From contig NC_092678.1 in NCBI RefSeq assembly GCF_964355755.1, positions 829,922 through 893,921 of the forward strand: a DNA stretch of 64,000 nucleotides, in the 5' to 3' direction. Position 1 is the first letter of the stretch; each line of letters opens with the position of its first letter. Shown piece after piece: positions 1 through 64,000 of the stretch. The translations under genes and the position numbers were made by a program. Origin of the DNA: Antedon mediterranea. Lineage: Eukaryota > Echinodermata > Crinoidea > Comatulida > Antedonidae. The notes below the pieces were generated by a model, which did no database searches, had not been told where the DNA came from, and was given only the letters and a program-made list of their open reading frames with translations.

Positions 1-325
1 ACTAGCGTAATAAAGGCTCTCTTTTGGTTTGTGAATATTAAATGCTTTATTGTATGTCTATATTGAGAAGTAAGAGAAGGTAGGCTTACACTGTAGGATA
101 TGAACCTTCTATTGCTTAAATCAAATTGAATATTAAATAAATTATTAATTATGATTTTTGATGGCGATATCACTAGCGTAATAAAGGCTCTCTTTTGGTT
201 TGTGAATATTAAATGCTTTATTGTATGTCTATATTGAGAAGTAAGAGAAGGTAGGCTTACACTGTAGGGTATTGAACCTAGCATTGCTTCAAATTGAATA
301 TTCAATTCAATTAAATAAATCCAAT
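1..325. repeat. Direct duplication, 171 bp period
   Basis: The segment starting ACTAGCGTAATAAAGGC at 1 recurs at 172 and stays nearly identical for about 95 bp, then drifts. It is a local tandem duplication with no coding potential. Confidence 0.85.
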
Positions 326-1060
326 TTACGTCTGTAGGCTCTGTATCGGTTTCTTCCCATTTATGCTTGGCATTCGTTTAACTTGAAATTTATCTCCGAA
401 ACATGAACTCGCATTTGTGTGTCAACATGGTAAACGACGCTAGTAAACACTACTAATGTAAATCTATTAATAAGACTTAAAATAACCTTTAAAAACATAA
501 AACCTATAAAATATTTAGCCTTAAGTTGTTCTGCAAAAAATGAACGCGTGTTTGTATGTGAATATATTAGACTATGATTAGTGAACTACTAACTGTAAAT
601 GAAGATAATTGAAGACGATAAACACATGAATCTTTTAACCTTAAATTGCACTTGGATTGCTTACAGATAACAGCCACTAGATCAAATCTATTTAATCTTT
701 AAATTGAAAACCTTTAAAAACATTTTAAAAACGTAATTACCATAAAGTTTAGCTCGTTTGTTAGGCGAGTTAAGCGAAGTCTGAATGACGCAAGGGCAAA
801 GTGGGATGCTACTTTCAATCGCATTAGATCGTAAAGATAAATTACGTTGATCGTTACCGTTGAACGGCGCCCTAATTCAGGGGTATTATAACTCAAATGT
901 TAAATGATATTCTTACTAACTGGTTGATGGTCATGTATACAAACCTATTCGACATTGGGTTACAGTCGATGACATAACTTGTGGACAAGTTTTATCAGAT
1001 TGCAATACATATAAATAATAATTCAGTTGTAGGTAAATCATAGATTGTTTTTGTTTTTGG
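326..1060. other. AT-rich non-coding stretch
   Basis: No gene is seen. Two diverged copies of a segment (around 405-465 and 540-600) share the pattern ATGAAC-CGC-TTTGT, followed by CTACTAA-TGTAAAT, so an old duplication is likely. Confidence 0.5.
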
Positions 1061-1152
1061 TTATTGTAACCACAAGAAATAAATTGGTGTGGTTGTCAAC
1101 TGGGTTGTCAGAGGCCCCCTGTGAAACCAGCATATTTAATATTACAGCCCTG
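1061..1152 (+). mobile_element. Degenerate short copy of the hAT-like element found at 7166
   Basis: It contains AACCACAAGAAAT, then GGGTTGTCAGAGGCCCCCTGTG and a right end ACAGCCCTG. These correspond to both ends of the element at 7166-7897. It lacks the 35 bp minisatellite, so it represents the unexpanded form. Confidence 0.6.
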
Positions 1153-1538
1153 AAAATGTAAAATACAAAAGTAATGATTATCTCTAAATTTATTAATTAT
1201 TGTTATTATAAGATATTCTTATTATGTATTGCTTAAAATATATGGTAAATGTCATGTGTTTTTAACACTAAATCTTGCATTAAACTGATTACAGTTTGGT
1301 CCTTAAGCACCAAACTTAAGCACCAATTTTAAATTTAATTGTAGCCTCATACTAGAGTATGTTAGGAACAGTTAGAATAGCTTGGCTATTTACTTAACTG
1401 TAGAATTATATACTTGAACAATACATAATTTGTTCAGGTTCCCCACAGGCAAGTTTCAGGGACTTGTTCACCTCAGGGGAATTGTCCTTAGAAATGAGTT
1501 TACTATTTATAAGCATTTGCAGATGTTTGTTATGATCT
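1153..1538. other. Non-coding stretch, nothing recognised
   Basis: AT-rich sequence with a local duplication of the motif TAAGCACCAA near 1303-1325. No ORF, RNA gene or element end is recognised. Confidence 0.5.
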
Positions 1539-2060
1539 AATAATTCTACAAACTAAAGTACATACTTATATAGTACATACTTAGGTTGACTAGACACACC
1601 TTTCAAACCAAAATACTAAATTCTTATTTTTGTACACCGTTTCATTTTCCTCGTAAAAACAAATTGAATAATAATTCTACAAACTAAAGTTCATACTTAC
1701 TAAAGTACATACTTACTAAAGTACATACTTAGGTTGACACACCTTTAAAAACAAATTACAAAATTTCTATTTTTGTTTCATTTTCCTCGTAAAAACAAAT
1801 TTCATAAACGTCCGGTGTAGGCCTATCTAATAGTTCCTTATATAGAATAACAGATTAACATAATATTTCTTCCACTGAATTTATCTCTTATTTGTAAAGT
1901 ACATACTTAGGTTGACACGGCAACATTGACACACCTTTTAAAACCAATTACTAAATTCCTATTTTTGTTTAATTTTCCTCGTAAAAACAAATTTTACAAA
2001 TATCCGGTGTAGGGCTATCAAATAGTTCCTTATAACAGATTAACATAACGTTTCCTTCAT
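1539..2060. repeat. Three diverged tandem copies of a 130-180 bp unit
   Basis: Each copy runs from AAAGTACATACTTAGGTTGA through ACACACCTTT and ends TTTTCCTCGTAAAAACAAAT. Copies two and three add a TCCGGTGTAGGSCTATC-TAGTTCCTTAT segment. The copies differ by substitutions and indels, so the duplication is old. Confidence 0.75.
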
Positions 2061-2296
2061 AAATGTTAATACATTATTTGTATCACTAAGTGCAGTGTCA
2101 CTGGATGTTAGCAAGGTCGACACTCAATTTATCCTCAAATTATTTCTCTCAACAACTTATGTTTGCAATGACAGTAATTAAGCTTTTACTGTGTAAATGG
2201 TTTATAGTCTATTAGCCTTATAATTGCAGAATGTTGCTTATAATAAACCTTGGATTCATGCTATTGTATATATACATTAATACTGAGATTAAGAAT

Positions 2297-3136
2297 GGCC
2301 CTGTTTCTGCTGCCAATCCCAAATATACCGTATAAATATACCGTATATATACCGTATATGAAATTCGTGCACCGTTTCCGCTGCACATACTTCGTGGGTG
2401 GGCTGTAAAAAAAATTGGCTTTCATATACCCAAAATGCATTTTGTGAGACGGAAGTATGGATTGACCTAGAGTCTCGTGTAGTGAGGTTACATGACAAAA
2501 ACAAAACAATGATGGTTTCTCAAAACGTCTTAGCATTGCTTTCTATTTTAAATCTAATGATCAGAAGTGGCAACGAATTTACATCGCACAAACAATCTAG
2601 AAATGTAGAATGGGCATTGACTACATTTATGCAAAGAAGACGACGGCGTTTGCCTTTAACTTTGGCCACAAATTCTGCTTTTATTTTGTTTGAGATACTT
2701 TTGTAAATCTCGGTATCTCTTCTGTTGCCATGTAGTCTCCCCCCAACCTTCGCTTCTCCCCACAATTGAATTGCAAAAACAGTTATTTCTTCAGTCCACA
2801 GTGATATTTTGATCTGTTGCTTGCTTATTATACACGTGTGTGTCAATGCAGCAGAAAAACAAACGCGTCACGCTCTGTTAGTTTTTGACCTCATGTCATG
2901 GGCCGGGTCACATATACGGTATATTTTGAGTGCAGCAGAAACGGGGTACGAAATATACGGTATATTTTGGAATATACCGTATAATATCCACAAACGATGG
3001 GGATATTTATGCGGTATATATACCGCATATATATACGGTATATTTTTTATGAGACCCATTTCTGCTGCCAAAAAATATACCGTATATAAAATATACCGTA
3101 TATATACGGTATATTTTTGGCAGCAGAAACGGGGCC
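2297..3136. mobile_element. Foldback element with GGCCCYGTTTCTGCTGCCA termini
   Basis: The left end at 2297-2315 and the right end at 3118-3136 are inverted copies of a 19 bp terminus with one difference. Variants of the same terminus occur inside, near 2372-2393, 2931-2948 and 3055-3070. Many ATATACCGTATAT palindromes lie between them. No transposase is seen, so it looks like a non-autonomous element with nested insertions. Target-site duplications could not be defined. Confidence 0.6.
3055..3135. repeat. 80 bp near-perfect palindrome
   Basis: CCCATTTCTGCTGCCAAAAA at the left is mirrored by TTTTTGGCAGCAGAAACGGG at the right, with ATATACCGTATATA repeats between. It is probably a minimal foldback unit of the surrounding element. 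Confidence 0.75.
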
Positions 3137-3615
3137 AATGACGTATATATAGATGGGAGGTGGACCGGGGATGGATGGAAGATGGCGATGGATGGACAGT
3201 GGAATGGATGGGATGTAGATGACATTATTACAATAATATCCTCAAATCTGTTGATACAAATTGAACTCTAGACTATTTAATTTTCACACTATTTATATCA
3301 TGGTATCCCTACAAATTGAAAACAAATGATGGGAAGATTTACTACATAAAAACAAAAACAAGTTTATTTTTAGAGGCCGTTAATGACATTACAAATTTGC
3401 CTATCCAAAACTCCATTTAATTGACAACAAAAGTTGGTTACAAATCTACGTGCTCAAAAACAAAGTTTATTTTTAGAGATATTAATGACATCACTGCAGG
3501 GTTAGGCGACAACTTGGCATCTGATTACTAAGCATAACACACCGCATCACATGGGTCTAGCATCAATAGGCATGTTAATCTCTTCATCATCATTATGTAT
3601 ATTAGACAAGCATAC

Positions 3616-3965
3616 TAAAGCTCTGTCTACACTATCAAACTTTATGTGACAACAAATGTGATGTGCCCGTATATGGACATGATGATGTCATATCACTACC
3701 ATATTTAAGTACATCAGTACCATATTTGGGCATATCACTGCCATATTTAAGCATATCACTACCATATTTAAGTATATCACTACCATATTTGGGCATATCA
3801 CTGCCATATTTAAGCATATCACTGCCATATTTAAGCATATCACTACCATATATAAGCATATCACTACCATATTTAAGCATATCACTACCATATTTGGGCA
3901 TATCACTACCATATTTAGGCACATCACTACCATATTTGGGCAAATCACTACTATATTTGGGCATT
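3616..3965 (+). mobile_element. MITE family A copy with 21 bp minisatellite inside, right end missing
   Basis: It starts with TAAAGCTCTGTCTACACTAT, the terminus shared by copies at 13949, 40194, 46066 and 62572. The interior motif TATCACTACCATATT is amplified into about 13 copies of a 21 bp unit (3690-3965). No inverted right terminus is found. Peptides read across the array are translated repeats, not genes. Confidence 0.75.
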
Positions 3966-4119
3966 TCCAATCCTGGATCATGGCTTGTTTGTTCATATTT
4001 TCTTTTCCTTCCAATAAAAAAAAAATCAACCAACTATAAAATCAATCTAAACGCTTCAATTTACATAATCTATAATATCAAATATAGTTGTCATGGCAAT
4101 ACATTAAGAATGCATTAAG

Positions 4120-4598
4120 AAAACCAACAGTGACAATAAAATATTATTTTTATAACAGCTAATGTTACGACCACTACTGAGAGAAACATTAATACTGCCC
4201 CCTACAGTTCTATTAATAGATCCATAGAATGTGCGATTGTTGATGAATCATGAAGGACTTATTGTTAGTTTAGACTTGAGAACTAAAGCTTAAGAAGCAT
4301 CACTTATAAGTATATTGTTTTCTTGTAGAAAAGACATCCCGTACTAGATTGAAACTTAACACAATCCTATAAGTAGATCTTATTCTGTACAAACTATGTC
4401 ACTAGTCACGGAGGAACGTTTTAATTATTCTATAATGGCTCTTGTGGTTTTGATATTTTATAAATAAAGTTGTGATCAGTTTTAATGGCAAATCATGAAA
4501 AAAATACAGCAGACGCAGAACAACTACAACAGACATTGAAACATAGTCTAGCAGAACCTAGGAAACCATGACAACAACCTAACAAATATTAGCAGCCG
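4120..4598. other. Non-coding stretch, nothing recognised
   Basis: No ORF with coding character, no repeat family and no RNA gene is recognised here. Confidence 0.5.
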
Positions 4599-4823
4599 AC
4601 CCTAACAACAACTAACAACTCCCTAACAACAACTAACAACTCCCTAACAACAACTAACAACTCCCTAACAACAACTAACAACTCCCTAACAACAACTAAC
4701 AACTCCCTAACAACAACTAACAACTCCCTAACAACAACTAACAACTCCCTAACAACAACTAACAACTCCCTAACAACAACTAACAACTCCCTAACAACAA
4801 CTAACAACTCCCTAACAACAACT
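4599..4823. repeat. 21 bp minisatellite, about 10 copies
   Basis: The unit is CCCTAACAACAACTAACAAC plus T, repeated almost perfectly. It contains CCCTAA but the period is 21 bp, so it is not telomeric. The unit length is a multiple of three, which creates spurious open frames. Confidence 0.95.
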
Positions 4824-4970
4824 ATGGCATATAGCTTTAAGTAGAGAATTATTATTATTATTATTACTATGGCATATAGCTTTAAGTAGAGAATTATTAT
4901 TATTATTATTACTATGGCATATAGCTTTATTATTTATAGCTTTAAGTAGAGAATTATTATTTCTTTAGTG
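4824..4970. repeat. About 55 bp unit with ATT microsatellite, 2.5 copies
   Basis: CTATGGCATATAGCTTTAAG is followed by an (ATT)n run and repeated, directly abutting the 21 bp minisatellite. Confidence 0.85.
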
Positions 4971-5572
4971 TATTAAATTTAATCAGTCTAAAAAACATTA
5001 TTAATACAAATAATTGAATTAACTTATTCAGGTGTATTAAATAAAGGCTTTAACATCTCTGCCAGTCACTTACAAACACTTTTATTATTGATGTGTTTTC
5101 ATAAGTTGTTTAAGATACACAATTTACTACTTATAAGAGTTATAAATTGGTCATTGAGAATTATGACATGCCTTCATTTTCATGTCATTTGGACATGTTG
5201 TTTCAATGCGTTAAGATATTAAATGTAAACATATTACAGTAAATTTAAAGATATTAAATTTAAAGACATTAATGTTGTAAGTAAATCAACTGCATGTTAT
5301 TTCATTCTGTGGCCGTCACTATGTCTACTACTACTATATGAAAAGTAGAAAGATAGGTGGCAGCAGACCATTTTTGTTCAATATCATGTTTTATTAATAC
5401 CTTGGAAAAAGAAAGTTCTATTTTAAGTTATCTAGTTAATGTGAAAGTTTATTGAGAGAAGCTAAAATAGAAAAGACATAAATGAAGCTAAATTGACTAG
5501 GCTAGGCTACCAAAGACTGCAAGACCATCCAATCAGACAATTATGCAGATAAAAACAGATTATTATCTAGAC
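4971..5572. other. AT-rich non-coding stretch
   Basis: No gene or recognisable element is seen. A short local repeat TAAATTTAAAGATATTAAAT occurs near 5238-5270. Confidence 0.5.
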
Positions 5573-5845
5573 CAGTGGCGCAAAGCAGGAAACCGAAGTA
5601 GCCCTCCAACACTGGAGGGCTACCACATATTTTATGCGGTAGGGCCCCCATAAGCCCCGGGTCCGCTGGGTTGAGCCAGTGAGCGCTCATAGCCATTATG
5701 CCACTGCTCAGGGCTCCCATAAGCTCCCGGGTCCGCTGGGTTGAGTAAGTGAGCGCTCATAGCCGTTATGCCACTGCTCAGGGCCCCCATAAGCTCCTGG
5801 GTTCGCTGGGTTGAGCCAGTGAGCGCTCATAGCCATTACGCCACA
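5573..5845. mobile_element. CAGTGGCG-ended MITE with about 69 bp tandem units
   Basis: The left end reads CAGTGGCGCAA and the right end is the inverted GTGGCGTAAT. A GC-rich hairpin, GTAGCCCTCC-AACACT-GGAGGGCTAC, follows the left end. Three copies of a roughly 69 bp unit (GGGYYCCCATAAGC through TTATGCCACTGCTCA) fill 5642-5845. CAGTGGCG termini are typical of hAT-like non-autonomous elements in animals, so that assignment is by analogy. Confidence 0.6.
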
Positions 5846-6547
5846 TTAAAGTCCTGATAACGAACATTATTTTATCAATATATGCACATTTATCTGATAA
5901 TAACCAAAACAAATGCATGTTAACACTTCATGAATATTCATATGTATTAACAGCTGTTAATATAACAATAAAGCTACTAAATCTATATTCTGATACTGTA
6001 CTTTTTGTATGCGTTCATGCATAAATAAACTAAATGTTTAAGTTGTAAAATTTCATTTTGTAAAATGTATAGCCAAAAGGTCAATTAAAAACACTAAAAC
6101 ATATTCTTATTTATATTGTAATTTTTACGAATAAATTAATCTATGTAAATAATATTTATCTTCTTTATTCCTAGAATGACACATTAAAAGTCAAATGCAA
6201 TTTATTTTTATTGTTATTTCTGGATTACGTTCTCACTTAAGTGAGAGGGAGAGACACACCTCACATGGAATAAAACAAATTGTATGGCAAGCCGTATGAC
6301 TAATAACACATTGATTGGGAATTACTACATTATTGTCTTATGAATTCGGAGAAAAGCAGTCTAATATAGTAGTTCTTCAAGGTGTAAATATTACAAATAA
6401 ATTAGCAATTAAATGTAATAGGTAGAAGACAAGTAAAGAGTCATGAAATATTAATGTTGATTAATGGCTGAATTTATCTGAGTTATCTAGGTTGTAGGTC
6501 TAGGTAATTCAAACAATTAAAGATGTATTTTCCCCAAAAAACATGAA
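5846..6547. other. AT-rich non-coding stretch
   Basis: No ORF, RNA gene or repeat end is recognised. Confidence 0.5.
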
Positions 6548-6765
6548 AAATAAAGATTAATTAAACCAGATTTTGAATAGGTTATTTTATAGTTTTACAT
6601 AATAAAGTTAATTAATCACTTCCTTAGAAAATAAATATTATAAAATGACAAAATAGATTAAATTCAACCAAAAATCCATTGGCTGGCAGTCAATTTTTTG
6701 CTTTAAATTACAGGTTTTCAGGTAAAATTAGTTTTCTGACCTCATTTTTGGTGAAAGTGGATAAA
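6548..6765 (+). repeat. Dispersed repeat, inverted partner at 10460-10690
   Basis: ATAAAATGACAAAATA, ATTCAACCAAAAA and CAATTTTTTGCTTTAAATTA appear here in order and, reverse-complemented in the same order, at 10460-10690. The two copies lie about 3.9 kb apart in opposite orientation. Confidence 0.75.
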
Positions 6766-7165
6766 TATTATGTTACATTCAAATAGCATATTAACATTAT
6801 TTTTTTTTCAGGGTGACAACATTATCTTTAAGACTTTCCATATTAAAAAGTTGGTACAGTACTTTCCCTCTCTTGACAAAAAGAACAACATGAACAAATC
6901 TAACTTTTATTAGTTCTGAAGAGGTGAAGTACAACAGCCTAAATACAAGTAACATACCTATGAACAAAGGTTATACCAAAGCTCTTACTTATCATTCCCA
7001 GGGTGCTATTCAGTTTATACCACCATGCTTTATACACCAAGGAATGCAATTGACGTCGACGCCCACCATCCAATGATTGAACTTTTTTTAGAGCACAATT
7101 ACAGTCCAATATGAACATATTTTTTTTAGCAATTTTTATAAAAACGGTTATTCAGCGTTATGTAA

Positions 7166-7897
7166 CAGTGATGTAGCCACAAGAAATAATGTGGTGCGGT
7201 TTTCGCAAGAAAAGGGAACAATCTCTGTTCAAGCCATTGGGTTGAAAAGGGAACAATCTCTGTTCAAGCCATTGGGTTGAAAAGGGAACAATCTCTGTTC
7301 AAGCCATTGGGTTGAAATCGGAACAATCTCTGTTCAAGCCATTGGGTTGAAAAGGGAACAATCTCTGTTCAAGCCATTGGGTTGAAAAGGGAACAATCTC
7401 TGTTCAAGCCATTGGGTTGAAAAGGGAACAATCTCTGTTCAAGCCATTGGGTTGAAAAGGGAACAATCTCTGTTCAAGCCATTGGGTTGAAAAGGGAACA
7501 ATCTCTGTTCAAGCCATTGGGTTGAAATCGGAACAATCTCTCAAGCCATTGGGTTGAAAAGGGAACAATCTCTGTTCAAGGCATTGGGTTGAAAAGGGAA
7601 CAATCTCTGTTCAAGCCACTGGGTTGAAATCGGAACAATCTCTCAAGCCATTGGGTTGAAAAGGGAACAATCTCTGTTCAAGGCATTGGGTTGAAAAGGG
7701 AACAATCTCTGTTCAAGCCACTGGGTTGAAATCGGAACAATCTCTCAAGCCATTGGGTTGAAAAGGGAACAATCTCTGTTCAAGCCATTGGGTTGAAAAG
7801 GGAACAATCTCTGTTCAAGGCACAGGGTTGTCAAAGGCCTCTGTGTAAAGGTGGTCAGGTTGAAACCTTACCAACTGTACTGGTGGCTACATCCCTG
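7166..7897 (+). mobile_element. hAT-like non-autonomous element carrying a 35 bp minisatellite
   Basis: The ends are inverted: CAGTGATGTAGCCAC at 7166 and GTGGCTACATCCCTG ending at 7897. The CAGKG terminus suggests the hAT superfamily. An 8 bp target duplication is not clean (TTATGTAA against TTGTAACA). The interior (about 7205-7830) is some 18 copies of a 35 bp unit, GAACAATCTCTGTTCAAGCC plus ATTGGGTTGAAAAGG. Shortened units lacking GTT recur in a three-unit higher-order pattern between about 7520 and 7780. Confidence 0.7.
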
Positions 7898-9104
7898 TTG
7901 TAACATGAACCATTTTAACATAGTTTAATACCCATCTCAAGAAGTAAACTGCTTGGTATTGCCACACCACTCATGATGACAGATGTACTTGAAGGATGTT
8001 TTGACAACAAAGTAGGTAGTAAGTATTAAGTAACATGTACTTTTCAACATAAATCATGTAATAAATATTTATTTCAGAATACTAAGAAGATACAATGTTC
8101 TCTTATATGTAGGAATAAAATATCTCAAAATATTGATATTAGAATGTGAAGCGCCTTTTGATCAATTGTATTATTATTATCATTAACTTCTAAAAAACAC
8201 ACATCACCACATTGATTTACTGTTTGTGGAGTAGTGATACCAAATATTCATTTCAATTTAGTTTGCGAAGTAAAACAGTCGTTTTCTAACCTATTGTGAA
8301 GTGCAAACTGTTATTGTACTCAAATTCTATATTATTTGTTTGACTGCTGTTTTGTTTCTATTATTTACTTTTATGAAATTTTCTACTTAAAAAAAAAAAG
8401 TGATGTAGGCCTAATCAGAGTATAAAGAATGAATAAAACAAGTTATTTTGCATTAATTCAACATAAACAGACCTTGGCAAACATCGCATCCTATCTTACA
8501 GAAATTTTAATTATTATTATATTGATGTTAAAAATGTTTAAATAAACTCCATTGTCTATTTTATACAGGAAATCTCAAACAATGCTATATTGATCAGACA
8601 AAACTCAGTCATGCGTGCAGACAATAGTTAACAAACTAAAAAGACAATTAATTGTTAGGAAACACAACTGCAGTATGGAAGATTGATGATTGTACTGCAG
8701 TATGTTGAATACAGCAGTAATATAGCAAAGGGTGGTTCCTACGTTTTTCCAAGGCCAGCCACAGTGTGAGTCAGAGTTGATTGCCATTGTTAAATATACA
8801 GTCTTACTTTGTAGTAACAGCAGCCCCCACGTACTACACGCAGATTGTGCTGCAGATATTAATAATATCATAACAGACACTGATTCATTTTATAATTACT
8901 GTATTATGTTGATTAAAGGGGTTTATGAAAGGGTGGAGTTTACATTACTCATCAAATATACTCTACGTCGATGGTTACACCCTTTTTTTTAAATTCATAA
9001 TTTATGAATTATTTAGTCTTTTTTTAATTACACTTTTATGAAGATATTTTGCATATATGTATATATGTTTTGACTATTTGAATTGTGGTGGTATACGGTA
9101 CATT
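7898..9104. other. AT-rich non-coding stretch
   Basis: No supported gene. The short ORFs around 8605-8992 overlap on both strands, lack splice context and match no family I know. Confidence 0.5.
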
Positions 9105-9268
9105 ATTAATGAAATATATTATCCCTATCAAATATATCAAATATATTATCCCTATCAAATATATCAAATATATTATCCCTATCAAATATATCAAATATAT
9201 TATCCCTATCAAATATATCAAATATATTATCCCTATCAAATATATCAAATATATTATTCCTATCAAAT
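9105..9268. repeat. 27 bp minisatellite, about 5.5 copies
   Basis: The unit CTATCAAATATATCAAATAT plus ATTATCC is repeated almost exactly. It reads open in several frames only because 27 is divisible by three. Confidence 0.95.
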
Positions 9269-9759
9269 CTTCTTGTTACATCCTCTTTTTTTATTAATTG
9301 CTTCCTTATTTGGATTGAATAATATTTTTTAATGAATGTTTCTAATAAAATAATTCGGCAAAATTGATTGGGGATTTAAAAGTAATTCATTGTTTCCTTG
9401 CTTCTACAAATTATTAACATTCGTCAAAAAGGAAATAGCAGCTATAGAGTGCAAGACAGTGCAAAAGTAACATGCATTATGTAATCAAGAGAACTTCAGG
9501 TGTATAAAATGTATACACCCAATACATACAGTATATATATATTATATGCCAACCATTGTTATCATATAATATTTTTGGTCAATAAATGTTTCTTGAATTG
9601 AATGTTTGTTTTATATATTTAGTCAAATTGCCAAATCGACTTGTCCCAGGACTCTTGGATTGGTAGGCAAGCATAACCACTAAGTCATAACATGCAGGAA
9701 ATGAATAGATTTCCTCTGTGGTCTTAGCAAAACATTACAACAGCAATAGAACATTTATA
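9269..9759. other. AT-rich non-coding stretch
   Basis: Nothing recognised apart from short TA runs near 9533-9545. Confidence 0.5.
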
Positions 9760-9995
9760 TAATAGATTAAAATGGCATTTTGTTATTGATATGCCGTGCA
9801 AAATATATGTACGTAACAATTTAACGTCATAGCAAAGCATCAGGCAGGTGTACATACATGTATGTCATTAAAACATACAATATCAATGTCATTAAAAAAC
9901 ATGTAAAAAATATCAAAAACAAAGTGACATTACATACCTACAGGTAATACATTGATAAGCTTATATAAAGGATTTGTTTTTGATTTTTGTAAAAG
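9760..9995 (+). repeat. Direct duplicate, intact (empty-site) copy
   Basis: TAGATTAAAATGGC through GATATGCC, AACAATTTAACGTCATA and AAAAACAAAGTG matches 10680-10820 joined to 11424-11480. This copy lacks the 603 bp insertion present in the other and so shows the pre-insertion sequence. Confidence 0.8.
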
Positions 9996-10459
9996 GGTGG
10001 TAAAAGAGGTGGTTTAAAGATCTCGCAAATTATTGTTAGATACAGTTTCCGGAACAAAGTGAACTTGAATAAAACCAAGGAAATGAAGATGATACCAATT
10101 TCATAAAAAGAGTTGAATAACCTATATTTACACTAAATTAATTGAAGTATCAATGAAAATCATCAAACAATCATGAACAATAAAAGGTGATTCATAAGAT
10201 CACATGACGTAGTGCGTGAGTCACGTTCAATGCCGATAAAGACTTAAGGGGAATAACAAACTAGTTAACATTCATCTTATCTTATATTTGGTGAATATTT
10301 ATAGAATTAGAAACATACGAAAGAAAGATTATTAGATCTGCCAGTCACATGATGTTTAAGTCACATTTAAACATGTCGTGTTAAAGATATATTGTTCCTT
10401 GAAAAAAATAATGTTGTCAACATTTTTTGTTGAATATGCAATTTTAATGTCACATAATA

Positions 10460-10690
10460 GTTAAATCCATTTTGACCAAAAATTGGATGGGAAAAAAATG
10501 TATTTATCTGAAAAAAAAATGTAATTTAAAGCAAAAAATTGTTTTTGGTTGAATTTAACCATTTATTTTGTCATTTTACAAGAAAAAATTGTTTTTTATA
10601 AATTTTTTTCTACTGAAGGGATTAACTTTATTAAAACTACAAAATAAATATTGAAAGTATTATTAAATTAATCTTCATTTTAGATTAAAA
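10460..10690 (-). repeat. Dispersed repeat, inverted partner of 6548-6765
   Basis: The reverse complement carries AAAATGACAAAATA, ATTCAACCAAAAA and CAATTTTTTGCTTTAAATTA in the same order as the first copy. Confidence 0.75.
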
Positions 10691-10820
10691 TGGCTATTTG
10701 TTATTGATATGCCATGCAAAATATATACGTAACAATTTAACGTCATAACAAAGCATTATGCAGGTGTACATACAATATGTACAATATATATTATTAATGT
10801 CATTTAAAAACATTAAAAAC

Positions 10821-11341
10821 TAGAGGGTACTCCGAGAGTACAAACCTCCGCCTACTGTAAAATTCCTCTACATAAAATGCCCCCTGAATATTTTTTTTTA
10901 ACATTTTTTTGTATTAGTTCTAAGTGTAAATATGTTAACTGCACACTACAAAGTTGTGGATGACAGTGTGGTGTAATGGTTATGTATCCAGCCTCTCACA
11001 GTTGAGGTCGCTGGTTCAAGCCCCACTGAGGGTTTTTTTTTTTTATTATTTTTTTATTTTTTATTTTTGGTGGACCTTGATCTTTGACCCTGACCCTTCA
11101 AAATGTAACCACAATTATATGATGTGTCATTGATCATTGTGGCTAAGTTTGGTGAGAATCGGATCAAAACTGTGGTCTCTAGACAGTAAAATAGTTTTTT
11201 GTTAGTTGTGACCTTGACCTATGACCTTTCCCCCTCAAATTCGAACTCGTCCGAGCTTTTTGGGCATAGATCATTGTGTCCAAATTTGGTTAGAATCGGA
11301 TAAAAACTGTGGCCTCCAGGCTGTTCACAGACACACACACA

Positions 11342-11377
<36 letters not shown>

Positions 11378-11423
11378 CACAAACATACAGGGGTGAAAAC
11401 ATAACCTCCTTGGCGGAGGTAAC
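10821..11423 (+). mobile_element. Composite SINE-like insertion with CCTCCGCC/GGCGGAGG ends
   Basis: Comparison with the intact duplicate at 9760-9995 places the junctions between AAAAAC and AAAGTG. In order it holds ACTCCGAGAGTACAAACCTC, a tRNA-like head with a B-box GGTTCAAGCCC, a poly-T tract, two related segments ending GAATCGGATMAAAACTGTGG, a (CA)n tract (11329-11394) and TTGGCGGAGGTAAC. No reverse transcriptase or transposase is present. The layout recalls composite SINE/MITE repeats of marine invertebrates. Confidence 0.7.
10962..11032 (+). other. tRNA-like head of the SINE-like insertion
   Basis: A-box-like TGGTGTAATGGTTATG and B-box GGTTCAAGCCC are spaced as in tRNA, and a long T tract follows. 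The acceptor and anticodon stems do not pair well, so this is a relic promoter, not a tRNA gene. Confidence 0.6.
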
Positions 11424-11479
11424 AAAGTGTCATTACATAAGTGTGTAATACATTGATATTCTTTAAAAGGATTTTTTTT

Positions 11480-11984
11480 GGGGACAATAATATCCCGACT
11501 TGGAATGAAATCAATGCTTTAAAAAAATAGGTGTATTCACATTTTTTCATTTTAGATATTTTGTGAGTATTATTAATAATAGATTTAGAAATATCAATGC
11601 AAAGATTCTTCTCATTAATAAAATGAATGTGTGACTCACGATCACAATGTCACGATCGCAAAATAATAAATCTTACACAGACTCATGGGAAAACTATGTT
11701 TCATCAGAGTATCTTTAACATTCAATGATTAATTACGCTTTTTTTCCAAAAATGATTCAGAAAGGAATAAATTGTGAGATGAGTCAGAGCTTCAGCCATG
11801 AAAGTAACTATGATTGATGAAGGGTGGATAGACTTCTCTGAAATGTCTATAAAGTTTGCAAAAAATATAATGCTGCAAAGGAAAGGATGAGCTGAGATCA
11901 GTTCAAGCTTAAAACAAGTTGATACACCATAAATGGCGACCGCAACCACATCAAACATTCTTAATAAATTTACAATAAATACAT
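11480..11984. other. Non-coding stretch next to the retroelement-tail repeat
   Basis: A 109-codon minus-strand open frame (11722-12051) runs from here into the neighbouring repeat. It has no recognisable domain and I do not call it a gene. It could be decayed retroelement sequence. Confidence 0.4.
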
Positions 11985-12130
11985 CCAAAGGCAAATTACT
12001 GAAAAATGACAATGTTGTGGTCTCAATGGAGATACAAAATAAAATAAACAAGGCAGCTAAATCAAAACAATAAAGTAAAACAGCCAGAAAAATTAACAGA
12101 GCTTTCGGACAACACTAGCCCTTCATCACT
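11985..12130 (-). mobile_element. Retroelement tail repeat (Penelope-like candidate), copy 1
   Basis: On the minus strand it reads GATGAAGGGCTAGTGTTGTC, CGAAAGCTCTGTTAA, TTTGTATCTCCATTGAGA and ATTTTTCAGTAATTTGCC. The same order occurs at 48286-48455 and, more diverged, at 56190-56300. The GATGA-stem-GAAA block resembles hammerhead-bearing tails of Penelope-like elements, but the core here starts GTGATGA instead of CTGATGA. Confidence 0.55.
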
Positions 12131-13266
12131 GATACTAAATGACATATAGATAAATTTTCAAAAATTGTCTTTCTTGGGAAGATAAGAATTAAAAATGGTA
12201 GAATAAAATTGAATGACTTAATTCCAATATTACATGCATACATTTTTAGAATCCTGAAATTGGGCGTCATTACGATCAACTGACGAAACGCTTCCTATCA
12301 ATCAGGAACTATTATATATATTACTATTGTTTTGTTTCAGAGTTAATTTGTTTTGATATCTACAAAAAAACTTTACCTAAAAACTCTACACGTAACTCTT
12401 TTTTGTCAACACTTAAGGGAGGGAGTAACATAGCATATCTGCTATAGTATACTATAATAAACTGACAACGCCATGATTTACTATATAAATTAATGACATG
12501 GTATAATTGTATTATTTAAATGTTATTATTATCAATAATTTCAGTGACTTAGGTGTGTATTGTGTACCTAGCCCTTTATCAGACATGTACTAATTGGTTA
12601 TGAAGTATAATAGCGCTGCTAAATATAGGTGTAAGTTATTTATGAAAGGCCAAAGTAAATAAAGTTAACAAAAGCACACTTGGCAGGTACTGTATACCTA
12701 ATTGTTACTGTATACCTAATTGTTACTGTATACCTACAGTAATTGTTACTAAATAAAAACCAAATTTTGACACCACTGGCTCACGGTATGGCATGGCTTA
12801 GCGTAAGGGGAGGTGCTCTAGACAAGAATAAGTGAATGGTAGACAGGATGGTGACAGAGGTGTAAGTCAATCCTAATTAGTTATTTAATTATTGGTATTT
12901 TATTATTTAAAATGGGAAATATCGGAAGCTTAATAAGTAAACACAATCATGGACGTCTTTTTATCAATATTTTCATTTCAATCAGATATCACAAAAGCCT
13001 TTCAAAATTGGATTACTACAATACTGTACATATAGAATATTTAAATATTATAATTATTTGATATTTAGAATTCATCTAAAAATTTGTTATTATTTGAATT
13101 CAACCTTGGTTGTGACTGTCATAAAATAAGCCATGGTTACGCTAATCGCCATTTGCAGCTGATCAAAACAAGGTTGCCGTTATGTGACGTTTGGATACTA
13201 CCGGATTAAAATTCAACATGCAGTTAACAAGCAAAAACACAATCATACAGCAGTCTGCTACCACAA
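12131..13266. other. AT-rich non-coding stretch
   Basis: No gene seen. A short triplication of TGTATACCTAATTGTTAC lies near 12691-12745. Confidence 0.5.
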
Positions 13267-13850
13267 AATCAATATGAAATTAATAAACAACATTGATATA
13301 CCGCTATTGCATGCAAGTAACATGGTATGTGATCAATATGAAATTAATAAACAACATTGATATAGCGCTATTGCATTCAAGTAACATGGTATGTGATCAA
13401 TATGAAATTAATAAACAACATTGATACCGCTATTGTATGCAAGTAACATGGTATGTGATCAATATGAAATTAATAAACAACATTGATACCGCTATTGCAT
13501 GCAAGTAACATGGTATGTGATCAATATGAAATTAATAAACAACATTGATATACCGCTATTGTATGCAAGTAACATGGTATGTGATCAATATGAAATTAAT
13601 AAACAACATTGATACCGCTATTGTATGCAAGTAACATGGTATGTGATCAATATGAAATTAATAAACAACATTGATACCGCTATTGCATGCAAGTAACATG
13701 GTATGTGATCAATATGAAATTAATAAACAACATTGATACCGCTATTGTATGCAAGTAACATGGTATGTGATCAATATGAAATTAATAAACAACATTGATA
13801 TACCGCTATTGTATGCAAGTAACATGGTTGCAAGTAACATGGTATGTGTG
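13267..13850. repeat. 62/64 bp minisatellite, nine units
   Basis: Units start GATCAATATGAAATTAATAA and end AAGTAACATGGTATGT. They come in two lengths differing by one TA (ATTGATATACCGC or ATTGATACCGC). Neighbouring units touch with no unique spacer, so this is not a CRISPR-type array. Confidence 0.95.
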
Positions 13851-13948
13851 ACATACAGTAAGAGACTATCGAAAATATTCTATGGCAGTGATGACACCTG
13901 CACATTATTCAAGTACAAGTGTGAATGTTATGAAAATAAAAATTAACT

Positions 13949-14082
13949 TAAAGCTCTGTCTACACTATCAAACTAGTTTGACAAAAAAGTGTGATGTACT
14001 AAAATATGGTGGTGATATGAAAGCATCATGGGCACATCATATTTTTGTTGTCACATAAAATGTTAGGTTAGGTTAAGCTTTA
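13949..14082 (+). mobile_element. MITE family A copy, diverged
   Basis: It begins TAAAGCTCTGTCTACACTAT, then CAAACTAGTTTGACAAAAAA, GTGATGTAC and GGGCACATCAT. The right end has decayed to TTAAGCTTTA. Confidence 0.65.
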
Positions 14083-14429
14083 GGAATCTTTCTTCAGGAA
14101 ATAAAATAAGTTACTTCATAGTTACAATACATTTTATGATTAATAATAATAATAATAATACGTTGATCTTTATCTTAATGCACAAAGCCTCTAAGCGCTA
14201 ATACCCTGGTCATGTTTTGGATCAAACATGTATGGAAACATTACTCACTATAATCTTGCAGCCGTAATCAGCGCAGTTGTGTTTTGCCCTATACCAAGTT
14301 AGTTAGAACTTAGTTAGAACTTAGTTAGAACTTAGTTAGACACCTAGTAAATGAAGATCACAACTTCCGCCAAGTTGACAACAATGAGGTTCAGAAATGA
14401 AATTTTCCCCAAAATAAACAAAAACTAAA
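14083..14429. other. Non-coding flank of the 32 bp satellite
   Basis: It contains an (AAT)n run near 14142 and four copies of TTAGTTAGAAC near 14299-14340. Nothing else is recognised. Confidence 0.6.
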
Positions 14430-17400
14430 AGTTATCCTCCTGCATAGGTTACAGCAGTTTTTATAAGTTATCCTGCATAGGTTATAGCAGTTTTATAAGT
14501 TATCCTGCATAGGTTACAGCAGTTTTATAAGTTATCCTGCATAGGTTATAGCAGTTTTATAAGTTATCCTGCATAGGTTATAGCAGTTTTATAAGTTATC
14601 CTGCATAGGTTACAGCAGTTTTATAAGTTATCCTGCATAGGTTACAGCAGTTTTATAAGTTATCCTGCATAGGTTACAGCAGTTTTATAAGTTATCCTGC
14701 ATAGGTTATAGCAGTTTTATAAGTTATCCTGCATAGGTTACAGCAGTTTTATAAGTTATCCTGCATAGGTTACAGCAGTTTTATAAGTTATCCTGCATAG
14801 GTTACAGCAGTTTTATAAGTTATCCTGCATAGGTTATAGCAGTTTTATAAGTTATCCTGCATAGGTTACAGCAGTTTTATAAGTTATCCTGCATAGGTTA
14901 CAGCAGTTTTATAAGTTATCCTGCATAGGTTACAGCAGTTTTATAAGTTATCCTGCATAGGTTATAGCAGTTTTATAAGTTATCCTGCATAGGTTACAGC
15001 AGTTTTATAAGTTATCCTGCATAGGTTACAGCAGTTTTATAAGTTATCCTGCATAGGTTACAGCAGTTTTATAAGTTATCCTGCATAGGTTACAGCAGTT
15101 TTATAAGTTATCCTGCATAGGTTACAGCAGTTTTATAAGTTATCCTGCATAGGTTATAGCAGTTTTATAAGTTATCCTGCATAGGTTACAGCAGTTTTAT
15201 AAGTTATCCTGCATAGGTTACAGCAGTTTTATAAGTTATCCTGCATAGGTTACAGCAGTTTTATAAGTTATCCTGCATAGGTTACAGCAGTTTTATAAGT
15301 TATCCTGCATAGGTTACAGCAGTTTTATAAGTTATCCTGCATAGGTTACAGCAGTTTTATAAGTTATCCTGCATAGGTTATAGCAGTTTTATAAGTTATC
15401 CTGCATAGGTTACAGCAGTTTTATAAGTTATCCTGCATAGGTTATAGCAGTTTTATAAGTTATCCTGCATAGGTTACAGCAGTTTTATAAGTTATCCTGC
15501 ATAGGTTACAGCAGTTTTATAAGTTATCCTGCATAGGTTACAGCAGTTTTATAAGTTATCCTGCATAGGTTACAGCAGTTTTATAAGTTATCCTGCATAG
15601 GTTACAGCAGTTTTATAAGTTATCCTGCATAGGTTATAGCAGTTTTATAAGTTATCCTGCATAGGTTACAGCAGTTTTATAAGTTATCCTGCATAGGTTA
15701 TAGCAGTTTTATAAGTTATCCTGCATAGGTTATAGCAGTTTTATAAGTTATCCTGCATAGGTTACAGCAGTTTTATAAGTTATCCTGCATAGGTTACAGC
15801 AGTTTTATAAGTTATCCTGCATAGGTTACAGCAGTTTTATAAGTTATCCTGCATAGGTTACAGCAGTTTTATAAGTTATCCTGCATAGGTTACAGCAGTT
15901 TTATAAGTTATCCTGCATAGGTTACAGCAGTTTTATAAGTTATCCTGCATAGGTTACAGCAGTTTTATAAGTTATCCTGCATAGGTTATAGCAGTTTTAT
16001 AAGTTATCCTGCATAGGTTACAGCAGTTTTATAAGTTATCCTGCATAGGTTACAGCAGTTTTATAAGTTATCCTGCATAGGTTACAGCAGTTTTATAAGT
16101 TATCCTGCATAGGTTATAGCAGTTTTATAAGTTATCCTGCATAGGTTATAGCAGTTTTATAAGTTATCCTGCATAGGTTACAGCAGTTTTATAAGTTATC
16201 CTGCATAGGTTATAGCAGTTTTATAAGTTATCCTGCATAGGTTACAGCAGTTTTATAAGTTATCCTGCATAGGTTATAGCAGTTTTATAAGTTATCCTGC
16301 ATAGGTTACAGCAGTTTTATAAGTTATCCTGCATAGGTTACAGCAGTTTTATAAGTTATCCTGCATAGGTTACAGCAGTTTTATAAGTTATCCTGCATAG
16401 GTTATAGCAGTTTTATAAGTTATCCTGCATAGGTTACAGCAGTTTTATAAGTTATCCTGCATAGGTTATAGCAGTTTTATAAGTTATCCTGCATAGGTTA
16501 CAGCAGTTTTATAAGTTATCCTGCATAGGTTACAGCAGTTTTATAAGTTATCCTGCATAGGTTATAGCAGTTTTATAAGTTATCCTGCATAGGTTACAGC
16601 AGTTTTATAAGTTATCCTGCATAGGTTATAGCAGTTTTATAAGTTATCCTGCATAGGTTATAGCAGTTTTATAAGTTATCCTGCATAGGTTACAGCAGTT
16701 TTATAAGTTATCCTGCATAGGTTATAGCAGTTTTATAAGTTATCCTGCATAGGTTACAGCAGTTTTATAAGTTATCCTGCATAGGTTATAGCAGTTTTAT
16801 AAGTTATCCTGCATAGGTTACAGCAGTTTTATAAGTTATCCTGCATAGGTTACAGCAGTTTTATAAGTTATCCTGCATAGGTTATAGCAGTTTTATAAGT
16901 TATCCTGCATAGGTTACAGCAGTTTTATAAGTTATCCTGCATAGGTTACAGCAGTTTTATAAGTTATCCTGCATAGGTTACAGCAGTTTTATAAGTTATC
17001 CTGCATAGGTTATAGCAGTTTTATAAGTTATCCTGCATAGGTTACAGCAGTTTTATAAGTTATCCTGCATAGGTTACAGCAGTTTTATAAGTTATCCTGC
17101 ATAGGTTATAGCAGTTTTATAAGTTATCCTGCATAGGTTACAGCAGTTTTATAAGTTATCCTGCATAGGTTATAGCAGTTTTATAAGTTATCCTGCATAG
17201 GTTACAGCAGTTTTATAAGTTATCCTGCATAGGTTACAGCAGTTTTATAAGTTATCCTGCATAGGTTATAGCAGTTTTATAAGTTATCCTGCATAGGTTA
17301 CAGCAGTTTTATAAGTTATCCTGCATAGGTTATAGCAGTTTTATAAGTTATCCTGCATAGGTTACAGCAGTTTTATAAGTTATCCTGCATAGGTTACAGC

Positions 17401-18176
17401 AGTTTTATAAGTTATCCTGCATAGGTTACAGCAGTTTTATAAGTTATCCTGCATAGGTTACAGCAGTTTTATAAGTTATCCTGCATAGGTTATAGCAGTT
17501 TTATAAGTTATCCTGCATAGGTTACAGCAGTTTTATAAGTTATCCTGCATAGGTTACAGCAGTTTTATAAGTTATCCTGCATAGGTTATAGCAGTTTTAT
17601 AAGTTATCCTGCATAGGTTATAGCAGTTTTATAAGTTATCCTGCATAGGTTACAGCAGTTTTATAAGTTATCCTGCATAGGTTATAGCAGTTTTATAAGT
17701 TATCCTGCATAGGTTACAGCAGTTTTATAAGTTATCCTGCATAGGTTATAGCAGTTTTATAAGTTATCCTGCATAGGTTACAGCAGTTTTATAAGTTATC
17801 CTGCATAGGTTACAGCAGTTTTATAAGTTATCCTGCATAGGTTATAGCAGTTTTATAAGTTATCCTGCATAGGTTACAGCAGTTTTATAAGTTATCCTGC
17901 ATAGGTTACAGCAGTTTTATAAGTTATCCTGCATAGGTTACAGCAGTTTTATAAGTTATCCTGCATAGGTTACAGCAGTTTTATAAGTTATCCTGCATAG
18001 GTTACAGCAGTTTTATAAGTTATCCTGCATAGGTTATAGCAGTTTTATAAGTTATCCTGCATAGGTTATAGCAGTTTTATAAGTTATCCTGCATAGGTTA
18101 TAGCAGTTTTATAAGTTATCCTGCATAGGTTACAGCAGTTTTATAAGTTATCCTGCATAGGTTACAGCAGTTTTAT
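14430..18176. repeat. 32 bp satellite array, about 117 copies
   Basis: The unit is TTATCCTGCATAGGTTAYAG plus CAGTTTTATAAG. By hand count there are 117 units, identical apart from one C/T position (TTACAGC in 78, TTATAGC in 39) and minor differences in the first unit. Such uniformity over 3.7 kb indicates recent expansion or strong homogenisation. There is no coding content. Confidence 0.97.
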
Positions 18177-18607
18177 GGATTCTAATATTAAACTAGTGGA
18201 AAGCATAAACAAAACATCATAGTAAACATAATGATTGTTTATATGAAACTAATGCTGGATAGAAACTAAACTATCAATGAATGCATCCAATCCTGCAACA
18301 TATTAATAATCTATAGATCATTAATATGACAAAACAATAAAGATCCTTTACATTGACATTGACATACAGTACAGTATATCTGAAACCAGGAAAAAAAATA
18401 TGAAACTAAAATACAGAGATTGACTGGTTAATTTTGCAATAAAAAACATCAAAACAGACGGTTGTATCCGGTTGTATCTTGAAAACATGACCAACTATTA
18501 CTGATTGATTAGAGTGACCCTAAAAAATTAAACAATTTCCAAACAGACATTTTTTATTAAAAATTCAGAAAATCTGTATGGCATCATTGACATAATCCAA
18601 GTATACT

Positions 18608-18760
18608 TAATTGATAGATTGTCTATTGACGTGATTAGGGTGCTTTGTTTGTGGTGATAGTGATTCACTGTACTGTACACACTTAATTGATAGATTGTCT
18701 ATTGACGTGATTAGGGTGCTTTGTTTGTGGTGATAGTGATTCACTGTACCGTACACAACA
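18608..18760. repeat. Tandem duplication, about 80 bp unit
   Basis: CTTAATTGATAGATTGTCTA through GTGATTCACTGTAC is repeated twice in direct orientation with one or two differences. Confidence 0.9.
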
Positions 18761-21700
18761 ATACTGACTTGATTACTGTAATATAGTATTTGGAAAACAT
18801 ATGTATACTATATTTCTAGTCAGAATATTTTCACTTCAAATAATCTCTTTTTAATAATTTCTGTTTTGAAACATTCCCTTCTTTTTCAATATTCCAGGTA
18901 CTGGATAGTATAATGTAAATTAAATAGTACAAGGTAGAGACGCTGACATTTTTATGCGGCTATTTTTATTTTTGTCTGGGCTATATTTTCTGCGTCAAAC
19001 CTAGATATAGTCGGTACAATGGTCAGCCCTATTATTCTGTAGGTCTCCAATATTAAATCTTTCTGACAAAACCCAGAGCAGAGTATAAAGAAAAGAAAAA
19101 AATTAATGATTAACAAAATAATCAAATTTACGAGGTGTGTGATGCACAGAGACAACTGTGCGTTGGTAGGCGCCTAGTTTTAAGCCTAGGTAATTAAGGC
19201 TTTCTATATGATAAATGAACAACGCTGCTAAATAGATCACATTTACTTTGCTTTTTGTTTAAATGTTTTCAATCTGTTCCACCTACTCGATCACTAGGCT
19301 GTGAAAAGTCTGGTTATTTAGTTTAAACTATAATACACAATATTAATATAACCACAGATTTAACATCTGTAAATATGCTTCTAATATCCGCAGCAACAAA
19401 CCAATTAAACTACAGACAAGACAGAAAGAATTAAAGGGGTATATAGACACAGATAGCATAGTGTAGTGGTAGTACTTCTCAATCACATTTCAATTTACAG
19501 TATTAATACGATATCAAACATAAAAACTGCTAAAGGTAAAGTATTGTACCAATTCAACAATCATTGCCCATGGTGCTGTGAACTCTTGTCAACTATACAT
19601 GCTTCTTTTCTAAGGGTCATGTCATGTCAGCGCTCTCTTATCTGCCCAATTATTAATTGATGTTTAACTGTACTTTTTACCAATTTTATTTTAAAGTGCA
19701 GTTTTGACTTAACCCAGGAATGATTAATGTTCGATTTATGAATAGTTAATAAATAGCGACCTTTGATATTGGGATGAGAGATTAATTTTAAATTTACCAA
19801 TAAAGTCCCAATAATGAAGAGAACAGCTTATACTGTCACAGACTAATCTCTTCATCGTCCACCGTCCCAATAATAATGAAGAGAACAGCTTATACCGTCA
19901 CAGACTAATCTCTTCATCGTCCACCGTCTAAAATTGAAAACTCACTACAGTACATTTGTAATATTGATGATCGAGCAATAAATGTTAAGCTGACAACGTA
20001 CTGTATCGCCTCAGAACAGGATCTACTATACACTAAATCATTTTGAAATAATTGAGACAGACATTTTACATTTTATTGCAAACATGATTTATTACATACA
20101 TTCACAAGTAATCCCACAATGTATTACAACAATAAAAGCCATAAATATTTTATATTAAAAATTATTGACAAGCCAACTTTACATTTTAAATACATTTATA
20201 TTTTACAATCTTAAATAGAAAATGGCAATATAGATAGTTACTGCAACTATATCAATTAAACACAGCATCATATACAGTATTACATATAAAGTAGACCAAT
20301 AGCGATTGGCCCATTGGAAGCTAAGCACACACTTAAAATGCTGCTGAATTTAATCTAAGCACAATTTGATGTACTGTACACAATAATTATTAAACAAGTT
20401 TAATATAGTAATATATTTTCATTCAAAGTAGACTAAATTTAAACACAGAAGTGCAATAATTTTTATATTTTTACTTCAAGAGACCTAAAGCTTATACACT
20501 ATAAAATGTAAACGACTGAAATATTAATGAGTTTAATATTTACTTAACATCATGAAAATGATAAAATATGAAGTTGTGTACTTAACAAGTTTAGTAGTTA
20601 GTATTTTCCAAACACATTTTGGATATATTACGGGTAGAATATAACTACAGAATATTAATTTGTCCTATACTTGATGCATAGAGATATTCACTATAATATC
20701 TCTATACTTGATGCTATACGACGTCGTTAAACCTATTTAATGATAGGCCTATAGGTTATTTACTACTATAAGTCATACCCTTACTAATACACCGCCATAG
20801 GCTACACAGGCCTTGCAAATCGCAATTTATTTATGATCAAAAATATAAAAAATTTGATGCTGTTGTTGCAAATAAATGGGTTGAAGAAATGTGAACTATA
20901 AATATGATTAGAATATGAAAAAAAAAGAACTTTTTTTAATAAATTGATTAAGGCCTACGACTACAATACTGTACCCTGTATATGTTTTGGCAGCTTTTTT
21001 CTCATTCTTAAATTTCCTCATCTTTATCATTTCAAATGAATTAATGAACATTTACAGTGTGTATATCAACGAGCAGTTTAGTTTATTAAATAATTATTTA
21101 TTTAATTTACATACCGTAATATATGTTTTGGCAAGAGTATGTTTATGGCCTAATATTCAATATTCAAAACATTTCCAAAAAGATTTTCTTGTACATAACC
21201 TTAAGTTTAAGTTTTATGAATAAGAAATTTGATTTGATCGATTTTGATTTTTCTATGACAAATAAAGGAACAAGAAGTGTTTTATATCCTCTATACATTT
21301 TAAAGACAATACATCTATGTTAAAAACAAGAGTTTCTTTGTATGAACTTACTATAAGGACTTGTTGAAGTAGGTATACTTGTGACTAAGTATTCCATGAG
21401 ACAATTCACACACTATGATGGAATTAAAACTTAAAACAATCAATAAACTGTAAACAACACAAAGAAATAAACATTTTGAAGGCTTAAATTAAAAAAATTT
21501 ATCTAAAAAAAAGCATTTTAAATTATGATATCATTATTACTGTATGAGAAAATAAAAACACAAATTTAAAACGGAACAGGGAATATAGAATAAATTTTGT
21601 AGAGGAAATAATTGAAAGTTTTTTGTTTCTTTTCTTCTTCCAAAAAATAATATACTAAAAAATACCATAGCATAATGGTTTGGAGCAATTACAAGAAATT

Positions 21701-21967
21701 GTTAAAAAATTGTAGAAAAAATATAAATGTTTGATACAGTAGGTTTGTGTTTTTAACACGGTATCATTCCTAATAAATACAGCACAGTATTTGCCAACTA
21801 TTTCAAAGACTTTCTGACAACCTGAAATTCTACAAAAACCAGACTTTTTTATCTTTCATATGCCCAAAATTCAGATCAGAATACCAACATTTCTATAGGC
21901 CAGCCCTGTCTGGTATTAAAGAGTTGTTAGTCTATATACTTGTACTAGGATAACATTAAGGAAAAGT

Positions 21968-22100
21968 TACCCAGACGAGCGGTAATGGTAATAACAATAT
22001 AGAACCAACCTATGTTATTCCTTATGACCATTTACACACAACCTGGGGACAAGCTACATGGTTTTCCGCTTGTATATGTAAATTGGCCTTTAGCCTTGAT
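21968..22100 (+). mobile_element. MITE family C copy 1
   Basis: ACGAGCGGTAATGGTAATAA at the left, then GGGGACAAGCTACATGG and TTTTCCGCTTG, ending TGTAAATTGGCCTTTAG. The same order occurs at 33183-33362, where both inverted ends are preserved. Confidence 0.65.
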
Positions 22101-23720
22101 AATGCATTCCTTTGATACAAAATATTAGGTACTGTAAGGAAAGCCAGATGAAATTATTTGAACATAATAATTAAAGATTGTGAAAGTGAATATACTGTAC
22201 AAGCAGGAAACAATAGCACATATGGTAGGATTCTCAACCACATTTAATACATGTTATTTGATACAACAAAAGAAAGGAAGGGGAGTTTTCCCGATGGAAT
22301 AACAACAACATGTTCATGTGTTGTAGGAAATCAGAAACAAAAAATGAATAAAAAAATTAAACGGTGTTGATCAAGAATAGTGGAAAATTATAAACTATAA
22401 ATGCAGCAAAATTTCAGTATATAAAACAAAACAATTTATGGGCATACTATACAGTTGGTTAGTGTGTCTAGACATAGAAAACAATGGGTCACAAAATAGG
22501 ATATAAATACACAAATAATTAGTTTAAAATAAAACTTTTTCAAAGAATTACTAAATTGTCTAAATACAATTCAGTATTTACCAGAAACATTTCTTTGAAA
22601 TTACATTAAAAATAGATTTGAATAGCCAAGCTGCATGTCACAGACTGCTAATTACGAGCTAGATTTGACATGGTACCACAAAACACAGCGGTATATGGAA
22701 TTGGACAAGGTAACCTACTGGGATTGATAAGGTAATTGTACAACAATTATCAGATAAGACCATAAATATAACTATATAGATGCAGTCATCTTTTATCATG
22801 GGCTACATTTATTCCTAAATTCTTCGCATTTAAAAAATTGTTTTAGCACCAAAAATGAGAACAAACAAAAGGTATTGAATTTGTGCTGTAATTTTTGTAC
22901 AGTATAAACATTCGAACAAACAAAATGTTTTTGAAAATTGTTAAAAGCAATATAATAAATTTTAACAAACTTTTATCTTACTTTAAAATGTAATGCGCAT
23001 TTCAATCTATTTCATTTACAGTTGTCACGATCACAAATATGCGTGTAAATTAAGAGGGTGACTAAGCTGTTTTAAAGACACACATAGTGTAGGATTAAAC
23101 AACATTTATTTATTTCAAACAACTTTATATTTTACATTTGTAATAAAGTAGATTAAGTTCGCCCGAAGTGACTGACAGTTAACCACGTTCTTCAAGGGCA
23201 TGGTACGTGACTAAGGAATAAATTGATAAGTTTACAAACTAAACAATCAACAACCAGGAAAATGAGCAGAGTGGACAAAAAGGAAACAATACAGAAACTG
23301 CATTCTTCCTATACGCTAACTGTGGTAATGATGGTCGAAAATCATATTAAATTACATGCAATAGTGATTAGTCCTTTACAATGAATCTACTGCAGTTACT
23401 GCAGTACACAATTAATCTATTGCAGTACTGTCAGGTACAGTAGTTTTCTCCAATATTCTTCCTATACAATAATGGTGGTAATGATGGTCGAAAATCAAAG
23501 TACAAATGCTTAGCAATTAGGGTTAGTGAATCTACTGCAGTTACAGTTTTCTCCAATATACAAACCTCATATAAGTTGTGATGTAAAGTCAAATAAAAGT
23601 AGGTCAACTACTATCAAAATTAAACTTCCACTTTTTTTCTTAAAAAGTCATGACTGGGCCAACTGCTTTCAACTTTTTTTCTCTCATTTTAAATCCATTC
23701 TGTTGATTGTCCTTTACTGT

Positions 23721-23726
23721 TTTATT
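23721..23726 (-). terminator. Poly(A) signal of the PRRT-like gene
   Basis: AATAAA on the minus strand about 105 nt past the stop codon at 23831. A tandem repeat lies between them. Assignment is by position only. Confidence 0.5.
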
Positions 23727-23734
23727 GTCCATCA

Positions 23735-23825
23735 AGTGTTACTGTATATTGTCCATTAAGTGTTACTGTATATTGTCCATCAAGTGTTACTGTATATTGT
23801 CCATCAAGTGTTACTGTATATTGCA
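23735..23825. repeat. 24 bp minisatellite in the PRRT-like 3' region
   Basis: The unit GTGTTACTGTATATTGTCCA plus TCAA is repeated about four times directly after the stop codon of the PRRT-like gene. Confidence 0.9.
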
Positions 23826-23830
23826 GTCAT

Positions 23831-25309
23831 TCAATTACCACTCACTGTACAATTGTTTTGTTTTTGTGTGCGTTGTTGCATGTCTTTTTGACAAATAAAG
23901 TTAACATTTTCTTTGCCAACGTCAATGATTGTTAAGGGATCACTTTCACTCGTATTTGAGTTTGGCTTTTTTAGAGACGTTTCAAACACATTTACTTCAT
24001 AGTCAATGACGCTTTTCTTTTTTTCAAATGTGTTGATCACGCGTTCATTCTGACGCGGTTTGTTCTGTCGGTTCAAATAAAACCGAGATCGGAAACTGGT
24101 GAAACGAGAAGAAAATCTCGGATTTGCTTTGTCGAGGGGGTCATATTGCCGAAGTGGTTGCGTAGCAACAAAGCACATCGTGATTAACATTCCAATTTCG
24201 CATATTCTAAAGATTGTCTGGTAAGTCCACCAAGGCCACGGTTGCGGTTCCGCACGGGCGTTCGGTGCATAAACCACCAACATACCGTATAGCTGAAGAC
24301 CGCATAAGCAAAGCCCGAGCAACGCAGTGATTAGCGTTACCTTAACGGCGCTTCCCCAACGCACTTTGGGTTTCTTTGGTTCAATCGTAGAATTCGACTG
24401 AGCGTGTGAAATAAGACTAAGATGGTTTATCTCCTTCGATACACGTACGGCGGATCTGTGCAGTCGTCGAAAAATCAACAAATAACTGAAGAAAAGAAAG
24501 CTACCCCAGAAGATGAACGCCGATTGACAAAGATAAAGGACAATCTCTGGCGCAAGAAATTTGCCTGCTAACACATCTGATGTAATCGATAAAATGTAAT
24601 GAAATGTTATAATCAATCCAAGAACTTGCGGACGTTGAATTTTACGCGACAACGGCTGCATTTTAGTGGCACTCAACAGCGCCATGAATAAGATGCTAAA
24701 CGACGAAGTCAAACACGGAAACCCTAGCCCAAGCATCACATAAATGGCGGGTAAGGGCAACATGTTTTTCGATCCGTACGGGTCGACAAGAAGAAATGCA
24801 GCTCGATCAACGGCCATGATCAAAACGATTACGTTTAATGCCACAAAATATGATTTACTAGCCAGTTTTGCTGTGCTGAGTTTGATAATACAAAAGAATG
24901 AATATGCACCAATGACGGCAAACAAGCCACCACAAAAATAACAGTGAAACTGCCAACTCCAGCCCCACACATCATAAGCAATTGTCCAATTAGGGGTAGG
25001 CTCAGCAAATGCTTCATTCTGATCATCTCCTGGTTCACCTTCCGGTTCTGGCTCACCTTCCGGTTCACCCTCCGGTTCAGCCTCTGGTTCTACCTCGGTT
25101 TCAGTTTCTGGTTTGGTCTCTACTTCTGGTTCGGTTTCAACTATGGGTTCATTTTCAACTTTGGGCTCCGATTCGCTTTCCGGTTCAGGTGTTGCGGTGG
25201 CAACAACACTTTGCCTTCTGATACGGACAATTTGGCGGTCTAATGTGAATCCAGTGCATAAAACAAGGCAACATAAAAACACAGTGCACTTTAGTGAACT
25301 AAACAACAT
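23831..25309 (-). CDS. PRRT3/PRRT4-like seven-segment membrane protein
   Basis: A complete single-exon frame of 492 aa. Residues 1-22 form a signal peptide ([10 protein letters not shown] core). Residues 40-95 are a Glu/Pro-rich repeat ([16 protein letters not shown]). About seven hydrophobic segments follow, near 121-143, 153-173, 187-212, 227-247, 256-280, 322-347 and 364-385, then a roughly 105-residue basic, polar tail. The segment [20 protein letters not shown] and the end [20 protein letters not shown] resemble the conserved membrane block of vertebrate proline-rich transmembrane proteins 3 and 4, whose function is poorly known. A Glu-rich ectodomain replaces the usual Pro-rich one. The start is the first ATG and is followed by the signal peptide. 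An intron-containing 5' UTR cannot be excluded. The family call is from memory of the motif pattern. Confidence 0.8.
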
Positions 25310-25319
25310 GATGTTAGTT

Positions 25320-26963
25320 AAATAATTATTCCAAATCCGACCTGAAAATTGGATCTTTTAAAGTATTTCCTTTCTGACAGTCATGAGAGAATCTTCACGT
25401 AAATATCCTATTCCTTTACCCTGTAAGATAAAACATTTATACCGGTAAATTAATACTAATACAGTAGGTAAGGTTGGTACTGAATGTTCACATTTACTGA
25501 CATTAATAAAAGCTGGTATATGCTCTTTCATGATTGTAAACAATTATAATAAAGCTTTATTCAAACATGAAAACTTGGCTCAACTATCAGTTCTGCAAGG
25601 CTGTGCTTAAAAACAAAATTTACAATAATGGTTATTGAGGTATGGCACAACACTTGTACACTTACAGTACTATATGCATAGAGGTATAATTGTTTTTTAA
25701 ATTGTTAATGTTATACCTTCATGCTCTATGGCTACCAAAATGCACTTTTAATAGAAAATTAAATTACACAAACCAGTAGTGCTATTGTCGGTTTATACAG
25801 GTATGTAGGCACGATATAGACTGCAAAATTATATAATCAAAAGAAAATGTTCAATACGTGTTAAACTCTGTTTGATTAAGACGTAAATGTAGCCACCTGT
25901 CAATTATATCGGCTAGTCTCAATTGTTTTGTGTCCCTAGAGAAATGGCGTGCGATACATCAATATTCTTAATGACCACAGCCCAATAGCTAATGCTTTAA
26001 GTTAAGTAGTATTTTTGTCATTAACGTAATTACTGTACTGTATACATTTGTTAACCTATGATGGATCCTTATCTTTGTAACATCTTTAACAATAAAATTC
26101 AATTAAATCATTCTTAATTGTTTTAATTTACAGTTACTATTTATACATTTTAAAAATGAATTTGTACCTTATTAATCCATCATTGTTACCTTAATAATTT
26201 AATTGTGAAAAATATTCTAAAATAGTACGGTTTCAATTATAAATTTTATATAAATAAATGAAATAATTCTAAATATATTTTTTTTAATGCTTAGTAATAG
26301 TTAGTCTACTCTTACTGTAGATAAGAATTAAGAGAAAGAGATCAATTATTTAATAAATAATATTGGTATTATATAAATTTTGTAAATTTGATTCATCATC
26401 ATCTCTCATTGCATATAGTACGGCCCAACCAATGCCAATGGAAATCCATCTATAACAATTAAAATAATATTACATTGTTTATATAGTGTAAAACTACAAT
26501 AGGTAGTCTAGGCCAAGGTCGGGTTCGTCGGAGCGAATCTAACAAATCAACTGGTAGCAGGTAAAACCACTGCACTGGACATACCACGTCCTTGAATCAG
26601 ATTCCGCAAAATGATGAGGGCTAGAAAAATTAGAATATAAAAACAACTTTATCAAAGTTTATAAAATACTTACGATTAAGATTTCTGATACTTAAGATTA
26701 AGTCACTGTACATGTGTACTTAGTACCGTTTATGCTGGTTTGTTTGTATGATAATTCATCTGACAATAATATTTCCAATCGTCTGCTTAGTGTCGTGGTA
26801 CACAGTAGTAGTAGAAGAGCCAATGTTGTGTGGGTTTCAAATTTAATAACAATGTGCGTGCTTAGACTTACTGAGTCATGATTAGTTTGTTCGTATTGAT
26901 TACTTATTAAACCACATGGGGGCGACAGACCAATGACGTCGTTAATTTAAATATAGGAAATAA
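25320..26963. other. Upstream flank of the PRRT-like gene, no gene seen
   Basis: AT-rich sequence that should contain the PRRT-like promoter, though no TATA box or CpG-rich block stands out. The 61-codon frame at 25358-25543 has no support. Confidence 0.45.
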
Positions 26964-27598
26964 TTAAAGCCCCATTCCCTACGTTTTTTAGATCTAATTT
27001 AAGATCACAAACTATATTTAATGTAAAAATAATACTATATGGTCCTATTGCGATAACTTTTTTCGTCTTTAAACGGTTAAAAATGTGAAAAATAAATCGA
27101 TTTTAATAATTATAGCGGCCCGCTATAAATCCCAAAATGCATTGCGCGCGGATTGATATTGTTGTTTTTCACCTGTAATTCGCCCACTTTTCGATCGATC
27201 GTGAAGCCAAAACAAATGGAAGACTCCTAACTTTTCAGCGAAAATACCGGGTTTTCCCCAATTTGTATCAACGGAGTCTGGCAAAAATAGAAAGACAATT
27301 AATGCAGCAACTCATACAACGTCAGGCTAGGTATATAGCTAGCGTACGATGTTCGTACGTTACCGATGTTTACCAGCTAGGCCTACAAAACTAAGCCTAG
27401 CTAGGCTAGGCCTGAGACCGTCCACGAGAGGTCGATCGCCGCGAGCTACTTAGGTAGTGCATTGTTTCTCACTTTTTATCATAATTTACCATAAAACGTA
27501 CATTTAAGACAAGGAATGACATGGTTTAATGTTTTTAAAGTGATATATATGTATTATTTTCCAAAAAACGTCCAAAATTGCAGGGAAGGGGTCTTTAA
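26964..27598. mobile_element. TTAA-flanked non-autonomous element
   Basis: TTAA at both edges (26964-26967 and 27595-27598) encloses inverted ends AGCCCCATTCCCT and, read inward from the right, AGACCCCTTCCCT. A TTAA target duplication is typical of piggyBac-like and Kolobok elements. The interior has a TTATAGCGG-CCCGCTATAA palindrome near 27111-27128 and no transposase. Confidence 0.55.
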
Positions 27599-28435
27599 GG
27601 CGCACTAATTTACGTACAGGGAATATTATTAATAACTTCAGTAGATCATACTTGTTGAATAACAATTTTATGACGTAAGTTAGGATTCTGAATACAGTAT
27701 GCATGTAAACCCATTTTTTCCCCCGAAAAATTATAACAGACCATATGTTTTAAAATGTATAATTATTATGATTTTTAATAATTTTGTTTTAAACGGAAAC
27801 GGCTGCTGGGATACTGAAGATACGAAAATAATAATAGTAAAAACAAGAGAAATATTACGGTATTAAGGATAACACCTAATCGGGTCTTATTTTGGTAAAA
27901 TAGGATCAAATGCAGTTTTATGATCATAGTTTAGTAATAATCTCAATGGATATTAATACCACAGACGAAACCTACCATACTGCATTATTTTTGACATATA
28001 CATTTTGGCATTAAATGGATTATTATTGAATAGTGTAACTTCCTCTACAATAGAGATACCTGGAGTAGGCATGCGTGTCAGCAAGCTGCTCATCAGAACC
28101 GGACGCTACGTCACTTCATATCGAATAATGTCAATCAAACCGATTAAGATCCGAAACTGTTTGTTTACATAATTCATTACCACAAACAGTAATTACAATT
28201 TAATTAAGTCATGTCCACCAGGAGGAAATACCTACTTAGACATAACACTTAAAAAAACCTTTTTAAAATTACTTATCACAGAAATTGACATAATGTATTT
28301 AAACGAATAGCATCATTTCTATGTATTTGTTCCTATTTCTGACATAACTCAGGTGTTCTTAAAATTGAGGGCGCCAAACATAAAATTTACGAGATCGAAA
28401 AGAGGCGCTAAGCCAAAGAAAAAAAAATATGGTGT
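27599..28435. other. Non-coding stretch, nothing recognised
   Basis: AT-rich, with no ORF longer than background and no recognisable repeat ends. Confidence 0.5.
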
Positions 28436-28680
28436 GCTCCTTTAGCACGGTAAGGCCCTCTCACAGCCTTGGGGGTACCACAGCATCGGATGCTTTGATG
28501 TTATTGCCTCATGATGTGTGATGGAAAGGGGGACGTTTAAATCTGTGAACCCCAAACACAGAAGCTCGCATAGCTTTAACTCTTTTCCACTGACCGGTAT
28601 GGGGTTTGAACCCACGATAATCGTGTTCCACGACGCTCTACCGACTGAGCTATCCGGTCCTCTGGTTGATAGCACGGTTA
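28436..28680 (-). mobile_element. tRNA-derived SINE
   Basis: The minus-strand head carries A-box TAGCTCAGTCGGTAGAGC and B-box GGGTTCAAACCCC at tRNA spacing, inside an ACCGG/CCGGT acceptor-like stem, followed by about 170 bp of unrelated body ending TGAGAGGGCCTTACCGTG. The anticodon arm is imperfect. The frame across it (RGPDSSVGRASWNT) is a translated tRNA-like sequence, not a protein. Confidence 0.7.
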
Positions 28681-28797
28681 AAACTAGATTCGTTTCCTAA
28701 AAATTACATTCATGAATATGCATATTTATGACGTAACCATTAGAATGACGTAATAAGAAGCATGTATAAGAACAGACTATTATTTTCCCCGTTAGTT

Positions 28798-28900
28798 GTA
28801 TACATTGTGGCTTAACGGGTAATGCGCTGGTTGCAATTGGAATACCCTCAGCTCTAGCTAGGGTTCAAATCTCTACACGTTTTTTTTTTTTAATAAATAA
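28798..28900 (+). other. tRNA-like sequence with poly-T tail
   Basis: A-box-like TGGCTTAACGGGTAATGCG and B-box GGTTCAAATCTC, with a T arm of TAGGG/CTCTA, then a long T run. It is probably a truncated SINE head. No standard acceptor stem is seen. Confidence 0.5.
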
Positions 28901-28984
28901 TTTTTTTTTCTTTAGTTCTTTTTTTATAGATATTTGGAGGGTTAGGCAGAGGTTGGTCATGGACACACATATATATGCCTGTTG

Positions 28985-29015
28985 TGTTTATATATATATA
29001 TATATATATATATAT
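28985..29015. repeat. (TA)n microsatellite
   Basis: A run of alternating TA about 30 bp long. Confidence 0.95.
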
Positions 29016-29019
29016 TCTT

Positions 29020-29545
29020 TCATACTTCATAAGTTTAATTTCTGAGTGGGCATAGCAGATCTATTTTTCAGAGGAAGAGGGTCGGTTATCTATATATAAA
29101 TTTACGTAAGGGCAAAATTCGGTAAATCGCGCCTTACTTTTAGAATTTTTACTCGATGGTATGTAAAGTTGGTTCGTACTTTCGGTACTGATTTTAACCA
29201 CCTAATGTAACCCTGTTTACTAATTAAATTAAGTTAGATAATTAGTTATTGACGATTAAAACGAATTTAGGTTCAAAGATTTGCCCCAAATAGGGGTGTT
29301 TTCCGATCGTGGTATACACTGTCTAATGGATGTCCATCTTGAAAAATACCCGCCACAAAAATGCGAGGAGGCTTCGCATTTTTCTATCTCCTCCTACGAT
29401 AATTGTTTTTAATAGCTGAAAACCGGTTGAACAGTTTGAGTACAGCATCATAATGTTGAATACAGGCCGATTTTCTTTAAAAAATACTATTTTGATACAT
29501 TTAATATACGTTTTTACAAATGTATTGATTTGTGATGAATGGAAC
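29020..29545. other. Non-coding stretch, nothing recognised
   Basis: The 74-codon minus-strand frame at 29323-29547 has no domain and no splice context, so it is not called. Confidence 0.45.
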
Positions 29546-30071
29546 ATTCCAAGTTATTTGGTTTAACCATACAGGTATAGATTTAGATTTATGGGCCTCC
29601 TTGGAGAATAAACATAAATAGTATTGCAATGCTGTACAATACTGTTAAGGTATTAACCACTTTTGATCGCAATTTGAATCGCAAATGTCTTACTGTGAGT
29701 GTTGGTACTGTTAGATGTAATATAAAAATATATACAAATAAACTTTATTACTGTGAGTGTGGGTAGGCCCTACTGTTAGATTATAAACATATAATATACA
29801 AATAAACATTCCAAATTATTTGGTTTAACCATAGAGGTATAGATTTAGATTTATGGGCCCCCTTGGAGAATAAACATAAATAGTATTGCAATGCTGTACA
29901 ATACTGTTAAGGTATTAACCACTTTTGATCGCAATTTGAATCGCAAATTTCTTACTGTGAGTGTTGGTACTGTTAGATGTAATATAAAAATATATACAAA
30001 TAAACTTTATTACTGTGAGTGTGGGTAGGCCCTACTGTTAGATTATAAACATATAATATACAAATAAATAA
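29546..30071. repeat. 262 bp tandem duplication
   Basis: TTATTTGGTTTAACCATA through ATACAAATAAA is repeated with only a few differences. Each copy itself contains two related halves ending in TTACTGTGAGTGT. Confidence 0.9.
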
Positions 30072-31238
30072 ACGTTATTACTGACAGTTGCTTCTCAACG
30101 TTTGTATTAATTAATAATTTAAAAATATATAAACGTCGTAGTGGTGTATCGTTACATGTACTTTACTATTTCAATCGACTATGACAGTGAGAGTTTTAAC
30201 AAAGTACCGTATTAAATCGTAAATGTTTTACTGTATTTAGTGGTATATTATTTATAGGCCTATAAAACATTAAAAACAATATTTCGTTACTGAGTGGATA
30301 AGAATATATTTTAAAATGTTTCCTCTTTGTACCTATCTTCTTCCCCATCCCTCAACCCTTAATGTTACATACAAAACACAAATTGGGTTTGTTTAAATGA
30401 GTCCAAATAAAAAAAAATTTGTTTCTCTCTCGGAAGTAATTCCCAGGGTGCTAATTTTGGTTGACTACATAAATCATTGTGTATATTTATTCGTTTCTGT
30501 AAACGACAATGTATTATAGTCCTGCGGTACGTACATTTGAAATCTCCATTTTTTTCTCGCTGGAAATACCGTGTATTCGAGAACCATCTGTGGGCACGAC
30601 CTAGATGGTACGCGAGCGAAGCGAGCGTGCCATCTAGTTTAAAAGTAATAATCAAAGAGAATTTTAACGGAATTGATCTCGGCACCTTCGCTCGTTCCGT
30701 GTTAAAATCAAGTTCTTGATTCTTTTTGCTTTTACTTGTCGAAATAAAAAACAAAATGACGTATTACGTTTATACCACATTTTGCAACATCAAGATGATA
30801 TACAAACATACAATACATACAACATTGATAATAAAACATTTATTTTGTAAAAATAATGTATTCTACTACATAATAATGTTTTTTTATAATATATATTTGA
30901 CGATCTCGAAGCTGCAGAGACGGTACAGTACAAATTACTGTTTTTAATATAAACAATCCCTAATGGTGAATGAACGTTTCATACAACCTCTTATTGCAAA
31001 CAAAATATTGTTCAATAAATCCTCACCATTTTGCTGGTTTCAGTTTTGTTTTTGCCGATTTAGGATAAAAATAAAACTCCTTTATATATTTCTTATTTTA
31101 AAAATGTTCTCAATTGAATAATTGTCTTTCGCTCTCTGTGGCTGCAGCAAATTCTATGCAAAAGAAATCGAACAATGTTACCAACCATTCACCATGTAGG
31201 GGTCACTTTCCTTGACCTATAGGGGTTTCTAAGCAGTG
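30072..31238. other. 3' flank of the PCSK9-module receptor gene
   Basis: No gene is called. A hairpin at about 30601-30637 pairs CTAGATGGTACGC with GCGTGCCATCTAG, one mismatch, 11 nt loop. The 129-codon frame over it has no family match. No clear AATAAA lies close after the stop at 31239. Confidence 0.5.
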
Positions 31239-31977
31239 TTACAGTTCCGATACTTGAATATTAATTCCAGCGGTCATATGTCCGTTCATAGGCTCAACGC
31301 CACCTTCTGTAGGTGAGGGTAGAAATGTTGGGTTTATTATTCCGACCATAACTGTTCCATTTTCAGTAGTTGATGTTGATGGCCGATCTACAGACCTCAA
31401 TGACTTAGTCGGCCGATGATGAGTGCGAGGTAATGGCGTTGGTTTTGGATGGTCAACTGACCTACTTCGTTGACCGCTTGGTGCAGCACCATTTGGCAAA
31501 CCCAATCGACCATTTGTTTGGCCACCACCTTGACTGACCACGTATTTTAATGACGTGGGTCGTTTAGATCCAGGTGGCGGGGGTGGAGGTGGGTCCGAAT
31601 TTGGCAGTTCATAGTTCGAATCGACCTCTGTCTCGATGGGAGGAACGTCATATAAATGTGTTCTTTTTCGATTTGGGTATTTCATATAAATGCCCTTGTT
31701 AGTCTCGGGGGGTAGGCTGCGAGGCCTCGATAAACTACGTGTCATAGGGATCTGTAATAGCATAGAAGATTTCTGTTCAGAAATACATGAGGGACAGCGG
31801 TGTGGCAGCTTAGGCGGTCGTCGTGATGACGGCGGTAATGTTTTACTTTTAACTAACGCAAATTGTGGTAGTTCCTCGTATATTGGAGATCTAAACACAG
31901 AGCTTTGATGACTGCACACTGATATTGTGGATGACATGTAGATATCCTCTTGAATTTCTTTTTCTTTTTGTTGTTTT
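31239..31977 (-). CDS. PCSK9-module receptor exon 10: cytoplasmic tail
   Basis: About 245 residues, Pro/Ser/Arg rich, opening KQQKEKEIQEDIYM. Tyr motifs SPIYEEL, LYDVPP and NYELP and a seven-proline run are candidate SH2 and SH3 sites. The first ATG is internal: splicing at the TTCTTCTAG acceptor extends the frame upstream. Confidence 0.85.
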
Positions 31978-34900
31978 CTAGAAGAAAAAAATACAGTTTT
32001 ACTTATAATATTTAATAATTGAATAAATCCTGCTTTGTTTAAAAATCTGTTTAAATGCAGTCACTTAGCAATATTATCCAATTAATTTAAGCAAACTAAA
32101 ACGGTTTATTTTTTATTTTTAAGTATTGCTACTTTGAACTTACCTTTTGTAACAATATAAACATATGAATAATAAAACTACGATTATTAATGCCCCACCG
32201 GCAACAAACAAAGCATACTGAGGAATGTATATACCTAGAAAAAAACCAAAACAAATACAGTGCAATTAGTATGCGGCAAATAATAAAATAGAATGGAAAA
32301 ACAGCGTGCTCTATATCGTCACACAAAAATGTTCAAAATGTCTATTTTAGCAACGACCACAGCGCACAGCGTGTTTTACTTTTAATGCAACTCAAACGCG
32401 TAGTGATTAACGTTTGTTATTTTTTTGTTATAATTATGTGAGACGAAATAAATGAAATGAAATGAAATGAAATGACATGGAGCAGAAAAAAGAGCGCCCT
32501 CTATAACGTCACACACGAATGTTCACAAATCGATAAAGTTTTGCGTCGTACACGGCGGCAATTGCGTACCGCGCGCGGTCAAAATTAAACCCTCAAAGAC
32601 TAACTACACTACTATAATAATCAAACCTAGTCAGGATTAAAAGAAAATAAATTCGCCACTAAATTCACTAAAAGACATGGTGAAAATATTTACCGGACTT
32701 TGTACATTGTAGCTGTGTACCAGACCATTCACCGTTAGCGCCACATTCTCGTTGGCGGTCTCCTGACGCTCTATCAAACCCATCCTGGCAGTCAAACGTA
32801 ACACTATCACCTGTCTTATATACGGCCATGTTGTTGCTAATGACAACCACGTCTTGAGGTGTGTCCAATGACTCGCATGTAGCCCCTGTATTCAATCAAC
32901 AATAAAAATACAATTTGTTAGTTAAGTCTTTCATAATCCAGTTTGACTGGCCTTTGTGTTGTCTTAGTGTGAGACTATAATAAATAAATATACTACTAAA
33001 ATACTCACTTGTCGGCGGTGCGTTTGTTGAAGTTGTCGTTGGTAAATTATTCGTGGAGTGCGAGCCATTTGTAGGTTGGACTGGGATCTCAGTGGTTGTA
33101 TCAACTGTTACTAAATAATGATAGAAATGATACATTTTGTTTATATGAGGCGAGTTTTAACGAGGCTTGTAGCATTAAAACCAATTTAAACAGACGAGCG
33201 GTAATAAAAAAATATAGAACCTATGTTATGTGTTTACACACAACGCGGAGCGGACGAAGTTTCCACTCCGTATAGTTACATATTCTACGTGGGACAAGCT
33301 AAGCGGTTTTCCGCTTACAGTTACCGCTCGTCGGTGTAAATTGGCATTTAGTCTGTGCTAAACACATTGACAATAAAAAAGTGTTTTACGAACCTGTCCG
33401 GCAGCAAACAGCTACGGCCCATATACCTTCGCCTCCAGTACCATATGCACTGCATACGTTGCTGTCTGTGGATGAATAACAATCAAATAAAAAACGTTCA
33501 GTCATAAACACATTCTTCCTTTAGTCGTTACTAATTATCCATCATATATTTACTCTTCCATATATTTTTAAACCCATTCATCGTTAATCTACCTGCACCC
33601 ATAACTCCTTGCATCACTTACCAATGATTGCACCTTTCGGGTTACTTAATGTCTCGTTACTGGTGTGGACATTACAACCGGTCATCGTCCAGCCCGGGTT
33701 ACAATTTACTCCGACCAATACACTCCTGGATGATGTCTTCACGTGACATTCAAGACCTGGTGCTCGACAACATGCTGCATTTGGGGCTAAAGATTACAAC
33801 ATAAAGATGTAAATAAAGAACATAGAGGGCGTGATGTTAACACACTGCTGATTATTCTATTATCAAATTCTTTTCATAAGATTCAATTCATTAGATTCAA
33901 TTCATTTTCATAAATGTTTCTAAGCGCTTTACACACAAAACAGAAAGAATTATTAAAAAAACATTGATATTAACATTGCTATTCTTGGCCGGCTGGCCGG
34001 AACATCAAGAAGCATTTGTTACGTCGAATTCTTTAGTATTTACTTATTTATTTACTTATACTTACTGATTGATCGACAGCTGTAAGCATTACACATGTTG
34101 TTATTTAATTCCTCCTCTGCATTACTACTTATTGATGAGGGCGTTATGCCCGATACTCCTGGACTTGCACCTCGAACACATGAAAAATGAGAATGCGCCA
34201 TACAACCTAAGAAGTACGCAAATAATACGTACGCACAAATCAAAAACAATTATAGCATGTTCAATAAAACGTTTTTGTAAATATTTGTTGTTTACATTAT
34301 ATTTAGGCAAATTGCCAAGGATGACCATAAGTGAATTTATTCACTATCCTTCTTAAAGGTGGCAATCCTGTTCAAAAGAGATACGTCATATACACAAGAT
34401 GCTGTACATAAACAGTCTTAGTAAACAACGATATGGATATTTATCCGACATGATGTAGTGAATTATGATTGAGTTTGTAGAATAGGGACGGCTATCCTGA
34501 TGCATGACGTCGTGTCGGGCACGTACGTGGGGCATATAATAATCTACGTAATTTGTTACTCTTACCAACAGCTACGTCATCATCATTTGGACAGGTGACA
34601 CTGTTTACTCCATGTGTATCTAAATCGCCGATACTTGAGGGCGTAGATGGATAGGAACACTGCATGCCCGTCCACGTGCAGCACCTAGCGTACGCTATAA
34701 CACCTGTTATATAATAACAAACAAATAAGGGGGAAATAATGATATAGTCTATGTAATGGTTACATGTACATATCCATCTACAATAATCCATCTACTTTTG
34801 GTCCATTATTCAATCCAAAAAAAAATTGTTTTACACATTATAGTCTTAATACAAATGGAATCAAAGAGTAATAGAATAAACAAATTGTTTCTATAGACAA

Positions 34901-35473
34901 TCTTAGTATTGTCTATAGAAAAGAGGAAGTAACATGTAATTGTTCAATTACTGATGACGTAATTATAAGCACATTTTAATATGTTGTTTATAATTTATCC
35001 AACTTCTTTATGATGTTAGAAATGGTAACTCATACATACCTCGCCCAAATTTCCCATTGTAAGCTCTACATGTTATAGCGCCATCACCATCTACCTCAAT
35101 CATCTCTCCATCTCGTCTACCTTCATCTACGTCATTTTCACCGAATGACAAACATGACGTCATAACCTCATTATCTCTACATCTTACTTCGCTAAAGTTA
35201 TCATCATCGGTTCCAGACAGCTCTGAATAACTGGTAGTACAGACGGGCTCAGCACTCTGAAAAAACAACAGGGGCCTAAGTTAAACTAGTAACGGTACAA
35301 GGCAAAAAATATGTACGAAAACCAGTAATATGTCAGAGATTAACCCCTAAATTAATCCAGTTTAATCTGGTATGCTGATCTACATCCGGGGATTCCTTTT
35401 AACTTACCTGAGAGTATATTGTTTGTATTACCATCAGTGAGATTATTATAAATTGTCGGAAGATCATCTTCAT
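31239..35473 (-). CDS. Type I membrane receptor: PCSK9 C-terminal-like modules, sushi, TM, Tyr/Pro tail (10 exons)
   Basis: Hand-built from GT-AG sites; the ten exons sum to 1923 nt and join in phase (640 aa). Residues 1-22 are the signal peptide, 23-266 three Cys-rich modules, 267-300 a Ser/Thr/Pro stalk, 301-364 a sushi domain with four Cys, about 367-392 a membrane helix and 395-640 the cytoplasmic tail. The modules show the PCSK9 C-terminal (Cys/His-rich, resistin-like) pattern: ITCRAYNGKFGRG then VIAYARCC; CCRAPGLECHVK; CNPGWTMTGC; GGEGIWAVAVCCR. Modules 1 and 3 have six Cys, module 2 eight. PCSK9's prodomain and subtilisin domain are absent, so it is not a protease. The tail carries SPIYEEL, LYDVPP, NYELP and a run of seven prolines, candidate SH2/SH3 docking sites. 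Ligand and role are unknown. It is downstream of, and parallel to, the cytokine-receptor-like gene. Confidence 0.85.
32144..32234 (-). CDS. PCSK9-module receptor exon 9: transmembrane helix
   Basis: YALFVAGGALIIVVLLFICL then YCYK, a single hydrophobic helix followed by basic residues. Phase 1 in, phase 2 out. Confidence 0.85.
32694..32885 (-). CDS. PCSK9-module receptor exon 8: sushi domain
   Basis: Four Cys at sushi spacing: ATCES, VTFDCQDGF, RECGANGEWSG and LQCTKS. Phase 1 in and out, the usual exon form of this module. Confidence 0.9.
33009..33110 (-). CDS. PCSK9-module receptor exon 7: Ser/Thr/Pro stalk
   Basis: 34 residues rich in Thr, Ser, Pro and Asn (LPTTTSTNAPPT), consistent with an O-glycosylated spacer. 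Phase 1 in and out, so it can be skipped in frame. Confidence 0.75.
33183..33362 (+). mobile_element. MITE family C copy 2, intronic
   Basis: GACGAGCGGTAATAA at the left is inverted at the right as TTACCGCTCGTC, followed by TGTAAATTGGCATTTAG. Interior GGACAAGCTAAGCGGTTTTC matches copy 1 at 21968. It lies in the intron between exons 6 and 7 of the PCSK9-module receptor gene. Confidence 0.7.
33394..33465 (-). CDS. PCSK9-module receptor exon 6: module 3 end
   Basis: SNVCSAYGTGGEGIWAVAVC then CRT closes module 3, with the CC pair typical of the domain. Phase 1 in and out. Confidence 0.85.
33622..33786 (-). CDS. PCSK9-module receptor exon 5: module 2 end, module 3
   Basis: ACCRAPGLECHVK followed by CNPGWTMTGC is the clearest PCSK9 module-3-like segment in the gene. 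Phase 1 in and out. Confidence 0.85.
34066..34206 (-). CDS. PCSK9-module receptor exon 4: module 2
   Basis: Starts with the G-C of the conserved GC turn (GCMAHSHFSC) and ends NMCNAYSCRSI. It adds two Cys beyond the usual six. Phase 1 in and out. Confidence 0.75.
34566..34703 (-). CDS. PCSK9-module receptor exon 3: module 1 end, module 2 start
   Basis: VIAYARCC closes module 1. CTWTGMQC and VTCPNDDDVAVG open module 2. Phase 1 in and out. Confidence 0.8.
35040..35256 (-). CDS. PCSK9-module receptor exon 2: module 1
   Basis: Encodes four of the six module-1 Cys and ends ITCRAYNGKFGRG, which aligns by eye with the VCRAHN-type strand of PCSK9 module 1. Phase 0 in, phase 1 out (donor GTATGT). Confidence 0.8.
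35408..35473 (-). CDS. PCSK9-module receptor exon 1: signal peptide
   Basis: MKMIFRQFIIISLMVIQTIY then SQ, ending at the GTAAGT donor in phase 0. An AG at 35490-35491 just upstream of the ATG suggests an additional 5' UTR exon. Confidence 0.75.
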
Positions 35474-35490
35474 ATTGCTACGTCACATCC

Positions 35491-38131
35491 TGAAAATGGT
35501 CTTGTTATCGTAAGCTAGTTGACGGGTTCAGCATTGAAACAAGTACAGGAGTTGTTATTACTAAAACTAGAAAGAGAATAAATAAATAAGCGGAGAGAAA
35601 TCACAAATGAAATAAATCAATAGGAACTGAACTACTTGATTGTAGTATAGTAACAATAACATTGGGTTTACATTGGTTAAGTTTGGTTCCCATTGGGCGC
35701 AACGTAAGAACGTAAATACAAGCTTGTAATTGGTCAACTAACGTGCGCCCTGCCTACGTAATTGCGTTACGTGCAAGTGGAAACCAAGCTTTAAGATGGG
35801 CTTGTAAATTTGGAATAGATCTACTATCATTTAAAATCACGAAAGCCGATAGAAAGACGATATCTTATAAATCTATAAAGAGTACTAGTTCAATACGTTA
35901 TTAAAAATGTAAATTGTAAAGGGTTGGACACGTCAAGTGGATAACAGGCAAACCACATGATACCTGCTTTCTTTTAATGAATTGTTATCAAACGTTTTAC
36001 TTGGATACATTTGAACAATGTTGATGTCTTAATCACAGAATTGAACTCTCCACAGTGAACTGATCACCTGGAAATGGAAGGCTTTGTGACTCGATTCAAA
36101 AAGATTCAATTGAATAGAACCGAAACATACAACAACAAATTGGGATAAAAAGACTGAAAATAACAGACTGCATTGGTAATCACGTAGGCGGCGATGATAT
36201 ACCGGATGACAGCAGACAGTATACAAACGAAGAACCTCAATGGTTTAGATGTAATCTTTTTACTGTCTATAATAAGCGTCCTCGTGGTAGGCCTATCTAG
36301 TGTAGCAAAAATACTGTTATACTAAAGTAAGCCTACATCCCCATCGTACTCGCCCCCCTCCGACGACTTTTTCAGGGCGAGGGGTTTAGTGTGGTTTGGT
36401 TGCTACATTCTGGAAGACGTAATTTGAAGGAATCATAAATCATAACACTATTTCACACCCTTGAGTTATTACCAAACCATATACTGTATTGAATTCTCCA
36501 TCATTTTAAATTAACAATCTATAAGTAGAACCCGTATTAAGGAGACACCTTGGACACCCAGCAAATGTCCCCTTTAGAGGAGTGTTCATAAAGAGATGGA
36601 TTCTATAACAATTTAAATTGTCAACCAATCATGACATTCGTTTTAAACATTGTTTGGAGTTTTTCTCTAGGTTACACGATGATAGATGGAGACGGTCTAT
36701 TTTTATACCTCCATGGAAAAATAGTGTAGGCCTAGTACAGTTGTTATATCTTTTATGCAGTATTTCCGAAATAAACACACTGAGATGTTTGTTAAAATGT
36801 GTTTATTTGCAGCCTTCTACTCATTTTTCTCGTAAGGCATCTATGAGAGATACCGCCATTGTGATAGTACTCCATATGCTTTCGTATTCAATGTGTGTTA
36901 ATACTGTATATTCATCAACCATTTATGAAAAATAAATAATTATAATATCCAGCCATTAGGCCTATCGTTAAAGTGCGTTCACACTTCATAGCTGATCTGG
37001 GCCTCGATCCGTGGTTAAATAAAGAATATTTACTATGTTAGCGTGTGTGAAAGGGTACAAATTATTATAAATATTATCAGAAATATTCGAATATTAAGTA
37101 CACCTGTGTAAAATAGATTAAATGATAATAAGCGTAAGTATATACTCACAATGGATTCCGTTATCAACAGTCAGTAGCCCATAAAATGTAAGTCTAATCT
37201 AAAAATGACACGGTCACAATTAAGATATTGCATCTGTTATTAAACTTACCTTCATATATCAAAATATATAATATCCAAATAATAAAATTACTTAAAATTA
37301 ATATCCGTAATATTGATAAGAAGGTCGATATTATCGTTACATTATGTACTGGGCTCTATCAAGAGATATCATTATTGTATATGTATAAAATGGGCGAGGG
37401 TTGGCAGCATTTTCTAGTGATGATGTCAGAGCGTGTTGCGCGTATAATAATAGAATTAATCAAGCGTAATGTACGTCCTATTGAAATAATTGTATAGAGC
37501 CTTACCTTCACAACAATGCTAAATCCTACTCTATTTACTCCATGCTTTAGGCTAACAATCAAGAACCATAGGTAAATTATGAGGCATTCAAAGGGTACTG
37601 TGTATTGGAATATCTTTACGGTTCGATGGGAAACCCCGTGTGACGTCAGGTACACGCGAGTGGTACACGCGCGCGCTTAATAAACCACGTTTATTACAGG
37701 TATACATATAATAGGTATACGTATAAATGACGCATAGACTGCAACCAATCGATGACTGCTTATAGCGAGGGGAGGGGATATACGAGAGGTGTTGCGCAGG
37801 AAAAACGTCACTACAAACTTACTAGTGCGATGAGGATTTGAAACGTATTTGCCGTGACGTCATCACGGCGTAAAAAACAACACCATACAAAGGCCTATAC
37901 TTACTCTATTTAAATACGGTATGTTATGTTAATAAGATAAATAAATATGGTTTTATTCTACGTTGCAATATGTACAAATCATACGTCATAGTAACGGACT
38001 TAAAGTATCCTTATAACAGTACAGACTTAATTATGACAATTTATAAGTTTATTCAGGAATGATTTAACTTTTGTCCGAATTTACTTTAATTAACTTAACT
38101 ATTTTAATAAATAATGTTTTTCTTTCAGATT
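35491..38131. other. Intergenic region between the PCSK9-module gene and the cytokine-receptor-like gene
   Basis: Should contain the PCSK9-module gene promoter. It includes one MITE family B copy (35677-35794) and four TAGGCCTA or AGGCCTA sites. ORFs at 36029, 36618, 37228 and 37359 show no domain or phase-consistent splice partners and are not called. Confidence 0.5.
35677..35794. mobile_element. MITE family B copy 1
   Basis: TTAAGTTTGGTTCCCATTGG and the inverted GTGGAAACCAAGCTTTAA enclose CGCAACGTAAG, TTGTAATTGGTCAACT and CCTACGTAATTGCGTTACG. Confidence 0.75.
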
Positions 38132-38137
38132 TTTATT
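38132..38137 (-). terminator. Poly(A) signal of the cytokine-receptor-like gene
   Basis: AATAAA on the minus strand only about 11 nt past the TAG stop at 38148, implying a very short 3' UTR. Confidence 0.7.
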
Positions 38138-38147
38138 CATTGGAAAA

Positions 38148-38468
38148 CTAATGTACTATAAAATTAGGCAGGTAGTTGGGTTGGACATAGTCGTCGGTCT
38201 CGACTATGACGTTATTTTTCGAGCGGCGGCGTTCATACGCGACGACGACATTAAACTCGTCTTCTTCTTCTTCGTGTTTTTCTGGTTCTTGTGACGGCAG
38301 TTCTTTATTAGAGTCACGTGACGTCGTGTGTTCTTGAGTGGTGTTTCTTCCAACTTGTCGATATCCTGTACTTAGTCTAACTGGATTCAGGTCATCAAAT
38401 GTTTCACACGATTCCGTTTGTTGCGGAGGAGAAGCCGATGACTTATATTCAGCCATAACCGAAGAAAA
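38148..38468 (-). CDS. CRF2-like receptor exon 7: cytoplasmic tail
   Basis: 106 residues starting FSSVMAEYKSSASPPQ. Tyr sites are AEYKS, GYRQV, VAYERR, DDYVQP and NYLPNF near the C terminus. No exact YxxQ STAT motif is present. The frame is continuous upstream of the first ATG to the acceptor. Confidence 0.82.
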   Translation of the reverse strand, partial: FSSVMAEYKSSASPPQQTESCETFDDLNPVRLSTGYRQVGRNTTQEHTTSRDSNKELPSQEPEKHEEEEDEFNVVVAYERRRSKNNVIVETDDYVQPNYLPNFIVH

Positions 38469-41400
38469 CTAGCAAAAAGAGACAAATTACTTACTGCAGT
38501 AAAGGCAATGTTTTTAAAGAAATATTGAATATTGTCACATAAAATAATATTTTGGTGGTTATAAAGAAAAATAAACATATTCATGATTGCACTTTAGTCT
38601 GCGCATGTGCATATGTTTCTAAGTTCACAGAAAGTCTTTTCGACTTGACATGCTGTGTAGTCGCGGCGAGCAGCGTCGTAAAAAAACAAAAACCGGGTCG
38701 CAAGTGGTCAAAAGCATGCTTACCCAGTGTGGTAGATGAAATCGACGTCTATGCTCAAACACACGAAGGAACTTAACTACAGCGACTGAGGCGAACAGGA
38801 TGACGACGACAGCACATGTGAACAGAGTGTGCGCCAACGACCAAGACGACGACGCAGTGACGTCAGCAACTCTCAAATAGTCTATAAACACAAAGTATTA
38901 TACAGTGTTTTATTACGATTTATGCTGTAGGCCTATATGTGTGTTTGTAATTGAAATCACATGAAGGACTTGTCGATTCTCTGTTATGTTACATATTGTA
39001 TCACATGTGATGCCTGTATCATATCCAATAACGTATACAGGCTCCATGGTCACACTCAGCCGACTGAAACAGTGCAAAACACACCATTATTAACATATCC
39101 TGCAGTAGGCTACTGAGTTGGACCATGGTTTGGTATTGAAGCAAAGAGAGACATGTGATGCCTGTATCATACCCATTAACATATTACAGGCCCCATGGCC
39201 ACACACACCAGTAGCTGGTGAGTTGGACAATGGTTTGGTATTGAAGCAAAGAGAGGCATGTGATGCCTGTATCATACCCATTAACATATTACAGGCCCCA
39301 TGGCCACACACCATTAGCTGGTGAGTTGGACAATGGTTTGGTATTGAAGCAAAGATAGACATGTGATGCCTGTATCATACCCATTAACATATTACAGGCC
39401 CCATGGCCATAATTAGCTGGTGAGTTGGACTATGCTTTGGTATTGAAGCAAAGATAGTTAATTGCATCAAGGACCCGGATGTGACGCAGGTGCTAATCAT
39501 ATTACGTAATAACAATGTATTTTACCATAATAAATGTTTAACGTTGATTATGATAAAAATGTACGTGATCAATTAATGTTAAAGTTAAAATTAAAAACCA
39601 GCTGCAATGCGAGAACTCTTACATAGAGGGATGGGAACAAGAGAGGGCGATCGGTCACAATACAATGACATGACATAAATAACATTAATGTTGCACATTA
39701 ATTCACCTTTGACCTGCTGAGTAGCATCATGTTCTTCATCATCAGCATTATGAGAATGTGTATAAATATTGGTGACGTCATCAATAACACTAACCGTTCC
39801 GTCATCTCTTAACTTAAACTTCCTCGTGGAGGGCGGTGCAGGACTTAGTGTTCCCGAAAGTACAGAAGTGACTTGTGCTATTTACACTGATTCTGGTTCT
39901 AGAAAAATGTCATTCACGTAGTATGTATTTGTCGGCTCTGGCGTGTACAATTCATCAATCTATTGATCAAAAACAAGACGAAAATGTTGGTAAAAATAAT
40001 GTTATAAATGTTCAAAGATCGGTTGATAATATTATAACGGTAACGGTCGCCAATTTAATTCAAAAGTACTGTATCATGAACTTAGACACTATTTTAAACA
40101 TCGGCTGGGGACGGATAGATTAAATAAATAATCAATAATAAATTAATAATCAATTAATAATAATAATGTAATTATAATGCTCTATACCCATACTAAAGCT
40201 CTGTCCACATTATCAAACTTAATGTGATACTAAAATGTGATGTGCTCATATATGGACATGATGATGTCATATCACTACCATATTTGGGCATATTACACTT
40301 TGTCAAATTAGTTTGATAGTGTAGAGAGAGCTTTAGGCTGCCTACCTGTAATCCTTCTGGGCCCATAATGATTATGTTTGCTTCCAGAAGATATACTAAG
40401 TTCAATTCTTCATTGTCGACGCGCATTGGGACATTAGTGTCACCAACCAAATAAGGTGTTGTTGGAAACAACAAGGTAAACACCAATGTGTCATTGTTTA
40501 TCAAACTAATGTTATTGATGTCCGGAGCTCCAATGACACCTGGATTTAAAACAAAAACCATGCTTGATATTTAATTTGTGTTTTAATATTGTAAATACTG
40601 GTAATATCTTTTTATAAGTGTTTTTATTAAAAAAAATTAATAAAAAAATTAATGTGAAAGAAGCAATCAAGGAGTTTCAATGCAATCACACCGTCAGCGA
40701 ATCACAAAGTCTACGCGCGCGTGCACAATTCTGATAATTACTACGCGTTTTATGCGCACAAAATTCAAGTGATGTTTTTTTTCATGTCACTGACAATTTG
40801 ACATCATACTTTCGGTTTTTGTTTACAAAAAATAAGCTCCATCTTCTTTGTTGCTTAAAAGTGCATAAGTTTTAAGTAGCAACTTTTTTTTCTTTTTCTT
40901 TTATCTTTCGCACCTGTCTCTCTCTGTATTTGTTTAGAATCATCTTCTGATTGCTTTTGATTACTTCGGAATGCACGATTTTAGAATGATGTCTCCGCGG
41001 CACTTATTAGTTTCACTGCGGAAGTCGAAAGGAACAATTCAAACGCAATGATCGATAAATAAAAAGTACAAATCATCATTACATATTAGTATAATTTACA
41101 GGTTATGTTGAAGACTTCCTTTTAATAACGATAAAAACAGAACAAGGCCAAGGTCGATAATATTTTACGTTTAGCGGGCACAACATTTTAAATCTTGCCT
41201 CTTCGGTTTTGTCTTTTGTTATTATGTAATATACGATACCATGCTAACTGTGTTTTGTCATCTTATGTTTAAGAAAATAAAATATATATTTGTGCTACCA
41301 GAACATTCCCTGAACATTATTTAAAAACTTATAAAAGATGACTCCAAAAAAGGTTTGCTCCTTTGACAAAATGTAGGCGGATATATTTTGACAAATATAC

Positions 41401-42389
41401 GGCCTCTCATCGGACATAAGACATCTTATCTTACCAATATATGAAAAGATCAAATTAAAAATTTAATAAGTAGGCCTACCTAAGTACCTAAGTACCTAAG
41501 TGTAGATTGTGTGCTAAGAACACAAACTCACCATCTTTTACTGGGTTGTGTTCGGCAGCTTCAACCCATTCACTGAATGTTCTATTTTGGCTGTAGTAGG
41601 TCCTCACTCGTGCGAAGATCGGAGCTTGCACCACAATGTACCCATTCTCCATCTTCATTTTACAAATTGTTGTTGATATGTTCTGACACATCTTTTCTAT
41701 TTTCCATGGCCTGAATTAAAATAACATTTGTAACATTTAAGCTTGTTTCCCATTATATGATTATTATAAGTACAACGCGCAACACAACAACGCGCGACGC
41801 AAAGACAACGCGCAACGCAAGGACAAACGCACAGCGCAATGACAACGCGCGACGCACGGACAAACGCAATTACAAACGCGCAGCACAAGTGAGTTGACCA
41901 ATGACATGACTCGGCGTACAAGCCACACTTCGGATAATCATAATTACATCGTGAAGAGTATAACCCAAATTAGGTAATAACAATATTTACTCTCGCAACT
42001 TCTCGCTATTCCTACTTTGGACGGTGTACGTTAGTGTAGCGTTGGTCACTTTTGGTCCGTCCCATGACATCGTGGTGGACAGGTCACGTGTCACAACAGT
42101 CACATTGTAAGGCTCATAAATACCTTGGAAAATAAACATATTAAACAAAAATAAAATATTGAAAGACATATAACAAAATTGCCTATTAGGTAATCGGTTA
42201 GTACGTAAGTCATCTGAATTTAGCACATACCTAAAGCCCTATTACAAACTAGTCCAAGTTAAAACAATATCTTTTATCCTATAATTATTATTTAATTATT
42301 TTATAAACATTTTGCGACATACCTTTAATTCTTTTGACAGATACAGTGAGTGTAATACAGAGAATAACAACACTAGTGGTTGCATGCAT
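38148..42389 (-). CDS. Class II cytokine receptor (CRF2/tissue factor family)-like receptor, in-frame stop in exon 5 (7 exons)
   Basis: Seven exons sum to 1305 nt (434 codons) and join in phase. Exon roles are signal peptide, D1a, D1b, D2a, D2b, membrane helix and tail. Intron phases are 1-2-1-0-1-0, which as I recall is the conserved pattern of vertebrate class II cytokine receptors. D1 shows YNVTVVTRDLSTTMSWDGP, the pair CQNISTTIC, and IFARVRTYYSQ with SEWVEAAEHNPV, then VIGAPD opens D2, as in the family's W-C-C, YxxRVRA, S-W and IGPP signatures. Membrane helix is at about residues 291-311. A single TAA at 39882-39884 interrupts D2 at codon 217 where the family usually has a Tyr. It may be a null or soluble allele, a pseudogene or an assembly error. 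Ligand unknown. Confidence 0.82.
38724..38881 (-). CDS. CRF2-like receptor exon 6: transmembrane helix
   Basis: SWSLAHTLFTCAVVVILFAS then VAVVKFL, followed by the basic HRRRFHLPHW with a possible Box1-like proline. Phase 1 in, phase 0 out. Confidence 0.85.
39003..39440. repeat. About 107 bp tandem repeat, four units, intronic
   Basis: TGTGATGCCTGTATCATACC through GGTATTGAAGCAAAGA repeats in the intron between exons 5 and 6 of the CRF2-like gene. Confidence 0.9.
39707..39959 (-). CDS. CRF2-like receptor exon 5: second half of D2, with premature TAA
   Basis: TNTYYVNDIFLEPESV, then TAA, then IAQVTSVLSGTLSPAPPS, all in one frame. A juxtamembrane acidic segment (HNADDEEHDATQQVK) follows. The segment before and after the stop together fits the LxPxTxYxxxV strand of the domain. 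Phase 0 in, phase 1 out if read through. Confidence 0.75.
39882..39884 (-). other. In-frame stop codon inside CRF2-like exon 5
   Basis: TAA at codon 217. All other codons of the seven-exon model are open, and reading resumes in the same frame through the membrane helix and tail. A single substitution from a Tyr codon would explain it. Confidence 0.7.
40194..40335 (+). mobile_element. MITE family A, complete copy
   Basis: 142 bp with near-perfect inverted ends: TAAAGCTCTGTCCACATTAT at the left and ATAGTGTAGAGAGAGCTTTA at the right. The interior holds a single TATCACTACCATATT unit. It lies in intron 4 of the CRF2-like gene, close to the exon 4 donor. Confidence 0.85.
40346..40539 (-). CDS. CRF2-like receptor exon 4: first half of D2
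   Basis: Opens VIGAPDINNISLINNDTLVF, equivalent to the IGPP linker and first strands of D2. Ends GPEGLQ in phase 0. A family A MITE sits 11 bp beyond its donor. Confidence 0.85.
41532..41710 (-). CDS. CRF2-like receptor exon 3: second half of D1
   Basis: Two Cys eight apart (CQNISTTIC), then APIFARVRTYYSQNRTFSEW and EHNPVKDG, matching the class II D1 C-terminal half. Phase 2 in, phase 1 out. Confidence 0.88.
41740..41905. repeat. ACAACGCGCAACGCAAGG degenerate array, intronic
   Basis: About eight irregular 18-20 bp units such as ACAACGCGCGACGCA. Their sequence resembles the termini of MITE family B, and a CAAGTGAGTTGACCAATGAC segment follows. Confidence 0.65.
41991..42123 (-). CDS. CRF2-like receptor exon 2: first half of D1
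   Basis: IYEPYNVTVV and STTMSWDGPKVTNATLTYTV carry the Trp and the TYTVQ strand of a fibronectin III-like cytokine-receptor fold. Phase 1 in, phase 2 out. Confidence 0.85.
42323..42389 (-). CDS. CRF2-like receptor exon 1: signal peptide
   Basis: MHATTSVVILCITLTVSVKR then IK. The donor GTATGT follows in phase 1. An alternative ATG lies four bases further in, but out of frame. Confidence 0.75.
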
Positions 42390-43526
42390 ATTACACGATG
42401 TTGCAGGTTATTAACACCACTCACAAACACAACACCAACACACCACCACACGAATGATTTTAAACAATTCGGCGAAAGATAAACATTTTCTTTGTATACT
42501 TTAGTTTCGAATCTTATTAACTGCGCGCTTGTTGGTTAGTTTCTGTGACGTAACAACTTGTTCGGAAAGTCTGTTTCAGGTCGAAAAGATATATAATGAC
42601 AGATATTGAAAAAAAAACTATATATGTACTGTAATGTAATAATGTATATGATACTCGGCAACAAATACAACTAAAGCTTGGTTCCCACGCAACTCAAGTA
42701 ATTTGACCAATCACAAAGCAGTGAATTATATGTCGCTTGTGATTGGTCAACTCACGTGCGTTGCGATTACGTCATTGCGTATCGTCCAATTGGGATCGAA
42801 GCAATAAACACGAAGCTCATCTAAATGATGTCTATAGCTATTTGTGTAAATTTCGCTTGTTTTCAATACTCGATTAAAAAAACGACAATTATGGATGGAA
42901 TGGAATTGTTTATTTTAAAAAGATATTCTTTGTTCTTACTTAGATATAATTGATTGAAATGACGTAAAACATTCATTTTACCCTTTTTAGAATGTCTCAA
43001 ATAGATGGATGTAACAGGGATAAATTAATGCAATTAATAATATATTTCACAGCAATTTTGCAAAATACCGAACACGTACAAAACGGTGAAACAACACCTA
43101 TTATATAGTACATTAAATAACATAATAATGTTTAACTGTCTTATACTTATGAAGTTAAATAAAGTGAAAACAGTTTAAATTTATAAAACATTATTCAATA
43201 TCCGGCCGCATTACATCTTTCATAGTCTGTGTAAATCGGTTACAACAAAAAGAGATGACGTGTGCGCTACTTTCCATGACGTGTACGCTAATTTCCCTGA
43301 AGTCTACGCTAAATTCCATGACATCACAAGTAGTACTCAACACTCGTACACTAGTTTTTTAATGTAGTACCGTAACGTACATGGATTTCGTCAACATCCA
43401 AAAGCGCTGCCAACGATACTATAACAATATCTATTTCAAAAGTTCGAATAGGCTCTATAGTATACACGCTTTAACATGAATTAAATTCTTAAGTACAACA
43501 ATGTATAAACACAAATATGTTCTTTT
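42390..43526. other. Intergenic region upstream of the CRF2-like gene
   Basis: It contains a MITE family B copy (42673-42803) and about three 23 bp repeats of CCATGACGTGTRCGCTA (43253-43325). The CRF2-like promoter should lie here, but no core element is obvious. Confidence 0.5.
42673..42803. mobile_element. MITE family B copy 2
   Basis: AAAGCTTGGTTCCCACGCAA, then TTTGACCAATCACAA, and the inverted CGCTTGTGATTGGTCAACTC, ending TTGGGATCGAAGC. Confidence 0.8.
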
Positions 43527-43532
43527 TTTATT
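43527..43532 (-). terminator. Poly(A) signal of the SRCR receptor gene
   Basis: AATAAA on the minus strand about 87 nt past the stop at 43619. Confidence 0.65.
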
Positions 43533-43569
43533 ATAAAAAATGTACAAGCGAAGGTTTAATGTCTGATGT

Positions 43570-43626
43570 GCATCAGCTGCCGGCGGCGGCGCACTTTACA
43601 AGCTGCCGGCGGCGCACTTTACAAGC
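43570..43626 (-). repeat. Short tandem repeat covering the SRCR receptor stop codon
   Basis: The 23 bp unit GCTTGTAAAGTGCGCCGCCG repeats about 2.5 times. The first copy contains the TAA stop of the receptor gene; the second lies in the 3' UTR. Confidence 0.8.
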
Positions 43627-43763
43627 CGCCGAGAACAGCACTATCACTTTCATCATTGTTTTGGAATTCATAATTACAGAACGGCGTATCATCTTTGTCG
43701 TGGTTCATGTCCGGTAAATTGACGCCATGGTCTTTGTTGATATAAGAACGAGGTAACCGGTTA
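43619..43763 (-). CDS. SRCR receptor exon 20: cytoplasmic tail
   Basis: 48 residues, acidic, with SYINK and NYEFQ (YxxQ) Tyr motifs and the end DSAVLGGL. Phase 2 in. Confidence 0.82.
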
Positions 43764-46700
43764 CTGTGGATAAAATAGTAAGTGAAATAACTATTAAATG
43801 CACCGCTATACACGTGCCAACAACTATTAAACGTACACCAAAACACGCGCCAACAGCTATTAAACGCACACCAACACACGCGCCAACAGCTATTAAACGC
43901 ACACCACCACCACACGCGCCAACAGCTATTAAACGCACACCAACACACGCGCCAACAGCTACTGTAAACCACCATTAAACGTAAACAATCGCGTCATTGA
44001 AATATCATCTTTGTCATGGTAATCATCATTTTTCAATCATCACAAGAAATCACCTCACTCCAATTAACAATACATTTGTTTTCATACCGTTCATTTTTCT
44101 TCCTAATTATCAAGATGGCGGCAACAATAATGATGAACAAGATCAGAACAATAACTATTATTACTAGTCCTACAACCACCGCTGAGTTATCAGAACCTGC
44201 AATGACAAACAATACAAAATGAACTATAATATTACTAAACTATTTCTTGAGAGTCTTCACATGAGTGTTCCCACTTGGACTCGCAACGCAATAAGTAATT
44301 TGACCAATCACATCATCATCATTCGAACAACTGGTCGCTTGTGATTGGTCAACTCACTGGAGTCTGCTGAGTGGGAACGACGCATAATTGAATTGAATAT
44401 CATTTGAATATTTCAAATTGATGGGCCTATAGAACGAGGTATTATATTGCTTACCGTTGTTTTCACCTCGATAAGTATCGACATTTGGTGGTTTCTTTTC
44501 TGTGACCTTTTCAGTCACTTTTTCAGTTTTCTTTGTCACTGCTGGTGTTTTTGTAGTAGGAGCAGGTTTAATTTCTGCAATAATAATTATGAGAAAATGT
44601 GATGAAAAGTAAAGATGTATTATATTGGCGAGTACGGGAACCATTGAATTATCACTGCGATCACCAATAGAGGGGGTAATAGTGTTTTTGCTGCCATCAC
44701 AAATTGTTGACAATCAACTTTTGTTATTTATTTACCCATACCTTGCTAAATTAATTAGTTTAAAAGCAAGTAGTCCTCTATTTATGATGAGGTGCAAATA
44801 AATACTATCTTAACTAAGTTAAGTATTACATGAATAATAAAGGTGTATTGGAGGAGAAATAGATTATTTTGCCTACGGGAGTACGGGAACCATTGAACTA
44901 TTAATGTGATCACCAATAGAGGGGGTAGTTGTGTTTTTTGCTCCGATCATGATTTTTGAAGAATAAAGAGATGCTTGGATACTAGTATTAAGAGATGCTT
45001 GGATACTAGTATTAAGAGATGCTTGGATACTAGTATTAACGCAGTTTTTTCATAAATAAATGTGTATACATTATTATGTTGGGGAAATAAATTGATTTAT
45101 TTTTATAAGTACGGGAAGACTATATGATATCTGTATTAATAGAGAATAAAACAGAATGGATTTTAAAGCCGGTTTATTTCTGAAGAATATGAATAAAGCA
45201 GAGTTAATCTCACGTTGACAAGAAGGCGGTTGTCCCTTCCAGACGCCGCCTGCACTGCAGATCATATAGCCTCTCGTCTTAGAGTTATCTTCATAGCCGT
45301 CCTGGCAGTCGTAAAACACAACGGAGCTGAACGGATGCGATGTGTCCACTGAACGCACTTTTGCGAACGATATCTCAGGAGGTTTGTAACAAATAATTGC
45401 TAAAAGAAAAGTTGTACTCTTGTAAAAATTTCGAGGTACTTAATTTTATTTTAATAGTTTTAATAGTCTTTAAAGTAATTTCACCATTTCAAACCCCAAT
45501 GGAAACTAATTTTTTTTTAGGATTAATTAAGTTGTCTTGAATTCATCATCAAATGTTTTCCTTAGTTTTTTCTGATGTTTTTCATTTGACTGTTTTTATT
45601 TATGATGTATGAGTTGAATTCGGAATAAAAACAAACAGCAAAAATCATTTGCGAAATTCCTGAAATTTGAAAATCTTACTTTTGCATGTTGGTAGAGGAT
45701 TGTCCCATTGGCAATCGTCTGTACACGTCAGTGTATCAGCACCAATCAGCTCAAAGCCATCATTACACGTGATCTTTAGCGTATCTTCCAACTCGTACTC
45801 ATCTTCCTTTGGTGTTACGTCACCGTTACAAATATCACCAGGATACATACACGCTCCTGTACAAACAAAATATTTTGTTTGAATATTATTATCGCAAATA
45901 GCGTGCGCGACGCATGGTGGAAAGGTTTGGGACCAAACGTCAGGACGCGTACGTACATGATGTTATTGTTTGTACACACGCGTCGTGACGTTTTGCTCCT
46001 AAACCCTTTCCCATCATGCACTCTGCAATGATTTGCGATAAACCTTATTAATGGTGCAAAGTTTCTAAAGCCCTGTCTACACCTTCAAACTTTATGTGAC
46101 AATAAATGTGATGTGCCCATAATAATACATATTTCTAGAGCGCACTTACTTCGCCACCAAAGGTGCTTAAGGCGCCTTCAATATAGACGCGGTGACGTCA
46201 TATTACTACCATGGGCACATCACATTTTTTTTGTCAAAAAAGTTATGATAGAGTGTAGACAGAGCTTAGACGACGAGAGAATAATTAAAATCGTTAAACT
46301 TACTTCGGCAATAAACTCCAGCTTCATCCGCTTGTCTGCACGGTGACGGGCCAAGCCGTTTATTACACTCCCGTAGGTGCGTCTCTGATCCCGAACATTT
46401 CACTGTATTCCACACCAATTCTGTCAGGCTAGGAAACTCGCCTTTCACAGCTGACCTTGCCGCGCAAAAACCAACTTCACGACAAGCGACCTTTGCTGCA
46501 TCAATGTCCCAGCCGTTGCCGCATATTCCACCCCATCTACCACCAACAAGCACCTCTACTCGCCCTCCTATTTCGTCTTCGCCATTGTTCACCAACCTCA
46601 CCTCTGGAGTAAAAAAAAAAAAGAAGTTAAGATTGCTTTAAATATAAATATTATAGGCTAACGCGCATCGTCGTCTTAAAGCAATTCTCAATATTACTGC

Positions 46701-48732
46701 GCATAGCGTTCCGAGCACCTTTGCTGGAGAAGTGCGCATTGTGATTTTACCAATCACAAACCATTCTTGACTTGAACAACTGCGCGTCGGACGAATATCC
46801 GCGTCGGACGAATATCCGCGTCGGACGAATATCTACATTGGATGAATATCCACATTGGATCAATATCCACATCGGATCAATATCCACATACGTCATAAAA
46901 ATACTGGTTTCTTACCGGCACACTCGACTTTTACAATAGTGTCCGAGTCACATGTACCGTTCGTGTACGCGCAGTTGGTCAGAGTGGACTCAGCGCCCGT
47001 GCATTCTATATTGCGTATGTTGGTGGGATAGTTCGCTCTTGGCACGCCAGAGTAGCTTGTCGCAGTCGTGTTGAACAGTTGACTGCAAACGATACTGGCT
47101 GCTGTCATGTTGAAGCCTTTAATACACACTCCAGTCCAATCACCATTCTGTAAAACGTCTACGATTCCACTCATGCTGTCCGTGTTTTCATTATCGGAAC
47201 GAAGGCGAATGTCTGAAATCAAAATATTTAACACATTTACTTGTTGGGAACACAGATTTGGCTGTTTTGCGTTGGAAGACAACAACTATACTATCGTTAA
47301 ACTACACGTGGCCTTTTTTCAAGGACATTATGTCGATAAAATTAGTCCCGAACGGCGCCCCGTACACGTCTATATTTTGCAATACACACCTGTACACATG
47401 ACACCTGCATCTTCATTGTGATTACAATTATGGGTTGTCCATCCAAGATGAGTGCAATCATGTAGATTATCTTCCGAGCCAGTGCACTGAACACCATCTA
47501 ACATAATCGGACCTATGCCACTCCCATATGCACCGCAACACCGCGACGCCTTTAGCGTTTTCGGTAAATAGCCGCCAAGTTGGCGACAGACGACCACTGC
47601 GTCGTTGTAGTCCCAACCATCGTCACACACCGTTCCCCATTCGCCACTGTGATACACCTCAACACGGCCTTCTAGAGGGTTAGGCCCATCAACCAGTCGA
47701 ACTGGAAGACCTACATATGAAACAATATAAACGCATTTTCAACTGAAACTAATAGAAAACTGAAAACCGATCCTATTTAGTCAAGTTTGGTCCCTACTTT
47801 TTGACGCAACGTAAGGATGTAGGCGCATAGCAAGTAATTTTACCAATCACGGCGGCGCAATGAACATCCGAACCGTCGCTTGCGATTGGTCAACTCACTT
47901 GCGTCGCGCCTACGTTATTGCGTTAAGTTTTAAGTTTTAATTGTACAATATTCCGCCGTACCACGCCGAGAATGTTAAAGAGTCGCTATCCAATCGAGTT
48001 CGAACAATACCATGAAAGCCCCAGTGGTCTAATGGTTAGGACATCTGCGGTCCGAGTTCGAGTCTCGGTTGGGGCGACTTTTTCTCATTCTCACAGATTT
48101 CTTCATCTTTATCGTTTCAAATTAATTAATTACATTTCAGTATATCACCGGGCGGTTTAGAATTAATGTTCTTTGCCTGATGTGTTTATATATATATATA
48201 TTGTTATATTTCTTTTATTCCTGTCCACCCAGGCAGCACTTGCCAACTCTTATGCTATGACTTTATCCAAATTCCCTCACTTGCACTGATGAAGGGCTAG
48301 TGTTGCCCGAAAGCTCTGCTAACTTTTCTAGCTGTTTTGACTTTATCGTTTTGATTTAGATTTTTGCTTTTTTTTGTATCTCCATTGAGATCCAGCCACT
48401 GACACCCACAGCATTGTCATTTTTTTCAGTAATTTGCCTTTGGATTTATATATATATATTGTATATATAAACAAATCAGGCAAAGAACAGTAATTCTAAA
48501 CCGCCCGGTGATATACTGAAATTTAATTAATTAATTTTATACGATAAAGATGAGGAAATCTGTGACTCGAACTCGGACCGCCTGCTTGATATGCAGATGT
48601 CCTAACCATTAGACCACTGGGGCTTTCATGGTATTGTTCGAACTCGATTGGATAGCGACTCTTTAACATTCTCGGCGTGGTACCGCGGAACAGGCACTAG
48701 TCCTCAGTTGTACGCACGCGTAATAGAGATCA

Positions 48733-48765
<33 letters not shown>

Positions 48766-51700
48766 CGTACGATATTTAATTTAATAAATGTGAGTGTTTA
48801 TCATAATCCTACATTAATGTAATAGTATCAACATTGTACCTCGTTCACATTCAATCATGATATCTTGATCGTGTGAACAGGAGGTAAATCCTCCCCATTG
48901 ATCGTGCTTGCAGTCATCCAGCGTTCCTTCCGTTCCGTTACAACCTAAATTTGACACCAGGATCGGTCCGTCAGATTTTGGCGGGATTTCGTCACTTCGT
49001 AAAGTGATTCGTTTGACATTGTAACCACCCATCATACTGCAGATTACACGCGCGTCGTTTATGTCGTATCCACGGTTACAGATCGTTCCCCATTCGTTGT
49101 TATGGAACACTTCCACGCGCCCGATTAGTTCAGTTGCTCCGCCCACGATACGAATTGGTCCTATTTGTAAAAAGAAAAAAAAACACACATTTTAAAATGG
49201 AAAGAGTAAATGAAATTCGAAGCTTTTCAGTTCGCCGATACAATTACAAACAACTCATGGCGCATTACGCAATACGCAGTATAAATACTGTGTTATCAAT
49301 CTTTAAGACAGTGTTTGTACTGGGCCACCTTCGAAAATGAGATCGATGTCATGTAAACAACAAGAGTGGAAATTAGAGGTGTTTAATTTTAGTGATTTAG
49401 GAAAAACCAGATTGGTAAAAAGTAATTTAATAAACAAATAAACAAAATGTTTACGTTTGCATATGACGCCGACATCTTCTTCATGGCGACAGTTATGCTT
49501 TCCCCATCCATTGTGACGACATAGCTCTATGGAATCTTCTGTGCCTAAACACGCCAGGTCATCCAGTATGATATTGCCACTACCGGGACCAAAGCTCTTG
49601 CAACACTGGCTAGAATCCGTTCCTTGGTAGCCTAGCATTGTACAGATTACTTTGGCATCAGTGATACCAAAGCTATCGTCACAAATAGTGCCCCATTCAC
49701 CGTCGTGGAATATTTCAACTCGACCCTCTAGTGCGTTATTTCCGTTAGCTAGACGCACAAGTAATTCTTCGTTTCCTGTAAAACAATCAAACACAACCTG
49801 ATCTAAATTGCTATTTGTTGAGAAACATAAATCTGCTAGTTCCATACTGGGTTTCTTATTAAAGTAATCGGACACTTTCTAGTGAAAATAAAAATCGTAC
49901 AAGGAAAGCAAGAATTTATACACGCTTTTTGATTGGTGGTAAAAACCAATCATCCGCGCAAACATTCGACGTGTGTGTGATTGCGCGTTGCGCATACGTC
50001 GTTGTGTTGCGCTCGTCCAAGTGGGAAAACGGCGTAAAACGTTGAACAATTAGAATTGGTTTTTAGCAGCATGGTCTTTTATATTTCTGTTTCGTATTTT
50101 AAATAAATCAAATATGATGCATTAAAATAAAGCACGTACCACAATATTCGCCGGGAGCTCCAATATCACATATTTCATACCTAGCATCAGGGTCTGTGGT
50201 ATAACACCACGCATTGGTATACTGATCTGGGTTACGGCAGAAATTGTGATCTCCCAGGCCCCCGTTAGGATAGCGTTCAGGCGTCCTTTCGTGCTGGTGA
50301 GGGTACTGTGACGTCCATCTCTGACACGTCTTACCGGTGATTGTGGTATTTACCGAGCCTCGGTAGTCTGATCCATCGTGCCTATTAGAACATTCTGATG
50401 ATAACAAAAACAAGTAGTGATCATTAATTATTGTGTATTTAAAAAAAAAATATATATATTTATATATATAATATTATTTCTACTACTTTAATTAATATTT
50501 AATTATTGTTTATTGTATTTGATACATTTATTAGTGTATTTTATACTGGTGAAACCAGGCTTAAACCTCTATATTGAGCTTATTTGGTCTATTAGTGTAC
50601 TTTGTGTACTGGTGAAACCAGGCTTAAACCTCTATATTGAGCTTATTTGGTCTATTGATGTATTTTGTACTGGTGAAACCAGGCTTTAAGCTCTATATTG
50701 AGCTTATTTGGTCTTTTCCAGGCTTTGCATTTTTTATTTAATACCTTGAATTATTTTGTAAAACTATTAAGTTTGATGCATTGTGAAATAAAAACGAACG
50801 AACGAACGAACGAATTTATATGTCATTTAAGTTCGTCTGTATGTCAGTTTGAAGCAAGCACTATTCTACGCCTATCTCTATGGTCTATACATACCTCCAC
50901 AGCCTAGAAGTTCAAATCGGAGACTAATTTGTCCCCTCCACGTCATCGAATTCATTCGAATAAATCTTCCCATTACCGGTTTATTAAAGTAGTTTGTTAC
51001 AACAGAATTATCGTCCGTATTTCCTACAAATACCTACAAAATAAATAAAACGCCGCTGATGAATGAAGATAGGTTTTTGGTATGACTGATTACAAATAGT
51101 AGGGAGACTATGATTTGCGACGACCGACTCAGTCGTCGATGACATAGGAGCAGGTTAGTTTATGTCAACTGATGTGACGTCGGCTGGACAAAAAAACCAT
51201 CACAACTTTGTCGAGGTATAGAGGAAAACCTCTTCGCATGAGCACAATGAATTAGGTCGTCGCAAATCAAGAGCTTCCTACTCTAGAGTCTTAACACAAT
51301 AAGTGAAGAGAATGATGTTTAAAATACCAGATAAATACAAATACTTATTCAACACAGAACCTGTCAAACAAAGTTGTCACTACTCACCATACTGGTACTG
51401 GATTTGCGCACATCAGCCCAAGTGTTTCCATCTTGGCTATACTGTAACCGGAATTGTCGAACGTATTCGCCAGAACGGTTTCTGCCCTGTGTTTGTATGC
51501 CAGACACAATGTGAGGCACTCTTAGATCTACCTTGATCCATTGCATACTGGTTGAGAAAACTGGTTTCCAGGCAACGCCACTACCGCCAGGTACGTCTAA
51601 ATTCAGTCGTGCTTTTGAGGGCGCGTATAACGGAGAGGCAAACGATGACGCACTTATTCGAATATCATCAATATTTCTATTTTCCATTCCTAGAGGATCT

Positions 51701-54700
51701 CTACAATCTATAAATAGATCAAGTTTATCCACAATTATTAAGGTTATTTCACACATGTACAGTGTCATTTTGTTATGCTTAGCTAGGCTGGTCTGGTGTA
51801 ATCAGGAGAGATATTTATTTCACTCTTCCCTGGTATAATATCATTTACTTACTTAATTACTTAATACTTACGTTCACTAATGTCGGTGGAAGGTGTCGGA
51901 ATAAACCCACCAGTAGTGGGCACGGTTGCGTTCACTTCTATACCATCTAAAAAAACACACATAATATTGTTTGTGAGTGGTGACAATAGAACCAGATTGA
52001 TTAGTTACCTCGGTTATGTGCACATAATAATATATTAAGAATAATTTGAACATTAAAAATATCAATGCACTAAACAATGGCTGGTTTGTGGGGAGATAGA
52101 CTTCAACTGTACGGTTCACATAATTTATTTTGTTGACAAAAGTAAGAATGCACCGAACGGCGCCCCGTACAACTGACCTGAAGTATCGCACACAACTCCT
52201 GCGTCTTCGTGGTGGCCGCAGTTGTGATCTCCCCAATCAGGGTGTCGACACTCATCTAGACGAGATTCTGCTCCAGTACACAAAAGGTTGTCTAAATGTA
52301 TCGCGCCTGTTCCTTGGCCAAACTTCCTTACTGGTGTGTCCTGATTGGCTCCGCGGTATCCCAGTTGCCGGCAGACGACATTAGCCTCTTCTGTGCCGAA
52401 GTCATCATCACACACGGTGCCCCATGTTCCAGAGTAGAAGATTTCCAAACGTCCCTCCCCTTCGTTAACTCCGTCTTTTAGACGAATGTTTCCAGATTCT
52501 ATAAAATATAGAGAAATTGATATCACGTATCTTAAAAACACGGTATGCTTTCGTAAGATAACTGTATGATAATGTAGCACAACAAAATGGCTGGCTCAAA
52601 TATGGCTCAATTAATTAAGTTTAAAAAAACTGCATATATACCTCTACATTGTATTGTAGCAACCCGTCCACTAGTACATGTAAAATTACCCCATGATGCA
52701 ACGGTGCAATTCGCTAGAATGGTCTCATTTCCCGAACACTTCAATCCTTTCATAAAAACGGCAGATTCCTGAGGAACACTTCCGTATTGAGCCGGCTCTG
52801 TCATGTGCAGTTGATAGCAGAACACCTTGGCAGCATTTTCATCGAAATCTTCAAAGCAGATATTTCCCCACTGGCCTTCGTGCAAAGTTTCGATCACTCC
52901 GTCCCAGTCAGAAGTAAGGTTCCCTTGAGAGATTCGAATGTCTACAAGGTAAAAGGTAGATAATAAAGAATAACAATAACAATTCTATGTGTATTATATT
53001 TTATATCATACAAACTAACTATACCTGTGTATTCTACGCCAGAATTACGTCAAGACTGCAAGCTGTCACTTGATAATATCTAACCGACAATTGCAAGTCA
53101 GCTAGATACAATCTATGTGTATTATATTTTATATCATACAAACTAACTATATCTGTGCATTCTACGCCAGAATTACGTCAAGACTGCAAGCTGTCACTTG
53201 ATAATATCTAACCGACAATTGCAAGTCAGCTAGATACAATCTATGTGTATTATATTTTATATCATACAAACTAACTATATCTGTGCATTCTACGCCAGAA
53301 TTACGTCAAGACTGCAAGCTGTCACTTGATAATATCTAACCGACAATTGCAAGTCAGCTAGATACAATCTATGTGTATTATATTTTATATCATACAAACT
53401 AACTATATCTGTGCATTCTACGCCAGAATTACGTCAAGACTGCAAGCTGTCACTTGATAATACCTAACCGACAATTGCAAGTCAGCTAGATACAATCTAT
53501 GTGTATTATATTTTATATCATACAAGCTAACTATACCTGTGTATTCTACGCCAGAATTACGTCAAGACTACAAGCGGTCACTTAATAATATCTAACCGAC
53601 AATTGAAAGTCAGCTAGATACAATTATATGTGTATTAAATATTATATCATAAAAGCTTACTATACCTGTGCATTCTACGCCAGAATCCTCATGATGCCCA
53701 CAGTTATGAGTTCCCCAACCACTGTGAACACAATCTTCGATTCGGTTTTCCACTCCCGTGCAACTGAGGTTGTCCAGATGAATTACTCCTGTTCCTGTCC
53801 CGTAAACGGCGCAGCATTTTGCTGAATTACTTTGTTTGACTGCATAGTTACCAAGATGGCGACATGCAACAACTGCATCGAAAAAGTCCCATCCGTCGTC
53901 GCAGATTGTGCCCCACTGTCCGTTATAAAACAGCTCTACTCGGCCTTCTAAATGGTTGTTGCCATTCACCAGTCGGATCTTAGTAGCACCTAAAAATACA
54001 AACAACGTATTGTTGTTGTCGGAATCTTTATAATTGTTGTTTATGATGTGGATTACTGATATGAGAGTCTATAAATAATAAATATTATTTCAACAAGAAT
54101 ATAGGTGAATCAATCCAGTTAATTTGACTTGACCGTTTTGCTTAAACATATGTTGTTTGTTTTTAATTATTCTATAAATGTTTAACCTAAAAACATGTTT
54201 AAAATGTCATTACCTACGCACTCTACAGCTGCGATCTTATTCGACGGGCACGTTGATTGCCAGGGGCCATGTGGGCAATCGGTAAACATAGCCTCATCAC
54301 CATTGCACGCCATGTTAGTAGTAATAACCTCTCCACCAAAATCATCAAGATCTAACTCAAAGGCTCGAACGGCACTTGTGTTGAAGAGCTGCCGACAGAT
54401 AACAGACGCGTCGTTTATGTCCCAGCCATCTGCGCATATCTTACCCCACGTACGGTTGTTAACGATCTCTATGTAGCCCTCTGATGCTGAAGCAAACGTA
54501 GAGCCCACAACTCGAACATCTGTCATATAACAATTAAATATGTGTTTGTTATACAAACACAGTAATACAAAAAATAAGGCAATTGTATGGCATTCATCCT
54601 CAATTGATGAAATTCGGATTAGGCCCTCTACGTACCCACGAAAGCTACAGTGCAGCTCCCAACATCACAAACGATTGAGGACGTAACGCAAGGACTTAAC

Positions 54701-57700
54701 CGCAACGCAAGTAATTTTCCCAATAATGACGCGATGAATCATTATTGGTCAAAATGCTTGCGGCGCGCTTACGTCAACGCGCATGCGTTGCTTCCTAGGG
54801 AACAACCAAACTTAAAATAGCAAAGGCAACTATTCTGAGAGATATTTTTTTAATTGTTTGAAACCTGTTACGTACCTGTACACACGACTCCTGCATCCTC
54901 ATTATGGTTACAATTATGGTTTTTAAATCCGTTATGACGACATTCGTCCAACTTGTTCTCAAAGCCTGTACACTGTACATTATCAAGGAATACTTCACCA
55001 ATTCCAGGCCCGTATGCCCCGCAACATTTGGCAGAATTACTGGAACGTGTCGCGTAATTACCAAGCTGGCGGCAAATAACCGCCGCTTCGTTGGAGTCGA
55101 ACGAGTCGTCGCAAACGGTACCCCATTCGCCGTCGTTAAACAACTCTACACGTCCTTCTAGCTTATTTTTTCCATCCGCCAGACGGACATTAAAAGCTGT
55201 GTAAACAATTAAAGTAGGCTATTAGTGTTTTGTTTAAAACCAGTAATACAAAAAAGGAATATGACAGTTCTAATAACAATTTTGTATTTTGCAAAAAAAA
55301 TCAGCAAGGAGGTATAATACAAGGTATGAATGTTATATGATGAAACTCGCTATGTCGAAATAGATTTATGAATTAATTACTGTAAGGTCGAATTATGATT
55401 TTGAAAGTATCTGTGAGCGGGGTTGTTTTTGGCATTACGAGGCAATAGTACTATATTATTGTTCGTTTCACTTTCTCTAAGGTTGTGTTCGTAAAATCTA
55501 AATAACGCAATGCTATATCAATATATAACATTGAATTTGATTTCCAATCGTTTTACGCAGGTAACAGTAGTAATTATAAGATTAAATACGATTTGACGCG
55601 TTCAAACATAGATAATAACGGTAAATGTTATTTAGGCCTACGCACGCGCCGATATGATGAGCCCAAACATTGATAACAATGATACATTATATTTACGCGC
55701 GCGTCGATATGATGAGTTCCACCATGGATAACAATGGTACATTTTATTTACGCGCGTGTCGACATGATGAGACCAAATATTGATAATAAAGGTACAATGT
55801 ATTTATGCGCGTGTAAACTCGTCACTGAAGATATCAGCATGTAATAAAATTGCATTGTGATTTTGACCTTAAGTGCCCGGAACAAAGTCACGCTAGCATG
55901 TAATTGAGATCCTATATATCCTCTACTTAATATCAATAAAATGAAAACCTTTGGCAATTGAGGAAACGTTGTAAAGCAAGGGATGTCGCTATAACATATC
56001 CCTAAAATACAGCTAGTGTTCCTTTGCACAACAGTGTGTACTTAAACACGTTGTTAAGTAACAATAGGTGTGTTTATGTTAGCATAGGCAAGGAAATACT
56101 TGTATTAACAGTCTCCTATTTATTTAAATAAACTTCCACACATAGAGATGAACACTTTCTATCGCATATGTAGTTTTATACATACATCCTGACCAAGGCA
56201 TAGTGTTTTCGCAACTTTCTTTCTGGCTGTTTAACTTCACCATTTTGATTCAGGTTTTTGCTTGTTTGAAATTCACAACATTGCTATTTTTCAGTAATGT
56301 ATCAATATGTGTATGATAATTTGAGTTTTGTTTAGCTTTTTATTTCGACTGAACCACAGTTCAGTTTCGGTAATTTTCTTCTTTTTCCAAATTTATGACT
56401 TACATTAACGAATGTTCATAATAATTTTATTATGATGTTTATTTTAGATTATTTATTTTAGAATATAAAAATCTATAGAAAATAACTAAGCTTCATAACT
56501 TAATTCTAACGTTCTATTTTTAGCTATCGTAAAAGTGGAACACCATTGCTACAATGTTGCAACTACTTTCGATAAATCGGTTTCCGATTTAATAATCTAA
56601 AGGAGGACAATTCATTGACTAAAGGTTATCATTAGGGACAATAAGTAATCTATAAGACATCCCTTTGGTAGTTGGACGTGAGAAGAAACAACAAATCATT
56701 TATTTTATACAAATCGCCGAGCTAGATGTGAACACATGTTCAATTCATTTCAAAATTAACATTTATTTCCAAAATGATAGCGTCACCAATAAAGAAAAGA
56801 CTTGTGTCAGGAACGCCAACACAAAAGACTTGTGTCAGGGACGCCAACACAAAACATTCAAAAGCAAACGAAACATATATATACAAAACACAGAAATGAA
56901 AATAACATCAACATTATTCACACTAAAGCTTGCTTATTTATACCATTTGGATGCAACGCAAGGAGGTAAACGCGCCGTAAGTATTTTGACCATTCACGAC
57001 GCGATACGTCATGAGCATTGTCGCCTGTGATTGGTAGATTCACTTGCGTCGCGCCTACGTTGTTGCGTTGCGTTCAGACTGTGGGCTAATGGAAATATTC
57101 ACATTTTCTTACAATTAATTAAACATTCTCCTCCAAGTGAAATACCACTTAAGGGTATCCTAAAATATGGAATAAATGGTATTTAATGAAACATCTGACG
57201 TCAGTAAGTGCGGTACTTGAACTGAGAAGAGTTCTATTCTATTGTAACAACCGTTTTGTGTAAAAGTAAAAATAATGCTCATTTTAGAACGAGATTAAGT
57301 TGTAGAAAATCATACCGCAATAGGTTTTAACAAAATAAAATTAATTTATTATATCTGTAGCTTGAAAACCCAATACAATAATTACTATTTCTTTTATTTA
57401 ATTAGGTTTAAAACAGAAGCAAAATGTAATATAATAAACATTATAAACCAACTGGGTTTTTGTGATATTCCGCGGAAGCAGGGTGTGTCGAATATGGCAA
57501 AAATACCCACGGGACGCATTGCTCGTGTCCTTGAAAAAGCTGCTATATATTAAACAATTTCAAAGATAATTTTGTTTATATCACTACGAATTTAATATTT
57601 TGTTGTATTTGTTGAGCGGAAATTAAGACACCTTAAAACAATACGAGGAAGTAAGTAGCAAGATCTTGACATACAATCATAATTTATTTAAAAAAAATAG

Positions 57701-58694
57701 AAGCATATTATAATATAAAAAAACCGCGATAAATCAATTGGGTTTTTGGGATACTCCGCGGAAGCAGAGGGTGTGCCGTGATGGGAAAAAAAATCCCCAC
57801 GGGACGCATTGCTCGTGTCTTTGAAAAGCTGCTATTTATTAAACAATTTCAAAGATAATTTTGTTTAAATCGTATTACGAATTTAAAAACATTTTGTTTT
57901 GTACTTGTTGAGCGGAAATTGACACCTTAAAACAATACGAGGAAGTAGTCAGCATGTCGAGAGTCAATGTAGATTACAGTATCTAGATATGACTTACAGT
58001 GTAGTGGTATGAACTAAATATGAGTTTTAGTCAGTTTTAGTGACAACTTTCGAATATTGTACTGTTTTACTATTTGTCTTTCCATGGGTTAGTTATGCTT
58101 GGTTTTCACGTGCATAGACCTATCCGCAAACAAAGTATGTTTGACCAATCACAAGCAACAGTTTGGACGATCGCTTATGATTGGTCGAATTATTTGCGCG
58201 TTGGGTGTGCGTCCTTGCGTCGCGCACACTTTCTCTAATGCACAACGCCAGTGCCACACCCAACGTATTGTTATCACAATACAATTAGATCATTATTTAC
58301 TGGCAAAATGCATGATTTACTGGAAGCTAAGTTTTCAGACCGTTGGACGCGAATTTATAATTTGATAAATAAATGTCTGTATACAAAACATGAGAGCAAT
58401 TATAATTTGAATTGCGAACAATGGTATATTTAATTCCACACGGAATTTTGTTTTTTCTTCTAAAAAAGATTTGAAACAAGGATGAACGGTAACGAATGGT
58501 ATGAAGTGTAAATGTATCTAATAGCGTGTAGAGCATAAACACACATAGATACGTGACTACTGTACCAGCATGATACTTAAGTTCAACTTACTTGGTGATG
58601 GTAGATTTGTTGTTGGTTCAATCATCCAGCCTTCAACGTTCACTACTAAGACAGCACACACAATTAGCAAGGGACGTCCAACGCCTACTGCCAT
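43619..58694 (-). CDS. Multidomain scavenger receptor: 10 SRCR, F5/8C, kringle, 2 sushi, TM (20 exons)
   Basis: Hand-assembled from GT-AG sites; 20 exons sum to 4761 nt (1586 aa) with every junction in phase. Order: signal peptide (1-34), SRCR1-5 (35-558), Thr/Pro linker (559-583), F5/8 type C/discoidin (584-736), kringle (737-821), SRCR6-10 (822-1341), sushi 1-2 (1342-1462), Lys/Thr stalk (1463-1502), membrane helix (1503-1538) and a 48-residue tail. One exon per module, nearly all phase 1-1. SRCR signatures such as [17 protein letters not shown] and CRQLG are clear. SRCR families expand greatly in echinoderms and amphioxus and usually bind microbial or polyanionic ligands, so a cell-surface recognition role is inferred. 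The tail NYEFQ fits a YxxQ motif. The first intron is about 3.4 kb. Skipping of in-phase exons could yield many isoforms. Confidence 0.88.
43790..43975. repeat. About 33 bp minisatellite in the last intron
   Basis: The unit CACACGCGCCAACAGCTATT plus AAACGCACACCAA repeats about five times between the tail and transmembrane exons of the SRCR receptor. Confidence 0.9.
44088..44196 (-). CDS. SRCR receptor exon 19: transmembrane helix
   Basis: AVVVGLVIIVIVLILFIIIV then AAILIIRKKNE: one long helix and a basic stop-transfer segment. Phase 1 in, phase 2 out. Confidence 0.88.
44270..44380. mobile_element. MITE family B copy 3
   Basis: GTGTTCCCACTTGGACTCGC and the inverted GAGTCTGCTGAGTGGGAAC enclose TTTGACCAATCACAT and CGCTTGTGATTGGTC. 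Confidence 0.75.
44455..44574 (-). CDS. SRCR receptor exon 18: Lys/Thr/Glu stalk
   Basis: 40 residues such as IKPAPTTKTPAVTKKTEKVT, a charged, Thr-rich membrane-proximal spacer. Phase 1-1. Confidence 0.8.
44978..45040. repeat. 24 bp tandem repeat, three copies
   Basis: AGAGATGCTTGGATACTAGT plus ATTA, intronic in the SRCR receptor gene. Confidence 0.9.
45214..45399 (-). CDS. SRCR receptor exon 17: sushi 2
   Basis: IICYKPPEISF, YDCQDGYEDN, MICSAGGVWKGQPPSC: four Cys and the Trp of a sushi domain. Phase 1-1. Confidence 0.9.
45680..45856 (-). CDS. SRCR receptor exon 16: sushi 1
   Basis: ITCNDGFELIGADTLTC and CQWDNPLPTC give the sushi pattern, with extra Cys near the N terminus (ACMYPGDIC). Phase 1-1. 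Confidence 0.85.
46066..46268. mobile_element. MITE family A copy, intronic
   Basis: TAAAGCCCTGTCTACACCTT at the left and the inverted GAGTGTAGACAGAGCTTA at the right. The interior is enlarged by unrelated sequence around 46120-46190. Confidence 0.8.
46304..46603 (-). CDS. SRCR receptor exon 15: SRCR10, divergent
   Basis: GRVEVLVGGRWGGICGNGWD, AKVACREVGFCAARS and CSGSETHLREC. Phase 1-1. Confidence 0.9.
46785..46890. repeat. 18 bp tandem repeat, about six copies
   Basis: CGCGTCGGACGAATATC grades into CCACATTGGATCAATAT. Intronic. Confidence 0.85.
46916..47212 (-). CDS. SRCR receptor exon 14: SRCR9, divergent
   Basis: GIVDVLQNGDWTGVCIKGFN and AASIVCSQLFNTTATS, close to SRCR2 (QLFNTSA). Phase 1-1. 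Confidence 0.9.
47390..47710 (-). CDS. SRCR receptor exon 13: SRCR8
   Basis: [43 protein letters not shown] and HNEDAGVMC. The CC pair is present. Phase 1-1. Confidence 0.93.
47781..47935. mobile_element. MITE family B copy 4
   Basis: TCAAGTTTGGTCCCTACTTT, GACGCAACGTAAGGA and TTTTACCAATCAC, then the inverted CGCTTGCGATTGGTCAACTC and TACGTTATTGCGTTAAG. Confidence 0.75.
48018..48075 (+). other. tRNA-Glu-like sequence, anticodon arm deleted
   Basis: Acceptor GCCCCAG pairs with TTGGGGC, D arm GGTCTAATGGTTAGGAC, T arm CCGAG-TTCGAGT-CTCGG. Relative to the inverted partner 13 nt of the anticodon arm are missing, so it cannot be a working tRNA. Confidence 0.75.
48286..48455 (+). mobile_element. Retroelement tail repeat (Penelope-like candidate), copy 2, hammerhead-like core
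   Basis: CTGATGA at 48286-48292, stem II GGGC/GCCC with a 7 nt loop, GAAA at 48309-48312, then AGC-TCT-GCT and A, the order of a type I hammerhead core. A matching stem I is not found. The downstream body matches the copies at 11985 and 56190. Confidence 0.55.
48562..48623 (-). other. tRNA-Glu-like sequence, partner copy
   Basis: Same D and T arms, with an anticodon arm TCTGC-ATATCAA-GCAGG giving ATC where tRNA-Glu has TTC. The 3' acceptor strand is lost. A tRNA-derived repeat head. Confidence 0.7.
48840..49160 (-). CDS. SRCR receptor exon 12: SRCR7, semi-divergent
   Basis: GRVEVFHNNEWGTICNRGYD, ARVICSMMGGYNV and CNGTEGTLDDC. It lacks the CC pair and has a distinct middle (RSDEIPPKSDGP). 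Phase 1-1. Confidence 0.92.
49455..49775 (-). CDS. SRCR receptor exon 11: SRCR6
   Basis: GRVEIFHDGEWGTICDDSFG, KVICTMLGYQG, SQCCKSFGPG and HEEDVGVIC. It carries the extra CC pair. Phase 1-1. Confidence 0.93.
49920..50035. mobile_element. MITE family B-related fragment
   Basis: TTGATTGGTGGTAAAAACCA, GATTGCGCGTTGCGCATACG and CGTCCAAGTGGGAAAAC. Only part of the family structure is kept. Confidence 0.5.
50140..50394 (-). CDS. SRCR receptor exon 10: kringle domain
   Basis: DYRGSVNTTITGKTCQRWTS, then LGDHNFCRNPDQYTNAWCYT and ICDIG, with six kringle Cys in order plus an extra C-terminal Cys. Kringles bind lysine or other ligands in coagulation and receptor proteins. Phase 1-1. Confidence 0.93.
50535..50720. 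repeat. About 62-66 bp tandem repeat, three copies
   Basis: TACTGGTGAAACCAGGCTTA through TATTGAGCTTATTTGGTCTA, intronic between the kringle and discoidin exons. A (CGAA)n tract follows near 50794. Confidence 0.9.
50895..51033 (-). CDS. SRCR receptor exon 9: F5/8 type C, end
   Basis: VFVGNTDDNSVVTNYFNKPV then GRFIRMNSMTW and ISLRFELLGC complete the discoidin fold with its closing Cys. Phase 0 in, phase 1 out. Confidence 0.92.
51388..51707 (-). CDS. SRCR receptor exon 8: F5/8 type C, first part
   Basis: CRDPLGMENRNIDDIRISAS, then STSMQWIKVDLRVPHIVSGI and EYVRQFRLQYSQDGNTW, the standard discoidin strands. Phase 1 in, phase 0 out. Confidence 0.92.
51872..51946 (-). CDS. SRCR receptor exon 7: Thr/Pro linker
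   Basis: 25 residues (GIEVNATVPTTGGFIPTPST) between SRCR5 and the discoidin domain. Phase 1-1, so skippable. Confidence 0.7.
52178..52498 (-). CDS. SRCR receptor exon 6: SRCR5
   Basis: GRLEIFYSGTWGTVCDDDFG, ANVVCRQLGYRGAN and HHEDAGVVCDTS. No extra CC pair. Phase 1-1. Confidence 0.93.
52642..52941 (-). CDS. SRCR receptor exon 5: SRCR4, divergent
   Basis: GVIETLHEGQWGNICFEDFD, AAKVFCYQLHMTEP and CSGNETILANC. Paired with canonical SRCR3 as SRCR2 is with SRCR1. Phase 1-1. Confidence 0.88.
52984..53665. repeat. 128 bp intronic minisatellite built from the SRCR3 exon end
   Basis: Five 128 bp units plus a partial one. Each holds the sequence TTCTGGCGTAGAATRCACAG (minus strand), the 3' end of the SRCR3 exon, followed by the donor position. 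The donor reads GTATAG in the units near 53026 and 53532, but ATATAG in those near 53154, 53282 and 53409. Confidence 0.9.
53666..53989 (-). CDS. SRCR receptor exon 4: SRCR3
   Basis: [40 protein letters not shown] and HHEDSGVEC. The last 20 nt and the donor site are duplicated in the adjoining intronic minisatellite. Phase 1-1. Confidence 0.93.
54214..54519 (-). CDS. SRCR receptor exon 3: SRCR2, divergent
   Basis: GYIEIVNNRTWGKICADGWD and ASVICRQLFNTSAVR. The middle differs from canonical modules and the extra CC pair is absent. Phase 1-1. Confidence 0.9.
54676..54818. mobile_element. MITE family B copy 5
   Basis: GGACGTAACGCAAGGACTTA, CGCAACGCAAGTAATTTT, the inverted ATTATTGGTCAAAATGCTTG and GGGAACAACCAAACTTAA. 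Confidence 0.75.
54876..55196 (-). CDS. SRCR receptor exon 2: SRCR1
   Basis: Canonical module ([49 protein letters not shown]) with an extra Cys pair in SAKCCGAYG. Phase 1-1. Confidence 0.93.
56190..56300 (+). mobile_element. Retroelement tail repeat, copy 3, strongly diverged
   Basis: GCATAGTGTTTTCGCAACTT, CTGGCTGTTTAACTTCACCA and CTATTTTTCAGTAATGT keep the order of copies 1 and 2. The CTGATGA and GAAA blocks are destroyed. Confidence 0.55.
56928..57095. mobile_element. MITE family B copy 6
   Basis: GGATGCAACGCAAGGAGGTA, TTTTGACCATTCACGAC, CCTGTGATTGGTAGATTCAC and CCTACGTTGTTGCGTTGCG, ending with a weak right terminus. Confidence 0.7.
57440..57960. repeat. About 290 bp direct duplication
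   Basis: CCGCGGAAGCAG, CACGGGACGCATTGCTCGTG, AACAATTTCAAAGATAATTT and TTAAAACAATACGAGGAAGT occur twice in the same order with many differences. Confidence 0.85.
58095..58240. mobile_element. MITE family B copy 7
   Basis: ATGCTTGGTTTTCACGTGC, TTTGACCAATCACAAGC and the inverted GCTTATGATTGGTCGAATTA, then GTCCTTGCGTCGCGC. Confidence 0.7.
58592..58694 (-). CDS. SRCR receptor exon 1: signal peptide
   Basis: MAVGVGRPLLIVCAVLVVNV then EGW, followed by a short Thr/Pro spacer. Donor GTAAGT in phase 1 matches SRCR1. The 3.4 kb distance to the next exon lowers certainty. Confidence 0.7.
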
Positions 58695-59249
58695 TATTAG
58701 AGAGTTTCTTCTCGCCAACACTTATGTCCAAATGTCCCAGAAAAAACGAGATGATATTGGCGAAACTTGGCGATGTTAGATAAACTCCCGGTCCTCGTTA
58801 ACTCCCGGTTCATTGGTTGAATTTTTTCATTTGATGTCGTCATGTATAATTACGGAAGTTATCTTGTCAAGACGGAAAGTGGAGAGGGTCACAATCTCGT
58901 ATAGCAGCACCAAGGCCTAATCCACGGCTTCCGTAACATCGCATAACATTGAAAGTAGTCACTTGTTGCTGGACCGACGACAGCGTTCACATTATCCCCT
59001 AAACTATACAAAGCGTTATATAACAAAATATTAATTGTTTAAATTGATAATTAAATTATTCTACAATAAAAGTGTTTAAATTAAAGCCATAACATCGACA
59101 TGGAATTTTAGCTTATAATGTGCAAGGCAAATAATGTGACAAATATTATCACAAAGTGATGGCTCATCAAAGCTGTGCCTTGTGGTTGGTCGAATTCCTT
59201 GCGCGTACGATCGAGTGGTGAGAATTAAGCTTTTGGCAAAGTTTAGTTT

Positions 59250-59405
59250 AAACTTTGTTTCCAGTAGGACGCAACACAAGGTCGTACACGCAACGCAAGC
59301 AATCAGAAGCACATGACTATTTCAACTGTTAATTGTCATTGGTCAAATTACTTGCGTACCGCGTACATCCTTGCGTTGCGGCCATAGTGGGAACCAAGCT
59401 TTACT
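59250..59405. mobile_element. MITE family B copy 8
   Basis: TTTGTTTCCAGTAGGACGCA at the left, GTCATTGGTCAAATTACTTG inside and AGTGGGAACCAAGCTTTAC at the right. A partial copy (TTGTGGTTGGTCGAATTCCT) lies just upstream at 59150-59215. Confidence 0.8.
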
Positions 59406-59949
59406 ATTGCGTAACAGCAGTGGTGTAAACTCAGGTAGAAAAGAAGCTTACAAAGTTCAATTTCCGACGACAACAATCATTGTCATCAAATTGTGGTTTC
59501 ACTCTGCCGCACTTCCAATTGTGAAATTTATTTCCGAAACATCAAGGTCTGCTGTGAGCACAAGACTAATAATAATATCCTATACAATGGATTAATATCA
59601 TTTCTATCACTTTTGGACGCGCGTACATAAATATTAATTGTATCAGGGTTTGTACGCGTTAAGTTATCAAAGTGTTAATAACTTAGGAAGCAGCTTGTAA
59701 AATGAAACAAGTTCCGATAGAATATTTATAAGTGATCTCATGACACTACCAAGCAGTAGGATTAGTTAAATAATAGCCGGGTTCGATGCACTTTTTCTTT
59801 GTTACTGGAACCTATGTGTACCTATTGCCACAATGCCTATATCAAAGAGGTACGAATTCTGAGTAGATTTGTTTTAATGGTTCTACAGGTAAGATGTTAC
59901 CGGTAACTTTAAGCGACAGTTCGGATGATAAATTGAAATAATGTCCCCG

Positions 59950-60062
59950 CCTTTATCCTCGCGTTACACGTACGCCTTTGCGTTGCACGCAAGTCCTAGC
60001 GTTACACGTTCGTCCTTGCGCTGTATGTTCTTCGTCTTCGCGTTGCACATACGTCACCACCA
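59950..60062. repeat. CGTCCTTGCGTTGCACG degenerate array
   Basis: Five or six irregular copies of a motif like GCGTTACACGTACGCCTTT, resembling MITE family B ends. No gene. Confidence 0.6.
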
Positions 60063-60119
60063 GGCGCTGTACAATTGGTATGATACATGGTTATAATCAA
60101 CGGTGAAGAAATATTACAT

Positions 60120-60540
60120 CAATATCATGTGCATAACTCGTGTGAAACAACCCTTATCCATACATCACATGACTCGTGTAAAACAACCCTGATCCATACA
60201 TCACATGACTCGTGTAAAACAACCCTGATCCATACATCACATGACTCGTGTAAAACAACCCTGATCCATACATCACATGACTCGTGTAAAACAACCCTGA
60301 TCCATACATCACATGACTCGTGTAAAACAACCCTGATCCATACATCACATGACTCGTGTAAAACAACCCTAATCCATACGTCACATGACTCGTGTGAAAC
60401 AACCCTCATCCATACATCACTCGTGTAAATCAACCCTCATCCATACATCACTCGTGTAAATCAACCCTCATCCATACATCACATGACTCGTGTGAAGCAA
60501 CTCTAATCCACAGGTCACATGACTCGTGTGAAACAAACCG
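60120..60540. repeat. 36 bp minisatellite, about 11 copies
   Basis: ACTCGTGTAAAACAACCCTG plus ATCCATACATCACATG. Units near the right end lose 9-10 bp. The 12-residue periodic frames on both strands are translated repeat. Confidence 0.95.
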
Positions 60541-60972
60541 TATTTACCCGTCACATGACCCACTTACCTACATTCGTTGCGGATACAAAATATATAGGCC
60601 TTTATACACTTTAATACAATGTCAAGTTATGTAATGATAAAACGACAATACCATAATTACTTAACTCTTTGAATTACCAATACTAATTACTGCACGAATA
60701 AATAATATATTAAAGTATTATTACCATTTATAGTATCTGTTTAATTGTATTCATTGAGTTACTTACGGTAGGCCTACTATTACAAGGTAACCATCTATAA
60801 TCTTATACATATATCCTGGTTGTTTTGGACGCAATTCTGCCAGGCTTAGCGTACCGTACAACTACATGTGTCTGCCATGAATATTCTATGTTTACGTGCA
60901 ATATAATTGATATATTTCACCTTAATTACAGGCATTATCTATTATATTCCTGTTTAACGCCCACTTTAATCT

Positions 60973-61152
60973 TAAGGTTGGTTCTCACTAGAACGTAACG
61001 CAAGGACGTAAACGCAACGCAAGCGTTTTAACCAATGACAAACGAAGTTATAGACAGTTAGCAATCACAAGCGAATAAGCCATCGCTTGTAATTGGTCAA
61101 TTCAGTTGCGTTGCGTCCTTGTGTTGCGTCGCTAGTGGGAACCACGCTTTAG
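60973..61152. mobile_element. MITE family B copy 9, best preserved
   Basis: TTAAGGTTGGTTCTCACTAG and the inverted CTAGTGGGAACCACGCTTTA. Inside are CGTAACGCAAGGACGTAAAC, a CAATCACAAGCG arm and its inverted CGCTTGTAATTGG. Confidence 0.85.
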
Positions 61153-61831
61153 TGATACTCTGAACACTATGATGCACATGTGGCCTAAATACCGCCACGT
61201 AACAAAATGACCACCTGGTTGAGCATGTAAATACATGGGCTGGCATATACCATTCGTTTTACTTCAATAAAGATAGAAGTAACAGAGGCTTTATTTATCA
61301 AACCAGTTATTCATATCTTATTAAATCGACTTTATCGTCAAATATTTGAGAAGAGAGCAAAATCATTTATGTCCTACTTAAACATCATTTATAGCCTAGT
61401 AGGCATATTTAAACAAAGTTAATATTTTGTTAAAGCGCAAACCTTTTCTCAGTATAAAATCATTAAATAAATAAGCATGTTTGCTTTACATACAATATTG
61501 AATTACATTATCATATATATATTATAATTATAGCTTTTCAGTACAAAATGCAACATCTTAAGGATAGATAACTGTAAAATAAAAACGTCCAACATCAGAG
61601 AAATAAAATAGTGCATATTATTTCAAATTGTACAAGTTTTAAAAAACGCAAATTATAAACATTGGACAGCTATGCGAAGAGAAATGTGTGCACTAAAAAA
61701 CATATATTTACAATATTTTTAAACATTAATGTTGCTAGAGATATTATTTTTTTATTGTTTCTCTACTCTATCCATTTCAAGTTTTGATTTGCCATGATTA
61801 ATTTGTTTGAAGGTTTGCATGGCGAAATCAA
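61153..61831. other. AT-rich non-coding stretch
   Basis: No gene or element is recognised. Confidence 0.5.
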
Positions 61832-61930
61832 ATGTTGATATAAAGTTTGCGGTACACCACGTGTATTAGTTCTGAAACAGTTCTTTTCAGAACTAATACA
61901 TGTGGTGTACCGCAAACTTTATATCAACAT
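61832..61930. repeat. 44 bp-arm hairpin
   Basis: ATGTTGATATAAAGTTTGCG through TTAGTTCTGA (61832-61875) is followed by an 11 nt spacer and its reverse complement (61887-61930) with one difference. The 12-mer CATGATTAATTT flanks the region on both sides (61793, 61928). Confidence 0.9.
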
Positions 61931-61995
61931 GATTAATTTATGAATAATAATTTATAAGAACTTGCAGTCAACCACCAATACTTAAAAAAATAATG

Positions 61996-62075
61996 CTAGA
62001 GAGAGAGAGAGAGAGGGAGAGATGGAGAGAGGGGTGAGGGAGAGAGGGAGAGAGGGGTGAGAGGGAGAGAGGGAA
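61996..62075. repeat. (AG)n purine tract
   Basis: GAGAGAGAGA grading into GGGAGAGAGGGGTGAGAGGG. Polypurine, no gene. Confidence 0.95.
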
Positions 62076-62235
62076 GCCAAAACATACGTATGAACAATCG
62101 TTTAAAGTGTGAACAGAGAAATCATATATGTAAGATATAGATCAAATCATGGACAAATTAATTCGTATAATTCGTTTGTCCATGAGCTGATGAAACACAA
62201 CACTATCAGAAAACTTTGGGGATTTCCCATAAAAC

Positions 62236-62443
62236 ATCGTGAATTAGTGACGTCATAGATCAACACAGCTTGCTCATACCCGATCCTCTCTACTGTATCT
62301 CCACATCGTGAATTAGTGACGTCATAGATCAACACAGCTTGCTCATACCCGATCCTCTGTACTGTATCTCCACATCGTGAATTAGTGACGTCATAGATCA
62401 ACACAGCTTGCTCATAGCCGATCCTCTCTACTGTATCTCAACA
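62236..62443. repeat. 69 bp tandem repeat, three units, each with a CRE
   Basis: CATCGTGAATTAGTGACGTC through TACTGTATCTC. Each unit contains the palindrome TGACGTCA (at 62248, 62317 and 62386), the full cAMP response element consensus. Confidence 0.9.
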
Positions 62444-62571
62444 TTCTTTAACATTACCTCGCTTCCTTTTAATGCATCATTTTTTTAATAAAATATAAAT
62501 TTCAAATTATTACCAAAAGAACTCATATCAATTAAATTATACAGTAATAACAACAAATCTAATATATAATC

Positions 62572-62695
62572 TAAAGCTGTCTACACTATCAAACTTTATG
62601 TGACAAAAAAATATGATATGGACATTACGATGTCATATCACTACCATATTTGGACATATCACTACCAAATTTGGACAAATCACTACCATATTTGG
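62572..62695 (+). mobile_element. MITE family A copy with three interior units
   Basis: TAAAGCTGTCTACACTATCA at the left, then three copies of ACATATCACTACCAWATTTG. No right terminus. It lies in the probable 3' region of the gene at 62793. Confidence 0.75.
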
Positions 62696-62792
62696 TAAGA
62701 ATAATAATACTGTAATCATGGAGCTATAATTAATTTTTGAGCTGTAATAACTAAAAGATTGGCAGTAATTTCGATCAAATTAAGAATCACAG

Positions 62793-63622
62793 CTAATTTT
62801 GAAAAAAGTTTTTGTGAGTGAATGACGATAGGTCTTGCAGGTCTGAGTTGGTGTCCTTTGGTTCATTTGTACCTTCTGTTGTCGATAGCAATCCAGCTAG
62901 GCCTACAGACGTGTCAATTTGAGATGGAGACACAAAGGTGTTGTCTCCCTGGGAAAGGCGGGATAAACTAGAACTAGCATTGCTGTTAGGTTGTCTATGT
63001 ATATGCATTGCGTTACTTAAAATGTTTGTTGAATTTGAAAACGAATGATTTGGTTGTGAAAATACAGATGTTGGCATGGAAACACCACCACCAGAGTATG
63101 GCTGCCACCATGAACTTTGACCGGCTGACGACGATGATGATGCAGAGGTCTGACTGCTTTCAACCCAGGAGTTAGCAGATACTCCTGAGGTTTGTGGAAC
63201 CACACCAGATGTCTGTTTGTCGATGTTAAAACGGTTGGCAGAATTATTAGAACAATTAGCAGTAAGGGGAACGACCTGAGCACTTGGCAGTAAGCAGGTT
63301 GACGGTTTTGTTGTACTCTGTGTAACTACTGGGTTACTATTACCCAATGTTGACCCAATTGGTGCTGCGGTCATTATAGGTTTCCACCGTTGACCTGTGA
63401 CCTGGCTCTGACCTGTGACCGGATCTGACAAGTCCACCAACTGGGTGCCAGAGGCTATTGCAGACTGTGGCACTTCAGTATTATCTCTGATGGCAAGAAT
63501 TCTGCCATCATTAGTCCGCAAGTACATTCCTTTCTGTGTCTTTATAAACGTCACATTCTCTCCAGCTCTGATAACCTGTGGTTGTGATGTTGTTAATGTG
63601 GTGGTGTTTGGCAAGACAATGT
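62793..63622 (-). CDS. Last exon of a Ser/Thr/Gln/Asn-rich protein, unnamed
   Basis: A terminal exon: acceptor TTTCAG at 63623, phase 1 in, 275 codons and a stop. It opens IVLPNTTTLTTSQPQVIRAG, then ENVTFIKTQKGMYLRTNDGR and ILAIRD, a short conserved-looking block that suggests a beta-rich motif. The rest is low-complexity Ser/Thr/Gln/Asn sequence with an SSWWQPY patch and an acidic end (TNSDLQDLSS). No membrane segment or signal is seen. Such tails are common in nuclear coactivators and chromatin remodellers, which is a guess only. Upstream exons lie outside the window. The frame has no ATG before the splice site, so it is certainly partial. Confidence 0.7.
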
Positions 63623-63799
63623 CTGAAAGACATTAATTAGAATAATAATACAATTATACATACATACATACAATTGAATATAATCTAGCCTTTTTAATAT
63701 ACTTTTTAGATATTAGAATTGTTTAGTTGAAATTGCATAGGATCTATTTTTTATTTAGGTTAAAGTAGTAATACAAAAAATACATTAAACTACATTAAT

Positions 63800-64000
63800 G
63801 TATGTTGCATAAATGTATGTATGTTAGTTGTTGCATAAATGTATGTATGTTAGTTGTTACATAATGTATGTATGTTAGTTGTTACATAAATGTATGTATG
63901 TTAGTTGTTACATAAATGTATGTATGTTAGTTGTTACATAAATGTATGTATGTTAGTTGTTACATAAATGTATGTATGTTAGTTGTTACATAAATGTATG
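63800..64000. repeat. 24 bp minisatellite running off the window
   Basis: ATGTATGTATGTTAGTTGTT plus ACATAA repeats (one or two bases vary in length) to the window end. It lies in the intron upstream of the exon at 62793-63622. Confidence 0.95.

Follow-up and report, generated by a model that had tools for sequence, protein, structure and literature searches.

Gene structure

The window comprises the whole stretch of Antedon mediterranea DNA that was analysed, 64,000 nucleotides of contig NC_092678.1. A gene of ten exons was located on its minus strand (35473..31239) with a product of 640 residues followed by a stop codon. All nine introns are GT-AG and join the exons in phase into one frame. 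These junctions bear out the coordinates, strand, length and single ten-exon frame given in the original prediction. From its N-terminus the protein has a signal peptide and three cysteine-rich modules, then a Thr-rich stalk that leads to one sushi domain; a single transmembrane helix and a tail of ∼243 residues complete it. An in-frame stop lies four codons upstream of the start codon. At the base composition of the window the chance of all exon lengths being open is ∼2e-21, and GC content is 0.447 in the exons compared with 0.316 in the introns.

Exon 1 (35408..35473; this and all following coordinates are minus strand) contains the start codon and the predicted signal peptide, residues 1-22, assigned from a hydrophobic leader. 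Most of the first PCSK9-type module is encoded by exon 2 (35040..35256), with the Pfam PCSK9_C1 match spanning residues 27-106. Splicing and cysteine alignment place the end of module 1, with its closing CC, and the start of module 2 in exon 3 (34566..34703). Module 2 continues in exon 4 (34066..34206), which includes C150 and C184, two cysteines absent from the human alignment; PCSK9_C2 was below cut-off here. Exon 5 (33622..33786) encodes the CC that ends module 2 and most of module 3, with the PCSK9_C3 match at residues 195-266, and the closing CC of module 3 is reached by splicing to exon 6 (33394..33465), after which the intron 6 donor, gttcgt, is poor. The four motif groups quoted in the original prediction were all present; CRAYN-GRG-VIAYARCC runs across intron 2 and the remaining three each lie inside one exon.

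The Thr-rich stalk is encoded by exon 7 (33009..33110) and contains one N-glycosylation sequon (residue 281). The sushi domain (residues 304-361) was matched by Pfam in exon 8 (32694..32885). A transmembrane helix with its core at residues ∼372-390 was predicted in exon 9 (32144..32234), and exon 10 (31239..31977) encodes the putative cytoplasmic tail with seven Tyr, a poly-proline run, the motif NPTF and the stop codon.

Comparison with PCSK9

Profile matches were accepted at the gathering cut-off of each Pfam model. PCSK9_C1 (E 1.7e-16, 60.6 bits, cut-off 31.3) and PCSK9_C3 (E 7.9e-12, 45.6 bits, cut-off 26.7) passed, as did the sushi domain, while the best PCSK9_C2 score of 18.8 bits was under its threshold of 26.1. 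A search of NCBIfam with the protein gave no family match. Utilizing phmmer against the PDB, human PCSK9 was matched across all three modules (E 4.1e-20, the best match), and 17 of the 18 matches listed up to E 10 were PCSK9. Identity to the human domain is 38% (82 identities in 215 aligned columns). All 18 human cysteines are aligned, six per module, with C150 and C184 of module 2 in addition. The claim that PCSK9 C-terminal modules are present is upheld by the two Pfam matches, the phmmer match, the cysteines and the identity.

With the cysteines held fixed, the whole-domain alignment scored 26 SD above shuffled sequences, and none of 500 shuffles reached its score. The in-register pairs of modules 1 and 3 gave Z values of 18 and 13.7. 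The pairing of module 2 is weak (Z 2.1, reached by 18 of 500 shuffles), and this module was assigned because of module order and its cysteines. These comparisons establish, beyond chance, homology between the three modules and the C-terminal domain of PCSK9.

The PCSK9 C-terminal Cys/His-rich domain (PF18459, PF18464, PF18463) and the Antedon protein share a tandem arrangement of three modules whose order is identical, each with six matching cysteines and a closing CC. In PCSK9 the domain is histidine-rich and is divided into three beta subdomains, each of which has three disulfides (PMC3820617). The Antedon copy differs in standing on a predicted transmembrane protein, in being acidic and His-poor (5 in 240 residues, compared with 13 in 226 in the human domain), in the two further cysteines of module 2 and in the sub-threshold C2 profile. 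Its modules directly follow the signal peptide, whereas PCSK9 has a prodomain and an S8 domain at that place. Since His richness was treated as a trait of vertebrate PCSK9, homology of the domain is claimed rather than membership of the Cys/His-rich PCSK9 type.

In module 2, intron 3 interrupts the Gly codon that directly precedes the module's third cysteine (VAVG|C142). Intron 10 of human PCSK9 (after c.1681), which we take to split the matching Gly codon 561, was given no weight. At the place matching human c.1863+20, a position printed in PMC7959244, the Antedon gene has no intron.

Topology and tail motifs

One strong transmembrane segment was predicted in the protein. Three of the seven tail tyrosines are in Y-[DE]-x-[LP] sites, a number reached by 0 of 5000 shuffles for a pattern picked after the sequence had been viewed. 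The broader Y..P pattern was at chance level (P 0.28), as judged against shuffles, where SH3-type motifs gave P ∼0.48 and YxxPhi P 0.83. The poly-proline run (P 0.013) and a PDZ-like C-terminus (P 0.038) were less frequent in the shuffles. Signalling and endocytosis by the tail are inferred from these short motifs.

A stalk, sushi domain, single transmembrane helix and tail are also the parts of known sushi-containing type I membrane receptors. The Antedon tail differs in that no match to it beyond the transmembrane region was found elsewhere in its own genome. A query of sushi domain, transmembrane helix and tail gave 54 genome matches, three of which were the gene itself; the other 51 all stop by query residue 95 and cover the sushi domain and transmembrane helix only.

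Searches of the genome

No Pfam match to an S8 domain was found within the 640-residue protein. Among the matches listed, no S8 protease exon of the genome lay within ∼3.35 Mb of the gene, the nearest being on contig C9. The protease-free, membrane-anchored build put forward in the original prediction is supported, its membrane anchoring (signal peptide, ectodomain, one transmembrane helix, cytoplasmic tail) as a sequence prediction.

Proteinase-K-type S8 proteases belong to the subtilase group from which the catalytic half of PCSK9 originated. Those of this genome, among the matches listed, were on other contigs or >3 Mb from the gene. One exon on contig C4 matched PCSK9 catalytic chains at 2.3e-9, and the better matches were to keratinase, aqualysin and proteinase K (3.7e-29 and below).

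A second PCSK9_C gene was not found in the 354 Mb genome in a search of modest sensitivity. A further PCSK9_C3 match on contig C2 (24.6 bits, cut-off 26.7) contains three internal stops and lacks the closing CC, and one on contig C3 (18 bits) adjoins a tandem repeat and also lacks the closing CC; both were rejected. Three PF18464 matches on contig C2 (E 1.24-2.8) were below cut-off. No relative was confirmed among viral contigs (110 pattern matches) or prokaryote contigs (17).

Function

The sequence itself shows the homology, how the parts are ordered and that no S8 protease is attached. The best reading of the protein is a type I receptor: a single-pass surface protein with a complete three-module PCSK9-type domain as its putative ligand-binding part and a tail for signalling or uptake, to which we give a probability of approximately 0.7. 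The Thr-rich stalk and sushi domain would hold the three modules away from the membrane, where they may bind an extracellular partner. When phosphorylated, the Y-[DE]-x-[LP] sites could recruit SH2 adaptors. Proteins of the SH3/EVH1/profilin type could dock on the proline run, and NPTF may attract PTB adaptors of the endocytic machinery. It is proposed that by such recruitment bound cargo would be internalised and the cell signalled. LDLR degradation requires the PCSK9 C-terminal domain, which also binds APLP2 and annexin A2 (PMC5403857). The trafficking contact that this domain offers to membrane partners would in Antedon itself be part of a membrane protein. The ligands of PCSK9 need not be those of the receptor, as its domain is His-poor and acidic.

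The protein could instead serve adhesion or capture without signalling, with modules that bind to matrix, to microbes or to an adjacent cell and a tail that acts as a cytoskeletal anchor only. The poly-proline run and PDZ-like C-terminus would suit such anchoring, and a neighbouring gene encodes SRCR, kringle, F5/8C and sushi domains; the three acidic Tyr sites, above chance in the tail, argue against this reading, which we consider unlikely. The poor intron 6 donor would favour a soluble main or additional product, in which that intron is retained. Read-through of exon 6 yields AVAVCCRTGS and then a stop two residues past module 3, giving a secreted protein of 268 residues including the signal peptide, which might be a resistin-like signal or a decoy for the membrane form. 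The domain of PCSK9 is likewise secreted, and a structural resemblance to resistin is reported for it (PMC5403857). However, intron 6 (283 bases) contains neither AATAAA nor ATTAAA, and a soluble product leaves unexplained the in-phase exons 7-10, which encode a sushi domain that passes its cut-off, a transmembrane helix and a long open tail; its probability is judged to be low.

The same poor donor, together with an in-frame stop in a neighbouring gene, could indicate a wrong gene model, in which exons 2-6 come from a secreted gene, PCSK9-like or otherwise, and exons 7-10 from another receptor, or a pseudogene. Against this are the single start codon and its leader, nine in-phase GT-AG introns, a single terminal stop, the joint openness of ∼2e-21 and the absence of a nearby S8 exon among the matches listed, and an error of this kind is very improbable.

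Evolution

The protein is a known domain in a new architecture. PCSK9 is a major drug target, and to our knowledge the source of its C-terminal domain is not settled. On the receptor reading, a protease-free, membrane-bound carrier of the whole domain can serve as the outgroup in tests of the ancestral state. It also reveals which residues persist in the domain when no protease is attached, and is a simple system in which to look for binding partners of the modules. The presence of the domain on a receptor makes the origin of the PCSK9 tail a testable question. One speculative answer, which we hold to be rather doubtful, is that the domain originated as the extracellular part of a cargo-carrying membrane receptor and that vertebrate PCSK9 is a proteinase-K-like enzyme that gained it, the halves still being separate genes in this one genome. 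A receptor-first origin, if true, would account for PCSK9 acting as a trafficking handle with no use of proteolysis.

Resistin is a secreted cytokine, and the receptor may bear on the reported likeness of the domain to it. Structural similarity to resistin (RELM) has been reported for the PCSK9 C-terminal domain (PMC5403857); the Antedon protein had no resistin match among those listed in Pfam or the PDB. Among the titles and abstract openings listed from one open-licence library for PCSK9 evolution, sea urchin, amphioxus and resistin/receptor/transmembrane, no description of such a receptor was found, and the names and accessions of the three PCSK9_C models returned no papers there. A study of PCSK-family evolution covers placental mammals and does not use the word invertebrate (PMC8553125). 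Proteases named 'PCSK9' are reported from sea cucumbers (PMC5897022, PMC8467561) and 'PCSK9 superfamily' transcripts from a ribbon worm (PMC9132205); the excerpts of these papers mention the C-terminal domain neither way.

Adjacent genes

Upstream, the nearest two genes on the minus strand also resemble membrane receptors, with transmembrane segments judged by eye, and this favours the receptor reading. One neighbouring gene is that with the SRCR, kringle, F5/8C and sushi domains, and one contains an in-frame stop.

Gene model and domain organization

The window was placed at G000:C9:829922-893921 of the searched genome (G000, 354 Mb in 18 contigs; C9 is the contig carrying the window). A single tektin exon had PDB 8snb as its top match (174.7 bits, the runner-up 136.2); that entry comes from sea urchin, and to the extent of this one exon an echinoderm source is supported. 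Ten exons on the minus strand, from 35473 to 31239, were joined through GT-AG introns with unbroken phase into 640 residues plus a stop, bearing out the ten in-phase exons and single 640 aa frame of the original prediction. Intron 1 is of phase 0, introns 2-8 of phase 1 and intron 9 of phase 2. The joint chance of exons of these lengths all being open is ∼2e-21 at the base composition of the window, and GC content is 0.447 in exons versus 0.316 in introns. At its start the model encodes a hydrophobic leader; four codons upstream an in-frame stop closes the frame.

In a Pfam scan the product matched PCSK9_C1 (PF18459, residues 27-106, 1.7e-16), PCSK9_C3 (PF18463, residues 195-266, 7.9e-12) and sushi (residues 304-361, 1.2e-8), all above cut-off. 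Of the three predicted PCSK9 C-terminal modules, the first and third were recovered, but PCSK9_C2 (PF18464) fell below its cut-off, with E 0.028 in the whole protein and E 0.0016 in the isolated domain. The same scan gave an Orthoreo_P10 match (24.8 bits, cut-off 21.4, residues 347-417) and sub-threshold matches to two TM-segment models, TM_ErbB1 and Adeno_E3_CR2; these three were read as generic transmembrane/juxtamembrane composition. Hydropathy analysis located a single strong TM segment with its core at 372-390. The ectodomain contains three N-glycosylation sequons (42, 231 and 281) and the stalk has 12 Thr in 37 residues.

Relationship to PCSK9

A 248-residue piece (residues 23-270) was compared with the PDB using phmmer. 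Up to E 10, 17 of 18 sequences were PCSK9 (best 4.1e-20, query 5-244) and the sole other match was decoration protein gp29 at 0.29. Pairwise alignment with the human PCSK9 domain conserved 18/18 human cysteines, with 82 of 215 aligned columns identical (38%). Scores were compared with 500 shuffles in which cysteines were held fixed and every other residue was shuffled. The whole-domain score was 26 SD over the shuffle mean, with 0/500 shuffles as high. Among the cysteine-rich modules (M1-M3), Z was 18 for M1-M1 and 13.7 for M3-M3 and just 2.1 for M2-M2, where 18/500 shuffles equaled or exceeded the score; off-diagonal pairs reached Z 6.5 (window M3/human M1) and 5.2 (window M3/human M2). The simplest reading of these alignments is that the three-module arrangement is older than the split of the window gene from PCSK9; for module 2 this rests on position and cysteines. 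Unlike the human domain, the window domain has 5 rather than 13 His and 28/15 rather than 19/21 acidic/basic residues, and its module 2 carries two additional cysteines.

A second PCSK9_C gene was not found in the genome using the window domain, the three Pfam models or the human domain. The window domain gave 5 matches, each an exon of the window gene, PF18459 gave 1, also in the window gene, and the human domain gave 2, both in the window gene at 2.1e-4 and 0.0025. PF18463 gave 3 matches, with only that in the window gene above cut-off; the sequences of the other two were read and rejected. All 3 PF18464 matches were sub-threshold and none lay inside the window gene. Since the human query finds the window gene weakly and the PCSK9_C2 model misses it, a second copy, if diverged or finely split, could have escaped these searches.

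Cytoplasmic tail and proposed function

The tail comprises 243 residues with 7 Tyr, of which three (YEELP, YDVPP, YELPN) fit Y-[DE]-x-[LP], a pattern picked post hoc on the inspected sequence; 0/5000 shuffles reach three, and a wider form of the pattern has P 0.0006. The tail also has a seven-proline run at P 0.013, ends in SEL (P 0.038) and includes NPTF (P 0.063). Chance suffices for both SH3-type patterns examined (each at P 0.48), for Y..P at P 0.28 and for YxxPhi at P 0.83. Sites of such types generally bind SH2, SH3/EVH1, PTB or PDZ partners, and those of this tail may do likewise. A sushi + TM + tail query gave 54 genome matches up to E 1, three of them the window gene. None of the remaining 51 extended past query residue 95 and similarity is therefore limited to sushi and TM; the best was on contig C11, amid further stretches that look sushi-like by eye.

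The window protein is probably a receptor (probability roughly 0.7). The PCSK9-type domain, with stalk and sushi, would bind ligand outside the cell, and the single TM and motif-bearing tail would then signal or take cargo inside. According to an excerpt of PMC5403857, LDLR degradation requires the PCSK9 C-terminal domain, and APLP2 and annexin A2 bind it; this shows that the domain is able to act as a trafficking contact, and does not imply a ligand of the window protein. A role in adhesion is less probable than a receptor, as is a soluble form made by retention of intron 6. The donor of that intron, gttcgt, is the sole poor junction of the gene and read-through meets a stop after CCRTGS, but the intron has no poly(A) signal. 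A faulty gene model is likewise a lesser candidate. No protein of such architecture was described among the papers listed in the literature searches; the domain is known, and its architecture here is apparently new, though similar predicted proteins may already be in UniProt, InterPro or eukaryotic proteomes, unremarked.

S8 proteases in the genome

PF00082 gave 45 exon-level matches genome-wide (E up to 0.001). Those on C9 number three, at 4.245-4.250 Mb, ∼3.35 Mb from the window. Three S8 (subtilisin-type protease) places were sampled and their frames judged by eye: one on contig C10 is furin/kexin-like and both on contig C4 are proteinase-K-like. In a phmmer search with one of the C4 exons, the top matches (3.7e-29 and below) were proteinase-K-type enzymes, keratinase and aqualysin-1 among them; catalytic chains of PCSK9 came further down (best 2.3e-9, among the best 60 of 105). 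S8 exon matches are numerous on C4, for example at 2.73-2.78 Mb, the two sampled places being proteinase-K-type in look. They are perhaps an expanded family like the sea cucumber 'PCSK9' genes, at least nine of which are given for a transcriptome in an excerpt of PMC8467561.

Neighboring genes

Judged by eye, a 508-residue open frame (23831-25357, minus strand) starts like a leader and contains several hydrophobic segments as well as a stretch rich in Glu/Pro; its sole Pfam match was to a repetitive-protein model, below cut-off. The next two same-strand genes upstream of the window gene look like membrane receptors, which suggests an immune or surface-recognition setting. The scavenger-receptor-like gene (∼54664-43619, minus strand) has SRCR, kringle, F5/8C and sushi domains (Pfam on five frames); additional SRCR-like frames, then a TM and stop, were seen by eye. 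The other (42389-38148, minus strand) is class II cytokine-receptor-like (interferon/IL-10 receptor family), matching Tissue_fac (PF01108) at 2.6e-12 and, in the PDB, IL-20 receptor alpha best (6.4e-7), then IFNAR1 (4.7e-4). A TM segment and Tyr-containing tail were noted by eye. The frame read as its exon 39959-39707 has an in-frame TAA, which is one of a null allele, a pseudogene, a mis-modeled exon or an assembly error. Class II cytokine receptors are chiefly known from vertebrates, and a literature search for one in echinoderms gave no related report. Five further Tissue_fac matches above cut-off (27.2-30.2 bits) lie at G000:C3:26544674-26710456 within long open frames of 1022-1332 residues, whereas the Tissue_fac gene of the window is made of short exons.
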